This document shows positions 1 through 64,000 of a stretch of 64,000 bases of DNA, in pieces (within the stretch, counting starts at the first letter, position 1; each line of letters begins with the position of its first letter). Under the pieces are notes generated by a model, which ran no database searches, was not told the origin of the DNA, and worked only from the letters and a program-made list of their open reading frames with translations. Source of the stretch: an uncultured Rubrobacteraceae bacterium (GTDB taxonomy: Bacteria > Actinomycetota > Rubrobacteria > Rubrobacterales > Rubrobacteraceae); NCBI GenBank assembly GCA_902806065.1, contig CADCVE010000065.1, positions 1 to 64,000 of the forward strand. The letters are read 5' to 3'. The translations under genes and the position numbers were made by a program.

Positions 1-160
1 ACAGCATGACAAGTAGAGCTTGAAGGAACAGCCGTAGACGTATTGTTACCTCACACGGAGAGTTGCCCCGTCATCAACCGATAGCTCAATCGTTTCAAGA
101 ATTGCTGTAAGGCAGTGAGAATGCCTAATCAACGAGGGACGAAACCAGAAGGAGGAGTAC

Positions 161-1219
161 GTAAAGATAGTTCTTGTTCTGTACCCTGGCAACGATCACA
201 AGATCGAATTTGGGGAGTTGGAGGGGCAGCGCGGATGGCGAGATCGGGCAGCGCGAGGGGCTGGAGGGTGAGGGGCACGAGTCGTTACTACAACGGACAG
301 GGAGGGTGGCGAGCTAGAGGAGAACCTGGGGGGTGCTGATATCCTGATCACAACTCCCTTCTGGCCCGTGTACGTCACCAAAGAGATGATGGAGAAAGCC
401 TCCAACCTCAAGCTCATCCTCACGGCCGGCGTTGGCTCCGACCACGTGGACCTCGGGGCGGCGGCCGAAAACAACATTACCGTCGCGGAGCAGACCGCGA
501 GCAACGTGGTCAGCGTCGCCGAGCACGCGGTAATGTGTATCCTCAACCTCGTACGCAACTTCATCCCGCAGTACCACCAGGTAACAAACGGCGAGTGGGA
601 CATCGCCGGGCTCGCCAAAAAGGCCTACGACCTGGAAGGCAAGACCGTGGGCATCTACGGGGCGGGGGCCATCGGGCAGCTCGTGGCGATGCGCCTCAAG
701 GCCTTTGACGTGAAGATGTACTACTACAAGCGCACGCGCCTCTCAAACGTCGAGGAGGCGGTCTGCGGCTTCCGCTACGTGCGCCTCGACGACATGATGA
801 AGCACTGCGACATTGTCGTCATAGAAGCGCCCCTCACGCCGGAGACCGAGGGCCTCTTCGACCATGACGTGCTCTTCGGCATGAAGAAAGGTGCCTGGTT
901 GGTCAACACCTCGCGTGGAGCCATCGTGGACCGCGACGCGCTCGTGGAGGCGCTAGAACAGGGTCATCTGGCCGGGTACGCGGGTTATGTTTGGGACCCG
1001 GAGCCCGCGCCGCCGGATCACCCGTGGCGTAACATGCCAAACCATATGATGACACCGCACACCGCGGGCACGACGCTCGACGCGCAGAAGCACTACGCCG
1101 AGGACACCCGCCGTTGCCTCGAAGCCTTCTTCGCCGGGGAGCAGATAGAGCAAGACCACCTAATCGTGGACGGCGGCGAAATCGTCAGCGGCACCCACAA
1201 GGCAATCTACTCGTCATAG
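161..1219 (+). pseudogene. NAD(P)-dependent formate dehydrogenase-like D-2-hydroxyacid dehydrogenase, 5' end disrupted
   Basis: From 368 onward a 283-codon frame encodes the NAD-binding and C-terminal parts of a formate-dehydrogenase-like enzyme: GAGAIG nucleotide loop, NTSRGAIVDRD with the catalytic Arg, PAPPDHPWR and TPHTAGTT with the catalytic His. The reading frame clearly continues upstream without a stop to about 272 (ILITTPFWPVYVT). Further upstream the family N-terminus (VKIVLVLYPGNDHKIEFGEL) begins at 161 after a good Shine-Dalgarno (GGAGGAG, 151-157), but the codon there is GTA. Between about 255 and 282 the homologous protein moves to another frame and back, and a TGA lies at 269. 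Read literally, the gene is inactivated or makes an N-truncated protein. A sequencing error is the alternative. The family normally has about 380-400 residues. The position equivalent to the NAD-selecting Asp of known bacterial FDHs is Lys. Confidence 0.65.
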
Positions 1220-1331
1220 CAGTACCGCGCTGACAGGGGCCGGTCGGACTCCTCGGAGTTCCGGGCCGGTCCTTTGCATGTGCGGGAATGGGCCGTCGGG
1301 ACATCCTGGGTAGACGGGGTATGCTTACGGT

Positions 1332-1997
1332 GTGAAGATATTGGCGATCAGCGACGTGGTGGAGCCGGTACTCTACGGGGCGGGTCTCTCCTCCTACGCC
1401 GCCGGGGTGGAAGCCGTGATCTCCTGCGGAGACCTGCCGTTCGAGTACCTGGAGTACATCGTCACCTTCTGCGGCGCGCCCGTCTACTACGTGCGTGGTA
1501 ACCACGACCCTTCAGAGGACGCCAAGGCGCCCGGAGGCTGCATCTCCCTCGACGGCCGCGTCTCGAATATCGGGGGTGTGACCTTCGCCGGCCTCTCGGG
1601 ATCGCGCTGGTACTCTGGGGGACCGAACCAGCACACAGAGAAAGAGATGCGGCGCCGAGGGCTCCTGCTCTCCACGAAGATAACGCTCGGCAGGCTCTGG
1701 GGCCGCGAGAAACCCGAGGTCTTCGTGTCACACGCCCCGCCTCGCGGTCTCGGGGACCGAGAGGACCTTGCCCATCAGGGCTTCCAGAGCTTTCTCTCGC
1801 TGATTGACCGGCACAAGCCTTCCCTATGGTTGCACGGCCACGTACACTTATATGGTCCGGAGATAGGGAGACAGCGGGTCACGCAACGAGGAGAGACGCG
1901 GGTACTGAATGTGTACGGGCACCAAGTCCTGGACTTGGGAAAGTCTCAGGAAGAAGCCCCGGCTGGGGAGGTCGCCAACGCGGAGAGAGGGTTGTAG
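1332..1997 (+). CDS. Calcineurin-like metallophosphoesterase
   Basis: The 221-residue protein has the phosphoesterase core: an N-terminal ISD, CGDLPFEY, RGNHDP, VSHAPP and HGHVHLYG, which together supply the dinuclear metal ligands. The His usually found two residues after the first Asp is Val (SDVVEP), a variation that would weaken one metal site. No signal peptide is visible, so it should be cytosolic; the substrate cannot be told from sequence. The GTG start at 1332 has no Shine-Dalgarno but follows a TATGCT -10-like box (1320-1325) by six bases, consistent with a leaderless mRNA. The next gene starts 9 bp downstream in the same direction, so the two are probably co-transcribed. Confidence 0.85.
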   Translation: MKILAISDVVEPVLYGAGLSSYAAGVEAVISCGDLPFEYLEYIVTFCGAPVYYVRGNHDPSEDAKAPGGCISLDGRVSNIGGVTFAGLSGSRWYSGGPNQHTEKEMRRRGLLLSTKITLGRLWGREKPEVFVSHAPPRGLGDREDLAHQGFQSFLSLIDRHKPSLWLHGHVHLYGPEIGRQRVTQRGETRVLNVYGHQVLDLGKSQEEAPAGEVANAERGL

Positions 1998-2006
1998 GTT
2001 GTTCGC

Positions 2007-2894
2007 GTGGACGTGAACGAGCGGGCGGATAAAGATTTCTCGCGTGCCCGGCGGCGGGCTTTTCTGAAGCGTGTTGGAGCATACTTGCGCAGGGACCCGG
2101 CATCCAACACATTGTTGTCTTTCGACGAGGTGCGGAGTGCGCTTGGGGCGGTGGAGCAGAGCTATCTCGGGATGCGCGTGGTGCCGGTGTCGAAGATCGT
2201 GGGTAGCGTGGGGCGGCATCGGGACTTTGATCGGGCGTTCTTGCCGGGTAAGCCGAGCTTGGGGGGGCGTTGGAAGAAGATAGATCAGGCCATGCTCCGG
2301 GCCGAGGAGCTTCCGCCGGTGAGCCTGTACAAGCTCGGGGATGCCTACTTTGTCAGGGACGGCAACCACCGCGTCTCCGTCGCCCGCCAGCAAGGCACCG
2401 AGATGATCGACGCCGAGGTCGTGGAGTTGAAGAGCCGGGTGCCGGTAGACTCGGCCCTGACCGCCCGCGGCCTGCTCTACAAGCTGGAGCACCGCCGTCT
2501 TCTGGACAGACTCCCCCTGGACCGCGTGCTGCCGGAGCTTGAGATCGAACTCTCAGATGTCGCCGATTACCGGCGCCTGGCCGAGTATATCGAGGCGCAC
2601 GGCTTTCGCCTCTCCCAGCTCTGGCGGCGCTACGTCCCGGCCGAGGAGGTCTTGCGGGACTGGTACGAACACTCGTACGCGCCGATGGAGGCCATGATCC
2701 GGGAGGAACGCGTCCTCGACGCGTTCCCGGGACGCACCGGACTGGACTTATACCTCTGGATCCTACGCCACCGCGATAACCTCGCCCTCGAAGCCCGCGA
2801 CGAGTCCGTGACCACCTCCGCCGCGAAGGACGACCTCGTCAAGCGGGAGGGCCGCAAACCACACCGCCCGAACCCTCTGAACATCTATAGCTGA
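2007..2894 (+). CDS. ParB/sulfiredoxin-fold domain protein of unknown function
   Basis: The 295-residue soluble protein has a ParB-like segment at about residues 100-135, with the hallmark VRDGNHRVSVARQQG. That motif is shared by ParB N-domains and sulfiredoxin-like folds, which bind nucleotides. There is no recognisable DNA-binding helix-turn-helix of the chromosome-partitioning type. Two Arg/Leu-rich helical stretches and an aromatic C-terminal half (SQLWRRYVPAEEVLRDWYEHSY) follow. It starts with GTG, 9 bp after the phosphoesterase stop, so the pair probably forms an operon. I recognise the domain but not a specific function, and chromosome partitioning should not be inferred from it. Confidence 0.75.
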   Translation: MDVNERADKDFSRARRRAFLKRVGAYLRRDPASNTLLSFDEVRSALGAVEQSYLGMRVVPVSKIVGSVGRHRDFDRAFLPGKPSLGGRWKKIDQAMLRAEELPPVSLYKLGDAYFVRDGNHRVSVARQQGTEMIDAEVVELKSRVPVDSALTARGLLYKLEHRRLLDRLPLDRVLPELEIELSDVADYRRLAEYIEAHGFRLSQLWRRYVPAEEVLRDWYEHSYAPMEAMIREERVLDAFPGRTGLDLYLWILRHRDNLALEARDESVTTSAAKDDLVKREGRKPHRPNPLNIYS

Positions 2895-2971
2895 GGGAAC
2901 CAGGCGCCCGCCCCGGGTTCGCTGGTGTAAGATGCTTGTGTGATTCCTGAGTCGGTGTGGGGGGAGATCTT

Positions 2972-3655
2972 TTGGGAGCGTTAGCGGTGATCTGGGCGCC
3001 CGTGAGGACGCTCTCGCGAGTAGCCGAGGAGCAGCGGGTGCTCCTGGGTTTTGGAGTCGTAGCACTCTATGCGGCTTTGGGTGTTATTGGTGGCGGCATC
3101 GCCATCTTCGGTGGCCTTACGCAGGCCCAGTTCGAGACCGGCGGGGCGGAGCTACCGCCCGGGTTCGAGGACTTCGTAGCCTACGCCGGGGTCTTTGCTC
3201 TGATCCTGGCGGTCGTTCAGCCGTTTGTCTTGTGGTTGTTGGTCTCTGGCCTGATGCAGTTGGTCACGCGGTTCTTTGGTGGCACGGGACCGTTCTCCGG
3301 GATGCTCGCCGTCGTGGGCATCGCCCAGGTACCGCTCGTAATATCTGCCTTGATCCAGATCCCGATCACGGGTCTCCAGGTCGTGCTCGGTACACCGGAT
3401 CCAGCATCGGGGGACCCGGTGACTACCATCCTCGGGCTTCTGAGCAGCCTGCTCGGGCTGGCTTTCCTGATCTGGTTCGCGGCTCTCGTGGTAATAGGAG
3501 CGGCCTTCGCCCGCCGCGTCGGCTACGGCCAGTCCACGGGCTCCTGCGCCATCTCGTGCGCCGGTTGCGCGGGGCTTATACTCATCGTGATCGTGGTCAT
3601 CGTCGTCGTGATCGTGGCTATTGTCGGAGCGGCAGGCTCGGGCGCGCCTTCATAG
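2972..3655 (+). CDS. Yip1-family multi-pass membrane protein
   Basis: This protein of about 227 residues has five or so hydrophobic segments (a first helix near residues 25-50, then helices around 70-95, 105-135, 155-180 and a very hydrophobic C-terminal one). The pattern and the first line (AVIWAPVRTLSRVAE) fit the Yip1 family, whose bacterial members are uncharacterised membrane proteins. TTG at 2972 is preferred as the start because a GGGGGAG Shine-Dalgarno lies at 2959-2965; an in-frame GTG at 2957 overlaps that site. The C-terminal helix contains a run of Val/Ile after Cys-rich CAISCAGCAG. The SppA peptidase gene follows 27 bp downstream, so the two may be co-expressed in a membrane-maintenance role (inference). 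Confidence 0.7.
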   Translation: MGALAVIWAPVRTLSRVAEEQRVLLGFGVVALYAALGVIGGGIAIFGGLTQAQFETGGAELPPGFEDFVAYAGVFALILAVVQPFVLWLLVSGLMQLVTRFFGGTGPFSGMLAVVGIAQVPLVISALIQIPITGLQVVLGTPDPASGDPVTTILGLLSSLLGLAFLIWFAALVVIGAAFARRVGYGQSTGSCAISCAGCAGLILIVIVVIVVVIVAIVGAAGSGAPS

Positions 3656-3682
3656 TCGTCGAAGTCTCTAGAAAGGGGACGG

Positions 3683-4777
3683 GTGGAAGCCGGAAACGGA
3701 CAGAACAGGGAAGGGAACGGTCTCTCCGATAACACAGAGGGCTCGCAGAGCGGTTCGCGGGCCAGTTCACCCCAGCGAAGCAGGACGCGAGGTTTGTTGA
3801 TCGGGGGCGCCATCGTCGGCGTACTCCTGTTCTTGACGGTCGGCACGATAGCGCTGGTCCTCTTGATAGGCCCCGGCGGCTCGAACAGAGGCAGCGGCGG
3901 TGCCGACAACGCCGCGCCCCCCGAAACCTTCAGGGAGAAGTACGTCTCCGGCGACGGCCCCGACAAAGTGGCGGTCCTGCCGGTAGTGGGGACTATAAGC
4001 ACCACGACTACCCCTACGAGTGCCGCGGCGACCCCCGAAACCCTGCGCGACCAGCTCCGCCAGGCCGAAGAAGACGAGAGCGTGAAGGCCGTGGTCCTGG
4101 AGGTCGACTCCCCGGGCGGCGGTGTCGTGCCGACCGATGAGATGCACAGGAGCATTCAGGAGTTCAAGGAGACGACCGGCTTACCGGTGGTCATCTCGAT
4201 GGGCCAGACGGCGGCCTCGGGCGGGTACTACATCGCCACCGCGGCCGACCGGATAGTCGCCAATGAGAGTACCCTGACGGGGTCTCTAGGTGTGATCTTC
4301 TCTTACCTGAACTTCGCGGAGGCAGCCGCCGAGTACGGCATCGAACAGGAGGTCGTAAAGAGCGGACCGTTCAAGGACATCGGCTCCTCCACCCGTGAGC
4401 CGACCGAAGAGGAGTTGGAGATTCTGCAAAGCTACGTGGACGAGAGCTACGACGGTTTCGTGGAGGTCATAGTCGAGGGCCGCGATCTCCCAGAGGATGA
4501 GGTGCGCGAGATCGCCGACGGCCGCGTCTACTCGGGGCTGCAAGCGGAGTCCCTGGGGCTCGTGGACGAGATCGGCGACCTCGAACGTGCCGCGCAAGTC
4601 TCCACGGAACTCGCCGGTTTGGATGACGCGACCGTAGTCCGCTACCAGAGGAGAGCACCGGGCCTCACCGAACTCCTCCAGAACCGCCTCGCTCCATCCC
4701 AACCCGAGGCCCTGCAGGTGCTCGAAGCAGCAGGCCTGAGCCCTACCCCCGAACTACTATACGTGTACCGGCCGTAG
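3683..4777 (+). CDS. sppA: Signal peptide peptidase SppA (S49 serine protease)
   Basis: The 364-residue protein has a Ser/Gly-rich cytoplasmic N-terminus of about 35 residues, one membrane anchor (residues 37-63) and a single S49 protease domain outside the membrane. The Ser-Lys dyad is visible: Ser179 in TAASGGYY and Lys231 in SGPFKDIGS. Their spacing of 52 residues matches the short Bacillus-type SppA rather than the 67 kDa E. coli form. VVLEVDSPGGG (after a VAVLPVVGTI strand) is also typical. The family degrades signal peptides left in the membrane after secretion. GTG 3683 follows GAAAGGGG. The gene sits directly behind the Yip1-type gene. Confidence 0.92.
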   Translation: MEAGNGQNREGNGLSDNTEGSQSGSRASSPQRSRTRGLLIGGAIVGVLLFLTVGTIALVLLIGPGGSNRGSGGADNAAPPETFREKYVSGDGPDKVAVLPVVGTISTTTTPTSAAATPETLRDQLRQAEEDESVKAVVLEVDSPGGGVVPTDEMHRSIQEFKETTGLPVVISMGQTAASGGYYIATAADRIVANESTLTGSLGVIFSYLNFAEAAAEYGIEQEVVKSGPFKDIGSSTREPTEEELEILQSYVDESYDGFVEVIVEGRDLPEDEVREIADGRVYSGLQAESLGLVDEIGDLERAAQVSTELAGLDDATVVRYQRRAPGLTELLQNRLAPSQPEALQVLEAAGLSPTPELLYVYRP

Positions 4778-4971
4778 AGCAGTAGCACAAGCCGTGCCAC
4801 TTCCGCCAAGCGCCGACCATATCGCTCTTGTATTGCGGTCGTTTTGCAGCAATAATTACCCGAGAGCCGTCCGGGGGGAACGGAGAAAATACTGTGGTAT
4901 CAAGATCGGAGTAGCTGTGGGAGTATGCACTGAACCCTCCGTGAGGGTCGGAGCATAAACGAGGATAGGCA

Positions 4972-7380
4972 ATGAGCTGGTATCCTCCCATTATTTACGT
5001 CCTGATCACGCTCCTCGGAGCGGCGGTTCCGGCCGGCATCGGCTACCTTACCTGGAAGCGGCGGGGCAAGCCAGGGGCCACGGCGCTCACAGGCCTGATA
5101 TGGCTCTTCGCCCTCTGGGGCTTTTTGTACGCCGTGGAGCTTGGAGCGTGGAGTAGTTCGGTGGTGAATGTACTCTACGAGACGCGGGCCATCGTGTTCC
5201 TGGCCGTGGCTCCTTTGTGGTCTATCTTCGTGCTTCAGTACACCGGGCGCGAGGGGTGGCTGACGTGGCCACTCAAGGCGCTCCTCTTCGCCGTGCCGCT
5301 GGCAACGCTGGTCCTCATCTTCACGAACGAGGACCACGGTCTCGTATGGACCTACGAGGGGGTTCGGGAGGAGGGGCCACTGCTCCTGGCAAACTTCGCC
5401 TACGGGAGCTGGTTCTGGGTGGACTTTTTCTACGCCACGCTCCTGATGCTCGCGGGGGTGACGCTTCTGGGCCTCATGCTCATCCGCTCTCAGAGACTAT
5501 ACGCCAAACAGAGCGTCTCTCTTCTGCTGGGCGTCGCTGGTCCGTGGTTTGCGTATGCCTCATACATGCTAGGGTTCGACTCGGGTGTAGGCGCGCTCCC
5601 CGGTCTCAACCCGGCAATCCTTACCTTTGTCCCCGCGGGGCTCGCCCTCGCGTGGGGACTCTACCGTTACAGGCTGCTCGACATCTCCCCGGTAGCGCAC
5701 GACACCGTCGTCGAGGGCATGAGCGACGGTACCATGGTCCTTGATGCCCGCGGCAGGATCGTGGATCTCAACCCCTCCGCCGCCCGCATCCTCCGTTGCA
5801 AACCGGCAGAGGTCGTGGGCGAGAGCTTCCGGGAGACGATGAGCAAGAAAGGCAAGGCGACGCCGATGCGTAGCGACCTTGGAAACGCCCTACTTCAACG
5901 CTACGAGAAGAGCGGCCATGCCAACGAGGAGATCACACTCGGAGAAGGAGAAGACCTCCGCCACTATGACCTCGCCCTCTCCGGACTCTATGACGGACGA
6001 GGAAAGCGTACCGGTCACCTCGTAGTGTTACATGAGGTCACCGAGAAGAGGCTCGCCGTCGAGCGGCTCGACCGGATGGCACATTACGACGCTCTTACCG
6101 GGTTGCCCAACCGCACCCTCTTCCACGAGCGTCTCAGCCAGGAGGTCGCCCGTACGAGGAGAGCGGCTGGGAAAGGCCAGCTCGCGCTAATGTTCCTGGA
6201 CCTCGACCGTTTCAAAACGATCAACGACACGCTGGGACACGAGGTCGGGGACCTGCTGCTAATAGAGACCGCCCGGCGTCTCAAGGCCTCCGTCCGAGAG
6301 TACGATATCGTCGCGAGGCTGGCGGGTGACGAGTTCACCGTGATTCTCCCCGAGATACAGAGTATCCGGGATGCCACCGAGGTAGCGGGCAGGATCGTGA
6401 AGTCCATCGCCGAGCCTTTCTTGCTCGACGACAACGAGCTTGTGATCACATCGAGCGTCGGTATTTGCTTCCATCCGGCCAACGGCAACGACCCGGCCAC
6501 CCTCATCAAGAACGCGGACGCGGCTATGTACCGGGCAAAAGCGAGCGGGAAGAACCGCTACGAGGTCTTCGACGAGGACGCCTTACACAGCCCCTCCAGG
6601 CACTTCGAGATTGAGAACGATCTCAACCGGGCCATAGAGCAGAACCAGTTCGTTCTCTACTATCAGCCTGAGATTCACATAGACACCAGCCGCATGGTAG
6701 GCGTCGAGACGCTGGTAAGGTGGGAGCATCCGACGCGAGGTCTCATTCATCCCAAGGACTTCATCGGCGCGGCGGAGGAGACGGGTTTGATCTTCGCTAT
6801 AGAGCGCTGGGTCTTGCGCGAGGCCTGCCGCCAGATGCGTTCCTGGCAGGAGCGCTACCCGACCGATACGCCTCTGACGACCAGCGTGAACCTCTCCTCT
6901 CGGCACTTCATGCACCCGAACCTCCCCAGTGTGGTCCACCACGTCCTCGAAGAGACCGGGCTCTCACCCGAGCATCTCGTCCTCGAGATCAAGGAGAGTA
7001 CCTTGAACGAGGATGCCATGTCGGCCACCGCAACACTGCAGGCCCTCAAGAAGCTCGGCGTCGGGCTCACCGTCGACAACTTCGGCGCCGCCTCTTCCTC
7101 ACTCACCCAGCTAAGGCGCTTCCCCCTGGACACGCTGAAGATAGACGCTTCATTTATCAGCGCGCTCCACAACAGTGAAGAAGACCGCGACCTCGTCTCC
7201 GCCATCATCACCCTCGCCCACGCCTTGGGGCTCAAAGCCGCCGCCGAGGGCATCGAAACCCCCCGCCAGCTCATGCAGCTAAGAGACATGGGATGCGACA
7301 TCGCCCAGGGCCACTACTTCTCCGAATCCCTCTCCTACCGCGCGGCCTCAGCCTTCCTCGTCGCCGACCTGTATTACTAA
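4972..7380 (+). CDS. Membrane GGDEF-EAL cyclic-di-GMP protein with N-terminal 7TM and PAS domains
   Basis: The 802-residue protein starts with seven hydrophobic helices (about residues 5-230) resembling the histidine-kinase 7TM sensor module. A PAS domain (about 240-355), a GGDEF domain (about 365-530) and an EAL domain (about 550-800) follow. The cyclase motif is AGDEF at 451-455, a substitution tolerated in many active cyclases. The phosphodiesterase keeps Glu579 (ETL), the Asn of NLSS, the Glu of LEIKES, the Lys of LKID and the Glu of AEGIET. The usual Asp-Asp pair reads Asp702-Asn703, so hydrolysis may be impaired. It is likely a membrane-sensing c-di-GMP regulator whose net activity is cyclase, but this is inference. 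ATG 4972 follows GAGGATAGG. Confidence 0.9.
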   Translation: MSWYPPIIYVLITLLGAAVPAGIGYLTWKRRGKPGATALTGLIWLFALWGFLYAVELGAWSSSVVNVLYETRAIVFLAVAPLWSIFVLQYTGREGWLTWPLKALLFAVPLATLVLIFTNEDHGLVWTYEGVREEGPLLLANFAYGSWFWVDFFYATLLMLAGVTLLGLMLIRSQRLYAKQSVSLLLGVAGPWFAYASYMLGFDSGVGALPGLNPAILTFVPAGLALAWGLYRYRLLDISPVAHDTVVEGMSDGTMVLDARGRIVDLNPSAARILRCKPAEVVGESFRETMSKKGKATPMRSDLGNALLQRYEKSGHANEEITLGEGEDLRHYDLALSGLYDGRGKRTGHLVVLHEVTEKRLAVERLDRMAHYDALTGLPNRTLFHERLSQEVARTRRAAGKGQLALMFLDLDRFKTINDTLGHEVGDLLLIETARRLKASVREYDIVARLAGDEFTVILPEIQSIRDATEVAGRIVKSIAEPFLLDDNELVITSSVGICFHPANGNDPATLIKNADAAMYRAKASGKNRYEVFDEDALHSPSRHFEIENDLNRAIEQNQFVLYYQPEIHIDTSRMVGVETLVRWEHPTRGLIHPKDFIGAAEETGLIFAIERWVLREACRQMRSWQERYPTDTPLTTSVNLSSRHFMHPNLPSVVHHVLEETGLSPEHLVLEIKESTLNEDAMSATATLQALKKLGVGLTVDNFGAASSSLTQLRRFPLDTLKIDASFISALHNSEEDRDLVSAIITLAHALGLKAAAEGIETPRQLMQLRDMGCDIAQGHYFSESLSYRAASAFLVADLYY

Positions 7381-7385
7381 AGCCT

Positions 7386-7530
7386 TTCAGCTTGTCAGCA
7401 ACCAGCCTGTCCCTACCGTTACCCGGGCGAGTTTCAAAGAGCCATAATGACCGGACTCCCTTTCCAGAGCCCGGTCATCAGCTACGTAGGGGCGGCGAGC
7501 GTTTGCTGATGGCTAACTGCTGACAGCTAC
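7386..7530. repeat. MITE-like intergenic element with degenerate inverted ends (copy A)
   Basis: The interval between two convergent genes begins with CAGCTTGTCAGCAACCAGC and ends with the near-complement GCTGATGGCT...CTGCTGACAGCT. Inside it lies an 8-bp perfect hairpin, ATGACCGG / CCGGTCAT (7447-7454 and 7471-7478). A similar arrangement occurs at 29526-29682, with similar end sequences and a related GAGCGT stretch near the right end. The interior hairpin could also terminate the upstream gene. Confidence 0.4.
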
Positions 7531-8586
7531 TTAAAGCATCCTCCTGGCGCCCACGTAGCCCTTGACGTACTTCATCTGGCTCTCGGTGACTTCGCCGAAG
7601 TAGTCGGAGGCATGGACGAGCTTGCCGTTACCCGCGTAAATTCCTACGTGGGAGATGCCCCTGCCGTGCTCGTTGAAGAAGACCAGATCGCCGGGCCGCT
7701 CCTGGCCCTTCGCGACCTTGGCACCCATACGGTACTGTTTGTCATCCCAGTGCGGTAGCGAGACGCCGAACCTCTTGAATACCATCATCGTGAGGCCGGA
7801 GCAATCCACGCCACGGCGCGTTTGACCGCCGAGTCGGTACTTGACCCCGAGCCACATTCTCGCTTCCTTTACCACTTCCTGGCCACTACGGCTCGACGGC
7901 CGGATGCTCTCGGAGGTCCGTGCCGCGTCGTTCCCGGAAGACCTCCGGTCCACGGCTTCTCTGGCCCCCTGGCGCTCGGAAGGAGCGGCTTTAGACTCGG
8001 GGGTAGTCTCTTCGCTCTTGGATGGCTCGGGAGGGACGACTACCGCAGACTCCCACTCGACCTTGACGGCGTCAGCGATCACGTACCCCTTGCCCTCCGA
8101 CTTTCGCGAGAATACGACAGAGTAGTCGTCGCCGGCCGGCATCTGGAAGACGCCGAGCTCTACCCACCGGCCGCCGTCCTGCTGCTGGTTGACCTGCGTC
8201 CATTGGATATCCGAGGTAGTCATGACCCCTATCCACGCCGCGTCGTTCCCGCCCTTGACCTCGGGCCAGCGCACGGAGACAGTGTAGTTCGCGGTCTCGG
8301 GGATCTCGAACCTGAATCGCGCATCTGTCGAGGCGTTCGCCGGGGCGTCCGTCGAACCCTGCTCCGGGCGGGCGAAACGATAGTTGCTCTCTTTTACACC
8401 CTGCCCATAGGAGCTCGTCCCCCAACCTTCGTCCGCCTCCACGTAACCCTCGGTGTCGTTGTCCACGACCTGCTTGTACTCTGCCGGTCCCGCTACAACC
8501 TCCGGCGCACCAGCCAGGACAGCCACACTCGCTATAAACAAGATCAGCACCAAACGTCGCAACCCATCCCCCCTGCTTATACTCAC
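7531..8586 (-). CDS. Secreted NlpC/P60 cell-wall hydrolase with a golvesin-like N-terminal domain
   Basis: The protein of about 350 residues has a signal peptide (LVLILFIASVAVLAGAPEVVAG), so it acts outside the membrane. Next comes a beta-rich domain (about residues 40-170) resembling the golvesin/xanthan-lyase C-terminal type, with EGWGTSSYGQG, ANYTVSVRWP and VIADAVKVEW. A Ser/Glu/Arg-rich linker leads to a C-terminal NlpC/P60 papain-like peptidase. The triad is Cys263 (VDCSGL), His314 (ISHVGIYAG) and His326 (VHASDY), numbered from the TTG at 8589. Family members cleave peptidoglycan stem peptides. GTG 8586 lies behind an AGGAGAG Shine-Dalgarno; TTG 8589 is the alternative. Confidence 0.9.
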   Translation of the reverse strand: MSISRGDGLRRLVLILFIASVAVLAGAPEVVAGPAEYKQVVDNDTEGYVEADEGWGTSSYGQGVKESNYRFARPEQGSTDAPANASTDARFRFEIPETANYTVSVRWPEVKGGNDAAWIGVMTTSDIQWTQVNQQQDGGRWVELGVFQMPAGDDYSVVFSRKSEGKGYVIADAVKVEWESAVVVPPEPSKSEETTPESKAAPSERQGAREAVDRRSSGNDAARTSESIRPSSRSGQEVVKEARMWLGVKYRLGGQTRRGVDCSGLTMMVFKRFGVSLPHWDDKQYRMGAKVAKGQERPGDLVFFNEHGRGISHVGIYAGNGKLVHASDYFGEVTESQMKYVKGYVGARRML

Positions 8587-8800
8587 CAAACGGCTCTCCT
8601 GGCATTATCGGTTATCCGACGGAAAAACTTTAGCTCTTTGAGGATATTTTTCGTTGAAATGTAGAAATTTTGCGTTTTGTGACGTTGATCAGATACACAG
8701 AAGGTTCGAGGAGCGTGTGAAGCAGACGCGAAGCAGGCACGTTCCACTAGTACTAAAAGGGCCGCTGTCATGCTAGATGGGCGAGCAAGACGTGGAGTAG
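8587..8800. other. AT-rich divergent spacer
   Basis: This stretch upstream of the NlpC/P60 gene contains an unusually AT-rich section (about 8625-8690) in an otherwise GC-rich window. It probably holds the promoter of the minus-strand gene. No open frame or RNA fold was recognised. Confidence 0.3.
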
Positions 8801-8971
8801 GAGGGGGATCTGCCGAGTGGCCGCGGCACGTTCACGGTCGAAACCGGAACGATACAGGAGGTACCCATAACCCGGGTCTCGCGGTTGAAGCGTTCGGACG
8901 GCACGGCCAGCCTGAAGGAGCTGCATAAGGAACAGCGTGGAGGTTCGGCTTCATGCACACCTGCAGTGTAG
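8801..8971 (+). pseudogene. OsmC-family remnant upstream of the intact OsmC gene
   Basis: The frame at 8801-8969 translates to EGDLPSGRGTF, VETGTIQEVPITRVSRL and SDGTASLKEL in order. It lines up with residues 13-53 of the intact OsmC protein encoded 100 bp downstream (EGNLAQGSGTL, SGVLQDTPVTFASRV, DGKTSPEEL), sharing about 18 of 41 positions. After KEL the similarity moves to another frame, where FMHTCSVAS resembles the catalytic HATCYAMALS. No start codon or N-terminus is present and the frame is stopped at 8969. This is the decayed copy of a paralogue, not a gene. Confidence 0.65.
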
Positions 8972-9014
8972 CCAGTGGTCAGGGAGCACCGGGGAGTTTA
9001 TATCTTTCGTCCGG

Positions 9015-9040
9015 TTGACAGACGCTCATGCTAATATACT
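9015..9040 (+). promoter_or_regulatory. Putative promoter of the OsmC gene
   Basis: TTGACA at 9015-9020 is followed by TATACT at 9035-9040. The 14-base spacer is shorter than usual, so one box may not be the one used. A strong Shine-Dalgarno (AAGGAGGAGGAG) sits just before the ATG at 9071. Confidence 0.4.
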
Positions 9041-9070
9041 CCGCAAGAGATAAGAAGGAGGAGGAGCAAT

Positions 9071-9508
9071 ATGGCGAATGTAGAACGCGAAGCACATGTG
9101 ATCTGGGAGGGCAATCTGGCGCAGGGGAGCGGCACGCTCTCGGAGGGCAGTGGAGTATTGCAGGACACGCCCGTGACCTTTGCATCGAGAGTTCAGCGTC
9201 CGGACGGCAAGACCAGCCCCGAAGAGTTAATAGCCGGGGCTCATGCCACCTGCTACGCGATGGCGCTCTCCAACACCCTGGCGGAGAATGGCACGACGCC
9301 GGATCGGTTGGAGGTCGATGCTGTGTGTGTGCTAGACGACGAGCAGCTCAAGATCACCACCGTGGACCTCAACGTGCGGGGCACGGTATCCGGCATGAGC
9401 GAGGAAGAGTTCGAGAACGCGGCGCAACAGGCCGAGCAGATGTGCCCGGTCTCCAACGCTCTCAGGAATAACGTGGAGATCCGGCTGCAGACCAGCCTGC
9501 AGAGCTAA
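9071..9508 (+). CDS. OsmC-family peroxiredoxin
   Basis: The 145-residue protein is full length for the OsmC/Ohr superfamily, whose members reduce organic hydroperoxides with two cysteines. Cys61 lies in AHATCYAMAL and Cys125 in EQMCPVSNAL, the expected peroxidatic and resolving positions. The GxGTL opening and the MCPVS context are closer to the OsmC branch than to Ohr. The protein is cytosolic. ATG 9071 has a very strong Shine-Dalgarno, and a TTGACA box lies upstream. A decayed paralogue immediately upstream suggests an old tandem duplication. No peroxide regulator gene is adjacent. Confidence 0.92.
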   Translation: MANVEREAHVIWEGNLAQGSGTLSEGSGVLQDTPVTFASRVQRPDGKTSPEELIAGAHATCYAMALSNTLAENGTTPDRLEVDAVCVLDDEQLKITTVDLNVRGTVSGMSEEEFENAAQQAEQMCPVSNALRNNVEIRLQTSLQS

Positions 9509-10011
9509 ACAGTACATCCCAAAATGGGTCGCCTATACCGCCGTGGAGGAGTTCCGGGCGGCGTAAGCGGCCCTTCTTGTCGACTCTTTTGCACGGTACG
9601 TCTCACTGTCGAGGTCGAGGAAGAGGCTCCTCCAGGCTTTGAACCTCTCCGATCAGACGCATCACTCCTGAAGCGACCGTAACTTACAAGGGCCGCTCTG
9701 CCTCTCTCCGGTTCGACGTCTCCGCTAATCGGTCGTCTCGCCTCTGGTCTCCTGGTTTGCTTCTCGTTCGGGATCATCCTCGCCTCGACATCCGGCTGCC
9801 TTTGACGCGGCGCTGAACAAACGGCGGGGGTCTTTCGGTGTCCCCACTGTTGCCTCTTTTATACAAGTTTTCCCTAGTCGAAGCTTTTTACCGCTCGACC
9901 TTGCCAAACTCGGCTTCGTCTATGATGACGGTCTTTAGTTACCTAAGTGCCAGTAGGTTGGAGCTTTGGACCAGGCCTCGAAGCCAATGGTGCTATCGTC
10001 GCCGGAGAGAA
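9509..10011. other. Gene-free interval between convergent genes
   Basis: The 500 bases between the OsmC and ion-channel genes contain only short frames on either strand with no recognisable protein features. They are rich in C and T on the plus strand in the first half. I found no hairpin with a T tract, no tRNA-like fold and no repeat. It may be decayed sequence, but I cannot identify any ancestor. Confidence 0.4.
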
Positions 10012-11163
10012 CTAGAAAAGCCGCTCGCCGGGGTTGCTATACAGATCGTCCAACTCGTAGCCGAGGTCTTTCGCCGACGCTTCGAAAAAGGAGCGATTGC
10101 GGTGGGCAAAGGGAAGCCATTCTTTGTAGCGCTCGTAGCACTCCTCGGGGTTGGGCGAGTCTTGGATGCAGGCGAGGCCGTACATGTAGCGTTGTATCTC
10201 GAAGAAGCGTGCGGGCCAGAACTCTGGAGAATCCTCGCCGCTCTCCAGCGCGGCTGCAAACCTCTCGAAAGAGACGGGCGCCGGGGCCTTTTCGAAGTGT
10301 TCGGAGAGGAAGCGTTCGTCTATGTAGGAGACCATCATCTCCAGTCCCGTGAGGAGCGTCGGTAGCCAGGGGGCCTGTCTAGCCGGGTGGCCCCTGGGTA
10401 GTCCCCAGCGCAGGGCGCCCGCGAAGCCCCCAATCATGCGAAAGGTATAGGGTAGCGAGCGGTAAGCCCGGCGGCTGTGATAGTAGTAGACGATGGGGTA
10501 ACGGCGAATCCCTTCGTAGAGTTCCACGAGAGAGCGATGCAGAGCGATGACGTGCGGCTCTATGTCTCGGGGCTCGCCGTCGGGGAAGTGCGGGGCCACA
10601 ATGCTCAGGGGTTCGGCGGTATCCGAGGCCTGGTGCAGGAGGCCGGCTCCCAGGACACCAAGTTGCTGCAGGACCCCGTAGACGCCAACGACGTAGGAGA
10701 TGGAGAGCGTCAGGATACCGAAGCCTATTAGAGCTTCGGAAACAGTCAGGGCCTGGTAGAAGCCGCTCGACGGGGTGACGTCGCCGAAGCCCAAGGTGGA
10801 GATCGCGGTCCCGCTGATATACAGCGCCTCACCGAAGGAGGGCTCAAGGCCGGGGTTAGAGAAGTTGAAGGTCTGCGTGTTCATCCCCGCGTAGTAGACG
10901 AGGGCGTAGCCGACGAGCACGAGGCTTATCCACATGGTTATCGTGACCGGTACCATAAGTGGTGCCGCCATTGAGAGCCCGAGAGCCCGGAACTTCCGGG
11001 GCATGAGACGTGTGAGGAACCGCACTGCGCCGAAGAGACCGCTGTAGAGGCGGCTGCTGAGGAAACCGAAGCCGTCGGGGTGAAGCACGGTAAGAAAAAC
11101 ATCCGTAATGCCGGCGAGGATCAGGGCGACGCCCGCAGTGAGAATCAATAACACCATGCCCAA
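10012..11163 (-). CDS. Two-TM potassium-channel-like protein with a large cytoplasmic domain
   Basis: The 383-residue protein has an N-terminal helix (1-22), hydrophobic segments near 68-92 and 138-165, and between these a pore loop. The pore-loop filter T123-LGFGD reads TxGFGD, as in K+ channels. The filter and spacing place it with bacterial two-TM ion channels. The C-terminal region of about 215 residues is soluble, rich in aromatic residues (YYYHSRRAYRSLPYTF, EFWPARFFEIQRYMYG) and shows no RCK/TrkA nucleotide loop, so the gating signal is unknown. The ATG at 11163 lacks a Shine-Dalgarno. A CATAAT-like -10 box ends about eight bases upstream on the coding strand, suggesting a leaderless transcript. 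Confidence 0.82.
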   Translation of the reverse strand: MGMVLLILTAGVALILAGITDVFLTVLHPDGFGFLSSRLYSGLFGAVRFLTRLMPRKFRALGLSMAAPLMVPVTITMWISLVLVGYALVYYAGMNTQTFNFSNPGLEPSFGEALYISGTAISTLGFGDVTPSSGFYQALTVSEALIGFGILTLSISYVVGVYGVLQQLGVLGAGLLHQASDTAEPLSIVAPHFPDGEPRDIEPHVIALHRSLVELYEGIRRYPIVYYYHSRRAYRSLPYTFRMIGGFAGALRWGLPRGHPARQAPWLPTLLTGLEMMVSYIDERFLSEHFEKAPAPVSFERFAAALESGEDSPEFWPARFFEIQRYMYGLACIQDSPNPEECYERYKEWLPFAHRNRSFFEASAKDLGYELDDLYSNPGERLF

Positions 11164-11222
11164 TATTATGCCAGGATCGGCTCTGCACCTAAAGTCACCC
11201 TGAAGGGCATTCTTTGTTCAGA

Positions 11223-11238
11223 GGCCTTGCACCAAAAA
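11223..11238 (+). repeat. Left copy of a 16-bp perfect inverted repeat
   Basis: GGCCTTGCACCAAAAA here is the exact reverse complement of 12406-12421. It is followed by GGCCGTCTGAACC, which recurs in direct orientation after the right copy as GGCCGTCTAACCC. Further TGAACCAA repeats follow at about 11246, 11266 and 11310. The pair brackets two small membrane-protein genes. Confidence 0.6.
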
Positions 11239-11402
11239 GGCCGTCTGAACCAAGACTCGTCGCTCTGAACCAAAAGCTTCTCCCGGCGATCCGCTCCGAA
11301 ACGGCGTTTTGAACCAAAAGTCGCCTCGCAGCTTCTATAGCCTCGCGCCCGTTGCATCAGTATAGTGCGAAGCAAGAAACCGGCTAACGGAAGGAGTGCG
11401 CT

Positions 11403-11900
11403 GTGTTCGGGCAAGCAGTGTCTACTAGGGGCACCCCAGAATCAAAGGGCACAGCAACCGCGCTTGCGGAGCTAATCGCTACGCTGTCGTCAGGCTTGTT
11501 TACCGGAGCGTCCGTCTATATCAACCTGGTAGAACACCCGGCGCGCATGCAGACCGGGATTCGCCCCGCTCTAACCGAGTTCGCACCTAGCTATCATAGG
11601 GCGACGGTTACGCAGGTTTCTTTGGCGATAGCGGGCTTTTTGGGCGCGCTGGTAGCTTGGAGGTCAAGATCCGACGCTAGGTGGCTAATCGGTGGCGGGT
11701 TACTGGTGTCGGTCATACCTTTCACGGCCCTTGCGATACTGCCGACGAACAAGAAATTGCTCGACCCGGAAACGGCTAAAGACTTGGCTCTGGCAGAGAA
11801 GCTACTAAACCGTTGGGGGAAGCTGCACGCGGTAAGGAGCGTTCTGAGCCTGGCTTCCCTACTGATGTTCTTATTCCTGTTGACCAAAGACCGAGACTAA
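11403..11900 (+). CDS. DUF1772 (anthrone-oxygenase-like) membrane protein
   Basis: The 165-residue protein has four hydrophobic segments (about residues 20-42, 70-88, 95-115 and 140-158). It carries the family pattern ILPTNKKLLD followed by LLNRWGKLHAVRSVLS, with conserved Asn, His and Arg. DUF1772 members are small membrane proteins, some related to fungal anthrone oxygenase; most bacterial ones have no assigned function. GTG 11403 follows GGAAGGAG by six bases. Codon choice is less GC-rich than in neighbouring metabolic genes (for example acggctaaagacttggct), which fits the accessory character of this patch. Confidence 0.75.
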   Translation: MFGQAVSTRGTPESKGTATALAELIATLSSGLFTGASVYINLVEHPARMQTGIRPALTEFAPSYHRATVTQVSLAIAGFLGALVAWRSRSDARWLIGGGLLVSVIPFTALAILPTNKKLLDPETAKDLALAEKLLNRWGKLHAVRSVLSLASLLMFLFLLTKDRD

Positions 11901-11956
11901 CAAGCTGCCCGCCGTCGGGAGGCCCTTAAGCTTGAGTAGCGCAGTCCTACGCTGCG

Positions 11957-12361
11957 CTAGGAGCGGCGAGGCCCCTGGCGGCGTTCGAGGTGATTCAAGT
12001 AGATAACCAACGCCAACACCGGCCCTAAAAGCAGTACAGGCAGAAGCACCAGTACCCAGAAGATCCTCGAAGCATAGTAGGTGAACAGAGGCAGCGGCAC
12101 CGCCAGCACGAACGTGAGCCCCGTAATGCGCAGCGCGGCCTTCTCTCGGGGCAGATCGTCGGGCATGAGGTAGAGCACCGCCTCCACAAAGGCGTACAGC
12201 CCCAGGGCGAAGTGTGCGAGGTGGTCGGCGTCTTGGCGATAGAACAGGATGCTGGGCGCGATGATGAGACACCCCAGCAACAGCGGCGCCACCGCCTGGC
12301 GAGGGTCGCGCTCGGGCACCTTCAACAGACGCCGCCCCGTTCCCGACAATAAACGTCTCAT
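11957..12361 (-). CDS. Small membrane protein, unknown
   Basis: The 134-residue protein has a basic N-terminus (MRRLLSGTGRRLLK) and about four hydrophobic helices: LLLGCLIIAPSILFY, LGLYAFVEAVLYLMP, a third around ITGLTFVLAVPLPLFTYY, and IFWVLVLLPVLLLGPVLALVIYL. It ends in a basic tail, LERRQGPRRS. I do not recognise the family. It converges on the DUF1772 gene, and both lie inside the 16-bp inverted repeat pair. Third-position GC supports real coding on this strand. Confidence 0.6.
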   Translation of the reverse strand: MRRLLSGTGRRLLKVPERDPRQAVAPLLLGCLIIAPSILFYRQDADHLAHFALGLYAFVEAVLYLMPDDLPREKAALRITGLTFVLAVPLPLFTYYASRIFWVLVLLPVLLLGPVLALVIYLNHLERRQGPRRS

Positions 12362-12405
12362 GCGTCACATTCTACAACGGCGCGGATACTCCAAAGCATG
12401 CGAGC

Positions 12406-12421
12406 TTTTTGGTGCAAGGCC
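12406..12421 (-). repeat. Right copy of a 16-bp perfect inverted repeat
   Basis: TTTTTGGTGCAAGGCC is the exact reverse complement of 11223-11238, about 1.17 kb away. It is followed by GAAAGGCCGTCTAACCC, which is similar in direct orientation to the sequence after the left copy. Confidence 0.6.
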
Positions 12422-12577
12422 GAAAGGCCGTCTAACCCTAGCTCGTGCGTGGTCTGCATGAGAAACTTACTCACGCGCAGAGAAAAGATAGAGCCGGCAA
12501 GCTGCCAAGGCATGGTGGGATAAAAAGCGGCGAGAAGAGGAAACTTCGTAGTCCGCAAGAGACGGGAGTGAGGTGTC

Positions 12578-12874
12578 GTGAGGGCAAGAATGATCGGCTT
12601 CAAAGTGCCGCCGGAAAAGTTAGAAGAAGTAGAGAACACCTACTTAAACTCGTTCGTACCGGAAATGGAGAAACACCGAGGGTTCGCGTTCGTATTGGTA
12701 TTTAGGAACGAAGACACCAATGAAACGTTCGAAATAAGCATTTGGGAGGACGAAGACGCCTTGCGCGAGAGCGCGAAGGAGGGAGGGGTTGTTGACTGGA
12801 AAACGAAGACACTAGAGAGCATTACCGGCGTCGCAACCGTTATCGAGACCTACGAACTTCGCCTCATTACTTAG
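12578..12874 (+). CDS. Antibiotic-biosynthesis-monooxygenase (ABM) domain protein
   Basis: The 98-residue protein matches the dimeric alpha-beta ABM fold: an N-terminal strand RARMIGFKV, a helix (PPEKLEEVENTYLNSFVPEM), the paired strands GFAFVLVFRNED and TFEISIWEDEDALRES, and a final strand VATVIETYEL. Family members act as small oxygenases, haem-degrading enzymes or stress proteins. The catalytic details here are unknown. It is markedly less GC-rich than the flanking operons, suggesting recent acquisition. GTG 12578 follows GGGAGTGAGG. No obvious operon partner is present. Confidence 0.75.
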   Translation: MRARMIGFKVPPEKLEEVENTYLNSFVPEMEKHRGFAFVLVFRNEDTNETFEISIWEDEDALRESAKEGGVVDWKTKTLESITGVATVIETYELRLIT

Positions 12875-13299
12875 AACAAGAGCCGCGTAGGGACCTTTGT
12901 AAAGGAGATTGGAAGTACGTTTGGCTGGGTCTTCGACCTTGGCCCTTCTCCTTGCTCCGAACTCTTTAGTGACTCAAGCAGCCCCTTGTAGCTTTGGTTC
13001 TACCCCGACTCTTGGTGCAACGCCTGCAACGCTGCAAGACCCAAAGCGCCAGGAAGTTCGTCAAGCGAGTGTAAGAAACGAGGGACAAGCCCGCAAGGAG
13101 GCCGAGCGAGCCGCCGAGGGGGTCTTTGAAACTTTCGAGTAGCGGCTCGCGTGCAACGAGGACGACCCCGCCGCCCGGTCTCCCGAAGACTTCGACGTGC
13201 CGTTACAGTCTACAGGCCCACCAGGAGAACTCCGACGGGGCCGCGTACCTGATCCTGCAAGAGGAGCCAAACCGGGGCACGATTCACCAGTGTCCAACT
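12875..13299. other. Gene-poor stretch with possible debris
   Basis: No complete gene can be supported here. A 77-codon frame ending at 13142 (ending EAERAAEGVFETFE) has the composition of coding sequence but matches nothing I know. Since a decayed gene follows directly, this is probably more debris. Confidence 0.35.
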
Positions 13300-13435
13300 C
13301 CCGGAGTCATCAGGGTAGTAGTGATCAGAGTTTATTCGAGCACGAACGTTTCCTATGAGGTCGAGTTCGTCGACTCCTGGTGTGATGCTGGATCACCTCG
13401 TCGTGAAGGAAGAGCACCTTCGGCGTGTCTCATAG
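13300..13435 (+). pseudogene. DUF4926-like remnant with frameshift
   Basis: In one frame the sequence gives GVIRVVVIRVYSS followed by VSYEVEFVDSW. After a one-base shift near 13380 it continues VMLDHLVVKEEHLRRVS and stops at 13433. This follows the DUF4926 pattern of a short Gly/Val strand, a YEVEFVD core and a terminal L-T-V-x-x-E-x-L segment. No proper N-terminus remains. DUF4926 proteins are small and usually sit in accessory gene pairs, so this is probably the end of a lost accessory gene. Confidence 0.5.
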
Positions 13436-13502
13436 AAGGCAAGCACAAAGAGCTGGTCGCTGATAAGTGGTTTGCCGAAAGATTGATCTTTCGCAAAGCG
13501 CT

Positions 13503-15518
13503 TTAGCTTTCGGCTGCCTGCTGGTCGCTGTCCGCTTCTATCTCTGCCAGCACTGCTCCACCGGGGACGCGCGCGCCTTCGGAGTAAGGAAGCGCCCGCA
13601 CCTTACCGGCGTGCGGCGCGGCGACGGACTGCTCCATCTTCATCGCCTCCAGTACCAGGAGTGTCTGACCCTCCTCGACCTCGTCTCCCTCCTCGACGAG
13701 TACCTTTACCACGGTCCCCGGCATAGGCGCCGTCAGGTTCGCCCCTTCCGCCGCGTCCGCACCCGCGTGATCCACGTCTGGCGGGGCCGGTCTCTCCAAC
13801 TGCCAGGCCAATGAGCCGAGGGAGATCAGGACGCTCCGTCCGTCCACGGCAAAGCCACCCTCTAGAAAACGTCCGTCTATCCCCAGACGAAGCTCCCCAT
13901 CCGCCAGAGCTCGCACCTCCACGACCGACGCCTCGCCATTCACGACGAGCCGCCAGCCCCCGCCCCGACCAGCGCGCCGGGCCTCGACCGCATACTCATC
14001 TCCGTCCGCTCCCCTGTACACGAGCCGTGTGACGCCGCCCAGACGCCACGGCCCCGCTCCGAAAGGGTCCCAGTCGTGGCTGGTGTTCGCGGACGACAGC
14101 TCGCCCGCAGCCGCCAGGAGCAGCGCTTCGCGTGAGGGTGGAGGCTCGGGTACCGGCTGATCGAGACCATGCTCCTCGAGGAAACCGGTCGCCGTCTCAC
14201 CGGCGGCGAAGGCGGGCTCCCCCGCGATGCGCCGCAACAGCGGCAGGTTTGTCGTGACGCCAAGGGCCGAGTAGTCTTCCAGCGCCCGGCGAAGCCTCAG
14301 TACGGCAGTCTGCCGATCCGGCCCGGAGACGATCAGCTTCGCGAGCATCGGATCGTAATCGAGGGAGACCTCGTCGCCCGCCTCCACGCCCGCGTCGTTG
14401 CGGATGCCCGGGCCGACCGGCGGATCGAACCCGCGAAGCACGCCGCCCGAGGGCAGACCAGTGTACGGGTCCTCGGCATAGACGCGCACCTCGATAGCGG
14501 CGCCGCGCGAGGTGACCTCTTCTTGCAAGAGCGGCAGGGGTTCGCCGGCGGCTATCGCGAGCTGCAGATGCACGAGGTCCAGACCTGTGATGAACTCCGT
14601 AACCGGGTGCTCGACCTGCAGACGAGCGTTCATCTCCAGGAAGTAGAACTCCTCGCCGTCGACGAGAAACTCGACCGTTCCGGCGTTTGTATAGCCGGCC
14701 ACCCCGGCGAGGCGCACCGCGGCGTCGCCGAGAGCCTCTCGCAGGTCTTTATCGAGGGCGGGCGAGGGGGCTTCTTCTAATATCTTCTGGTGCCTGCGTT
14801 GGATCGAGCACTCCCGCTCGTAGAGGTGTACGACGTTTCCGTGCTCGTCAGCCACGACCTGCACCTCGATGTGCCTCGGGTTCTCGACGAGTTTCTCCAG
14901 AAATACCGAACCCTCTCCGAACGCCGCCTCCGCCTCCCGCCTGGCGGCCCGAACGGCCTCCAGGAAATCCTCGTCCCGCCACACGGGGCGCATTCCACGC
15001 CCACCACCCCCGGCGCTCGCCTTCACGAGGACCGGATACCCGATCTTGCCAGCCTCCTCGCGCAACCTTTCCTCACTGGCTTCGCCATCGTCTCCCGCGT
15101 AGCCGGGAACGGTTGGCACGTTGGCCTCGCGCGCGAGCTCCTTTGCCCGTACCTTGTCCCCGACCTTCTCCATCACCTCCGCCGGTGGCCCGACCCAGGA
15201 GATCCCGGCCTCTGCAACGGCTCGCGCCAGCCGCGCGTTCTCCGAGAGAAATCCATAACCCGGATGCACCGCCCCGGCCCCGGAACGAGTCGCTACCTCT
15301 ATAAGCTTCTCGATGTTCAGGTAGCTCTCGGAGGCGGAAGCGGGGCCTACCAGATAAGCCTCGTCGGCGAGCCGAACGTGCATCGCATGCCTGTCCGCCT
15401 CTGAGTAAACAGCTACGGAGGTTATTCCGAGTTCGCGGCAGGCACGGATCACACGCACCGCCACCTCCCCGCGATTGGCAATAAGGAGCCTCTCGAACGG
15501 CGGTTCGGGCAGGGTCAA
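13503..15518 (-). CDS. liuD: Biotin-dependent acyl-CoA carboxylase alpha subunit, probably methylcrotonyl-CoA carboxylase
   Basis: The 671-residue protein joins a biotin carboxylase domain (residues 1-450; LLIANRGEVAVRVIRACRE, GGGGRGMRPV, EMNARLQVEHPVTE) to a C-terminal biotin carrier domain with EAMKMEQS. The Lys of that motif is biotinylated. It uses ATP and bicarbonate to carboxylate biotin for the beta subunit encoded three genes upstream in the operon. The TTG start at 15518 overlaps the hydratase stop by four bases, indicating translational coupling. The alpha/beta fusion and length are typical of 3-methylcrotonyl-CoA or related acyl-CoA carboxylases. The leucine pathway assignment rests on the neighbouring genes. 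Confidence 0.88.
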   Translation of the reverse strand: MTLPEPPFERLLIANRGEVAVRVIRACRELGITSVAVYSEADRHAMHVRLADEAYLVGPASASESYLNIEKLIEVATRSGAGAVHPGYGFLSENARLARAVAEAGISWVGPPAEVMEKVGDKVRAKELAREANVPTVPGYAGDDGEASEERLREEAGKIGYPVLVKASAGGGGRGMRPVWRDEDFLEAVRAARREAEAAFGEGSVFLEKLVENPRHIEVQVVADEHGNVVHLYERECSIQRRHQKILEEAPSPALDKDLREALGDAAVRLAGVAGYTNAGTVEFLVDGEEFYFLEMNARLQVEHPVTEFITGLDLVHLQLAIAAGEPLPLLQEEVTSRGAAIEVRVYAEDPYTGLPSGGVLRGFDPPVGPGIRNDAGVEAGDEVSLDYDPMLAKLIVSGPDRQTAVLRLRRALEDYSALGVTTNLPLLRRIAGEPAFAAGETATGFLEEHGLDQPVPEPPPSREALLLAAAGELSSANTSHDWDPFGAGPWRLGGVTRLVYRGADGDEYAVEARRAGRGGGWRLVVNGEASVVEVRALADGELRLGIDGRFLEGGFAVDGRSVLISLGSLAWQLERPAPPDVDHAGADAAEGANLTAPMPGTVVKVLVEEGDEVEEGQTLLVLEAMKMEQSVAAPHAGKVRALPYSEGARVPGGAVLAEIEADSDQQAAES

Positions 15519-16315
15519 GACGTCTTCCCCTTCCTCCAGCCGGGCTTGCGCTTCTCCAGAAAAGCCCCAAGGCCCTCCTGGCCCTCCTCTCCAGTACGCA
15601 ACTCCGCGATGCGCCGCGCCATAATCTCCGTCACTTCGCCCGGCGCCGCGTCCCGGAACTCCCGCAGAAGAGTCTTCGTCGCCGCCAGAGCAGCCGGGCC
15701 GCCCGCGAGGAGCGCGTCTATCTTCTCCCCGACCGCCGCGTCGAGGTTCCCTTCGGCGGCGACCTCATGCACGAGGCCGATCTCTCGTGCCCGTGCCGCG
15801 TCGAAGCGTTCGCCGGTCAGGAACAGCGCCCGGGTCTGGGAGGCGCCGATCTTACGCAGCACGAACGGGGCGATGGTGGCCGGAGAGATCCCAAGCCTCA
15901 CCTCGGTGAGGGCGAAGACGGTGCCTTCTTCGGCCAGCGCCACATCCGCCGCCGCCACGAGCCCTACCCCACCACCTATAGCCGCCCCTCTAACCCGCGC
16001 CAAGACTGGCTTCGGACACTCATCTACCGCCCCGAACATAGCTGCCAGCCCACGAGCATCTTCGAGGTTCTCCTCGTAGGAGAAATCCGCCGTGTCCCGC
16101 ATGTACCCTATATCCGCCCCCGCGCAGAAGAAGTCGCCCTCGCCGGTAAGCACGACCACCCGCACACCGTCGTCTTTCGCCAATTCTTCCATGCAGCGCG
16201 CAAGCTCTCCGATGAGCTCGGCGTTGAGAGCGTTACGAGCGTCGAGGCGAGCGAGGGCAACCGTTGCCACCGCGTCTTCGCGCTTCACGCTCAAGTGTTT
16301 GTAGTTATTAGCCAT
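15515..16315 (-). CDS. liuC: Enoyl-CoA hydratase family, LiuC-like methylglutaconyl-CoA hydratase
   Basis: The 266-residue crotonase-fold protein has the oxyanion-hole segments FFCAGADIGYM and GAAIGGGVGLVAAAD, and ALTEVRLGISPATIAPFVL. The Glu that in classical enoyl-CoA hydratase follows GGG is replaced by Gly, while the second Glu (TEVRLG) is kept. This combination is what I expect of LiuC-type hydratases of leucine degradation, which hydrate 3-methylglutaconyl-CoA. It lies between the carboxylase subunit genes, and its stop overlaps the alpha-subunit start, so it is part of the same transcript. Other crotonase activities remain possible. Confidence 0.8.
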   Translation of the reverse strand: MANNYKHLSVKREDAVATVALARLDARNALNAELIGELARCMEELAKDDGVRVVVLTGEGDFFCAGADIGYMRDTADFSYEENLEDARGLAAMFGAVDECPKPVLARVRGAAIGGGVGLVAAADVALAEEGTVFALTEVRLGISPATIAPFVLRKIGASQTRALFLTGERFDAARAREIGLVHEVAAEGNLDAAVGEKIDALLAGGPAALAATKTLLREFRDAAPGEVTEIMARRIAELRTGEEGQEGLGAFLEKRKPGWRKGKTS

Positions 16316-16346
16316 CAGTTAGTCTCCGAGGTTCTCTATAGGACGA

Positions 16347-17027
16347 TTACCAGACGTGGGGGACAAGGCGGTAGGTTACGGTGTTCGCGTACTCGGCGTA
16401 GCCAGCTGGTCCGCTCTTTAGCATCCGGTCCTCCAGGGCTGTTCTCAGGATTATTAGTGCTATAAGGGCCAGGGAGAGGAGAAGGCCCAGCCAGGAACCT
16501 AGCAGAAGGGCCGTGGACACGAAGAACACGAGAGCGCAAGCGTACAGGGGATGCTTCACGTACCGGTACGGACCGGTCGTCACCACGCTCTGCCCCCGCT
16601 CCTCCTGTAACTTCACCACCGGGTAGAGGTACGCGTTCTCCCAAAAGGTCAGATACATACCATAGTACGAGAGCAGGGTCCCAAGGGCTCCCAAGGCTTG
16701 CAGCCAAAGTGGTACGTCCGACCAATCAAACCTCACGGCGTCCAAAGGCATCAGGATCAACCAGGCGACAAAGAGCAGCAGCAGCAGCGCCGACAGCAAC
16801 ACCTTGTCCCATAGTGGCTGATCCCTCTGTATCGGGGAGGACATCCGCTCTCTCAAGAGTTCGGGGTCGTTCCTGGACAGCATGCAGAGTGTGAGCAGGG
16901 TAACGCCGCAAAGCAGCGCCATGAATATCCATCCCGCCATCCAGCCTATTGTCCCGGCGGGGATAAAGAGCAGCCCGGCGAGAATCGAGAGATCAGCGAC
17001 CGTGACCAGGAGTTCTCTTCGACCCAT
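16347..17027 (-). CDS. Isoprenylcysteine-methyltransferase-like integral membrane protein
   Basis: The protein of about 226 residues has five to six hydrophobic helices and the signature GPYRYVKHPLYACAL near the C-terminus, which forms the S-adenosylmethionine site in the ICMT/NnrU/PEMT-like superfamily. A C-terminal RTALEDRML...GYAEYANTV follows the family pattern. The substrate is unknown. ATG 17027 follows AGAGG by six bases, so I prefer it to the upstream in-frame start at 17069. It lies inside the leucine-type operon with a 31-bp gap to the hydratase, although it has no obvious place in that pathway. Confidence 0.75.
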   Translation of the reverse strand: MGRRELLVTVADLSILAGLLFIPAGTIGWMAGWIFMALLCGVTLLTLCMLSRNDPELLRERMSSPIQRDQPLWDKVLLSALLLLLFVAWLILMPLDAVRFDWSDVPLWLQALGALGTLLSYYGMYLTFWENAYLYPVVKLQEERGQSVVTTGPYRYVKHPLYACALVFFVSTALLLGSWLGLLLSLALIALIILRTALEDRMLKSGPAGYAEYANTVTYRLVPHVW

Positions 17028-17157
17028 CACAAACCTCTGTGTCCACTCTATAGTGGCTCGTGCTGCCAAGTATCTTTATGTCGTTCATCTCCGACCCGAT
17101 CTCACACAATCTTCGAAATTCCTTCCTGCCCATTCTCTCGCACCCCACAACTACGAC

Positions 17158-18765
17158 TCACATCCTGAAGATCCCAAATCGCGTCTCTTGCGCGGGAGCA
17201 TTGGTGGCAGCAGAGAGGCCCAGAGCGAGTACCATCCTCGTGTCTACCGGATCTATGATGCCGTCGTCCCACAGGCGGGCGGTGGAGTGGTAGGGGTTGC
17301 CCTCTTCCTCGTACTTCTCCAGGATCGGTTTCTTGAACTCCTCACGCTCCTCGTCGGTCATCTCCTCTCCCTCGCGCTCCTTGCTCTCCTCCTGAACGGT
17401 GAGCAGGACGTTCGCCGCCTGCTCCCCGCCCATAACGCTTATACGGGCGTTCGGCCACATAAAGAGGAGGCGCGGCGAGTAGGCCCGGCCGGCCATGCCG
17501 TAGTTGCCGGCCCCGAAAGAGCCGCCGGTAATTACGGTGAACTTTGGGACGCTCGCGTTGGCGACGGCCATCACGAGCTTCGCGCCGTCTTTGGCGATGC
17601 CGCCGCTCTCGTATTCCTTACCGACCATGAAGCCGGTGATGTTCTGCAGAAAGACGAGCGGGATGCCGCGCGAGGCGCACAGCTCTATAAAGTGCGCCCC
17701 CTTCAGCGCGCTCTCGGAGAACAGGATGCCATTGTTGGCTAGGATGCCTACCGGGTTGCCCATTATGCGGGCGAACCCGCAGACCAGCGTCTCGCCGTAG
17801 AGTGGTTTGAACTCATGCATGCGGCTGCCATCCACGAGACGGGCTATTATCTCGCGCGCGTCGTAGGCCTGACGCGGGTCCTGAGGGATGAGGCCGTAGA
17901 GATCCACAGGGTCGTGTATCGGGTCCTCGGGTTCCGCAAGGGTCCAGGGTGGCTTCTTTTCGCCGTTCAGGTTCGCAATGATCTGGCGGACTATCGCCGC
18001 GGCGTGCTCGTCGTTCTCGGCCAGATGGTCGGCGACGCCGGAGACGCGGGTATGTACCTCGGCCCCGCCAAGCTCCTCGGCGGTTACCTCTTCACCGGTC
18101 GCGGCCTTTACGAGGGGAGGGCCGCCAAGGAAGATCGTCCCCTCCTCCTTGACGATGACCACCTCGTCACTCATCGCCGGCACATACGCCCCACCCGCCG
18201 TGCAACTCCCCATAACAGCGGCTACCTGCGGGATGCCTTTCGCGCTCATGCGGGCCTGGTTGTAAAAGATACGCCCGAAGTGCTCCCTGTCCGGAAAGAC
18301 CTCGTCCTGCAAGGGCAGGAAAGCCCCACCGGAGTCGACGAGGTAGATGCAAGGGAGATGGTTCTGCTCGGCGACCTCCTGGGCACGGAGGTGCTTCTTG
18401 ACGGTCATCGGGTAGTACGTCCCGCCCTTGACCGTCGCATCGTTCGCCACGATCATCACCTCCCGCCCCGAGACACGCCCGACGCCGGTGATTATCCCTG
18501 CCGCCGACACCTTACCGTCGTACATCCCGAAGGCCGCCAGGGGCGAGAGCTCCAGGAACGCCGTATTCGGGTCGAGGAGCAGGTCTATGCGGTTGCGCAC
18601 GGGCAGCTTGCCGCGGGTCTCGTGCCGCTTGCGAGCCTTCTCGCCGCCGCCTTTACGGGCCTCCTCGGTTCGGTCGCGCAGCTCTTCGAGGAGCTTTTCG
18701 TAGGCTTCGGCGTTCTCTTTAAAACCGTCGCTGTCTTTGTCTATGAAAGTGCGGAGCTTGCTCAC
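17158..18765 (-). CDS. liuB: Acyl-CoA carboxylase carboxyltransferase (beta) subunit, MccB-like
   Basis: The 535-residue protein is a full-length carboxyltransferase. The segments [34 protein letters not shown] and [15 protein letters not shown] are the ones I associate with 3-methylcrotonyl-CoA carboxylase beta subunits rather than propionyl- or acetyl-CoA carboxylase. A second crotonase-like half follows ([39 protein letters not shown]). It transfers CO2 from carboxybiotin to the acyl-CoA. The GTG start at 18765 lies 73 bp after the dehydrogenase gene. The matching alpha subunit is at 13503-15518. Confidence 0.9.
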
Positions 18766-18837
18766 TGCTTCAGGGCTCGTACCGTTGCTTCGCTGGCTTC
18801 CGTTCTACCGGTCATAACCGCTCCTTTCCCATTGCCG

Positions 18838-20025
18838 TTACTGCGCCACCATCTTCGCCTTCGCCTCTTCGGAGCTCTCAGAGAGGAGGGAGCGGGCGAT
18901 GATCTGGCGGTTAATCTCGCTGGTCCCCTCACCTATCTCGTTTATCTTCACCTGCCGCCAATAACGCGCCACCGCGCTCGCCTCCATAAAGCCCTCGCCA
19001 CCATGAATTTGAATCGCCTGATCCGCAGCCCTCTTGGCTACCTCCGAAGCAAAGACCTTCGCCATACTTGCCTCACGGCCAAACGAACGCCCCTCATCCT
19101 TGAGCCACGCAGCCTTCAAAACCAGGTTCCGTGCCAACTCAATCTCCATCGCCATGTCCGCGAGCTTGAACTGTATCGCCTGAAACTCGGAGATTGCCTT
19201 ACCGAACTGCCGCCTCTCTTTAGCCCGCGCAAGCGCCTCGTCGAGGCAAGCCTGGGCCAGCCCGACGGAGAGTGCCGCGACCGCGACCCGTCCGCCGTCG
19301 AGGGTCTGGAGGAACTGCCGCAAGCCCGCCCCGCGCTCGCCGAGCAGGTGAGCCTCCGGTACCCGACAGTTCTCGAAGTAGAGCGGGTGCTGGTCGGCGG
19401 CACGCCAGCCGAGCTTCTCGTAACCGGGACCGCGCGTATATCCAGGGGTTTCCTGCGGGACGATGATCGCGGAGAGCTCCACCCTACCGTTCTCACGCGT
19501 GCCGGTCCGCGCGATAACCGTGACGCCGGCGGTAACATCGGTCCCGGAGTTGGTAATCCACTTCTTCGAGCCGTTGACGACCCAATCCCCGTCGTCCAAC
19601 TCAGCGGTAGTTCGCGTCCCGCCCGCGTCGGTACCGGCCTCCTCCTCGGTCAGCCCAAAAGCCCACAGACGCTCGCCCGCGGCGCATTGGCTGAGGAACT
19701 TCTCTTTCTGCTCCGGCGTGCCGTAGGTGGCTAGTGGAACGCAGCCGAGAGAGATGTGCGCCTCCATCGTGATTCCGACGGAGGTATCGGCCCGGCTGAT
19801 CTCTTCGAGCGCCAGGTTGTAAGACAAGAAATCTCCGCCGGAGCCTCCATACTCCTCCGGCAGGGTCAGGCCCATCAGCCCGAGGCGGGACATCTCGGCG
19901 ACGATGTCGTACGGGAACTTCTGCTCGCGGTCCAGTTCGGCGGCGCGAGGACGAATCTCCGCCTGCGCGTAGTCGCGGGCGAGGTCCCGCCACCGCTTCT
20001 GCTCACTCGTCGGATCGAAGTTCAT
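18838..20025 (-). CDS. Acyl-CoA dehydrogenase
   Basis: The 395-residue flavoprotein has the family layout: N-terminal helices, the substrate strand FGLTEEEAGTDAGGTRTTA, then WVVNGSKKWITNSG, KERRQFGKAISEFQAIQFKLADM and IQIHGGEGFMEASAVARYWRQ. It ends in INEIGEGTSEINRQII. The Glu of GEGTSE is at the catalytic position of short- and medium-chain enzymes. Classical isovaleryl-CoA dehydrogenase has Ala there and its catalytic Glu elsewhere (ours has LDGGR at that site). ATG 20025 follows AGGAAGG, so residues from the longer upstream frame are excluded. As first gene of the leucine-type operon it probably feeds the carboxylase, but its residues do not match a standard LiuA. Confidence 0.9.
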   Translation of the reverse strand: MNFDPTSEQKRWRDLARDYAQAEIRPRAAELDREQKFPYDIVAEMSRLGLMGLTLPEEYGGSGGDFLSYNLALEEISRADTSVGITMEAHISLGCVPLATYGTPEQKEKFLSQCAAGERLWAFGLTEEEAGTDAGGTRTTAELDDGDWVVNGSKKWITNSGTDVTAGVTVIARTGTRENGRVELSAIIVPQETPGYTRGPGYEKLGWRAADQHPLYFENCRVPEAHLLGERGAGLRQFLQTLDGGRVAVAALSVGLAQACLDEALARAKERRQFGKAISEFQAIQFKLADMAMEIELARNLVLKAAWLKDEGRSFGREASMAKVFASEVAKRAADQAIQIHGGEGFMEASAVARYWRQVKINEIGEGTSEINRQIIARSLLSESSEEAKAKMVAQ

Positions 20026-20106
20026 CGCCCTTCCTCTCACTAGTTGAGTTCCCCGCAAGCATGATAACAACCACTCCACCCCCGCGACGCCACTCCGCGA
20101 CAGCGT

Positions 20107-20451
20107 CTAGCCTCCCCCACCACCTCCGCCGTCTCCCCCGCCGAACCCGCCGCCTCCATCGAAGCCACCGCCACCGTCGGAGCCACCCTCATCCCCCCCA
20201 CCATCGCCGTTACCTCCGTCGTTGTCGCCGCCGTGACCTCCAGCCGAGCCCGCCGTTCCTCCGTAGAAGATTCCTCCGCCGGAGCTGCCCAAACGCGAAC
20301 TCCTCGCACGCGAAGCGACGAAACCCAGCACGACAAAGGCCAAGACCACGAGAGCTATTATCCCCGGCACCACATAACCGGAGATCAGCGTACCTACACC
20401 GATTAAGCCTACAGCCAGGCCCAGGCAGACCCCTGCGAGAGTGCTATTCAT
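20107..20451 (-). CDS. Small membrane protein with Gly-rich C-terminal tail
   Basis: The 114-residue protein begins MNSTLAGVCLGLAVGLIG with a GGGGGG Shine-Dalgarno-like run five bases upstream. It has two hydrophobic helices (about residues 4-24 and 27-45), a short basic loop, and then about 60 residues of almost pure Gly/Asp/Ser ending in a Gly run. The repetitive tail is low complexity and may be a flexible surface extension. It lies 82 bp upstream of the acyl-CoA dehydrogenase in the same direction. I do not recognise a function. Confidence 0.55.
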   Translation of the reverse strand: MNSTLAGVCLGLAVGLIGVGTLISGYVVPGIIALVVLAFVVLGFVASRARSSRLGSSGGGIFYGGTAGSAGGHGGDNDGGNGDGGGDEGGSDGGGGFDGGGGFGGGDGGGGGGG

Positions 20452-20781
20452 CTTGCCCCCCGGCCTGCCAGACATCGTCCCTCTTCATGAGCCGCGTCGC
20501 CGAGCCGCTTCCGCTCTTGAGAGGGCTTACAGGCCACGGCGTCTCGTGTAGCACTTGGCAGGGCACATTTCAGACGCTGGGGGTCATGCCAGAGGCGCGT
20601 ATCGGTCATGGTCTCGGCCGTCCTTTTCCCTGAGATAACGCGAATGATAGCAGCCAGGCAATTCAGCGGGGTGTTTGAACCGCGACCGGCTACCGACTAA
20701 CATGCCTGGAGAGAATGCACTAGACGTGTGTTATCTGGACAACGTTTATGCCGGGTTTCTGGGTAGCGAGGAGAGTGGGTC
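20452..20781. other. Divergent intergenic region
   Basis: The 330 bases between the Gly-rich protein gene and the divergent MFS gene contain no supported coding frame. They should hold both promoters, but I could not pick convincing boxes. A GAGGAGAG Shine-Dalgarno lies at 20768-20775 for the MFS gene. Confidence 0.35.
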
Positions 20782-22122
20782 GTGGAGAGGATCGCCGGTG
20801 TAGACGTCGGGCAAGAGGCGCCTATGAAGAAGATCGCATTTGCGAGCTTCGTGGGCACTGCCATTGAGTTCTACGACTTCTACATCTACGGGACGGCGGC
20901 GGCGCTGGTCTTCGGGCCGGTGTTCTTTCCGGAGTTCTCCCCGGCCGCGGGGACTCTGGCGTCGCTGGCGACGTTCGGGGTGGCGTTTCTGGCGCGGCCT
21001 CTGGGCGGCGCTATCTTTGGACATTATGGCGATAGGGTCGGGCGGAAGGCTATGTTGATCTTCTCTCTCCTGGTGATGGGGCTCGCGACCTTCTTCGTCG
21101 GGCTCCTGCCCGGCTACGCGACCATAGGCGTCGCGGCTCCGCTCCTGCTGGTGACCCTGCGCTTTTTGCAGGGCATCGGCCTCGGCGGGGAGTGGGGCGG
21201 GGCGGTGTTGATGGCTGCCGAGCACGCCCCTCACGACAAACGCGCCTTCTACTCCGGCTTCGCGCAGGTGGGGCCGCCGGTCGGCTTCCTGCTCTCCAGC
21301 GGGGCCTTCTTACTGTTCGCCTATACGCTCTCCGAGGAGCAGTTTGCCTCCTGGGGTTGGCGCGTGCCGTTCCTGTTCAGCATCGTGCTGGTCGCCGTCG
21401 GGCTCTTCGTGAGGGCCAGCGTGGCCGAGACGCCGGTCTTCAAGGAGGTTATGGAGACCAGAACGGAGGCTCAGATACCCATCGTGGATGTCCTGCGCAC
21501 TTACCCGAAGACCGTGGTGCTCGCCTCGCTGGCCGGCAGCGTCATGTTCACGTTCTTCTTCGTTATCACTGTATTCTCGCTCTCCTACGGGGTTACGCAG
21601 CTCGGGCTATCCCGCTCCACGATGCTGTATTGCATCATGGCCTCGATAGTATGCCTGGGAGTGGGGATAATGCTCTTCGCCGCGATCTCGGATCGCGTCG
21701 GCCGGCGGAACCTCGCTCTCTTCAGCACGGGGTTTCTGGGGTTGTGGGCCTTCCCGATGTTCTGGCTCGTGGATACGGGGAACCCGGTTTTGATCTCTTT
21801 GTCCTTCTCTATAGCCCTGTTTGCCTGGGCCGCGATGTACGGTCCCATGGGGGCGTTCTTCTCCGAACTCTTCGGCACCCGCGTACGCTACTCTGGAGCC
21901 TCTCTGAGCTACGCTCTGGCGGGCGTCATCGGAGGAGCGATCGCGCCCTCCCTCTCCAGCGTGCTCCTCAGCGCCACCGGGTCCTCCTGGTCGATCTCCG
22001 TTTACTTGCTAATCATGGCGCTAATTAGCTTCATCTCCGTGCTCCTGCTCTCGGAGACCTACCGCAGCGACCTCTCGGAGACAAAGCCCGAGGAACGCCG
22101 GCTTCTCCCCGAAGGTGAGTAG
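20782..22122 (+). CDS. MFS transporter, metabolite:H+ symporter (MHS) type
   Basis: The 446-residue membrane protein has twelve hydrophobic segments and the MHS-family signatures EFYDFYIYGTAAALVF and LARPLGGAIFGHYGDRVGRKAML in helices 1-3. It also has GGEWGGAVLMAAEHAP between helices 4 and 5. The family imports small acids and osmolytes (shikimate, alpha-ketoglutarate, citrate, proline/betaine) with protons. GTG 20782 has GAGGAGAG upstream; ATG 20824 is a possible alternative. It converges on an acyl-CoA synthetase gene and is closely similar to the transporter at 23909-25246, so the two look like substrate-specific paralogues for carboxylates (inference). Confidence 0.88.
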   Translation: MERIAGVDVGQEAPMKKIAFASFVGTAIEFYDFYIYGTAAALVFGPVFFPEFSPAAGTLASLATFGVAFLARPLGGAIFGHYGDRVGRKAMLIFSLLVMGLATFFVGLLPGYATIGVAAPLLLVTLRFLQGIGLGGEWGGAVLMAAEHAPHDKRAFYSGFAQVGPPVGFLLSSGAFLLFAYTLSEEQFASWGWRVPFLFSIVLVAVGLFVRASVAETPVFKEVMETRTEAQIPIVDVLRTYPKTVVLASLAGSVMFTFFFVITVFSLSYGVTQLGLSRSTMLYCIMASIVCLGVGIMLFAAISDRVGRRNLALFSTGFLGLWAFPMFWLVDTGNPVLISLSFSIALFAWAAMYGPMGAFFSELFGTRVRYSGASLSYALAGVIGGAIAPSLSSVLLSATGSSWSISVYLLIMALISFISVLLLSETYRSDLSETKPEERRLLPEGE

Positions 22123-22133
22123 ACACCGGCCGG

Positions 22134-22147
<14 letters not shown>
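22117..22147. terminator. Bidirectional hairpin overlapping two convergent stop codons
   Basis: GAGTAGACA (22117-22125) and TGTCTACTC (22139-22147) form a perfect 9-bp stem with a 13-base loop. The left arm contains the stop codon of the plus-strand MFS gene, and the loop contains that of the minus-strand synthetase. No long T tract follows on either side. Confidence 0.55.
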
Positions 22148-23810
<1,663 letters not shown>

Positions 23811-23858
23811 AAGATCCTCCTAATCCTCGTTCCCCAACGATGAGGACGATTGTAGCAG

Positions 23859-23895
23859 CGGTATCCTGACGGACAAGTGGTCCGCCAGGATACCG
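23859..23895 (-). terminator. Strong hairpin downstream of the second MHS transporter
   Basis: The arms 23859-23874 (CGGTATCCTGACGGAC) and 23880-23895 pair at 15 of 16 positions around a 5-base loop. The hairpin lies 14 bp beyond the transporter stop and upstream of the synthetase start. No T tract follows on the minus strand, so it may stabilise the mRNA end rather than terminate. Confidence 0.5.
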
Positions 23896-23908
23896 TTCGG
23901 ATTTCGTA

Positions 23909-25246
23909 CTAGCTCTCCGCGATGAGTTGGCGTTCCTCGGGTTGATCCTCGAAGATATCGCCCTGGAAGGTCTCCGCGGCCAGGTAGGTAGCGACCACGG
24001 TTATAACCGCCATTCCGGCTGTGTAGAGCGCGACCGCCGGCCAGCCATAGTATCCGAGCAGGAACGTGGCGATGAGTGGCGAGAGACCACCGGCGAGGAC
24101 CGAGGCCAGTTGGTAGCCCAGAGAGGCCCCGGAGTAGCGCACGCGGGTGCCGAATAGCTCCGAGAAGAACGCCGCCTGCGGACCGTACATCGCGTCGTGA
24201 CCGATGTTGACGCCGAGGATGATTGCCAGCCAGATCAGGACCGGAGACCCCGTGTTCAGCATCCAGAAGAACGGGAAGGCGAAGATCAGTGAGAAGACCG
24301 CGCCGATGAGATACACCCGCCTCCTTCCGATGCGATCCGAGAGCGCCCCGAAGAGCGGGATGGTAAAGAGCCCGATGGTGGCGGCGATCAGAACCCCGAT
24401 CAGACCCGTGTTCTGGTCCATCCCAAGCTCGCCCGCGACGTAGGTCAACACGAAGACGGTCAGTACGTAGAACGTCCCGTTCTCGGCTATTCGCATGCCC
24501 ATCGCCAAAAGCACGTTCTTCGGGTAGGTGCGAAGCACGTCTATTATGGGCATGGGCGCCTCGGTCTGGCTCTCCTGAACCTGCTGGAAGGCGGGGGTCT
24601 CCAGGAGCCGAAGCCGGATGAAGAGACCGACGCCCACCAGGATGATGCTCACCAGGAACGGTATCCGCCAGCCCCACGCGAGAAACTGCTCCTGTGGGAT
24701 ATACGTCGAGGAGGCGAAGAAGACCAGGTTGGCGAGCAGGAGGCCCGCCGGGACCCCCATCTGGGGCCAGCTCCCGTAGTAGCCTCGCCGGCCCCGGGGC
24801 GAGTGCTCGACCGCCATGAGGACCGCTCCGCCCCACTCGCCACCGACCCCGATGCCCTGAATGAAGCGGAGCGTGACTAGCAGGATCGGCGCCCAGACGC
24901 CTATCGAGTTGTAGGTAGGCAAGAGCCCCATCACGAACGTCGCAACGCCCATGATCAGGAGCGCCAGGACGAGCATATTCTTGCGCCCGATCTTGTCCCC
25001 GTAGTGCCCGAAGACTATCCCGCCCAAAGGACGCGCCGCGAAACCCACCGCATACGTGCCGAAAGCGGCCAGAGTACCCGCGAGCGGCTCGAAGCTCGGA
25101 AAGAACAATTGATTAAAGACCAGCGCCGCCGCCGTCCCATACAAAAAGAAGTCGTACCACTCGATAGTCGTCCCGATAAAGCTCGAGACGATAACCGGCC
25201 TGATAGAGCTCGTCTGCTCCCGATCCCGCCCATTAGCATTATCCAC
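23909..25246 (-). CDS. MFS transporter, metabolite:H+ symporter (MHS) type, second paralogue
   Basis: The protein of about 445 residues has twelve membrane segments with EWYDFFLYGTAAALVFNQLFF, ARPLGGIVFGHYGDKIGRKNML and GGEWGGAVLMAVEHSPRGRR. It follows the MHS layout and is closely similar to the plus-strand transporter at 20782, including the ending PEERQLI. GTG 25246 follows GGGAGGTAGG; the longer frame from 25273 would include the Shine-Dalgarno and is rejected. It probably imports a carboxylic acid used by the neighbouring synthetase and dehydrogenase genes. The exact substrate cannot be read from sequence. Confidence 0.88.
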   Translation of the reverse strand: MDNANGRDREQTSSIRPVIVSSFIGTTIEWYDFFLYGTAAALVFNQLFFPSFEPLAGTLAAFGTYAVGFAARPLGGIVFGHYGDKIGRKNMLVLALLIMGVATFVMGLLPTYNSIGVWAPILLVTLRFIQGIGVGGEWGGAVLMAVEHSPRGRRGYYGSWPQMGVPAGLLLANLVFFASSTYIPQEQFLAWGWRIPFLVSIILVGVGLFIRLRLLETPAFQQVQESQTEAPMPIIDVLRTYPKNVLLAMGMRIAENGTFYVLTVFVLTYVAGELGMDQNTGLIGVLIAATIGLFTIPLFGALSDRIGRRRVYLIGAVFSLIFAFPFFWMLNTGSPVLIWLAIILGVNIGHDAMYGPQAAFFSELFGTRVRYSGASLGYQLASVLAGGLSPLIATFLLGYYGWPAVALYTAGMAVITVVATYLAAETFQGDIFEDQPEERQLIAES

Positions 25247-25473
25247 GCCTACCTCCCAAAGCCCCAAACGCACGACGCATAAAGCCGCACCTCCCTTTGC
25301 CTAAACTCCATTTCCCTACGCAAAGGTTACGGGAGGCGCAAGCGCGGGTCAAATACGGTAGCGTCGAGCCATCAGCCCTCGGCTTTCTTACCAACTATCA
25401 ACCGCCATGCTTATCCCCTCTACCGAATGAACAGCGGCGGTCGGCAGAGAGCTTGGCTTGAGAGACGCGGTTG
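25247..25473. other. Intergenic region between transporter and mmsA
   Basis: This region contains an AT-richer patch around 25380-25430 and one short stretch, GAGCCATCAGCCCTCGGC, resembling the ends of the intergenic elements at 7386 and 29526. No gene is seen. Confidence 0.3.
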
Positions 25474-26985
25474 TTAGCCGCCGCTCTCCAGGGGAAGCTT
25501 CACCGAGGGTGACGGCCCCGGCTCCGAGAACCAGCGTGTGATCTTGACTTTGTTCTCCGTAAAGAACCTGACCCCATCCTTGCCGGTGGCATGCAGGTCA
25601 CCATAAAAAGAGTCCTTTATACCGTTGAACGGAAAGAACGCCATAGGTGCCGCGACCCCGACATTAACCCCGAGCATTCCAGCCTCCACGTTCTCACGCC
25701 AGTGCCTCACGGCCGCGCCATTCTCGGTAAAAATAGAACAGGCGTTTCCAAACGGGGAGCCGTTGGTGAACTCTATAGCTTCGTCGAGGCTGTTCACGCG
25801 CACCACGGAGAGCACGGGGCCGAAGATTTCCTCGCGCCCCACCCGCATCTCGCCGGTCACGCGGTCCAGGAGCGTAGGTCCCATGAAGAAGCCCTCGTCC
25901 AGAGGAGGTTCGCGTCCATCGAGGATGACTTCGGCGCCTTCTTCCTCGCCCACGTCCACGTACTGTCGAACCTTCTCGCGGTGGGAGTCCCGGATCACCG
26001 GCGTAAGCTCACTCCCTTCTTCCTTGCCCGGCCCGACCTTCATCGCGGATGCCTTCTCCTTCAGCGCCGCAACGAGCGGGTCGGCAACCTCTCCAACCGC
26101 CACCAGCACACTACCGGCCAGACACCGCTCCCCTGCATTACCGTAAGCCGAAGCAACGATGTTGTCCACCGCCTTATCCATAACCACATCGGGCAGCACG
26201 ATCATGGAGTTCTTGGCTCCAGCCAGCGCCTGCACCCTCTTGCCATGCGCCGTCCCGCCCTTATACACGTGCTCCGCGACCGGCTTCGACCCGACAAACG
26301 AGACAGCCCTTATACCAGGATGCTCCAGGATGGCGTCCACCGCTTCCCGCGCCCCATTGACGATGTTAAAGACTCCATCCGGCAACCCCGCCTCCTGCAA
26401 CAGCTCCCCGAGCCGCACCGCCGACAGGGGCGTGCGTTCCGAGGGCTTCAGGATATACGTGTTACCGGCGCCGATGGCAACGGGGAGCGTCCACAGCGGC
26501 ACCATGCACGGGAAGTTGAACGGCGTGATCGCCGCGACCACACCGAGCGGATAGCGATACGAGACATTATCCACCCCGCTCGCCACGTCACGCACCGTCT
26601 CGCCCATCATAAGGGTAGGCATCCCGCAGGCGAACTCCACCACCTCTATGCCGCGCCGCACCTCGCCTCCGGCGTCCTTCCTATCCTTGCCATTCTCCAG
26701 AGTAACCAGGGAGGCAAGCTCCTCGAAGTGCTCCTCGAGCAGCATCTTGAAGCGGAACAGGACTTGCGTCCGCTCGATCACCGGGGTCGCCGCCCAGCCC
26801 CGGAAGGCCTCCTCGGCGTTCTCGACCGCCCGGTCGAGGTCCTCCGCCGTGCTCAGAGGAGTTTCGGCTACTATCTCACCGGTGGCCGGATCGTAGACCG
26901 GTTCGGTGGCACGACCGTTAGCCTCTTCCCAGGTCCCTCCGATAAGGTTCCTGACCTCCCGGCCCTTCCTCCTGGTCTCCTGCAT
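25474..26985 (-). CDS. mmsA: CoA-acylating methylmalonate-semialdehyde dehydrogenase
   Basis: The 503-residue aldehyde dehydrogenase has the MmsA/IolA-specific features: NLIGGTW at the start, ITPFNFPCMVPLWTLP, LAGAKNSMIVLPD in place of the usual LELGGKNP, and the catalytic Cys in NAGERCLAGSVLVAVG. It ends in MAFFPFNGIKDSFYGDLHATGKDGV. The lack of the general-base Glu in the LAGAKN motif is characteristic of CoA-dependent members. It converts methylmalonate or malonate semialdehyde to propionyl- or acetyl-CoA in valine, beta-alanine or inositol breakdown. ATG 26985 follows GAGGAGG by about eight bases; the longer frame to 27048 is rejected. It fits the branched-chain catabolic theme of the region. 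Confidence 0.93.
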   Translation of the reverse strand: MQETRRKGREVRNLIGGTWEEANGRATEPVYDPATGEIVAETPLSTAEDLDRAVENAEEAFRGWAATPVIERTQVLFRFKMLLEEHFEELASLVTLENGKDRKDAGGEVRRGIEVVEFACGMPTLMMGETVRDVASGVDNVSYRYPLGVVAAITPFNFPCMVPLWTLPVAIGAGNTYILKPSERTPLSAVRLGELLQEAGLPDGVFNIVNGAREAVDAILEHPGIRAVSFVGSKPVAEHVYKGGTAHGKRVQALAGAKNSMIVLPDVVMDKAVDNIVASAYGNAGERCLAGSVLVAVGEVADPLVAALKEKASAMKVGPGKEEGSELTPVIRDSHREKVRQYVDVGEEEGAEVILDGREPPLDEGFFMGPTLLDRVTGEMRVGREEIFGPVLSVVRVNSLDEAIEFTNGSPFGNACSIFTENGAAVRHWRENVEAGMLGVNVGVAAPMAFFPFNGIKDSFYGDLHATGKDGVRFFTENKVKITRWFSEPGPSPSVKLPLESGG

Positions 26986-27139
26986 AAGACACAACCTCCT
27001 CTGCGCGGCCGTCCGAACTATCCCTTCCACAAAACGCACCGGCAGCATAACACCGGCGCGATGATCGGGGAGCCCGTTTGTCGTGGTGAGTGGTGTGTCG
27101 TAGAGTTAGAGACACGTTTTCAGCGGAGAAAGGAATTTC

Positions 27140-28099
27140 ATGCGAGCCATGGTCACGCCGAAGTTCGGAGGCCCCGACCTCTTCGAGGAGCAGGACGTGG
27201 AGAGGCCGACCCCCGGCCCCGGCCAGGTACTGGTGCGGGTAGTGGCCGCCGGAACCAATCCCGTGGACACCAAACTCCGCGCCGACGGCTCCTTCGCCGG
27301 CCTCGAACCGCCGGTCATCCTCGGCGCAGATGTCTCGGGAGTGGTAGAGGAAGCAGGTCTGGGCGTCACGGACCTTGCACCAGGAGACGAAGTCTATTAC
27401 ACGCCAGAGATCTTCGGCCCTGGCTCCAACGGCGCCTACGCAGAATACAACATCGCCGCCGCGAACATAGTCGCCAGAAAGCCCGCCTCCCTCTCTCACG
27501 AAGAAGCCGCCGCTGTCCCCCTCGCAGGCGGCACCGCATACGAAGCTATAGTGAGGCGCCTCGCCGTCCGGCCCGGGGAGACCGTGCTCATACATGGCGG
27601 AGCGGGCGGCGTGGGTTCGTTCGCCATTCAAATCGCCAAAGCCGCCGGAGCTCGGGTTCTCGCCTCCGCTGGCGCCCAAAACCAGGAGACCCTCAAAGCC
27701 CTGGGCGCTGATGTAGCCCTAGACTACACAAGCGACGACATAACCGAAACAGCCCTCGACGCCACCGCAGGCGCCGGCGTGGACGCCGTCTTGGATGCCG
27801 TCGGCGGCGATACCGTGGTCGACAGCATCGCGGCGGTAGGTACCTTCGGACGCATCGCCACCATCCTCGGCGGGCAGGGGGACTTCACGCCGCTCTACGT
27901 AAAGAACCAGACCCTCCATGGTGTCCTGCTCCTGCGCGAGCGGGCGCGGCTAGACGAGATGACCCGTCTCATCGAGCGTGGCCAGATAAAGCCCGTGGTA
28001 GATGAGGTTCTACAGCTCAACGAGGTTGGCAAGGCTCACGAGCGGCTCGAGTCCGGACATGGTCGCGGCAAGGTGGTGTTGCGGGTGGCGGAGAGGTAG
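27140..28099 (+). CDS. NADPH:quinone-oxidoreductase-like MDR protein
   Basis: The 319-residue medium-chain dehydrogenase/reductase has the GroES-like N-terminal half (PTPGPGQVLVRVVAAGTNPVDTK) and a Rossmann domain with VLIHGGAGGVGSFAIQIAKAAGA. The zinc ligands of alcohol dehydrogenases are missing, as expected for quinone oxidoreductase/zeta-crystallin types that use NADPH. GGDTVVDSIAAVG and HGRGKVVLRV end the pattern. ATG 27140 follows AGAAAGGA. It is divergent from mmsA across a 150-bp spacer, so the two may be regulated together, but no operator was recognised. Confidence 0.88.
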   Translation: MRAMVTPKFGGPDLFEEQDVERPTPGPGQVLVRVVAAGTNPVDTKLRADGSFAGLEPPVILGADVSGVVEEAGLGVTDLAPGDEVYYTPEIFGPGSNGAYAEYNIAAANIVARKPASLSHEEAAAVPLAGGTAYEAIVRRLAVRPGETVLIHGGAGGVGSFAIQIAKAAGARVLASAGAQNQETLKALGADVALDYTSDDITETALDATAGAGVDAVLDAVGGDTVVDSIAAVGTFGRIATILGGQGDFTPLYVKNQTLHGVLLLRERARLDEMTRLIERGQIKPVVDEVLQLNEVGKAHERLESGHGRGKVVLRVAER

Positions 28100-28177
28100 A
28101 GACATATTCAACTCTTCGCGGCGAAGCATGTCAGCGCGCCGACTCATCGGATGTCACTCTAAACACCTGATTCAGCC

Positions 28178-28205
28178 TTGACGTAGAAGACTCGGCGTCT
28201 AACAT
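28178..28205 (+). promoter_or_regulatory. Promoter of egtB, probably leaderless
   Basis: TTGACG (28178-28183) and TAACAT (28200-28205) are separated by 16 bases. The ATG of egtB at 28214 lies eight bases after the -10 box, which would place transcription start at or next to the start codon. No Shine-Dalgarno is present. Confidence 0.5.
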
Positions 28206-28213
28206 TAGATGCT

Positions 28214-29518
28214 ATGGAAACTCGCAGTGCGGTATCTAAGGACGGTCTTGTAGGACAACTAGAGGAAGCAAGGGAGAGGACACGGTTACTGCTAGAGCCG
28301 GTCTCGGAGGAAGACCTGGCCGTACAGCACGACCCCGTAATGAGCCCCCTGATCTGGGACTACGGCCACATCGGCAACTACGAGGAACTCTGGCTCCTCC
28401 AGAAAGCACACGGCAAGGTCCTCTCCAGGCGAGAGCTCTACGACATGTACGATGCCTCTCTGCACCCACGCGAGGAGCGTCCTTCCTTGAACCTGCTCGG
28501 CCGCGAGGACGCCGACCTCTACCTCAACGCCGTCCGCAAAGCGGTCCTCGAAACCCTCCAGGACGCGGACCTCAACGCGGACGACCCGCTCCTGAAAGAC
28601 GGCTTTGTATACAACATGATCCTCCAACACGAAGCTCAGCACAACGAGACCATGCTCCAAACCCTCCAACTCAAAAGAAGCCAAGGCTACAGCCCAGAAG
28701 CCAGGATACAGCTTCCGAAAGCTGCAACAACCGGGGACGAGATGATTCCCGTACCGGGCGGCGAGTTCATCATGGGCACCGACGACCACACCGTGGCCCT
28801 GGATAACGAACGCAATACCCACGTCCTACACCTCCCCGGCTTCCTCATAGACGTGACCCCCGTCACCAACGAGGCCTACGCGCGGTTCGTCGAGGACGGC
28901 GGCTACGAGAGACAGAACCTCTGGGACCCGGATGGATGGAGGTACATCAAGCAAGAGTACATAACCGGGCCGAAGCACTGGTACCAGCCCGAACCGCACA
29001 GTTGGTGGACGGAGCGCTTCGGCTTCGATGAGCCCCTGAACCCCGCGGCGCCGGTGGTACACGTCTCGTGGTACGAGGCGGACGCCTTCGCCCGGTGGAA
29101 CGGCAAACGCCTCCCAACGGAGGCTGAGTGGGAGAAAGCGGCCTCCTGGGACCCTGAAGCGGGTGTCAAGAGGCTTTATCCGTGGGGCGACGACGCGCCC
29201 ACCCCCGCGCACGCCAACCTCGACCAACTGGCGTTCTCGGTAGCGGAGGCCGGAGCGTATCTAAAAGGGGCGAGCGCGTATGGCGTCCTCGGCATGATCG
29301 GGGACGTCTGGGAATGGACCGCGAGCGACTTCCACGCCTATCCCGGCTTCGAGGCCTTCCCGTACAGGGAATACTCGGAGGTCTTCTTCGGCCCCGGCTA
29401 CAAGGTCCTACGCGGCGGCTCCTGGGCCACCCGCCCCAGTGCCATTCGCAACACCTTCCGCAACTGGGACTATCCGATAAGGCGGCAACTCTTCTGCGGG
29501 TTCCGCTGTGCGAAATAG
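28214..29518 (+). CDS. egtB: Ergothioneine biosynthesis sulfoxide synthase EgtB
   Basis: The 434-residue protein combines an N-terminal DinB-like domain with a C-terminal formylglycine-enzyme-type domain (from VPGGEFIMGTDD). The iron ligands are visible as His52 (YGHIGNYEE) and His139/His143 (QHEAQHNETM), the same spacing as in studied EgtB. The C-terminal half has FLIDVTPVTNEAYARF, RLPTEAEWEKAA, GDVWEWTASDF and VLRGGSWATRPSAIRNTFRNW. EgtB joins gamma-glutamylcysteine (or cysteine) to hercynine with O2. The product is then trimmed by EgtC, encoded next. The hercynine-forming EgtD and the lyase EgtE are not in this window. Confidence 0.93.
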   Translation: METRSAVSKDGLVGQLEEARERTRLLLEPVSEEDLAVQHDPVMSPLIWDYGHIGNYEELWLLQKAHGKVLSRRELYDMYDASLHPREERPSLNLLGREDADLYLNAVRKAVLETLQDADLNADDPLLKDGFVYNMILQHEAQHNETMLQTLQLKRSQGYSPEARIQLPKAATTGDEMIPVPGGEFIMGTDDHTVALDNERNTHVLHLPGFLIDVTPVTNEAYARFVEDGGYERQNLWDPDGWRYIKQEYITGPKHWYQPEPHSWWTERFGFDEPLNPAAPVVHVSWYEADAFARWNGKRLPTEAEWEKAASWDPEAGVKRLYPWGDDAPTPAHANLDQLAFSVAEAGAYLKGASAYGVLGMIGDVWEWTASDFHAYPGFEAFPYREYSEVFFGPGYKVLRGGSWATRPSAIRNTFRNWDYPIRRQLFCGFRCAK

Positions 29519-29525
29519 CAAGATA

Positions 29526-29682
29526 TCGATCAGCCATCAGCCTGTCAGCAACAGCAAAGAAGTGGGTAACGCGAGACCAGACTGGCACCGATCCTGCTGC
29601 CGGAGCCGAGGTACCACGGAGAAAGGCCTCTACCGTATGGGTGAGCGTATCGCCAGCAAAAATCTGACGGCTGCCAGCTAAG
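29526..29682. repeat. MITE-like intergenic element with degenerate inverted ends (copy B)
   Basis: The spacer between egtB and egtC begins TCAGCCATCAGCCTGTCAGCAACAGC-like (split here as TCAGCCATCAGC, CTGTCAGCAACAGC) and ends CTGACGGCTGCCAGCT, roughly complementary ends. It resembles the element at 7386-7530 in end sequence, length (157 against 145 bp) and a GAGCGT tract before the right end. The element occupies practically the whole spacer, and egtC starts two bases after it. Confidence 0.4.
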
Positions 29683-29683
29683 A

Positions 29684-30496
29684 ATGTGCCGCATCGTCGC
29701 GTATCTCGGTGAAGAGCGAGTATCGCTCTCTTCGCTCGTCTTGAAGCCGGATCACTCCCTGCTCGTCCAGAGCTACGCGCCGAAGGAGATGATGAGCGGG
29801 GTAGTCAACGCCGACGGCTTCGGAACGGGCTGGTACGCCCCGGAGATAGACGGCGAGCCCGCGGTCTACCGGTCAAACGCCCCTATCTGGGCCGACCGTA
29901 GCTTCGCCAGTATAGCGCCCAAGGTTTCCTCCTCCACCATCCTCGCCGCCGTCCGCAGCGCGACGCCGGGCCTCCCCGCAGAGGAGAGCGGCGTCCCCCC
30001 ATTCGCCTCCGGCCCCTACCTCTTCGCCCACAACGGCGCCATAACGGACTTCCGCGCTACCGCAATGCGCCCTCTACGCGACTCCTTGAGCGACATCTCG
30101 TACTCCAGCCTCCTCGGCGTAACGGACTCCGAGACCATCTTCGCCCTCCTCCTGGACCGGCTGCGCGAAGCGAAGGCTCCCCCCGGAGACGCCGGCTCTT
30201 TGGCCGAAGCGACCGCCGAGACCGTTCAACTCGTCTCCAAGGTCTGTGCGAAGCTCGGGGTCTACGCCTCTCTCAACATCGGAGTAACGGACGGCGAGGC
30301 GATGGTCTTCACCCGTTACTCTACGGAAGGACCGGGCAACTCACTGTACTTCGCCGAAAGCACCGGGACTTCTTCGAACGCCGTAGTAGTCGCCTCCGAG
30401 CGCCTCGACGGGGACGCCGATTGGCGGCAGGTACCCGATAGGCATCTATTCGCGGCGAGTACCGGAGGAGTTACGGTGCGACCTCTGCGGTGGTAA
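29684..30496 (+). CDS. egtC: Ergothioneine biosynthesis amidohydrolase EgtC
   Basis: The 270-residue class II glutamine-amidotransferase-fold protein begins Met-Cys-Arg-Ile, so removal of Met exposes the catalytic Cys. Supporting motifs are MMSGVVNADGFGTGWY, ILAAVRSATPG and PYLFAHNGAITDF, as in EgtC. EgtC removes the gamma-glutamyl group from the EgtB product. It lies 165 bp after egtB, separated by a repeat-like element, and has no Shine-Dalgarno. Its presence implies that this organism uses gamma-glutamylcysteine as sulfur donor, as mycobacteria do. An active gamma-glutamyl ligase candidate is at 40481-41800. Confidence 0.9.
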   Translation: MCRIVAYLGEERVSLSSLVLKPDHSLLVQSYAPKEMMSGVVNADGFGTGWYAPEIDGEPAVYRSNAPIWADRSFASIAPKVSSSTILAAVRSATPGLPAEESGVPPFASGPYLFAHNGAITDFRATAMRPLRDSLSDISYSSLLGVTDSETIFALLLDRLREAKAPPGDAGSLAEATAETVQLVSKVCAKLGVYASLNIGVTDGEAMVFTRYSTEGPGNSLYFAESTGTSSNAVVVASERLDGDADWRQVPDRHLFAASTGGVTVRPLRW

Positions 30497-30730
30497 GCTC
30501 ATACGGGTTCTTGCCGGTTCCGCAAGAACTCTTCCTGAGGTTAGCGCACACACTCCCATACTACGCAAAAAGACGTGGGGAGGACGCAAGTATGGGCTTA
30601 TACTCAACGCTGCCGCAAGGTTGCCGAGAGATCGTTCTTAGGAGGAACCCAAGCTGCTCGTGTGGTACGCCCAGGCGTTCGAAAGGAAGGCGACATCGAC
30701 GGCCAGCGATCAACGCGGGGCCGGGAGTTG
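30497..30730. other. Spacer with two inverted repeats
   Basis: GTTCTTGC / GCAAGAAC form an 8-bp stem with a 7-base loop near 30511-30533, a possible end to the egt transcript. A second 8-bp pair, CCCATACT (30555-30562) and AGTATGGG (30589-30596), is followed at once by TATACT (30599-30604), a -10-like box for the DUF488 cassette. No coding frame is supported before 30731. Confidence 0.4.
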
Positions 30731-31324
30731 GTGAGCGAAAGCCGTGGCGCGTCCGAGCGGGGAACCGTCTTCACGATCGGGCATTCCAACCATTCAGCGG
30801 AGAAGTTCGTTGGCTTGTTGAAGCAGCACGGGATCGAGGTAGTGGCGGACGTCCGTTCGCAGCCGTACTCCAGGCACGCGCCGCACTTCAACGCCAAATA
30901 TATTGAAGCTATCCTGTTGAAAAACGGAATCGGGCGCCTGTTCCTTGGCTCCGAGCTAGGAGGAAGGCCTACAACAGAGGAGTTTTACGACGAAGATGGC
31001 CGGGTGGACTATGCGCGGATCGAGAGATCCCGGCCGTTCCTCGATGGTATCCAGCAGCTGGAGAGGGGCATCCAATACCGTAGGATCACCCTGCTCTGTA
31101 GTGAGGAGGATCCTGGCGGCTGCCATCGCAGGCTCCTCATCGGGCGGGTTCTGATCGAGCGGGGAATCTCCATCCGGCATATCCGGGGTGACGGCAGCGT
31201 CCAGACGGAGGGCGAAACAAGCGACGGCCAGCCGGTGCTATTTCCGGACTTGGAGGTGAGGGTACGGAAGTCTATACAATCGGTTTCACCAAGAAGACGG
31301 CGTCCGAGTTCTTCGGGACGTTGA
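30731..31324 (+). CDS. DUF488 family protein (first of two)
   Basis: The protein of about 197 residues carries the whole DUF488 pattern: FTIGHSNHSAEKFVGLL, VVADVRSQPYSRHAPHFN, and the conserved LLCSEEDPGGCHRRLLIG with two Cys, a Glu and a His-Arg pair. DUF488 proteins are widespread; no biochemical role is established, though the conserved Cys-Glu-Cys-His-Arg set suggests a catalytic or metal site. GTG 30731 follows GGGAG closely; the longer frame from 30575 has no family similarity before the GTG. It overlaps a second DUF488 gene by about 60 bases, with a dual-OB gene after that. Confidence 0.82.
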   Translation: MSESRGASERGTVFTIGHSNHSAEKFVGLLKQHGIEVVADVRSQPYSRHAPHFNAKYIEAILLKNGIGRLFLGSELGGRPTTEEFYDEDGRVDYARIERSRPFLDGIQQLERGIQYRRITLLCSEEDPGGCHRRLLIGRVLIERGISIRHIRGDGSVQTEGETSDGQPVLFPDLEVRVRKSIQSVSPRRRRPSSSGR

Positions 31325-31704
31325 GGGAGGCCGGGATAAAGCGGCTCATCGACGTGCGGCTGAACAACTCGTCCCAGTTGGCGGGGTTCACCAAACGCGA
31401 CGACCTCTCGTTCTTCCTCGAAGAGCTTTGTAGCGCGGAGTACCTCTACGAACCGTTGCTCGCCCCGACGCGCGAGATGCTCGACGCTTACAGAAAGGGA
31501 AGAGAGAGTTGGTCCGGGTACGAAAGGCGCTTTCTGGAGCTGATACGGGAGCGCCGGGTCGAAGAGGCGCTGGACAGGAGACTCTTCGAGGAGGTGCCGG
31601 CGGCGCTCCTGTGTAGCGAGGCCAGGCCCGAGCGTTGCCACCGGCGCCTCGTTCTGGAGTACCTGGATCGGGAATGGTGCGGCGTCCGGGCCGTTCACCT
31701 GTAG
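31264..31704 (+). CDS. DUF488 family protein (second of two), apparent ACG start
   Basis: The family N-terminus is clearly encoded from 31267 (EVYTIGFTKKTASEFFGTL, then REAGIKRLIDVRLN), but no ATG, GTG or TTG exists in frame until TTG 31321, which would remove the first strand and helix. The codon exactly where the initiator should be is ACG at 31264, behind a good Shine-Dalgarno (GGAGGTGA, 31252-31259). From there the protein has 146 residues and ends with the family motif LLCSEARPERCHRRLVLEYL. It overlaps the first DUF488 gene in another frame, indicating coupled translation. Either ACG is used, the start was lost by mutation, or the base is an error. Confidence 0.75.
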   Translation, partial: TEVYTIGFTKKTASEFFGTLREAGIKRLIDVRLNNSSQLAGFTKRDDLSFFLEELCSAEYLYEPLLAPTREMLDAYRKGRESWSGYERRFLELIRERRVEEALDRRLFEEVPAALLCSEARPERCHRRLVLEYLDREWCGVRAVHL

Positions 31705-31709
31705 AGATC

Positions 31710-32402
31710 GTGCAGATACTAGTAAACCATCTGACGCGGATGCAGCCCGGGTACGTATGTGTCGCGGGCGTGGACGTAAACACGCTGAGCCACGTCCGTC
31801 CGGTGCTCCCGCGCGGCAGGCTCACCACCGGCCTCCTCAAGTGCAACGGAGGACCGTTGGACATTGCCTCCGTGGTGGACCTTGGCCCGACCGTTTACGC
31901 TGGAAGCGCCCCGGAGATGGAGGATCATCGCTTCGACCCGGCGAAGGCGACGTGGTTGTTCGACGACGACCCGGAAGATTACTGGGAACTACTCAACCAG
32001 ATGGCCCGCGAGAGCCTGGCGGCGATCTTCGGACCCGTCCTCGAGCAGGAGGAAGGAAGCTGCACGGTCGATGTCGGGGAGGGGCACGCCTCGCTGGGCT
32101 GCCTGGCTCCACAGGAGCGGCCGTGGCTGTACGTAGACCATCGGGGCACCGTCAGGATAGTCCTCGAATGCACGACGCCCTCATCGGACCTCGCGGTGGC
32201 GGACCTGCGGCTATACGAGAGGGATCACAAAACGCCCCGCCGGGACCTCGTAGCGAGCGTACAAAGACGCATCGAATCCGGCGTCGAGGTGATCCTTAGC
32301 GTCGGGCTGACGCGGCCCTGGCGCAAGCGGGACGACATGGCCGAGAGACACTGGTTGCAGGTCAATAACATCCACCTCCAGGACGACCCGTTGTGGAGAT
32401 AG
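31710..32402 (+). CDS. Dual-OB-fold-type protein partnering DUF488
   Basis: The protein of about 230 residues has two beta-rich halves: ILVNHLTRMQPGYVCVAGVD to VDLGPTVYAGSAPEMEDHRF, and LGCLAPQERPWLYVDHRGTVRIVLE to LRLYERDHKTPRRDLV. The end, VEVILSVGLTRPWRKRD with RHWLQVNNIHLQDDP, is the part I associate with the dual-OB domain family that occurs beside DUF488 genes. OB folds commonly bind nucleic acids or nucleotides; function here is unknown. GTG 31710 lies 5 bp after the second DUF488 stop. ATG 31674, overlapping that gene, is the alternative start. The three genes look like one functional cassette. Confidence 0.65.
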   Translation: MQILVNHLTRMQPGYVCVAGVDVNTLSHVRPVLPRGRLTTGLLKCNGGPLDIASVVDLGPTVYAGSAPEMEDHRFDPAKATWLFDDDPEDYWELLNQMARESLAAIFGPVLEQEEGSCTVDVGEGHASLGCLAPQERPWLYVDHRGTVRIVLECTTPSSDLAVADLRLYERDHKTPRRDLVASVQRRIESGVEVILSVGLTRPWRKRDDMAERHWLQVNNIHLQDDPLWR

Positions 32403-32518
32403 AGGGCGGAAGGCGCAACCAGTACGGAACTCAACAGGGGCACTCAGGTGCCTCTGTTCGTATCACGCGCCCGGCCACTGCGAAGTACGGATGCCGTGTC
32501 GGGGTCAGCGGAATTTTC

Positions 32519-33349
32519 TCACGCTCCGAGTCTGTCCGGGAGTTGCCAGGCCAGCAGCACCCAGGCTATTACCAGTAGCAGGATCAGCCAATCGGAGATA
32601 GTGGCGTGTAGGCGGCGGAACTTGGTGCGGCGCCGTCCGCCGCGGTAGCTCCGCGTGTTCATCGCGGTGGTGAGGAGGTCGGCGCGGGTGAAGCCGCTGA
32701 TAAAGATCGGGACGAGAAGGCGTCCTATGCGCCTCGCCCGCGTGAGGGCGCCGCCTTCGTCGAAGGGTACTCCGCGGGCGGTCTGGGCGCGGGCGAGGCG
32801 CTCGACCTCGCCGACGAAGATGGGGACGAACTTTATCGCGATCACGAACACCAGCACTAGCTCGTTGACAGGTACCCGCAGCTTCTGTAGCGGCCTGAAG
32901 ATAAGCTCAAGGCCGTTGGTCAGATCCACGAGCGAGGTCGTCAGCATCAGCATGGTCGTCACGTAGTAGAGGAAGATAACGCGCAGGCCCAGGATACCCG
33001 CCGTATACAGCCCAACGGTTGAGACGGATAGAAAGCCCCAGCGCCACAGGTAGCTGGACTCCGGGGCCTCTCCAGGATAGAAGAGGACTTGAAAGAAGAG
33101 GATAAAGGCCAGAAAGCCCAGAAACAGTCGCGAGCCTCGTAGCACGTAGCTAAGAGGCACACGCGCGATCAAGTGGATTAGGACGAGCAGCGGAAATATA
33201 AGGGCGAATCCAACGAAGCTGTCTATCAAGAACGAGGCGACGGTCAACACGAACGTAATCGTCAGCTTGATCCTGGCATCCATGCGGTGGATCCAGGACC
33301 CGGTATCTATGAACTGCCCAAAGATGACGTTCCGCTGAAGCTCCAGCAC
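32519..33349 (-). CDS. ecfT: ECF transporter transmembrane (T) component
   Basis: The 276-residue protein has about five membrane helices and the CbiQ/EcfT pattern: a leading amphipathic FGQFIDTGSWIHRMDARIK, then LTITFVLTVASFL. The coupling-helix motif ARAQTARGVPFDEGG contains the conserved Ala-Arg-Gly and contacts the ATPases. In the ECF complex it transmits ATP hydrolysis to the substrate-binding S protein in the membrane. The GTG start at 33349 shares one base with the stop of the upstream ATPase gene, so translation is coupled. Confidence 0.88.
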   Translation of the reverse strand: MLELQRNVIFGQFIDTGSWIHRMDARIKLTITFVLTVASFLIDSFVGFALIFPLLVLIHLIARVPLSYVLRGSRLFLGFLAFILFFQVLFYPGEAPESSYLWRWGFLSVSTVGLYTAGILGLRVIFLYYVTTMLMLTTSLVDLTNGLELIFRPLQKLRVPVNELVLVFVIAIKFVPIFVGEVERLARAQTARGVPFDEGGALTRARRIGRLLVPIFISGFTRADLLTTAMNTRSYRGGRRRTKFRRLHATISDWLILLLVIAWVLLAWQLPDRLGA

Positions 33350-34236
33350 TACACGAGCCCCAACCGCTTCAGCACCTCGGCCTCCAACTCATCCTCCGTC
33401 AACACCGCAGTCGGCAGGTCCGAGAACAGCTTGCCAAGCTCGCGCGCGCAGAGGACCGGCTCGGGCAAGGTTATATCCAACTCCGCGAGACGACCGGGCT
33501 CGCGCAACACCTCGCGCACCGGACCATCCACGACGACCCTACCCGCGTCGAGGACGATGAACCGGTCGCACAGCAGGCTCGCGTCACTCAGAGACGCCGA
33601 GCATACTATGAGGGTCAGGTCGCGGTCTTTTTGCAGCCGGATCAGCAACTCCATCAACTCGCGCCTGCCCCGGGGGTCGAGCCCCGCCATCGGCTCATCG
33701 AGCACCAAAACCGGCGTGTGCATCGCCAGAACGCCCGCTATAGCAACCCTGCGCCGCTGCCCCCCGGAGAGCGCATGGATATACCGCAGCCGATACTCCG
33801 GGTACGGGAGCCCCAGCGCATCCAAGCTCTCTTCAACGCGCCGGCGTGTCTCCTCCGCGGAGAGCCCGGCGGCGGTCGGCCCAAAGGCCACGTCCGCTCC
33901 AACGACGTCCTCCACGAGCTGCGAATCGGGCTGCTGAAAGACGATACCGACCCGCCGGCGCAGGGCCCCGCGGTCGTAGCCCGGGGTGGCCACGTCTTCG
34001 CCATCGTGAAAGACTTGGCCGGCTTTCAGGCGCAGGAGGTGGGCGAAGGAGTCTACGACGGTCGATTTGCCGGATTGGGTGGGACCGACTATCCCGACGC
34101 GCTCGCCGCGCCGGATGCTGAACGAGACGTCACGTATAGCTTCGCTCGCCCGCGGGGTTCCTTCGAGGTAGGTGTAGCGGAAGTTCCTGAGTTCGATGAT
34201 AGGAGGAGCTGCCGCGTGGTCTATCTGATCCATCAA
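33349..34236 (-). CDS. ECF transporter ATPase (second ATP-binding subunit)
   Basis: The 295-residue ABC ATPase has Walker A GPTQSGKSTVVD, the Q-loop FQQPDSQLVEDVVGADVAFG typical of ECF ATPases, the signature ALSGGQRRRVAIAGVL and Walker B VLVLDEPMAGLDPRGR. The FGPTAAGLSAEETRRRV helix after the Q-loop is also characteristic. It pairs with the ATPase encoded just upstream to form the nucleotide-binding dimer. Its start overlaps the preceding stop by four bases. Confidence 0.9.
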   Translation of the reverse strand: MMDQIDHAAAPPIIELRNFRYTYLEGTPRASEAIRDVSFSIRRGERVGIVGPTQSGKSTVVDSFAHLLRLKAGQVFHDGEDVATPGYDRGALRRRVGIVFQQPDSQLVEDVVGADVAFGPTAAGLSAEETRRRVEESLDALGLPYPEYRLRYIHALSGGQRRRVAIAGVLAMHTPVLVLDEPMAGLDPRGRRELMELLIRLQKDRDLTLIVCSASLSDASLLCDRFIVLDAGRVVVDGPVREVLREPGRLAELDITLPEPVLCARELGKLFSDLPTAVLTEDELEAEVLKRLGLV

Positions 34237-35087
34237 GATGACTCGGCGGTAGCCGGGGAACCGAGCGCAGCGGAGAGCGCGGCCCGCAGGTCGACCTCGT
34301 TCAAAACGTCGCCTTCGAGCGGCACGCCGCGAGCGCGCAGCCGGTGGGCGAGGCTCGCGGCGAGTGGCACGTCCAGCCCGATGGAGCGCAGCTTCTCGAC
34401 GTGGCGGAAGACCTGCGCCGGCTCTCCGTCCAGGACTATGCGCCCCTCGTCCATGACCACGACCCGGTCGAAGAGGGTCGCCTCGGACATGGAGTGGGTG
34501 ACGTGGAGGACGCCCATCCCCTCGCGGCGGTTCAACTCCCTGACCGTGGAGATAAGACGCGTCGCGGCCGGGACCGGCAAGAGTGAGGTCGGCTCGTCCA
34601 GGATCAAGACCCGGGGCCGCATCGCTAACGCGCCAGCGATGGCTACTCGCTGCTTCTGCCCCGGCGAGAGGTCTTCGATCAAGCGCCCACCGATCGCGCT
34701 TAACCCCAACGCCTCCAGAGACGTCTCGACCCTCTCCGAGATCTCCTCGCGTGGCAACCCCAGGTTCTCCGGACCAAAGGCCACGTCATCGGCGACCCGG
34801 TTCATCACGAGCTGATCGTCCGGGTCCTGAAAGACCACCGACACCCGGCGGCGCACCTCCCACTGACCCTCCTCCCGAACAGGAACGCCATCAATGTGGA
34901 TCACACCCTCCGTCGGGTACAGCACAGCGGTCAGGAGCTTGACGAGCGTACTCTTCCCCGAGCCATTGTGACCGATGACCGCGACGAACTGGCCCGCCTC
35001 GATCCGCAAGTCAAGCCCACGCAGCGCGTGAACGGCATCAGCCTCGCCCGTCCGATAAGCGAACGAAACGCCCTCAAGCTCGATCAT
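34233..35087 (-). CDS. ECF transporter ATPase (first ATP-binding subunit)
   Basis: The 284-residue ABC ATPase has Walker A GHNGSGKSTLVKLLTA, the Q-loop VFQDPDDQLVMNRVADDVAFGPENLGL and Walker B VLILDEPTSLLPV. The signature loop reads DLSPGQKQRVAIAG, so the second Gly of the standard LSGGQ is Pro-Gly shifted (LSPGQ). After Walker B the usual GLD is replaced by SLL. With the second ATPase the dimer may therefore be asymmetric. It lies 52 bp downstream of the S-component gene and overlaps the next ATPase gene. Confidence 0.9.
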   Translation of the reverse strand: MIELEGVSFAYRTGEADAVHALRGLDLRIEAGQFVAVIGHNGSGKSTLVKLLTAVLYPTEGVIHIDGVPVREEGQWEVRRRVSVVFQDPDDQLVMNRVADDVAFGPENLGLPREEISERVETSLEALGLSAIGGRLIEDLSPGQKQRVAIAGALAMRPRVLILDEPTSLLPVPAATRLISTVRELNRREGMGVLHVTHSMSEATLFDRVVVMDEGRIVLDGEPAQVFRHVEKLRSIGLDVPLAASLAHRLRARGVPLEGDVLNEVDLRAALSAALGSPATAESS

Positions 35088-35138
35088 CGGACTCGCATAT
35101 ACACTCGCATGCGCGCTCGCGTACGCAGTGACCGCCGG

Positions 35139-35738
35139 CTAGTACCGCCGCTCTTCGTCGGACTTCACCTCCGGCGCGGTGGTGCGTCCGCTGCGATACA
35201 AGAGAACTCCCCTGACCACGACTACCGTGACCACGGCCGCGATGATCGCCTCGGCTATGGCTTGCGGCACTATCGGCACGAGGGCGGCCAGCGGCAGGTA
35301 GCCCAGGAGTACGGCCATCGTGAGCACCCCGACGGTGTTGGCCAGCGAGCCCAGGACACCCGCGGCGGCCGATGCCAGGTCTATGCTCCAGTTGCGCAGG
35401 CCTACAAACACGGCCCATGCTACGCCACCAATCACGAGCCGCGGCAGTATCGAGACCAGTGGGTCTCTGAAGAAAGGCACTTCGGCCTGAATGAAAGAGA
35501 AAATCCCAAAGATCCCGCCTACGATCGTGCCCACGATGGGGCCTTCCAACGCGCCACCGAGGATGGCGGGGACGTGCATTATGGTCGCATTGCCCGCGAG
35601 GTTCGGCACCGGGATAAAACCGAGACGAGTGTAGCCGAGGAAGATCGCGATCCCTCCCAGGATGCCAGCTATTACGATCTGCCGGACGTTGAAGCTGAAT
35701 ACCGAGCCACGCCCCTCACTACCCGAACCCGTCGTCAT
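35139..35738 (-). CDS. ECF transporter substrate-binding (S) component, substrate unknown
   Basis: The 199-residue protein has six hydrophobic helices and the pattern GYTRLGFIPVPNLAGNATIMHVPAIL-type loop (seen as LGFIPVPN, ATIMHVPAILGG) followed by GPIVGTIVGGIFGIFSF, which occurs in the ECF riboflavin/pantothenate/folate-like S-component group. It captures a vitamin or precursor in the membrane. ATG 35738 follows GGAGGG by seven bases; the longer frame from 35813 runs through the promoter and is rejected. It is the first gene of a four-gene operon that encodes a complete dedicated ECF transporter. No biosynthetic gene or riboswitch nearby reveals the substrate. Confidence 0.8.
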   Translation of the reverse strand: MTTGSGSEGRGSVFSFNVRQIVIAGILGGIAIFLGYTRLGFIPVPNLAGNATIMHVPAILGGALEGPIVGTIVGGIFGIFSFIQAEVPFFRDPLVSILPRLVIGGVAWAVFVGLRNWSIDLASAAAGVLGSLANTVGVLTMAVLLGYLPLAALVPIVPQAIAEAIIAAVVTVVVVRGVLLYRSGRTTAPEVKSDEERRY

Positions 35739-35794
35739 CACAGACCCTCCTAGTCTCTTCCGCTCTCTGGTTGACCTATATGCTCTACCCACAG

Positions 35795-35823
35795 AGTATC
35801 GACACTTGCACACGCGCTGTCAA
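35795..35823 (-). promoter_or_regulatory. Promoter of the ECF transporter operon
   Basis: On the minus strand TTGACA (35823-35818) and GATACT (35800-35795) are separated by exactly 17 bases. Transcription should begin near 35788, giving a leader of about 50 bases before the S-component ATG, with no room for a large riboswitch. Confidence 0.6.
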
Positions 35824-35862
35824 ACCCCTAAAACAGCGGCGTAAAGCACCAACCCTCGCCGT

Positions 35863-36018
35863 TCAGCCACCATCCACCAGCACAAAGGAACCCGTCACGT
35901 GGGAGCTTGTCCCGGAAGAGAGAAAGATACCCACCTCCACCATCTCTTGCGGCTGCGCCCAGCGCCCGAGGATACTCTTGCCGGCGTAGACCTCGTACCG
36001 TTCAGGTTGCTCTTTGAT
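35863..36018 (-). pseudogene. C-terminal fragment of a short-chain dehydrogenase/reductase
   Basis: On the minus strand the sequence reads IKEQPERYEVYAGK, SILGRWAQPQEMVEVGIFL and then SSHVTGSFVLVDGG before a TGA at 35865-35863. This is the standard ending of SDR enzymes (GRWGxPEE ... ASYVTGxxxxVDGG). Only the last 50 residues exist; the Rossmann and catalytic parts are missing. It abuts the acetyltransferase remnant directly at 36018-36020. Confidence 0.75.
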
Positions 36019-36019
36019 C

Positions 36020-36303
36020 TGTCAGCGCCGAGCCGACGCCCTGCCCTTGACGTTCGGGAAAAACAGCCACCAGCGCCAGCGCCAGGGCTTCTACGCTACC
36101 GCGCCTTCTCGATGCAGGGGGCGCTGAACAAGACGTGGCCTGGATTTGCCTTCACTCTTGGCCATCAGGGATAGGCGGACACACGCTCCTCTACCCAGGT
36201 CATCGGCCAACCTTGCCTCGTTTCCCCGGCCAAACGCCAGGCGGTTCACCTCTCTGGTAGCAGAAACGTCTCCTGCCCCCTCTACCTGGATCTCCCAGCT
36301 CAT
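36020..36303 (-). pseudogene. GNAT acetyltransferase remnant with frameshifts
   Basis: The minus strand starts with ATG 36303, three bases after the aldehyde dehydrogenase stop. It reads GDVSATREVNRLAFGRGNEA in the first frame to about 36148, GHVLFSAPCIEKAR in a second frame (36140-36101), and VEALALALVAVFPERQG with QGVGSALT in a third (36100-36020). Together these give the start, the middle strand and the acetyl-CoA-binding loop of a GNAT N-acetyltransferase. At least two frameshifts and loss of the C-terminus make it nonfunctional. Confidence 0.75.
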
Positions 36304-36306
36304 CGC

Positions 36307-37905
36307 CTACTCCGGCAGGACGAAGTCGGGATCGCCGGGGAGATCGGCCACGTCCATCTGGGCTTTCTGGAGCTTTCCGGCGTAGTCCCAGTTCACCGCC
36401 TGCCAGCGTGTAAACTGGTCCAGGACCCATATCCCCGAGAGGCGGCTGCCGTTGCCGGACTTGCCGTTGCCACCGAAGGGCAGGTGCGCCTCCGCCCCGG
36501 AGGTAGAGTTGTTGATACTGAGCATCCCGGCGGTGCTACGCTCCCGGAAGCGCAAGGCGGTTGCCGCGTCGCGCGTGTAGATCGCCGCCGACAGACCGTA
36601 ACCGTGCCCGTTGGCGAGCCCTACGGCCTCCTCGAAGTCCCCAAAGGAGGCGACGCCGACTATAGGGCCGAAGGTCTCGGTGCGGTAGAGCTCGTCCTCC
36701 TTTCTCACGCCTTCTACTATCGTTGGGTGGCAGTACAGGCCGGCCTCCGGGTCGCCGATGAAGCCACGGCGGGGGTTGTCGGCGGTAATTCTGCCGGTCC
36801 CGCTGGAGCCGTATATTTCGTGATGCGGCTGAATGAGGTCCAGCCATCCCAGGAAACGCTCGTGAAAGCGCTCGCCGAGCATGGGGCCGTAGAGGACGGC
36901 CTCCATCGGGTCGCCTATACGAGCCTCCTCGACAGCCCTTGCGAAGCGGGAGACGAACTCGTCGTGGACCGAGTCGTGAGCGATCGCCGTGCCGAGCGAG
37001 GTACAGCGCTGACCAGCGGTACCGAAGCCGCTGAAGAGTGCGCCTTCGACCGCCAGTTCCAGGTCGGCGTCGGGCATTACCACGAGCGGGTTCTTGCCGC
37101 CTAGCTCCAGGCATGGCGACTGCAGGTGCCGCCCGCAGAGCTCTCCGATCCTACGCCCGACCTCCGAGGAGCCGGTGAAGCCGACCTTGTCCACTAACCC
37201 GGCGTCCAGCGCCTTCTCCAATCCCTCGAAGGTCTCCGGACCCTCGGCCTGCACGACGTTCAGCACCCCGTCCGGCAGGCCGCCGCGCGTGAATAGTTGG
37301 GCGAGGGCGTCGCTGATGGCCGGGGAGTATTCCGCCGGCTTCCATACTACGGCGTTGCCGCAGACGAGGGCCGGGATCAGGTACCAGGAGGGAACGGCCA
37401 CGGGGAAGTTGCCGGCCGTGACGATAGCCGCGACCCCGACCGGAACCCGGAAGGTAAGGAGTTGCTTTTCGGGCATCTCGCTCGGGACGGTCTGACCGTA
37501 GAGACGGCGGCCCTCACCGGTAAAGAAGTCGCAGGTGTCGACGATCTCCTGTACCTCGCCAAGCGACTCCGCGTAGGGCTTGCCGATCTCGCGGGTCACC
37601 AGCTGTGCCAGAGCCTTCTTGTTCGACTCCACCAGACGTCCGACCTGCTTGATCACTCGCGCCCGGACCGGCGCTGGGACAGAGGCCCAGCCGGACTGCA
37701 CCCCACGCGCAACGCGGCAAGCCTCAACGAAAGTATCCGCATCACCGAGCAAAACCTCGGCCACCACTTCATCTGTACGAGCCGGGTTAGTCGACCTCGA
37801 GCTCCCGCCCGGGGCATTCTTCAGCGTACGGCCTCCCAGGATGGAGGCAACCATGCGGGAAGTCGAAGGGTCTCTCTTACGGGCACCAGCGGCAGTGTCA
37901 CCCAT
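36307..37905 (-). CDS. Aldehyde dehydrogenase family protein
   Basis: The 532-residue NAD(P)-dependent dehydrogenase has VTAGNFPVAVPSWYLIPAL, VGFTGSSEVGRRI, the general-base Glu in CLELGGKNPLVVMPD and the catalytic Cys in GTAGQRCTSLG. The C-terminal half carries ETFGPIVGVASFGD and the unusual SGAEAHLPFGGNGKSGNGSR. The pattern is closest in my recall to ALDH7-like and related semialdehyde dehydrogenases, but I cannot name the substrate. ATG 37905 follows GAGGAGG by about eight bases; an upstream in-frame start (37929) is less likely. An acetyltransferase remnant follows in the same direction, presumably a former operon partner. Confidence 0.88.
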   Translation of the reverse strand: MGDTAAGARKRDPSTSRMVASILGGRTLKNAPGGSSRSTNPARTDEVVAEVLLGDADTFVEACRVARGVQSGWASVPAPVRARVIKQVGRLVESNKKALAQLVTREIGKPYAESLGEVQEIVDTCDFFTGEGRRLYGQTVPSEMPEKQLLTFRVPVGVAAIVTAGNFPVAVPSWYLIPALVCGNAVVWKPAEYSPAISDALAQLFTRGGLPDGVLNVVQAEGPETFEGLEKALDAGLVDKVGFTGSSEVGRRIGELCGRHLQSPCLELGGKNPLVVMPDADLELAVEGALFSGFGTAGQRCTSLGTAIAHDSVHDEFVSRFARAVEEARIGDPMEAVLYGPMLGERFHERFLGWLDLIQPHHEIYGSSGTGRITADNPRRGFIGDPEAGLYCHPTIVEGVRKEDELYRTETFGPIVGVASFGDFEEAVGLANGHGYGLSAAIYTRDAATALRFRERSTAGMLSINNSTSGAEAHLPFGGNGKSGNGSRLSGIWVLDQFTRWQAVNWDYAGKLQKAQMDVADLPGDPDFVLPE

Positions 37906-37981
37906 ACCAATCCTCCTCGTCACAGACACCGGCCCCTTTCCGATATTTAGAGCAGTCTACTATTGTCGCGTCTGATGCGTA

Positions 37982-38010
37982 TTGACCCGGCGGGAGGGAT
38001 TTGGTATATC
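37982..38010 (+). promoter_or_regulatory. Promoter of the MetE-like gene
   Basis: TTGACC (37982-37987) and TATATC (38005-38010) are separated by exactly 17 bases, placing transcription start near 38017. This is one of the best -35/-10 pairs in the window. Confidence 0.6.
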
Positions 38011-38070
38011 TTGGCGCGGGGAAGTGGTAGGGCACTCGTTTGATAGGGCTCCCGGTTGGCGGTATCGCTT

Positions 38071-38098
38071 CCGGTCTCTTAGAGAGCCGGTCGTTTTT
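38071..38098 (+). terminator. Early intrinsic terminator (candidate attenuator)
   Basis: CCGG(T)CTCT-TAG-AGAGCCGG (38071-38090) forms an 8-bp stem with one bulged T, followed by TCG and TTTTT (38094-38098). It lies about 55 bases downstream of the predicted start and 140 bases upstream of the coding sequence, where premature termination could regulate the gene. Confidence 0.55.
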
Positions 38099-38160
38099 GG
38101 GGTGACAGCCCGGGAGAGCCGCAAGCTCATATCCCCGGACAGTTCAAGCGGCGAGGTTTA

Positions 38161-38196
38161 CCGTCACTATGCGCACACCCGTGCGCATAGTGATGG
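38161..38196 (+). repeat. Near-perfect 16-pair hairpin upstream of the MetE-like gene
   Basis: TCACTATGCGCAC (38164-38176) and GTGCGCATAGTGA (38181-38193) pair perfectly around ACCC, and three more pairs (one G-T) extend the stem to 38161-38196. There is no T tract. It could be a protein-binding DNA palindrome or an RNA stem that controls the downstream ribosome site. Confidence 0.75.
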
Positions 38197-38235
38197 TAGA
38201 GGCTCACAAGCCGCAAGATGGGAGAGGAGAGGTTG

Positions 38236-39324
38236 ATGCTCGAGAGGTACACGACGACCGTGGTAGGTGCTCACAGCCTTCCGCGTTGGTACGAGACGTT
38301 GGAGAAGCAAGTCGAAGCGGGTGCGCTGACCAAGGAGGACATGGCCGACGCTCAGGCACGCGCCTCGCAGGCCGCACTCCTGGACGAGGAGGCGGCAGGG
38401 ATCGACGTCGTCAACGGCGGGGAGATGCACCGGCGCCAGAACAACCGCCACGCCCCGCCGAACGCGATGCTCAACTTCTTCTGGCAGAAGATGCCCGGTT
38501 TTAAAAAGGACCCGAACGCGGAGTATGGCATCGTCACTCGGCCCAAGCCCATCACCCCGAAGGACGAGGGCGTGTTCCATCCGGCGGCCATCTGCACGAG
38601 CAAGATCGAGTACGGCGACATCGGCCTGATCGACGAGTTCATGTTCGTCTCCCGCTACGCCCGGGACCCGGAGAAGGTCAAAATCACCATGACCGGGCCG
38701 CACATGCTGGCCAAGGTCGCGCACGACGAGTATTACGGTGGCGACCTCCGCGCAATGATGATGGACATTGCCGAGGTGATCAACCAGAACTTCAAAGAGC
38801 TGGAGCGGCTCGGCTGCAAGCACCTTCAACTCGACGAGCCGCTGTTCGCGGTCGGCGGCATCACACGCGAGGAAGTCGAAGCGGCTATCGAGGCGAACAA
38901 CGCGGCCTGGGAAGGCATCACCGCCTTCAAGTGGGAGCACGTCTGCCAGGGAAACTACGCCGTAGGCGAGGATTACGACGGCCAGATCGGCCACCGCTAC
39001 TTCGATATCGAACCTTATCCCACGGAGCTTATCTGCCAACTCGATTGCGACGCGATCATGAACGAGGGCGACATGACGCCCAAGTACGAAGGCCTGCTCA
39101 GGAACCAGCAACTCGCGATCGGAGTCGCGGACGTGCAAGACATGAACGTCGAGGCGCCGGAGACCCTGGTCGAGCGGATCCACGACTGGGGCTCCTGGCT
39201 CCCCAGCGAGCAGACGCTCATCACCAGCTCCTGCGGTATGAACCACCTCCCCCGGGGCGTCGCGAACGGGAAGCTGGAAGCCATGGCGGGAGCCAGGGAT
39301 ATCCTCCGCAGCGGCGGTCGATAG
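38236..39324 (+). CDS. MetE C-terminal-domain-like cobalamin-independent methionine synthase family protein
   Basis: The protein of about 362 residues corresponds to the catalytic C-terminal barrel of MetE without the N-terminal half. It has TTVVGAHSLPRW, DVVNGGEMHRR, CKHLQLDEPLFA, a His-x-Cys pair (EHVCQGN) and SSCGMNHLPRGVA, whose second Cys and His-x-Cys fit the zinc site that activates the thiol. Short members of this family act as methionine synthases with alternative methyl donors or as other thiol methyltransferases, so the substrate is open. ATG 38236 starts the conserved MLERYTTTVVG; ATG 38218 is an alternative. The structured leader suggests regulation by a small molecule or protein. 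Confidence 0.8.
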   Translation: MLERYTTTVVGAHSLPRWYETLEKQVEAGALTKEDMADAQARASQAALLDEEAAGIDVVNGGEMHRRQNNRHAPPNAMLNFFWQKMPGFKKDPNAEYGIVTRPKPITPKDEGVFHPAAICTSKIEYGDIGLIDEFMFVSRYARDPEKVKITMTGPHMLAKVAHDEYYGGDLRAMMMDIAEVINQNFKELERLGCKHLQLDEPLFAVGGITREEVEAAIEANNAAWEGITAFKWEHVCQGNYAVGEDYDGQIGHRYFDIEPYPTELICQLDCDAIMNEGDMTPKYEGLLRNQQLAIGVADVQDMNVEAPETLVERIHDWGSWLPSEQTLITSSCGMNHLPRGVANGKLEAMAGARDILRSGGR

Positions 39325-39362
39325 CCACCGTCCGAGCCAACCGAACAAACACACAGCAGCAC

Positions 39363-39398
39363 GAGGCCCGGCGAAGTCAGTCGCCGGGCCTCAGTTTT
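39363..39398 (+). terminator. Intrinsic terminator of the MetE-like gene
   Basis: GAGGCCCGGCGA (39363-39374) and TCGCCGGGCCTC (39381-39392) pair perfectly at 12 positions around a 6-base loop, followed by AGTTTT. It lies 38 bases after the stop codon. Confidence 0.88.
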
Positions 39399-39411
39399 GT
39401 AGATATTCTCT

Positions 39412-39485
39412 TGGCTGCCGAACCAGGATTCGAACCTGGACTAAGTGATTCAGAGTCACTCGTGCTGCCGTTACACCATTCGGCA
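39412..39485 (-). tRNA. tRNA-Gln (anticodon CTG)
   Basis: On the minus strand the 7-bp acceptor stem TGCCGAA / TTCGGCA, a D arm (GTGTAACGGCAGC), an anticodon stem GTGA/TCAC enclosing loop CTCTGAA (anticodon CTG), and a T arm CCAGG-TTCGAAT-CCTGG are all present. They are followed by G and an encoded CCA. CTG reads the CAG codon for glutamine. It lies between the MetE terminator and the following methyltransferase gene. Confidence 0.95.
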
Positions 39486-39499
39486 ATGTTGCGACGTGT

Positions 39500-39528
39500 A
39501 TTCTAACCTCTATCTGCGCGACCGTCGA
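39500..39528 (-). promoter_or_regulatory. Putative promoter of tRNA-Gln
   Basis: On the minus strand TCGACG (39528-39523) and TAGAAT (39505-39500) are separated by 17 bases, with the tRNA 5' end 14 bases further on. Confidence 0.45.
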
Positions 39529-39624
39529 GTCTTACGGCCGGTGTTTATAAAGAGCGTGGCGACATGCCCGTCTGTTACGCATAATTACGCGCACGAGAAG
39601 TGCCGGATGAAGAAGGAGTAGCCC

Positions 39625-40380
39625 TTGCCCGAGTACGACCCTCTGGCCGACCTCTACGACCTGGAGTACGACCACGACTATGACCTGCCTCTCTGGCTCG
39701 CTCTAGCCGAACGGGAAGACGGACCCGTAGTCGAGTGGGGCGCCGGCACCGGACGTTTGGCGGTCCCGCTCGCCGAGGCCGGCTACGACGTGACCGCGGT
39801 CGAAGTCTCGAAAAACATGTTGGAGAAGGGCCATGAAAAAAGCGTCGCCGTCAGGTGGGTGCGGGGCGACATGAAGGACGTGACGCTCGGGCAAGAGTAC
39901 GGGCTCGCCGTGTGCGCCTTCAACTCGTTCTTGTGCTTGCTAGGCGTGGACGATGCACTGGCTTTCCTGCGTAACGCTAGAGAGCACCTGAAACCCGGCG
40001 GCCTGCTCGGGATCGAGGTCTCCGCCTTCTCCCCGGAAGAACTGTCCGAGGAACCCGGTGGCCCCACGTTGCGCCACGACTTCAACCGCCAGCCATTGCG
40101 GGAGGCTCCCGGACGGACTTTGGAGCGCTTCAGCGTCTCCCGGTACGATGCGGCCTCGCAACTCCTCTCGATGTGCCTCTTCTACGAATTGTACGGTTTG
40201 GCGGGGAGCGTCGAGAGCAGGCGGAGACATGATCTGACCATCCGCATCGTCGGGCGCGGAGAGTTGGAGTTGATGCTGCGGCTGGCGGGGTTCGAGGTCG
40301 AGGCTGTTTATGGCGGGTTCCAAGGGGAGCCGTTCGCCGCTACAAGCGATCATCTAATCGTCCTGGCTCGCCGGGGATGA
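39625..40380 (+). CDS. Class I SAM-dependent methyltransferase
   Basis: The 251-residue protein has an N-terminal DPLADLYDLEYDHDYDLPLW, the glycine-rich SAM loop VVEWGAGTGRLAVPLAEAGYDVTAVEVSKNM-type motif (WGAGTGRLA and VTAVEVS), an acidic WVRGDMKDV and the post-SAM CAFNSFLCLLG. A C-terminal beta hairpin (YGGFQGEPFAATSDHLIVLARR) completes the fold. It is not the EgtD-type histidine methyltransferase. The substrate is unknown. TTG 39625 follows AAGGAG by six bases. It precedes the glutamate-cysteine-ligase-like gene by 100 bp. Confidence 0.85.
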   Translation: MPEYDPLADLYDLEYDHDYDLPLWLALAEREDGPVVEWGAGTGRLAVPLAEAGYDVTAVEVSKNMLEKGHEKSVAVRWVRGDMKDVTLGQEYGLAVCAFNSFLCLLGVDDALAFLRNAREHLKPGGLLGIEVSAFSPEELSEEPGGPTLRHDFNRQPLREAPGRTLERFSVSRYDAASQLLSMCLFYELYGLAGSVESRRRHDLTIRIVGRGELELMLRLAGFEVEAVYGGFQGEPFAATSDHLIVLARRG

Positions 40381-40480
40381 GTAAGGGCGGGAACGAAGCT
40401 CGCGGTAGAATTACTCCTCGGGTCGTTTACAGGGGTGGTGAGCCGATCATACTGGGGCTTATCGAGCAGAGGTAGGTGGG

Positions 40481-41800
40481 TTGGGAGCAATGGAGCGGCG
40501 GATAGGTCTAGAGCAGGAGTTCTTCCTGGTCGATAGTACGGGCAGAACCTCCGATCGGGCGGATGAGTTCCTGGCGCTCTGCCGGGAGACAGCCGGGCGA
40601 GAAGGCCTGGACCCGGAGGTTTTCGTAGGAGAATGCACGGAGAGTATGGTGGAGATCAACACTTCGCCCGCCCATACGGTCGAGGAACTCGCGGGGTCAT
40701 ACCTGACGAGCCTGGACCTTGCACTGCGAGCCGGGCAGGAGTTGGGCATCAGGCTCTATCCGCTGTCGACGTACCCGTTGCCCCTAACACCGGCGCTCCG
40801 CAACGAACTGAGCTACGAGCTACAGGCACGCACGGTCGGGCGCACACGATTTCTTCACGCCGCGAGGTGCGTTGGCGTCCACCTGCACCTGGAGCTCCCC
40901 GCCGGGACGGTAGAGCCGGACACCATAATCTCCCCGAAAGCTTCGGCGGCTGCCCGGGAGGAGCTACTGAACCTCTACAACCTGGCTACGGCCCTGGACC
41001 CCGCTCTCGTCGCCCTCACACGCGCCTCCCCGTTCTATGAGGGACAAGCGCCAGGGTTGGCTGTCCGCACGGCCTTCTACCGGGGCAGCGCTCTCCTCGG
41101 CTCCGAAGGGCTCTATACGCACCTGCCCGAGGTGGGCGACCTCCGACCATACGCGAGGAACGTGGAAGAGCTGATCCAACGCCAACTCGTCGGCTATAAG
41201 GTCTGGCTCGGAGCAATGGAACGCTCGGGCATCGACTGGCGCCTTTTCTTAGAGATCGGAGGGAACGCCCTGAAAGCCTCTTGGAACCCGGTCCGGCTCA
41301 ACGGGCATGGGACCGTAGAGTTGCGCAGCGTGGATGGTAACTACCCGGAGGTCGTCTTGGCCGCCGCCGCCCTAGTCCACGGCGCCGCGAACAGGGTCAG
41401 GAGTGAGGGGTTGCAGGTCACCCCGGATAAAGAGGTTCGCGCTTTTGACGTTAGCGAAAACAGACTTTACGTGCCGGGCTTCGAGTACCTCGGCAAGAAT
41501 CTCTCCTACGCCGCCGCCACGGAAGGAGTAGAGAACCTCGAAGTCTCCACCTACCTGGATTCCGTCTTGGAGTTCGCCGCGTCCGATGTGCCAGGGCAGA
41601 AGTATCTCGCCGGGTTGAGGCTACCCGGAGGCTTTTATAGGACCACGGAGGCCGGGATCCTAAACGAGAATCCCCTGATCACGCACGTCTCCATAGAAGA
41701 GGGTCTCCATCTCGTGCGCGAAGCCTGCGACGAACTCGAAGAGCAAGTCTTTGGAGCCATAAGCGAACAGCCACCACCGGTCAGCAAGAACACAAGCTGA
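40481..41800 (+). CDS. Glutamate-cysteine ligase family 2 (GCS2) enzyme
   Basis: The protein of about 436 residues belongs to the GCS2 carboxylate-amine ligase family: RIGLEQEFFLVD at the start, ECTESMVEINTSP, CVGVHLHLELP, and LFLEIGGNALKASWNPVRLNGHGTVELRS with the metal-binding Glu residues. Members join glutamate to cysteine or other amines using ATP. In the ergothioneine pathway EgtA makes gamma-glutamylcysteine, and this gene is a plausible supplier for the egtB-egtC pair 11 kb away, but other amine substrates are possible. TTG 40481 has AGGTAGGTGGG upstream; ATG 40490 is the alternative start. Confidence 0.82.
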   Translation: MGAMERRIGLEQEFFLVDSTGRTSDRADEFLALCRETAGREGLDPEVFVGECTESMVEINTSPAHTVEELAGSYLTSLDLALRAGQELGIRLYPLSTYPLPLTPALRNELSYELQARTVGRTRFLHAARCVGVHLHLELPAGTVEPDTIISPKASAAAREELLNLYNLATALDPALVALTRASPFYEGQAPGLAVRTAFYRGSALLGSEGLYTHLPEVGDLRPYARNVEELIQRQLVGYKVWLGAMERSGIDWRLFLEIGGNALKASWNPVRLNGHGTVELRSVDGNYPEVVLAAAALVHGAANRVRSEGLQVTPDKEVRAFDVSENRLYVPGFEYLGKNLSYAAATEGVENLEVSTYLDSVLEFAASDVPGQKYLAGLRLPGGFYRTTEAGILNENPLITHVSIEEGLHLVREACDELEEQVFGAISEQPPPVSKNTS

Positions 41801-41823
41801 TCGCTGATGGCTGGTGCTAACAG
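41798..41823. repeat. Single end-like copy of the intergenic AGC-rich repeat
   Basis: The 24 bases between the convergent ligase and gltD stop codons contain GCTGATCGCTGATGGCTGG and GCTAACAGCTA, matching the right end of the element at 7386-7530. No left end or interior is present. Confidence 0.35.
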
Positions 41824-43257
41824 CTACCCGATACTCGACAGCATACTCTTGCCCGTAAGGTAGAGATCCGCCTGGCGAGCGGCCTTACGCCCCTCGGCGA
41901 TGGCCCACACGATCAGGGACGCCCCCCTCTTGGCGTCACCGGCTACAAAAACCCCGGGCTGACTCGTGGCGAAGCCCTCTTCCGCCGGGATGGCGCCCCG
42001 CTCGTTGTAGCCCAGGTTCAGGTCCTCCAGAAACTTGTCACGCACCGGCCCGTTAAAGCCGATAGCCAGGAGGACGAGGTCGCATTCGATCTCGAACTCC
42101 GTGCCCTCCTTGTAGACGGTCTTTCCCTCATCGGTGCGCTCGGTCTCCACGACGTGCATCCTCTTCAGCTGGCCGTTCTCACCCGAAAACCCGGTGACCC
42201 CTACCTGCCACTCGCGCTCGCCACCCTCCTCATGCACCGCATAGGTCTGGAGCACGCTGGGCCAGTCCGGCCATGTCAGGTGGTCCGGGTTCTCCGGCGG
42301 CTTGGGTCCGTGGGTGAGCACCTTGACCGAGGCAGCCTCCTCCCGGTGAGAGTTCCCCAGACAGTCGGCGCTAGTGTCACCACCGCCAAGGATGATAACG
42401 TTCTTGCCCTTAGCGGTTATCTCCCTCTCGTGGACCGGCAGCCCCGCGACCCGGCGGTTCTGCTGCGTCAGGTAATCCATCGCCAGGTGGATACCATCGA
42501 GCTCACGGCCCGGCACGTCCATGTCGCGTCCGTCCAGGGCGCCGACGGCGATTATTACGGAGTCGTAGTCGCGGCGCAGGTCTTCGGTCGTCGGGTCGTA
42601 GCCGACGTAGGCGTTGGTGCGGAACTCGACACCTTCCTCCTCCATCAGGGCTACGCGCCGGTCCACGACCCACTTCTCGATCTTGTAGTCCGGGATACCG
42701 TACGTCAGAAGGCCGCCGATCCTGTCGTCCTTCTCGAAAACGGTCACGTTGTGCCCAGCCCAGTTGAGCTGCTGCGCCGCCGCCAACCCCGCGGGTCCGC
42801 TCCCGACAACCGCGACCTTCTTGCCGGTCCTCTTGTCGGGGGGCGGTATCTTCGCGGCCACCCAACCCTCGTCAAAGGCCCGGTTGATTATCGAGAGCTC
42901 GATCTCCTTGATAGTCACCGGGTCGTCGTTGATCGTAAGTACACACGCCGGTTCGCATGGCGCGGGACACAGCATCCCTGTGAACTCAGGGAAGTTGTTC
43001 GTTGCGTGCAGCCGGTCTATAGCCTCCCGCCAGTGGTCCCGGTAGACGAGGTCGTTCCAGTCCGGGATCAGGTTGCCGAGGGGACAACCAATGTTGCAGA
43101 ACGGTACCCCGCAGTCCATGCAGCGCGCGGCCTGCTCCTTGATGTCGCCCTCCGGCATCGGCTCGTAGATGTAGCGGTAGTCCTGCACCCGCTCGACCTT
43201 GTCGCGCTTCGGGGTCGGCTTACGCCCAATCTTTAGAAACCCTCTGGGATCCCCCAC
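41824..43257 (-). CDS. gltD: Glutamate synthase small (beta) subunit
   Basis: The 477-residue protein has the N-terminal iron-sulfur Cys clusters CMDCGVPFCNIGCPLGN and CPAPCEPAC. Two dinucleotide folds follow: FAD (VAVVGSGPAGLAAAQQL) and NADPH (VIILGGGDTSADCLG). The final FAD motif is GVFVAGDAKRGASLIVWAIAEGRKAA. It passes electrons from NADPH to the large subunit. GTG 43257 shares its first base with the gltB stop codon and starts the conserved GDPRGFLK, so the longer frame to 43392 is rejected. Together with GltB it forms the GOGAT half of ammonia assimilation. Confidence 0.96.
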   Translation of the reverse strand: MGDPRGFLKIGRKPTPKRDKVERVQDYRYIYEPMPEGDIKEQAARCMDCGVPFCNIGCPLGNLIPDWNDLVYRDHWREAIDRLHATNNFPEFTGMLCPAPCEPACVLTINDDPVTIKEIELSIINRAFDEGWVAAKIPPPDKRTGKKVAVVGSGPAGLAAAQQLNWAGHNVTVFEKDDRIGGLLTYGIPDYKIEKWVVDRRVALMEEEGVEFRTNAYVGYDPTTEDLRRDYDSVIIAVGALDGRDMDVPGRELDGIHLAMDYLTQQNRRVAGLPVHEREITAKGKNVIILGGGDTSADCLGNSHREEAASVKVLTHGPKPPENPDHLTWPDWPSVLQTYAVHEEGGEREWQVGVTGFSGENGQLKRMHVVETERTDEGKTVYKEGTEFEIECDLVLLAIGFNGPVRDKFLEDLNLGYNERGAIPAEEGFATSQPGVFVAGDAKRGASLIVWAIAEGRKAARQADLYLTGKSMLSSIG

Positions 43258-46200
43258 TACACCACCTCCAACTCTGCTTCCTGGCGCTCCTGAAGAACGC
43301 GCTTGAGATCCTTTGGCATCACCTTGACGAACCTGGGCAACATCTCCTCCCAGTTCTCCAAAACCCGCCCGGCGACCGTACTCCCCGTCCAATGCTGGTG
43401 ACGCTCGATCAACCCTCGCAGGTGCGAGACGCTCTCCTCGCCCTCGACCGCCTCCAGATCTACCATCTCCGTGTTGTAGAGCTTCTCGAAACGCTCTTCT
43501 TCATCGAAGATGTACGCTATGCCACCGCTCATACCAGCAGCGAAGTTGCGGCCTGTCGGACCGAGCACGACCACCACACCCCCGGTCATGTACTCGCAAC
43601 CATGCTCCCCAACACCCTCGACCACCGTCTCCGCGCCCGAGTTGCGGACCGCGAAACGCTCCCCGGCAAACCCCCGGAAGTACGCCTCACCACCCGTCGC
43701 CCCGTACAGAGCTACGTTACCAACCACGATGCTCCGGCTCAGGTCGTAAGCCGCGTCTTCGGGCGGATGGACGATTATACGGCCGCCGGAGAGGCCCTTG
43801 CCCACGTAATCGTTCGTCGCCCCCGTAAGGTCGAACGTCGTGCCGCGGGTAAGCCAGGCGCCGAAGGATTGTCCGGCGACGCCCTCGAAGTCTATCCGTA
43901 TAGTGCCGTCCGGCAGGCCCGTATCGCCGTAGCGGCGCGCCACCTCCCCGGAGAGCATCCCGCCGACGGTGCGGTTGGTGTTCTCGATAGGCATCGGGAA
44001 ACGAACCGTCTCCTTGTTATTCAGCGCCCGCTTGCAGCGTTCGATCAGCTCATTGTCCAACGCCTCGTCCAGGTGGTGATACTGCTCTTCGGTGTTGTGG
44101 ATCGCCACATCCTCGCCGGCCCTCGGCCGGTACAGTATCGCCGCGAGGTCCACTCCCTTCGCCTTCCAGTGCTCGATGCCCTCCCTGGCCTTCAGCTTAT
44201 CCGTGCGCCCGACCATCTCGTCGAAGGTGCGGAAGCCAAGCTCAGCCATGAGCTGCCGGATCTCCTCGGCCACGAAGAAGAAGAAGTTGACTACGTGCTC
44301 CGGCGTCCCCGTAAAACGCTTCCTGAGCTCCGGGTCCTGCGTGGCAATTCCAACCGGACAGGTATTCAAGTGACATACCCGCATCATGATGCAGCCCGTC
44401 GCAACCAGCGGAGCCGTCGAGAAGGCAAAGTCCTCTGCCCCCAGAAGCGCCCCGATCACTACGTCGCGCCCCGTCTTCATCTGGCCGTCCGTCTGCAGGA
44501 CTATACGCCCGCGCAGGTCGTTCTCCACTAGAACCTGCTGAGCCTCGGCGATACCAAGCTCCCAGGGCAGCCCGGCGTACTTGATCGAGGAGAGCGGCGA
44601 AGCTCCCGTGCCGCCGTCATGACCGGAGATGGTTATGTGATCCGCCTTGGCCTTCGCGACCCCGGCGGCGATGGTCCCCACGCCCTCGGCCGAGACCAGC
44701 TTTACGCTCACCCGGCCATGTGGATTGGCGTTCTTGAGGTCGTGGATGAGCTGCGCAAGGTCTTCAATCGAGTAGATGTCGTGGTGCGGTGGCGGGGAGA
44801 TGAGGCCGACCCCCGGCGTCGAGTAGCGGACCTTCGCTATCTCCTCGGTGACCTTGTGACCGGGAAGCTGCCCACCCTCGCCGGGCTTGGAGCCTTGAGC
44901 CATCTTTATCTGCAGCGAATCGGAGTTGACCAGGTACTCCGTGGTCACCCCGAAACGCGCGCTCGCGACCTGCTTGATCGAGCTGCGCCTGATGTCGCCG
45001 TTGGGGTCGGTCGTGTAACGCTCGGGGTCCTCCCCGCCCTCCCCGGTGTTCGATTTTCCGCCTATCCTGTTCATGGCGATGGCGAGTGTCTCGTGCGACT
45101 CCTTGGAGATAGAGCCCAGGGACATAGCCCCCGTCGAGAAGCGTTTGACGATCTCCTTCGCCGCCTCGACCTCTTCCAACGGGATCGGGTTCCGCTCGAA
45201 GTCCATCAGCCCGCGCAGGGTGAACAGCTGCTTGCTCCGCTCGTTGAAGTAGTCCGAGTACTGCGTGTAGGTCTCAAAGGAGCCGGTCTGTACTGCTCGC
45301 TGCAACGGGACGATGCTTTTCTCGTTCCACTGGTGCGGCGCGCCCTGTACCCGCAGCTGGTACTCGCCACCAACCTCCAACTCCTCCGGCCCATCTTCCA
45401 CCCACGAGAACGCCCGCCGGTGGCGCTGCAAAACTTCTTCGCCGATCTCCTCCAGCCCGATGCCCCCGATGCGCGAGGGCGTGCGGGTAAAGTACCTCTC
45501 CACAACCCCGTCGCTGAGGCCCACGGCCTCGAAGATCTGGGCTCCACAGTACGAGAACAACGTCGAAATACCCATCTTGGAGATGATCTTGAGCAACGCC
45601 TTCTCGATGGCCTTGGTGAAGTTCTTCCCGGTCTCCTCTGGCGAGACGTCCCCGAGCCGCCCTTTCTCGGCCATATCTTCCATGGTCTCGAAAGCAAGAT
45701 AGGGATTGACCGCTGCGGCCCCGTAACCGACCAGCAAGGCGATGTGGTGCCCCTCCCGGGCCTCGGCTGTCTCCACGATGAGGCTGGTCCGGGTGCGGAT
45801 ACCCTCACGCACCAGATGGTGGTGGACGGCGGCGGTGGCGAGCAGGCTGGGTATCGGTGCCTGCTCCTTAGTGACGCCCCTGTCGCTCAGGATCAAGACC
45901 GTCGCACCGTCGCGAACCTCCTCCTCAGCCCTCTTACACAACCCCTCTAGCGCCTTCTCCAGCCCCCCTTCTTCCTCCGCCGGGAAGAGCATCCGCAGCG
46001 TAGTCGAGCGGAACGGCTCGGAGCTTAGCTGGCGGACCTTCTCCAGCTCGGCGTCGGTCAGGACAGGACCTCTGAGAGAGACCTGGCGGCAGTGCTCCGG
46101 TGTCTCGTCAAAGAGGTTCTGCTCCGGCCCAAGACCCATGTTGAGCGACATGACCAACTCCTCGCGTAACGGGTCTATCGGCGGGTTGGTGACCTGGGCG

Positions 46201-47732
46201 AAGAGCTGCTTGAAGTAAGAGAAGAGCATCTGCGGCCGCTCCGAGAGAACCGCCAGCGGCGTGTCCGTGCCCATTGAGCCGTCGGCTTCCTTGCCGGCCT
46301 GGGCCATCGGAGAGAGGATTATCCGCAGATCCTCGTTCGTGTACCCGAACGCGAGCTGCCGCTCGAAGAGCGAAACGGTATCCGAGTGACCGTTGGGCGC
46401 GGCATCGGGCAACTCATCCAGGTGGATCTCCCCGTCATCGATCCACTGCTTGTACGGCTTGCGCCCGAAGAGCGGCTTCTTGACCTCCTCGTCATGCAAC
46501 ACCTCGTGCTTCTCGGTGTCCACCACGAGCATCTTGCCCGGCTGTAACCTCCACCGCTCGACTATATCCTCCGCCGGCACACGCAACGCACCGTCCTCGG
46601 AGGCCATCACAACCCGCCCATCACGCGTGACGGAGTACCGGGCAGGCCTCAAGCCGTTTCTGTCGAGCGTCGCCCCGATAAGCTTGCCGTCGGTAAAGGC
46701 TATCGCCGCCGGGCCGTCCCACGGCTCCATGAGGGAGCTGTGGTACTCGTAGAAGGCCCTCCGGTCCTCTTCCATCAGCTCGTCGTTCTCCCAGGCCTCA
46801 GGCATCATCATCGCGACAGCATGCGGCAGGGAGCGACCCGCGAGGTGCAGCAGCTCCAGAGCGTTATCAAAGGTCGCCGAGTCACTCTGGTCCGGCTGGA
46901 CAATCGGGAAAACCTTCTCCAGGTCCTCCCCGAAGAGCGGCGACTCCAGGCGGCTCTCGCGGGCGCGCATCCAGTTGATGTTCCCGCGCAGCGTGTTGAT
47001 CTCACCGTTATGCGCCACGTAACGGTACGGATGCGCCAGGTCCCACGTCCCCAGAGTGTTCGTGCTGAAACGCGAGTGGACCAGCGCGAGCGCGCTCGTC
47101 ATCGCCGGGTCCCGGAGATCCGGGTAGAACGGCCCGAGCTGCCGGCCCTTCAAGAGACCTTTGTATACTATAGTGCGGCCCGAGAGGCTCACCACGTAGC
47201 AACCGCCCTCGGCCTCCTTGTGGAGCCTCCGCCGGATCACGTACAGCTTCCGCTCGAAAGCCTCCTCTTCTCCCGTCCCGTTCTCCACGAAGAACTGCCG
47301 GATCCGCGGCAACACGCTCCGCGCCAGCCGCCCGGCGACTTCCGGCTCCACCGGAACGTCCCTCCAGCCGATAAACCGCTGTCCTTCTTCAGCCACGATG
47401 CGCGCCAGCGTGCCCTCGCAACCGTCCCGTTCTTCATCCCCGAACTCGAAGAGCGTCCCGACCCCGTACCCTCCGGCCGGCGGCAACTCGATACCCAAGA
47501 GTTCGCACTCCCGGCGAAGGAACTCGTCCGGAACCTGCAGCATTATCCCCGCCCCATCGCCGGACTCGGAGTCGCTCCCGCTAGCACCCCGGTGATCCAG
47601 GTTGCACAGAACCTCCAACCCCTCCTCGACGGTCTCCCGCGTCCGCCGCCCGTCCACTCGCGCCACGAATCCGAACCCGCAAGCATCACGTTGGTATGTG
47701 GGATCAGAGAGACCCATGTTGGGAGTTGCCAA
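43257..47732 (-). CDS. gltB: Glutamate synthase large (alpha) subunit
   Basis: The protein of about 1,491 residues has the N-terminal class II amidotransferase domain whose Cys18 (RDACGFGF) becomes the N-terminal nucleophile after removal of a 17-residue propeptide. A central domain, the FMN-binding synthase domain ([40 protein letters not shown]), the 3Fe-4S cluster [19 protein letters not shown] and the C-terminal beta-helix ([21 protein letters not shown]) follow. It converts glutamine plus 2-oxoglutarate to two glutamates. TTG 47732 follows AGGAGG by four bases and fits the propeptide; ATG 47717 is the alternative. gltD overlaps its stop. Confidence 0.96.
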
Positions 47733-47908
47733 ACCGCCTCCTAAGATATATGTAAAAGGGTGCCGAGACAGGAAACTGTTTTTTACACGAACCTGACCCA
47801 AAGCACAAGAGCCACAGCGAATAGTCGGCCACACGTACAAAAAGATTTCACAAACAGCGTCCTTTACCCGCCGGCTCGCACAGCAAAACAAGCATGAGTT
47901 CTCTGAAG

Positions 47909-48241
47909 CTACAACTCTTCCAGAGCGCTCCGGAGCGACTCCTCTTCCTCCAGCAGTTCCGAGAGCCGCAAACGTAGCTCGGCCGCCTCCGTCTCAACAG
48001 CGGCCAGGCGCAGGCTGAGTTCCTTCTCGCGGGCCGCCGTCTCGGGGGTGCGCTTGTTCGGGCGATAGCGGCTGCGGATGTTCTTCAGGCGTTCACCGGC
48101 CCCGCGGCGCAGGCGTTCGCGGTCGGCCTTGAAATCCTCGCCCCCCAGGTACTTCAGGCCCCGCCGCACCTGCAGGTCGGAGAGGAGATCCGCTATGATC
48201 TCCGCTGAACTGTTTTTTAAGTCTTTATCACCATCGGCCAC
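47909..48241 (-). CDS. Small coiled-coil protein, unknown
   Basis: The 110-residue, highly charged protein has an N-terminal part ([21 protein letters not shown]), a basic centre ([19 protein letters not shown]) and a C-terminal heptad-like helix (residues 70-110: [19 protein letters not shown] and [12 protein letters not shown]). I do not recognise the family. GTG 48241 follows a GAGAGGAG Shine-Dalgarno, and a TATAAT box (minus strand, 48273-48268) lies upstream, so it has its own promoter. It lies 80 bp downstream of the degenerate recombinase gene in the same direction. Confidence 0.6.
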
Positions 48242-48319
48242 GTAGAATCTCCTCTCTCGTCGTGCTTATTATAATCGCTCTAAAGAGGTTCTCTAGTCGG
48301 TCCCGGCGGCTTCACGCGC

Positions 48320-49153
48320 CTACAAGAATTTCTTGTACACCCCGATATTCGTTGTGTCCCGTACGCCCAGAGCTTCTTTGAGTTCATTGAGGGTGGCGCC
48401 GCGCCTGAGGAGACGAATGGCGAAGGTGTGGCGGAGGACCATCGGGGAGATGCGTGGGAGGCCGACCTGATCGCACCGCTTCCACAAAGCATTCTGGAGC
48501 GATTTGGAGGTCGACACCGGGCGGGCGGCCCGGCCTATTACAAGCTCGGGGGTTTCATCCTTGCGCGCGTTCAGGTAGCTCCGCAAGGTCTTTACCGTCT
48601 CATCGGAGAGGCGGCAGGCGCGGGGAGCCAGATGGGAGCCGGAACCGCCGAGTTGGATCTGGGCGACGTCCAGGTCCAGGTCGCTCTTTAGGAGGCCCCG
48701 GATCTCCCCTACCGTCACGCCGGTGTCGAGCATTATCCGGACGACGACGGTATCGCGTAGAGCGTCTAGGGTATTCCGAGGGAACGAGAGGAGTTGTTCG
48801 ATCTCCTCTTCTTCGAGAAAGGTTATCTGCTGGTCCAGTGGCTGGTGCATGGGCTCGATGGGATCGAAGTCCAGGTCCGCGTCGGTTGCGGTGCGTACCC
48901 AGTCCAGGAAGCGCCTCACGGCGGCGTCCTTACGGTAGACGGTGAAGCGCTTCCGGCGCTCCTCCAGGAGGTGGTTGCGGAAAGCCATTACCTCTCCGAC
49001 GCCAACGTCCTCTATTCGCGCGACCTCTCTCCCTGCCAGAAAGCGTGCGAACTCCTTCAGGTCCGCCTCGTAGAACTCTGCGGTACGCGGGGAGGTGTTC
49101 GGGTCGTCCGCGAGATGGACGCTAAAATCCGAGATCAAAGGCATCACCTCCAT
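48320..49153 (-). CDS. Tyrosine-recombinase-fold protein with degenerate active site
   Basis: The 277-residue protein has the XerC/D layout: a SAM-like N-terminal DNA-binding domain (about 5-95: SPRTAEFYEADLKEFARFL, FTVYRKDAAVRRFLDWV) and a C-terminal catalytic fold (about 105-277). The first catalytic Arg position reads GVTVGE instead of GLRxSE. The His of HxLRH is Met (SPMVLRHTFA), and the LGH position is LGV. Only the second Arg and the nucleophile-position Tyr (GVYKKFL) remain. It may bind DNA without recombining it. The ATG at 49153 follows a TAAAAT box by six bases, suggesting a leaderless mRNA. Confidence 0.8.
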   Translation of the reverse strand: MEVMPLISDFSVHLADDPNTSPRTAEFYEADLKEFARFLAGREVARIEDVGVGEVMAFRNHLLEERRKRFTVYRKDAAVRRFLDWVRTATDADLDFDPIEPMHQPLDQQITFLEEEEIEQLLSFPRNTLDALRDTVVVRIMLDTGVTVGEIRGLLKSDLDLDVAQIQLGGSGSHLAPRACRLSDETVKTLRSYLNARKDETPELVIGRAARPVSTSKSLQNALWKRCDQVGLPRISPMVLRHTFAIRLLRRGATLNELKEALGVRDTTNIGVYKKFL

Positions 49154-49215
49154 ATGCGTATTTTAACCGCAAGTAGGAACCATTACGCCGGGATGTGAGT
49201 AGTACGTAAGTACCC

Positions 49216-49221
49216 TATACT
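49216..49221 (+). promoter_or_regulatory. -10 box of the first sortase gene
   Basis: TATACT ends nine bases before the TTG start at 49231, which implies transcription starts almost at the initiation codon. No clear -35 box was found. Confidence 0.4.
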
Positions 49222-49230
49222 TCCGCGGCG

Positions 49231-50097
49231 TTGAGAAATTTGCGGACATACGGACTGGTCTCGACCATAACCCTTATAGCATTGGCTGCGCTACTCATCT
49301 CGCCCTCAACTCAAGCCGCTAAAAAGCTCCCGGAGAAAGCAATATCTGCCTCTGCAGGTCAAACCACCGAACCGTCCGCGAAGGTAGACAAAGAGATGGG
49401 AGAATCAGCCTACAGAAAACTCCGCCTGGATAACAAACTCATCATCGAACGACCTGTCCCCGAAGAACCAATCTCAGTTCCTGCTCCTGAAGAGCCGGTC
49501 CCGGAAGGACCAGCACTCGCCCCGCCCCCCGCTCCTGCCCCGGAGCCAAACCAAGACCAGAGAGCCGGGACTCCCGTGCGGGTGGAGGAGACGGGCATAC
49601 CCGTACTTCCGGGCCGCTTTCAGGATGCTCGGGTACAAGAAGCCTCCGCACCGGCTCCCCCAGAGGTCGCGCCACCAGCGCCCGCGCCGGCACCCAAACC
49701 CACCGACACCAGGTTGTTGCTCACGGTGCCGCGGCTGGGGCTCACGGATATAACGGTCGGGGATTCCCCAAAGCAGTCCTACCTGGACCGGGAGGGGATC
49801 ATGCACCTCTCAGGGACTGGCTTCCCCTTCAAGCGCAACTCGAACACTTACATCGCAGGTCATGCCGGAGACTTCGGCGGGAGCCGCATACCGAACGTCT
49901 TCCGCAACCTCATCGCACTCCGCGATACCAACGACAAGGTCTACAACTACCGCGTCTACGAGCGCCTCGTCGTAAACCCCCGCGACGTCTGGGTCACCGA
50001 TCCCATCCCCGGCAAGAAGATAATCTCGCTTCAGACCTGCTTCCCCGCCCCCACCTACGAGAAACGCCTTGTAGTAAGAGGAGAACTGGTCAAGTAG
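49231..50097 (+). CDS. Class-E-like sortase
   Basis: The 288-residue protein has an N-terminal membrane anchor (TITLIALAALLISPSTQAA) and a long Pro/Glu/Ala-rich linker (about residues 75-165). The C-terminal sortase barrel has catalytic His211 (YIAGHAGDF), Cys270 (LQTCFPAP) and Arg279 (YEKRLVV). The barrel sequence is of the actinobacterial class-E type; such enzymes attach surface proteins to the cell wall or cross-link them. A second sortase follows 78 bp downstream. The linker probably spans the wall or positions the enzyme. TTG 49231 has no Shine-Dalgarno. Confidence 0.88.
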   Translation: MRNLRTYGLVSTITLIALAALLISPSTQAAKKLPEKAISASAGQTTEPSAKVDKEMGESAYRKLRLDNKLIIERPVPEEPISVPAPEEPVPEGPALAPPPAPAPEPNQDQRAGTPVRVEETGIPVLPGRFQDARVQEASAPAPPEVAPPAPAPAPKPTDTRLLLTVPRLGLTDITVGDSPKQSYLDREGIMHLSGTGFPFKRNSNTYIAGHAGDFGGSRIPNVFRNLIALRDTNDKVYNYRVYERLVVNPRDVWVTDPIPGKKIISLQTCFPAPTYEKRLVVRGELVK

Positions 50098-50161
50098 CTC
50101 TGGTTGACAGCCTGCTGATGCTTAACCACACCTTTAGCTACCGTTTGTCCGCACGGCCACA

Positions 50162-50167
50162 TATAAT
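50162..50167 (+). promoter_or_regulatory. -10 box of the second sortase gene
   Basis: A perfect TATAAT ends eight bases before ATG 50176, again pointing to a leaderless transcript. The second sortase therefore has its own promoter despite its proximity to the first. Confidence 0.5.
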
Positions 50168-50175
50168 CCCCGTCG

Positions 50176-50811
50176 ATGTTCAAGAGTTTGAAGATTTCGG
50201 TGCTCGTAGTGTGTCTGGCGCTCTTGGGGCTGGCGGCGCTCCCGGCCTACCCGCGAACGGAGACGGCTTCCTTGACTCTGAGCCCGGTGGAGGTCCAGAA
50301 CACCCGCCAACTCCTCGGCGAGAGTCCGACGGGCGCACGGCCGGCCCCCTCGCAAGATGCAAGCATGCAAGACGGGGCGGAGGGCGACGCGGTCGGCGGG
50401 ACGATGACGCTCTCGATACCCAAGCTCGGGCTGGAGAACATACCGGTGCCTACAGCGGATAGCCAGGTAGCGTTGGACCGGGAGGGAATCATCCGCTTCG
50501 GAGAGACCGGTACGCCCTGGGAGGAGGGCTCCAATACCTTCGTCGTGGGTCACGCCCTGGGCTATCTCTGGACCAGGACTCCCTACGTCTTCTACAAGCT
50601 GGAAGATCTAAAGCCCGGAGATGAGATCATCGTCAGAGACCAGGCGGATGAGGAGTACGTCTTCGAGGTCTACGACCGCGTAACCGTAAAGCCCGAAGAC
50701 TTCTGGGTCACCTACCCCGTCCCCAACAAGACCACCATCTCCCTGCAGACCTGCACCCCCATCCCCACCTTCGAGAACCGCCTCGTAGTACGCGGCAAAC
50801 TCATCAGCTAA
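50176..50811 (+). CDS. Class-E-like sortase, second copy
   Basis: The 211-residue protein has a short N-terminal anchor (LKISVLVVCLALLGLAALPA), a linker of about 50 residues and the sortase domain with His126 (FVVGHALGY), Cys193 (LQTCTPIP) and Arg202 (FENRLVV). Both sortases share the segments LDREGI, the His loop and the VWVT/FWVT strand, so they are paralogues; this one lacks the Pro-rich linker. No gene with a clear LPxTG-type signal is adjacent. Its 3' end converges on the J-domain gene with a 15-bp gap. Confidence 0.88.
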   Translation: MFKSLKISVLVVCLALLGLAALPAYPRTETASLTLSPVEVQNTRQLLGESPTGARPAPSQDASMQDGAEGDAVGGTMTLSIPKLGLENIPVPTADSQVALDREGIIRFGETGTPWEEGSNTFVVGHALGYLWTRTPYVFYKLEDLKPGDEIIVRDQADEEYVFEVYDRVTVKPEDFWVTYPVPNKTTISLQTCTPIPTFENRLVVRGKLIS

Positions 50812-50826
50812 CCCGAAGCTATCAAT

Positions 50827-51315
50827 CTACCGGTGAAGGAGGTGGCGTTCGACGACGTCGTGGGCAGCGTTGATCTGCGCGGTCAACTTTTCGGCGCGCT
50901 CTCTCTGCTCGGGCTCCACGAAACGATCCGGATGGTATCGCTTGACGAGATCTCGCCGCTTCTTGTTGACCTCTTCGAGGGAGCTACCGGCGCCCAGCCC
51001 GAGCCGATGATAAGCGGCTAGCACCTCCGGCGGATACTGCTTCGGCATGTAACGCGGCGCTGTAGCCCGCCACCCGTTCATCCGGTCTCTCGAAGAGCGT
51101 TCCCCCGATACCCCTTCGGCTATGCGCTCTTCAGCGGCGCGTTCCTCGTTGGCGCGGCGCCACTCCTCGGTGAAGCCGCGCCGGGCGGCGTCGAGGGCGT
51201 CTTTCAAGGATTCGCCGCGTTCGCGACCGGCCCGGACAGTCTCTCTGACACGCTCGTCGTTTATGTTCGAGACAAATCCCCGGGCGAGGCGCCCCAGACG
51301 GCGCGGGATGCTCAA
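50827..51315 (-). CDS. J-domain protein ending the PspA operon
   Basis: The 162-residue protein has a basic, helical N-terminal part (RLGRLARGFVSNINDERVRETV) and a C-terminal J-domain (about 98-160): AAYHRLGLGAGSSLEEVNKKR, then KRYHPDRF with HPD at 128-130, then AEKLTAQINAAHDVVERHLL. J-domains stimulate DnaK-type chaperones, so this protein should bring Hsp70 to a specific client, here probably the product of a neighbouring gene. Its start overlaps the preceding stop by four bases. It is the last gene of a four-gene transcript beginning with pspA. A C-terminal J-domain is less usual than an N-terminal one. Confidence 0.85.
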   Translation of the reverse strand: MSIPRRLGRLARGFVSNINDERVRETVRAGRERGESLKDALDAARRGFTEEWRRANEERAAEERIAEGVSGERSSRDRMNGWRATAPRYMPKQYPPEVLAAYHRLGLGAGSSLEEVNKKRRDLVKRYHPDRFVEPEQRERAEKLTAQINAAHDVVERHLLHR

Positions 51316-52025
51316 CGTCTGTCGGGCGGACCATGCGGGTCGCGGTACGGCGAGGGGCCTTCGAGAGGCGTATCGGCGGGCTCCTCTGCGGCGCCGAAAG
51401 TACCGCCGCGGCGTCGTAAGACTCGGGTCTCGTCGGCGTCGAACGGTTCGAAGACCTGAGTCTCGTCCACCGGCGGGTCTTCCACCGGTTCGGAAGCTTC
51501 CTGTTCTTCCTCCGGGTCGGGGAAGCTAAAAAAGGCGCGCACCCGTTTTATGCCTTCGATCCCGTCCACGGCGCGTGAGATCCTCTGTTCCTCCTCGGCG
51601 ATGCCGGCGTCGCAGGCCTCCCGGACCCTCCTTATCTCCTCCTCCAGGGAGCGCACGTCATCCTCAGTCCTGTAGCGGAGTTGCTCCTGCCGCTCCCGGG
51701 CCAGATCCATCTCGGAGTTGAGCTTCGACTCCCGCGCGCGGGTGGACCTCTCCAGGTCCTCGACCTGTATGCCCGCAGCCAGGAGCGTGCCACGTACGAT
51801 GCGCACAGCGCTGTCCCGGGGAACCTCCGGCGGCAGGTCGTCTATTACCTCCGCCGCCCGCTCGACAGTCAAGCCCTGAGGACGCTGCTCCTCTTCAGGC
51901 GGTGGCGGCCCGCCTCTTCCTCTACTGGATTCCTTCCGCCCGAGCGCTTCGGGCGAGAACACATTGGTCTCGTCGTCTCCCGAGCCTCCGCCGAGTATCC
52001 TGGAGAAAAAGCTCTTGTCACTCAT
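51312..52025 (-). CDS. Coiled-coil protein with three DETxV motifs, unknown
   Basis: The 237-residue acidic protein has disordered ends and a helical centre (about residues 85-160). DETNVF occurs at 18-23, DETQVF at 187-192 and DETRVL at 198-203. These resemble the (D/E)-T-x-V-F threonine phosphorylation sites recognised by FHA domains in actinobacterial Ser/Thr kinase signalling (GarA-type); that similarity is my inference. VERAAEVIDDLPPEVPRDSAVRIVRGTLLAAGI may be a small folded part (named here by its ends VERAAEVIDD and TLLAAGI). It overlaps the genes on both sides by four bases, so its level is locked to that of PspA and the J-protein. No known family was recognised. Confidence 0.7.
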   Translation of the reverse strand: MSDKSFFSRILGGGSGDDETNVFSPEALGRKESSRGRGGPPPPEEEQRPQGLTVERAAEVIDDLPPEVPRDSAVRIVRGTLLAAGIQVEDLERSTRARESKLNSEMDLARERQEQLRYRTEDDVRSLEEEIRRVREACDAGIAEEEQRISRAVDGIEGIKRVRAFFSFPDPEEEQEASEPVEDPPVDETQVFEPFDADETRVLRRRGGTFGAAEEPADTPLEGPSPYRDPHGPPDRR

Positions 52026-52882
52026 CGTACCGGTATCCTTTCGGGGAAGGTTTCCGTAAGCCCATCGGGCGGTTCGTCAGAGATCAACGCACCCGGCAGA
52101 CGGTCCACGCTCTTTTGCACCTCTTCGAGGCTGCGCCGGAAGTAGGCGACCCGCTGCTTGAGGCTCACGAGCCCCGACTCCGGCGAGAGAGCCCCCGGGC
52201 TGGCGTCGAGGGCCAGCAACTCCCCGCGCAGGTTGCCGAGCAAGCTCTCTACGCCCTCTAGCTGAGCGTTGATCATACCTATCGCCCGCGGCACCTGGTC
52301 GTGGGCCGCGAGTTCCCCGCGCCTCCCCTCCAGCGCCGCCTCGAACGATACCCTGATAGCAGAGCCCTCCTCGAGCCCCCGAAGCTCACCCTCCAAGTCC
52401 CGGATACGCGCCACTATGCCTCGCCGGTCCACACTCTCCAGATGCCGCCTCAAGGCCGATCGCCGCCGCGCCAAAAGGGCCGACGCCTCGACCTCGTCCA
52501 CGACGGTATACAGGTCTTCCAGCAACAGCGGCCCATACTCCTCGGGCAAGAGTTCCCAACTCTCCAACAACCCCTCCTGAAGCCCCACGAGCCGCTTCAT
52601 CTGCGGGGCGGCGATCCCGTCCGTCCGCCCCACCCGCATCAACTCCGCGACGTTCGCCCGTACCCGGCGCCGCAACTCCTTGCGGGCTTGCCTGCGCCGA
52701 TCAAAGAGCCGACGCCCCGTAAAGATAGCGCCGAACCCGAGCATAGCCGCGAGAACATAAGCCTCACCGGCAACCGCCATCGTCCCAAGCCCGGCCATCG
52801 AGCCGAACGGCAAGAAACGCAAGAGGCTGCCCCGGATACGCTCCGACCTTCTCCTGCCTCTCCGGACGACCGACCGGCTCAC
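52022..52882 (-). CDS. Membrane-anchored coiled-coil protein, unknown
   Basis: The 286-residue protein has a basic N-terminus (RRGRRRSERIRGSLLRF), one hydrophobic hairpin or two short helices (about residues 22-55: GSMAGLGTMAVAGEAYVL and AAMLGFGAIFTG) and a long helical C-terminal region rich in Arg/Glu/Leu with heptads. Its position between pspA and the DETxV gene, with four-base overlaps on both sides, suggests it anchors the complex at the membrane, but no family was recognised. The architecture (two short membrane segments then coiled coil) recalls PspB/C-like partners only in a general sense. Confidence 0.7.
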   Translation of the reverse strand: MSRSVVRRGRRRSERIRGSLLRFLPFGSMAGLGTMAVAGEAYVLAAMLGFGAIFTGRRLFDRRRQARKELRRRVRANVAELMRVGRTDGIAAPQMKRLVGLQEGLLESWELLPEEYGPLLLEDLYTVVDEVEASALLARRRSALRRHLESVDRRGIVARIRDLEGELRGLEEGSAIRVSFEAALEGRRGELAAHDQVPRAIGMINAQLEGVESLLGNLRGELLALDASPGALSPESGLVSLKQRVAYFRRSLEEVQKSVDRLPGALISDEPPDGLTETFPERIPVR

Positions 52883-53676
52883 GCGCCACCATCGCCGCGT
52901 TCGGCCCCACGTTTGTCGAGCCGTTTGTCGAGGAACTCGTCCATGCGTTCGATGTTCTGTTCTTCGGCTTCTTGCGGGGAGTCGTCACCTGATCCCAGGG
53001 AGGCGGCAGGTCTCAGACCCATTTGAAGCTCCATCATCTCCAGTTCGCGTTCGGCGTCGATGCGCTTTATGTCCACTTCGGTCGAGGCGATCTGGCGCTC
53101 TGTCTCGCTTGCGCCGAGCTCGCCGACGGCCTGCGCCTCGTAGGAGGACTGCCGTATGGCCTGCCGCGCCTTCTCCAGGTCGCGGGAGGAATCCGTCAGG
53201 GAGATGCTTGCGCGTGCCTCGTTCGCCGCGCGCAGCGCCTTCGCGCGCTGGTTCTCTTCCATGAGAGCCGCCCGCTCGCGCACTAGATCGTTATACCTCC
53301 GCTCCTGATCCCGGAACGCCCGCTCCATCTCCCGCGAATTGCTTCGGGCTTCATCGAGGCGGCCTTCTATCTCGGAGAGCCTCGTCTGCGCCTCCTGCTT
53401 CTGCTGCACGACCTGGACGGCAGCCTCCCGTTGTCCCCGCGCCGCGAGCTCCCGCGCCTGTCTCTCTTTAACCGTGATGGTCTTTTGCTTCTCGGCGGCA
53501 TCACTCGTGAGCATCTTCTCGTAAGCCATCGTCCGGGCCGTCGCAACCTGCAGCTTCTTCAGGTTGTCGAGCTCATCCTGGACCACGTTCTCCAGAAGAA
53601 TCTCCGGATTGCGATGTTCGACCCCGGAGAGGAACTTACCGAAGAAACCCCGAACCGCTCTCGTAAACCTTCCCAT
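52879..53676 (-). CDS. pspA: PspA/IM30 (ESCRT-III-like) membrane-stress protein
   Basis: The 265-residue protein is almost entirely helical. It has the amphipathic N-terminal helix (MGRFTRAVRGFFGKFLSGVEH) and the long coiled-coil hairpin (about 30-170) of the PspA/IM30 family: NVVQDELDNLKKLQVATART, then EKQKTITVKERQARELAARG. A C-terminal acidic tail ends in MDEFLDKRLDKRGAERGDGG. Family members polymerise on damaged membranes and limit proton leakage. It is the first gene of an operon of four. The promoter on the minus strand has TATAAT with a palindrome between the boxes. No PspF or PspB/C homologue is adjacent. Confidence 0.85.
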   Translation of the reverse strand: MGRFTRAVRGFFGKFLSGVEHRNPEILLENVVQDELDNLKKLQVATARTMAYEKMLTSDAAEKQKTITVKERQARELAARGQREAAVQVVQQKQEAQTRLSEIEGRLDEARSNSREMERAFRDQERRYNDLVRERAALMEENQRAKALRAANEARASISLTDSSRDLEKARQAIRQSSYEAQAVGELGASETERQIASTEVDIKRIDAERELEMMELQMGLRPAASLGSGDDSPQEAEEQNIERMDEFLDKRLDKRGAERGDGGA

Positions 53677-53729
53677 CTCTAAGCACTACCCCCAGAGGGT
53701 CTATAAACTACTCTGTCTTTTCGCCCAGA

Positions 53730-53758
53730 TTATAACATCGGGCGATTTTCGCCCGAAC
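53730..53758 (-). promoter_or_regulatory. Promoter and palindromic operator of the pspA operon
   Basis: On the minus strand TATAAT (53735-53730) is preceded by 17 bases and TTCGGG. Between the boxes lies a perfect 8-bp inverted repeat, TCGGGCGA-TTT-TCGCCCGA (53739-53757 on the plus strand). A further half-site, TTTTCGCCC, occurs at 53719-53727, 28 bp from the matching TTTTCGCCC at 53747-53755. The layout suggests a repressor that covers the promoter. Confidence 0.5.
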
Positions 53759-53837
53759 CGCGTCGGGCATTCCCCCTACCTTACGTCGAACCACCACCGC
53801 GGGTTTCACGGCGTCTTCACCGGACCCTTGCGTGATT

Positions 53838-54812
53838 TTAGCGAGCGGCCTGGAAAGAGGTCCCCGACCCCGGGACGCCTCGCCCGGCCAGGACTATGGC
53901 GCTTGGGCTTTCGATCTCGAAGGCCGCTTCCAGGGCCGCACCCGCCGCGACCAGGAGGTCATCCGCCGAACGGGCGTCACGAGGGTAGATCGCCCCTCCG
54001 GCCCGCGTCTCCTCGGCCCCCAGAGAGTTCGCCGCCGCCAAAGCCCGCCGCGCCGCGCTCTCCAACATCGAGTCGTCCACGTCACTCAACACGACTCCGA
54101 AGACAGCGCCCTCCCCGAGCAGGATGGGCTCCCCGATTCTGGCCCGCATTCGCTCCATGAGAAGCCGCGTATCCCCGACTCGCCCCGGATCCACGAGGAT
54201 CACCCCAACTTGCACTCCCCGTCGCGCCTCTAGCTCGGCCGAGACCCTCTCTAGAAGAACCGAACCGTCCTCGTCCAACGCATACCCTTCCTCACCGCCG
54301 GCCGCAACGCTCCTAGCCATCGCGAGCGCGAAAGCACCGAAGAGCCCGAACGCCACGAGCCTGAAGAAGACCAGAGCCGGCCCACCCACGCCACCATCCA
54401 GAGTATCCGGCAACATCGCAAGCGCGTAGCTCACCAACACCGCACCCTGCACGAGGAGGCTCATCCGCCCCGAACCATGTAGAGCGGAAGCAACGATCAA
54501 AGGGAAAAAGAACACGTACAACTCGCTTGAGATTCCACCGGTGAAGAAAGCTATCGTAGCGATCAAGAACGCATAAAGTGCATAAAAGGCCACGCAAAAT
54601 CCCTCCCCGAACTGGCGCGTGGGAAGCAAGAGGAGGGCGATCGCCACCGTAAAAACTACCGAAACCGTCATGTAGAGCGGCACGTAGGAGACGGCTGGTC
54701 TGTAAGAATCGCCGTGTACTAGCAAGAGCGCGGCAACCACAAGACCTGGGTAGAGAAGCGAGAGCCCCTTCAACACCTGGGTGTTCCTTGCTTTGCTAGT
54801 CGCACCATTCAT
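53838..54812 (-). CDS. Membrane protein with degenerate GGDEF domain
   Basis: The 324-residue protein has about six hydrophobic helices (residues 15-175) followed by a cytoplasmic GGDEF-like domain. The cyclase motif is replaced by GEGAVFGVVL, while the C-terminal part (AGGAIYPRDARSADDLLVAAGAALEAA) still follows the GGDEF pattern. The active-site residues are missing, so it is unlikely to synthesise c-di-GMP; such domains often act as sensors or bind GTP. It lies upstream of, and in the same direction as, the pspA operon, with its own 160-bp spacer. The start at 54812 has no strong Shine-Dalgarno. Confidence 0.75.
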   Translation of the reverse strand: MNGATSKARNTQVLKGLSLLYPGLVVAALLLVHGDSYRPAVSYVPLYMTVSVVFTVAIALLLLPTRQFGEGFCVAFYALYAFLIATIAFFTGGISSELYVFFFPLIVASALHGSGRMSLLVQGAVLVSYALAMLPDTLDGGVGGPALVFFRLVAFGLFGAFALAMARSVAAGGEEGYALDEDGSVLLERVSAELEARRGVQVGVILVDPGRVGDTRLLMERMRARIGEPILLGEGAVFGVVLSDVDDSMLESAARRALAAANSLGAEETRAGGAIYPRDARSADDLLVAAGAALEAAFEIESPSAIVLAGRGVPGSGTSFQAAR

Positions 54813-54865
54813 ACCCGGCTATCATACGCACAGAGAAGGATTGATGCCACCCGGAGGTCGCGTTT

Positions 54866-55165
54866 ATGGAAGGCCACAACCCATACACAGCCATGCAGGG
54901 CTACAGTCTGGAGGATGTCTCGGGCGTCGAGGTCGGCAGGATCGAAGAGACCGTCTACGACGCTCCCAGCGACGTCCTCAAGTACATCGTGGTGAATGGA
55001 CGCACGGTACCGGCCGATAACATCGAGGTGGACGTCGCAGAGGAATGCGTCAGAGCGCCGTACAGTAGGGAGATCATACAGTCCGCCCCCACCCTCCAGG
55101 CACCCTCCGGCGAGTTCGACCGCACTCTACACGCCCACTACGAAGATTACGAGGGGCCCCGCTAG
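54866..55165 (+). CDS. PRC-barrel-like domain protein
   Basis: The 99-residue protein has a beta-rich N-terminal half: YSLEDVSGVEVGRIEETVYD, then LKYIVVNGRTVPADNIEVD and then VRAPYSREII. This is the usual ridge of PRC-barrel proteins, including the VxApYsxExI tail found in small actinobacterial members. PRC-barrels occur in RimM-like RNA processing proteins and in stress or photosynthesis proteins; no specific role can be given. It is divergent from the membrane GGDEF-like gene and convergent with the soluble GGDEF-like gene. Confidence 0.7.
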   Translation: MEGHNPYTAMQGYSLEDVSGVEVGRIEETVYDAPSDVLKYIVVNGRTVPADNIEVDVAEECVRAPYSREIIQSAPTLQAPSGEFDRTLHAHYEDYEGPR

Positions 55166-55178
55166 ATACAGCGAGGCT

Positions 55179-57664
<2,486 letters not shown>

Positions 57665-57813
57665 GCAGCAAGACCGCCCGCCTCGACCTTCGAACCACTC
57701 CCTGGCCTCGCAATAGCTTATCCAGGACGCTCATAACCTGAACGTCCCGGTCGAAGCTGTGGAGAACCGACTGGAACACCTACGTCCGCGAACGATTTGG
57801 TATCCAGGGCGTT

Positions 57814-58014
57814 CTATTCCTGCTGTTCCCTGGCCCGAGCCCTTTGTATGTATGCCTCGGCTGCCTCGGCGCTCTTGTAGCTCAGGACGCCGCCCGTCAG
57901 GGGGTTGTTTATCTCGTAGTGACCGCCGGCCTCCTCATCCACAATGACAGGGTAGTAGCGGTCACCGGCCTGCTTTATAGCGTACCTGGTGGAACCTTCT
58001 CCATTCTCTTCCAA
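57814..58014 (-). CDS. Small protein, unknown
   Basis: The 66-residue protein reads STRYAIKQAGDRYYPVIVDE, then HYEINNPLTGGVLSYKSAEA, then AYIQRARAREQQ. It probably forms a short beta-sheet plus helix; an AEAYIQRAR-type helix ends similar small conserved actinobacterial proteins. Start ATG 58014 lies behind GGCGG. No function is known, and both neighbours point away or converge. Confidence 0.55.
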   Translation of the reverse strand: MEENGEGSTRYAIKQAGDRYYPVIVDEEAGGHYEINNPLTGGVLSYKSAEAAEAYIQRARAREQQE

Positions 58015-58191
58015 CTCGCCGCCTCCTTTTGGCTCCGAGCGGTTCTACTACACCACAGACTGGCGCGTCTGGTGATCTCGGACGAAGATCGAGCCACTCA
58101 CTTTAGTTCCTGCCGGTGGCCTTAACAGGAGCCGGTGCGCCGTGCAATCCGCGAGGCTCGCTCGGGAAGGGCGAAGCGTGAGAGGCCGATT

Positions 58192-58229
58192 CATCCTCCT
58201 GGTGGGTAAAACCCTCCAAAAGGAGGATG
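58192..58229 (+). repeat. 9-bp perfect hairpin upstream of the RTX-like gene
   Basis: CATCCTCCT (58192-58200) and AGGAGGATG (58221-58229) pair perfectly around a 20-base loop that itself contains GGGT-AAA-ACCC. It lies about 80 bases before the next start codon. No T tract follows. The rest of 58015-58310 holds nothing recognisable. Confidence 0.45.
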
Positions 58230-58310
58230 CGGAGTCCGGTGTGGCCTGAGAAGATCCAGAACGTGTGAGAAGTTTACAGGTGAACGAGTAGAGAAAGGTG
58301 GAAACATAAG

Positions 58311-58649
58311 ATGAGACGAGTAGCTTTGACTGTGATTTGGGGAGCATTGGCGCTGTTCTTGACGGCCGGGATAGCCTCCGCGACCACCGTATACGGTACG
58401 TTCGCAGACGAGTATCTCTACGGTACCAGCGGCAATGACTTCATATCCGCCGGGCCAGGTGCTGACGCCATCTTCGGCTACGAGGGCGACGATGTAATCT
58501 ACGCGGCCGACGGTCTTTATCCAGAGTACAGCAACGTAGATGAGATCTCCTGTGGGGACGGTATAGACATCGCGATTGTCGACGCCAACGACGTAGTGTC
58601 GAGCGACTGCGAGACTGCTGAGTTCGACCAGACGGTCTACCCGGCATAA
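58311..58649 (+). CDS. Secreted RTX-like calcium-binding repeat protein
   Basis: The 112-residue protein begins with a signal peptide (MRRVALTVIWGALALFLTAGIASA). It carries GTSGNDFISAGPGADAIFGY followed by EGDDVIYAADG, a short version of the nine-residue GGxGxDxUx repeats that bind calcium in hemolysin-type proteins. A CGDGID...DCE pair at the C-terminus may form a disulfide. Such short secreted RTX proteins occur in multiple copies in related actinobacteria. ATG 58311 follows AAGGTGG. A strong hairpin follows the stop codon. Confidence 0.78.
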   Translation: MRRVALTVIWGALALFLTAGIASATTVYGTFADEYLYGTSGNDFISAGPGADAIFGYEGDDVIYAADGLYPEYSNVDEISCGDGIDIAIVDANDVVSSDCETAEFDQTVYPA

Positions 58650-58669
58650 GCCAAAGCAACGCCCTTTAG

Positions 58670-58702
58670 GAGGGGCGGGGGCAACTATCTCCCTCGCCCC
58701 TC
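58670..58702 (+). terminator. Hairpin after the RTX-like gene
   Basis: GAGGGGCG (58670-58677) pairs with CGCCCCTC (58695-58702), extended inward by GGG/CCC pairs. TCACTT follows. It begins 21 bases after the stop codon and could serve both this gene and the converging gene at 58719. Confidence 0.5.
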
Positions 58703-58718
58703 TCACTTGCGCCCGGGT

Positions 58719-59123
58719 CTAACCGTCTCCCGTCAGAATCTTCACCTCCCGCGAACTAAGCGACTCTCGGCGCGGGGTCCCGAGCGTGACGCGCCGGACG
58801 AAGCCTGCACCGGTCAGTCGAGGTCGATAAGTAGGGAAGGTGAGTAGCGCATAGCGGCCCGGGCCGCGCCCCCTGCGGGAGGGGCGATGTTCGATCCACA
58901 GTACGGGACGAGGTAGATCGGGGAGGCCGGAGGAGAATCGGTCCCGCACCACCTCGGCGGCGAGGCTCTCGACCATCTCGTCACCCCGGTTCTCAGGCAA
59001 CTCGCTGCATATTACAACGGGGGCGTCATGGCCGGTCTCGCCCGGGTAGATCCGGATCCTGGCCCACCCCACCCCGTATCGGTAGCACCCGCCCTGGTGG
59101 ATATAGTCGTATAGAGGCCCCAA
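58719..59123 (-). CDS. Hypothetical protein
   Basis: The 134-residue protein reads WARIRIYPGETGHDAPVVIC, SELPENRGDEMVESLAAEVV, VLWIEHRPSRRGRGPGRYAL and LTFPTYRPRLTG. These strands look like genuine coding sequence, and the ELPEN...LAAEVV...WIEH order recurs in small actinobacterial proteins of unknown function that I can only partly recall. No signal peptide or membrane helix is visible. It ends 30 bp upstream of the clpP stop, in the same direction as clpP. Confidence 0.5.
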   Translation of the reverse strand: MGPLYDYIHQGGCYRYGVGWARIRIYPGETGHDAPVVICSELPENRGDEMVESLAAEVVRDRFSSGLPDLPRPVLWIEHRPSRRGRGPGRYALLTFPTYRPRLTGAGFVRRVTLGTPRRESLSSREVKILTGDG

Positions 59124-59152
59124 AACCGCTCTTGCCCTATCTTTCTCTATTC

Positions 59153-59800
59153 CTACTTGTCGAGCGAGACGTTCTCCCCGGGACGATTGACGACCCGGTC
59201 GATGACGCCATACTCGACGGCCCCCTCCGCGCTAAGCATGTAGTCACGGTCGGTGTCGTTCTCGACCTTGTCCACGGGCTGGCCCGTCATCTCCGCCAGA
59301 AGCTCGTTCATGCGCTTCTTGGTCCTCATGAGCTCCCTGGCGTGTATCTCGACATCCGAGACCTGCCCACCCAAACCTCCTACGCTCGGCTGGTGCAACA
59401 ACACCCTCGTGTTCGGCAGGGCACTCCTCTTGCCCTTGGTCCCGGAGGCGAGCAAGAACGCTCCCATCGAGGCCGCCATCCCGAGAGCGGTCGTCGCCAC
59501 GTCGCAGTTGACGAACTGCATGGTATCGTAGATCGCCATCCCCGCGTACACACTGCCACCCGGGGAGTTTATGTAGATGTTTATGTCCTGCTCCGGATCC
59601 TCGGCGTCCAGGTGTAGGAGTTGCGCCATAACCACGTTCGCTACCTGATCGTTCACCGGCGTGCCAAGGAAGATGATCCTATCCGACAAAAGCCGCGAAT
59701 AGATGTCCATCGTCCGCTCCCCACGCGGACTCTGCTCCGTCACATAAGGAATTACCATCTGCCCTGGATCCTCATGGTCCTCACTCCGTATACTCCACAT
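59153..59800 (-). CDS. clpP: ATP-dependent Clp protease proteolytic subunit
   Basis: The 215-residue protein contains the ClpP fold with catalytic Ser111 ([11 protein letters not shown]), His136 ([10 protein letters not shown]) and Asp186 (DTDRDYML). The N-terminus ([23 protein letters not shown]) is typical, with a short propeptide. ClpP rings degrade proteins unfolded by ClpX or ClpC ATPases in the cytosol. The ATG at 59800 follows GGAGAGGAG. No clpX or tig gene is next to it. A minus-strand promoter lies at 59839-59867, and an XRE-type regulator is encoded divergently. Confidence 0.95.
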
Positions 59801-59838
59801 ACTCTGTCTCCTCTCCGACGTTTGATCTATACTTTATC

Positions 59839-59867
59839 AGAGTAGCATTGTTGCAGTGTTTTGGCAA
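59839..59867 (-). promoter_or_regulatory. Putative clpP promoter
   Basis: On the minus strand TTGCCA (59867-59862) and TACTCT (59844-59839) are separated by 17 bases. The region also includes TATAGA closer to the gene as an alternative -10. Confidence 0.45.
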
Positions 59868-59895
59868 GTTTTATGTGGCGATTGGAGGTTGAAGC

Positions 59896-60183
59896 GTGGA
59901 GCTTCCACATTTGCGGGGTTTGCGGCAGCGGGCTGTCTTGAGCCAGGAGCAGTTGGCTGAGAGGAGTGGGGTAGCGCGGGACACCATCTCCAAACTGGAA
60001 ACGGGTAGGCGCAAGGCCTATCCCACGACTATTCACAAGCTCGCGACCGGTCTCGAGGTGGAGCCGCGTATGTTGCTCGGAGGGGTCCAGTACGCGGAAT
60101 CAGATACGGAGTTAGAGTCGACAACGGAGCCGGTAGAGGAGTCTCACGGGAAGCCGGAGGGCGATAGGAAGATAGGGTTCTAG
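59896..60183 (+). CDS. XRE-family helix-turn-helix regulator
   Basis: The 95-residue protein has a lambda-repressor-like HTH at about residues 6-60: LRGLRQRAVLSQEQLAERSG, then VARDTISKLETGRRKAYPTT and IHKLATGLEVEPRMLL. A hydrophilic acidic tail follows. It should bind DNA as a dimer. Its gene is divergent from clpP across 95 bp, so it may control clpP or itself (inference). GTG 59896 follows GGAGG. Confidence 0.85.
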   Translation: MELPHLRGLRQRAVLSQEQLAERSGVARDTISKLETGRRKAYPTTIHKLATGLEVEPRMLLGGVQYAESDTELESTTEPVEESHGKPEGDRKIGF

Positions 60184-60575
60184 CGTTACGCTCTGTCGGC
60201 CGGTTTGGCGAGCCTCTACCGTATACCCGGGAAATCATACTTTCGGTGTCGTGAATCATACTTTCGGAGGATGTGTTCTTGCACCCGGATCGCGAGAATT
60301 CAACCAGAGTCGTGGAGAAGTCACGCAGGGGAGGATCAAAGATGGGCGAACAGCACGGATGAGAGGGGTTGTAGCTCTCACAAGCCGTGCTGCGGGCCGT
60401 GATGAGAGCTGCGGCGAGACCAGCGACGCTCTCCGTGGGCCACGGCGCCGCCCGGACAACAACATGATGCCCCTGAACGAAGTTATCTGGCTCCGGCCAT
60501 CCTCCGGGCTTATGTCAGGATATAGTGGCAAGTAGCTCAAACGTAGAGCTTCATCCGTCGGGAAGGAGCGGGAGG
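60184..60575. other. Regulatory-looking gene-free interval
   Basis: About 390 bases precede the acidic surface protein gene. They contain a direct repeat at 60233 and 60254, and an inverted pair AGCTCTCA / TGAGAGCT near 60373-60410 enclosing about 22 bases. No gene is supported, and I could not match a known riboswitch by eye. Confidence 0.4.
60233..60267 (+). promoter_or_regulatory. Direct repeat operator candidate
   Basis: AATCATACTTTCGG occurs at 60233-60246 and again at 60254-60267. The 21-bp period places both copies on the same face of the DNA helix, as expected for a dimer or cooperatively bound regulator. Confidence 0.45.
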
Positions 60576-61799
60576 ATGGGAAACAGTAAAGAGGTTGCTA
60601 GATCAGAGAAGTTGCGCGCGACGTTGCTGATCGCGGCTTCGCTGGCGATGCTGATGGTGACCATTTCCCCCCTGGCCGCGCAAGAAGTCCCCGCCGATAA
60701 CGTCCCGGAAGATTTAGACCCACCGACCGTACAACCCGTGTCCGTTCAGGAACCTCCCGGAGAACCAACCACGGTAATACCCGTGGAGCCAGTTACGGCT
60801 CCTCCCGAGATACCGCCCACGGCAGAAGTGCCTGGGCAACTGCCCGCGGAAGTGCCTGAGGAACCGTTAGGGGAGATGCCTGTCGAGCCGTCGGTAGAAC
60901 CGCCCGTGGGCGTCCCGGGGAATTGCGATCACGTAGCCGGGGAATTTTTGGTGGGCTATGTCTCGGAGGAGGCCTTGCGCGCGGCTCCGCGGGAGAACGT
61001 AGCCGAGACCTTCGGCGGCATCCTCGCGCAGCACCTCGTCTTCGCGGACATAAAGAACATATCCGATCCGGCTGCCCGGCTCGCCGCCGAAGAAGCCAAG
61101 AGGCAGGAACTCGCGGCCCGGCCCGGCGTCTCCTACGCCGAGTACAACTGCGTCAGCCAGGCAGCATCAGCCGAGATGGCTCCCAGGTCGATACCCTCGA
61201 TCGCCAGTTGCGGCGACTGTGGCAGGACCGTCGTCGAGGGAGCCCGCAGGATCATCGACGACGGGTTCGAGGGCACCGGCAGCAAGGGCGGCTTCAACGC
61301 GGCCCTCGAAGCCGCCAAGTCCTCCGATGCCGAAGACAACGTAGCCTTCGCCTCCGAGGCCGGCGAAGACGCCAGCGAAGATCGAGATTCCGCCGATGAT
61401 GCTGACGGTGAGGATGAAGACAGTACTGCTACTAGTAGTAGCGACGAGAGCGAACCTGGTGAAGGCTCCGAAGACGGAGCCGCAGAAGACGGAGCCAATG
61501 AGTCCGAGGCTGATGAAAAGGCGGACTCCGGCTCTGACGACGAAGCAAACGATGGTGAAGATGCTACCGGCGAAGGTGGTTTTAGTGGAGAAGCCGCCTC
61601 CGGCGAGGACACCCCCGGCGAAGAGGAAGACACCGGCGTGGATTCGTTAAGCGCGACGCCTGTCACGGGGAAGAACGTAGCCTCCTCGTCGAGCGCAGAG
61701 CCTCGCGAGATAAGTGGTCCTGGGGTACTGGCTCTGGGGGCGGGCGCCTTTCTTCTGGTAGCCGGCGTCTTCGTGGGGCGCAGGATCCTACAAGGGTAA
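60576..61799 (+). CDS. Acidic surface protein with signal peptide and C-terminal membrane anchor
   Basis: The 407-residue protein has a signal sequence (LLIAASLAMLMVTISPLAA), a Pro/Glu/Val-rich stretch of about 80 residues and a folded part (about 125-250) with CDHVAGEFLVGYVSEEALR and four Cys (YNCVSQ, SCGDCG). About 130 residues of Ser/Glu/Asp/Gly low complexity and a final hydrophobic helix (VLALGAGAFLLVAGVFVG) with a basic tail (RRILQG) follow. The middle GEFLVGYVSEEA, AAPRENVAETFG and PGVSYAEYNC resemble inhibitor-I9/subtilisin-propeptide-like segments, but no protease domain follows. ATPVTG lies 22 residues before the helix and could be an unusual sorting motif. ATG 60576 follows GGAAGGAG. 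Confidence 0.7.
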   Translation: MGNSKEVARSEKLRATLLIAASLAMLMVTISPLAAQEVPADNVPEDLDPPTVQPVSVQEPPGEPTTVIPVEPVTAPPEIPPTAEVPGQLPAEVPEEPLGEMPVEPSVEPPVGVPGNCDHVAGEFLVGYVSEEALRAAPRENVAETFGGILAQHLVFADIKNISDPAARLAAEEAKRQELAARPGVSYAEYNCVSQAASAEMAPRSIPSIASCGDCGRTVVEGARRIIDDGFEGTGSKGGFNAALEAAKSSDAEDNVAFASEAGEDASEDRDSADDADGEDEDSTATSSSDESEPGEGSEDGAAEDGANESEADEKADSGSDDEANDGEDATGEGGFSGEAASGEDTPGEEEDTGVDSLSATPVTGKNVASSSSAEPREISGPGVLALGAGAFLLVAGVFVGRRILQG

Positions 61800-61820
61800 C
61801 CTCGGGACTCTTCTCTGCCT

Positions 61821-62462
61821 TTACGGTTCCAAACGGATAATGCCGCGTTTGAGGGCGGCGGTTACGGCGGCGGTTCGATCGGTGACGCTGAGCTTGTCGA
61901 AGATGTGGAGCATGTGGCTCTTGACGGTCGTCTCGCTGACCCAGAGCTGTTTGGCGATCTCCTTATTGCTCGTCCCGCGGGCGACCAACTCCAGGACTTC
62001 TATCTCCCGGGTGCTGAGGCCCTCTTCGGCGGGGCCTCGCATCCTTTGCATCAGCCGGGCAGCCACGCCGGGGTCCAGGGGAGACTCGCCCCGCGCGACC
62101 AGCCGTATCGCCTCGAATAGCTCCTCGCGTGGAGTGTCCTTCAAGAGGTAGCCGGTCGCGCCGGTCTCGATGGCCCGCAGGATATCCGCGTCGCTCTCGT
62201 AAGTGGTCAGGACCAGTACATGGACCTCAGGGTGCTCCGCCTTGATATGACCTATCGCCGTGACACCGTCCATCTCCGGCATGCGTAAGTCCATCAAGAC
62301 GACCTGGGGCCTGAGGTCGCTGGTCAGCGCCACGGCCTCCTTACCGTTCTCCGCCTCTCCAACGACTTCAAAGTCCGGCTCGCCGTTGATCATGCCGCGC
62401 AAGCCGGTTCGCACGACCGGATGGTCGTCGGAGATCAAAATACGTATCTGCTGCTCACTCAT
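61821..62462 (-). CDS. NarL/LuxR-type response regulator
   Basis: The 213-residue protein has a receiver domain with phosphoacceptor Asp58 (VLMDLRMPEMDG), acidic pair SDDHP, Thr (LVLTTYESD) and Lys (YLLKDTPREEL). The C-terminal LuxR HTH follows (LSTREIEVLELVARGTSNKE, then WVSETTVKSHMLHIFDKL). It controls transcription when phosphorylated by the histidine kinase encoded immediately upstream, whose stop it overlaps by four bases. Its target genes are unknown. Confidence 0.94.
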   Translation of the reverse strand: MSEQQIRILISDDHPVVRTGLRGMINGEPDFEVVGEAENGKEAVALTSDLRPQVVLMDLRMPEMDGVTAIGHIKAEHPEVHVLVLTTYESDADILRAIETGATGYLLKDTPREELFEAIRLVARGESPLDPGVAARLMQRMRGPAEEGLSTREIEVLELVARGTSNKEIAKQLWVSETTVKSHMLHIFDKLSVTDRTAAVTAALKRGIIRLEP

Positions 62463-64000
62463 GTAACCTCCTTGACGTCCCGCGGGGCTCCCCGCGAGGA
62501 CTCGGTCTCGGGACCCCGGCCCCCCATGACTACCGGAAGCTCTACAGCGAGCGTGGAGCCCTCGCCGGGCGCGCTCTCTATGGAGAGAACACCACCAACT
62601 CCTTCGACCCTCTCACGCATCCCCTTGAGGCCGAAGCCGCCGGAATCCCGGTCTCTTTTCTTTTCGCCCTCGCGGGCGGGATCGAAGCCCGCCCCATCGT
62701 CGCGCGCATCCAGCGCGATGGTCTCTCCCATATAGGAGATCGTCAATGCCGCCCGGCTGACTCCCCGAGCGTGTTTGCGGACGTTGTTCAGTGCCTCCTG
62801 CGCCACCCGGAACAACGTCGCCTCTACCTCCGAAGGCAAGGGATGCGGCGTACCGGTGGTGGCGACGGTGGCGGCGATACCGCTCTCCTCGGTCCAGCGC
62901 CCCGCGAGACGCTGCAAGGCCTCGGGCAGCGACGCGTTCTCCAGAGGCTCCGGTCTGAGGGCCCACACCAGGCGCCGCGCCTCCGTCAGGCTCTCCCGGG
63001 CGGTGAGGCGTGCCTGTTCGAGGTGATGCTGTGCCCGGCTGGAGGTCGCTGGCACGTCCCCTTCGGCCGCTTCGAGGTTCATTACTATGCTCGTGAACCC
63101 CTGCGCCAAGGTGTCGTGGATCTCGTGCGCCATCCGCTGTCGTTCCCTCAAGACCCCGGCCTGCCGTCCGGCCCGGCGAGCCTCCTCGACGAGCCGCAGG
63201 TTCTCCAGCGCGAGCGCCGCCTGAACGCCGATAGTTTCGTACGCACGGCCCGCGCTCCTAGAGAAGCGCCTCCCCGAAGAGGCCACTGCGAGCAGCCCGA
63301 TCCTCCGGTCCCCCGGCGCGACCAGCGGCAGCATCAGTACGGACCGTACGCCTCGCTCCCTCCACACCGCCCGCTCGGAGGCGGGCAACTCCCCGGGCCG
63401 CAGCGTTCGTAAGGCTCCACGCCCTGTACCCACCAACGCCCGTACGTCTACCCCGCCAAGGCGCAGGTCCTCCGGCCAGCCGCGCAAGAACCACGGCGTC
63501 CACGCCTCCGGGGTAGCGAAAGGTGTAGAGACATTCCCTTCCACCGGAGAACCGGACCACCACAACGCCGTCCCACCCGCCGCCGGGCTCGCCGGGTTGT
63601 CGCCGATGGCGTTCACTATCTCCTGCGGGCTGCTGGCCGCCCTTATACCCCGGCTAGCCTCGTAGAGGGCTTCCTGGTCCGCCAGGGCCGCGCGGCCCTC
63701 GGTCCCGCCCAGCAAGCCACCCGCCAGCGCCAGCGCGAGATACTTCACCGTCTCATCCAGGTCCAGGGGCCCGTAGAGGAGTCCAACCGTCTGGCTTACG
63801 CACACCGAGACCAGGGCAATCAGCACCCCGTGCGTCGCCGCTGCCGCACCAACCCTGCGCACTACCCAGTAAGCCGCGAAGACCGCCAGCAGCATGTGTA
63901 TCAAGGGCATGACCCACGCGCCCACAATGTTCCCGAACTGCTCGGCCTGCTCGGGCGTAGCGTCCAGGCCAAGCAAGGAGACGATGAGGACGTAATTGTA
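62459..64000 (-). CDS. NarX-type sensor histidine kinase (cut by the window end)
   Basis: At least 513 residues are encoded, and the frame is still open at position 64000. Several hydrophobic helices (about the first 95 residues of the visible part) precede a GAF-like domain (about 110-260) and the HisKA_3 dimerisation helix with the phosphorylated His in MAHEIHDTLAQGFTSIVMNL. The HATPase domain carries RVAQEALNNVRKHA and DDGAGFDP. The true start may be TTG 63976 or lie beyond the edge. It phosphorylates the response regulator encoded downstream with a four-base overlap. The signal is unknown. Confidence 0.92.
   Translation of the reverse strand, partial: YNYVLIVSLLGLDATPEQAEQFGNIVGAWVMPLIHMLLAVFAAYWVVRRVGAAAATHGVLIALVSVCVSQTVGLLYGPLDLDETVKYLALALAGGLLGGTEGRAALADQEALYEASRGIRAASSPQEIVNAIGDNPASPAAGGTALWWSGSPVEGNVSTPFATPEAWTPWFLRGWPEDLRLGGVDVRALVGTGRGALRTLRPGELPASERAVWRERGVRSVLMLPLVAPGDRRIGLLAVASSGRRFSRSAGRAYETIGVQAALALENLRLVEEARRAGRQAGVLRERQRMAHEIHDTLAQGFTSIVMNLEAAEGDVPATSSRAQHHLEQARLTARESLTEARRLVWALRPEPLENASLPEALQRLAGRWTEESGIAATVATTGTPHPLPSEVEATLFRVAQEALNNVRKHARGVSRAALTISYMGETIALDARDDGAGFDPAREGEKKRDRDSGGFGLKGMRERVEGVGGVLSIESAPGEGSTLAVELPVVMGGRGPETESSRGAPRDVKEVT

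Follow-up and report, generated by a model that had tools for sequence, protein, structure and literature searches.

A class-wide operon of Rubrobacteria encodes PspA together with a J-domain protein and two proteins without family matches

Results

Four overlapping genes form a pspA operon

The coordinates given here are positions in the window, that is, the whole 64,000-nt stretch of DNA that was analysed, unless a locus handle is given. On the minus strand of the window, from 53676 to 50827, lies an operon of four genes, pspA and three that we refer to as M2, D3 and J4 (Table 1). Adjacent genes share exactly four bases at each of the three junctions (GTGA at pspA/M2, ATGA at M2/D3 and TTGA at D3/J4), and these exact overlaps argue that translation of the four genes is probably coupled. 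An earlier, sequence-only reading had described four start-stop-overlapping genes encoding PspA, a J-domain protein and two further proteins, one a membrane-anchored coiled-coil protein and the other acidic, coiled-coil and unrecognised; we could verify the coordinates, the strand and the 4-base overlaps in the window sequence, and the PspA and J domains both score above their curated Pfam cut-offs. (A tandem pair of sortase-domain genes at 49231-50811, convergent to the operon, separates J4 from xerC; some relatives have two such genes, some a single one and others neither.)

Table 1 Features of the pspA operon and its upstream region (window positions)
Feature	Position	Strand	Remarks
G5	53838..54812	minus	multi-TM protein with a degenerate, weakly GGDEF-like end
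pspA promoter, extended (TGN) -10 element TATAAT	53729..53734	minus	exact in 21/21 sequences
pspA	53676-52879	minus	265 aa, ATG start
M2	52882-52022	minus	286 aa, GTG start
Predicted M2 TM hairpin, ~residues 21-60	52703..52822	minus	model helices plus hydrophobic glycine-rich stretch
D3	52025-51312	minus	237 aa, ATG start
D3 motif DETNVFS (T20, S24)	51954..51974	minus	T20 89%, S24 100% conserved
D3 motif DETQV (T189)	51453..51467	minus	T189 84% conserved
D3 motif DETRVLR (T200)	51414..51434	minus	T200 invariant, 19/19
J4	51315-50827	minus	162 aa, TTG start
J4 N-terminal cationic amphipathic helix MSIPRRLGRLARGFVS	51268..51315	minus	conserved in 21 homologues
J4 C-terminal J domain	50851..51015	minus	HPD at 50934-50926

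The first gene encodes a PspA/IM30 protein of the ESCRT-III superfamily. Its product matches PF04012 (PspA_IM30) at 3.3e-12, with 46.9 bits against a curated cut-off of 33.9, and its nearest solved relatives are cyanobacterial Vipp1 structures (profile match, 1.4e-6). The N-terminus of PspA is a cationic amphipathic helix (moment ~0.7, charge +4), and searches of the class genomes found a single PspA per genome. All sequences compared (21/21) have an exact TATAAT 45-67 nt 5' of pspA, in most cases with a TGN before it, and the retention of this element throughout suggests that a housekeeping-type promoter precedes the pspA unit. This conserved promoter sits between pspA and G5, a gene that precedes pspA in 19 of the 20 long loci (18 full-length ORFs and one cut by a contig end) and likewise in most of the remaining loci. 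Note that G5 is a nearly constant neighbour and may belong to the pspA unit. (G5 and the adjacent gene at 55179-55625 both have degenerate GGDEF-like ends, and the two genes have in common a short stretch that is 41% alike over 39 residues.)

The sequence-only reading had also stated that PspB, PspC and PspF are absent. For the operon this holds, since no PspC is encoded there and neither PspB nor PspF was found in the operon or in the flanking genes scanned; as regards PspC it does not hold for the genome, where a stand-alone PspC-domain gene lies at C1:85647, as one does in every good-quality relative.

M2 is a predicted membrane-anchored protein distinct from PspM

Neither M2 nor D3 matched a family in Pfam, NCBIfam or the PDB, neither has convincing PDB relatives, and scans with 19 homologues of each returned weak, scattered matches only. 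No PspB/PspC or PspM model matched the two middle proteins, and comparison gave no support for a relationship of M2 or D3 to PspA or to each other. M2 occupies the position that PspM has in mycobacteria, directly after pspA. The curated PspM model NF047839, which scores true PspM at 1e-67 or better, gave no match to M2; the hhalign probability was at most 8%, and the soluble part of M2 scored no better than a reversed control.

The AlphaFold model of M2 is all-helical (mean pLDDT 81.6), with helices at residues 21-37 and 40-87 and long helices after the hairpin. From this model, M2 appears to be anchored in the membrane by its N-terminal hairpin. The best Foldseek matches have E values above 0.01 and low TM-scores, and we therefore do not claim a BAR/eisosome fold for M2. 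The protein is present in 22 of 22 good-quality class genomes and in all 13 genera (13/13). (In one MAG, at L034:6178-7599, M2 minus its last ~40 residues is fused in frame to D3; such a fusion would fit direct contact between the two proteins, or it may be an assembly fault.)

D3 carries conserved threonine motifs

D3, an acidic coiled-coil protein, has no fold match, and its matches to known coiled-coil, FliG or DivIVA families are at chance level only. Its structural model has a confident helical core (~54-166) and low-confidence ends, which are presumably disordered and acidic. The conserved residues T20, S24, T189 and T200 (84-100%) stand out in these ends, for which the median conservation is 37%. 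In 20 D3 proteins there are 43 acidic-T-x-V/I-hydrophobic motifs, as against the 1.8 that composition would predict (500 shuffles gave at most 7). Because the pattern was picked with the alignment in view and the proteins are related to one another, this ratio exaggerates the independent evidence; the conservation of the threonine columns is the firmer evidence. Conserved acidic-Thr-x-x-hydrophobic motifs in presumably disordered segments are thus a feature that D3 has in common with phospho-adaptors of the Ser/Thr-kinase/FHA type (GarA/OdhI-like switches).

These motifs resemble what Ser/Thr kinases and FHA domains prefer. Mycobacterial kinase sites have acidic residues upstream and a hydrophobic residue at +3 (PMC7164672), and FHA binding depends in part on the pT+3 residue (PMC5549992). 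Of the three FHA domains encoded in the genome, two share a contig stretch with two of its five Ser/Thr kinases; an FhaA-like protein on that stretch bears a TRIF motif similar to the D3 motifs. We predict, reasoning from these sequence features, that D3 is phosphorylated by Ser/Thr kinases. Note that D3, unlike GarA and OdhI, has no FHA domain of its own (Pfam), and it is therefore not a GarA homologue.

The FhaA-like protein at L166:1387-2268 (complement) has a linker with DDTSGQTRIFRTEKP, which resembles D3's first, N-terminal Thr motif, and the next gene encodes an FHA protein that contains the stretch PEDETFVPG. In one incomplete MAG, a second D3-like copy (1.9e-53) is found on another contig (G004:C363:1570-2163); it may be a paralogue, or it may stem from contamination by a related strain.

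J4 combines a PspA-like amphipathic helix with a J domain

In J4 a variable linker joins an N-terminal helix to a C-terminal J domain, which has an HPD motif. The Pfam DnaJ match is 7.4e-7 (29.6 bits against a cut-off of 27.8), and H128, P129, D130 and F132 are invariant in 21 of 21 sequences. The N-terminal helix is cationic and amphipathic (moment ~0.8, charge ~+4), like the N-terminus of PspA, and judging from these properties it is likely to bind membrane. Both this helix and the conserved, phosphothreonine-type motifs of D3 are newly noticed here; the sequence-only reading, which had recorded D3 as a DETxV protein, had missed them. The genome encodes one full-length DnaK and five J proteins, and all five were found by the J-domain search. 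(Another J protein of this genome, of 362 aa and encoded at L252:595-1683, begins with a hydrophobic segment and has its J domain at the C-terminus, with a long region between the two.)

The four-gene order is kept across the class

The order PspA-M2-D3-J4 is intact in 20 of 20 long-flank Rubrobacteria loci from 13 genera, and the 4-base overlaps are mostly kept; the arrangement is thus not due to chance. The order, which could have proved peculiar to one genome, is common to the class. Further loci, from named or deposited genomes several of which are identical to genomes counted under other handles, agree wherever the contig is long enough, for example in Rubrobacter marinus (L085) and R. 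taiwanensis (L104). The linkage of J4 to pspA is strict in the 20 long loci and in these further loci. The flanking sortases vary in number and are missing in L043 and L045, and the four genes remain together. M2 and D3 are restricted to the operon in nearly all genomes, and outside the class a 296-genome sample of the phylum gave few matches to them, all weak and short.

As a control we used 80 pspA neighbourhoods from other actinobacterial genomes, with ~4 kb on each side. None of these contains a J domain, M2, D3 or J4, so that the same operon was not found in other actinobacterial classes. The J-domain negative is meaningful within ~4 kb, because the same search detects all five J proteins here. 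The control neighbourhoods have a different make-up, with PspA followed by PspM, or PspA with HtpX and small proteins. (In L196, L201, L202, L212, L219 and L235, genes for an HtpX-type zinc protease and PspAA/PspAB-like proteins lie directly after pspA.) Note that a PspA scan of the contigs of 84,980 species found only PspA of the Rubrobacteria type, and the pairing of pspA with a J protein was thus compared within Actinomycetota. In the phylum-wide sample, the four-gene operon is found in Rubrobacter-class bacteria and was not detected elsewhere.

Discussion

Comparison with known systems

The sequence-only reading had suggested a membrane-repair device in which chaperones take the PspA polymer apart, and for this idea there is a demonstrated precedent. 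It comes from the chloroplast, where VIPP1 polymers are assembled and disassembled by HSP70B-CDJ2-CGE1, CDJ2 is the dedicated J protein that hands the polymer over to Hsp70, and HSP70B can be replaced by the DnaK of E. coli; a review likens the VIPP1 step to the uncoating of clathrin by auxilin (PMC6882379; PMC10602608). Like VIPP1-CDJ2-HSP70B of Chlamydomonas, the Rubrobacteria unit pairs a PspA-family polymer protein with a J-domain protein, and the genome encodes one full-length Hsp70. The unit differs in being bacterial and operon-encoded and in having two added putative partners, M2 and D3. J4 fits a CDJ2-like role because it has a C-terminal J domain, a probably membrane-binding helix and strict linkage to pspA, in a genome with a single full-length DnaK.

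The mycobacterial ClgR-PspA-PspM-PspN system is likewise from Actinomycetota, and there too the gene directly after pspA encodes a protein that has a TM hairpin at its N-terminus. However, M2 is not PspM by model or profile, G5 rather than a regulator lies upstream, D3 has neither a PspN domain nor any other Pfam match, and J4 has a J domain. With PspABC-PspF of E. coli the unit shares PspA as effector, whereas the PspC gene lies outside the Rubrobacteria operon, which is thus not a classical PspABC system in which PspC is encoded with PspA. The pairing of PspA with a protein quality-control factor recurs in the actinobacterial loci that have PspAA/PspAB-like small proteins and HtpX, the factor there being a membrane zinc protease and in the Rubrobacteria unit an Hsp70 recruiter. 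With ESCRT-III and the AAA+ protein Vps4, and with clathrin and auxilin-Hsc70, a polymer or coat is likewise removed from the membrane at the expense of energy; compared with the former, an Hsp70 recruiter would replace the AAA+ ATPase.

A proposed PspA unit with its own Hsp70 branch

We favour, with somewhat more confidence than doubt, a model in which the operon encodes a unit for membrane protection by PspA that has an Hsp70 branch to itself. PspA would polymerise on damaged inner membrane, and M2, anchored by its predicted TM hairpin, would dock or nucleate it there. J4 would rest on the same membrane via its PspA-like amphipathic helix, and its J domain would recruit the single full-length DnaK and trigger ATP hydrolysis on PspA; the polymer would in this way be taken apart for reuse, as VIPP1 is by CDJ2-HSP70B and clathrin by auxilin-Hsc70. 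In the physical complex that we envisage, D3 would be a phospho-switchable adaptor between the parts; Ser/Thr kinases would probably phosphorylate its Thr motifs, FHA proteins would read them, and this would couple PspA turnover to cell-wall signalling. Recruitment of DnaK to PspA by J4 seems to us the likelier part of the model, the roles of M2 and D3 being less certain.

Several findings argue for the model: the order and overlaps are kept, there is one PspA, the HPD is invariant, PspA and J4 share the type of N-terminus and the chloroplast offers a precedent; D3 motifs exceed expectation, kinases and FHA domains are present, and L034 has an M2-D3 fusion. Against it stand the 80 other actinobacterial pspA neighbourhoods, in which no J protein is linked to pspA, and the consideration that J4 could serve DnaK on clients other than PspA.

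The latter consideration leads to an alternative in which J4 recruits DnaK for membrane-protein quality control and the clients are not PspA itself, being instead misfolded proteins at a PspA-M2-D3 platform. J proteins often select clients, the variable linker of J4 could bind them, and an HtpX-type quality-control protease adjoins pspA in other actinobacteria. Nevertheless, we consider this alternative unlikely, since the closest precedent targets the PspA-family polymer itself and J4 is linked strictly to pspA alone. We give slightly less credence again to the idea that PspA and the M2 and D3 coiled coils form a constitutive envelope scaffold, tuned by Ser/Thr kinases in growth, with J4 aiding assembly rather than stress repair or disassembly. 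The housekeeping-type promoter with its constant TATAAT (21/21), the kinase/FHA-like motifs of D3 and the long helices of M2, with BAR/eisosome-like fold matches, would all suit a scaffold. Those fold matches are, however, non-significant, and because the Hsp70 of the precedent carries out both assembly and disassembly, the scaffold differs from our model mainly in physiology. That the operon simply groups four genes for envelope or housekeeping functions whose products form no complex and act separately, as might be supposed because no relationship of M2, D3 or J4 to known PspA partners was detected, is quite improbable given that the four genes remain coupled where the sortase neighbours vary and that M2 and D3 are nearly always confined to the operon.

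The Hsp70-branch model invites a more specific formulation, which we offer tentatively and think rather doubtful: that the operon encodes an auxilin/Vps4-like logic for an ESCRT-III-type polymer in bacteria, in which a membrane-docked J protein and DnaK would uncoat PspA under the control of kinases acting through a disordered adaptor read by FHA proteins.

Significance

A comparative study of PSP systems describes the control of assembly as unknown for PspA homologues without an associated AAA ATPase, and its main text does not mention DnaJ, DnaK, Hsp70 or a J domain (PMC11237479). In a full-text search of a literature collection that is itself incomplete, no report of a J protein in a bacterial PspA operon came up, and a link of PSP to Ser/Thr-kinase envelope signalling was not found in the literature searched. 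Hsp70-driven turnover of a PspA-family polymer has so far been shown for chloroplast VIPP1. The operon of the Rubrobacter class suggests a bacterial route for recycling PspA polymers, and a class-wide PspA-J operon is a genetically clean site for testing Hsp70-driven turnover of a bacterial ESCRT-III polymer. If the model is true, the motif-bearing D3 would moreover tie PSP to Ser/Thr-kinase envelope signalling.
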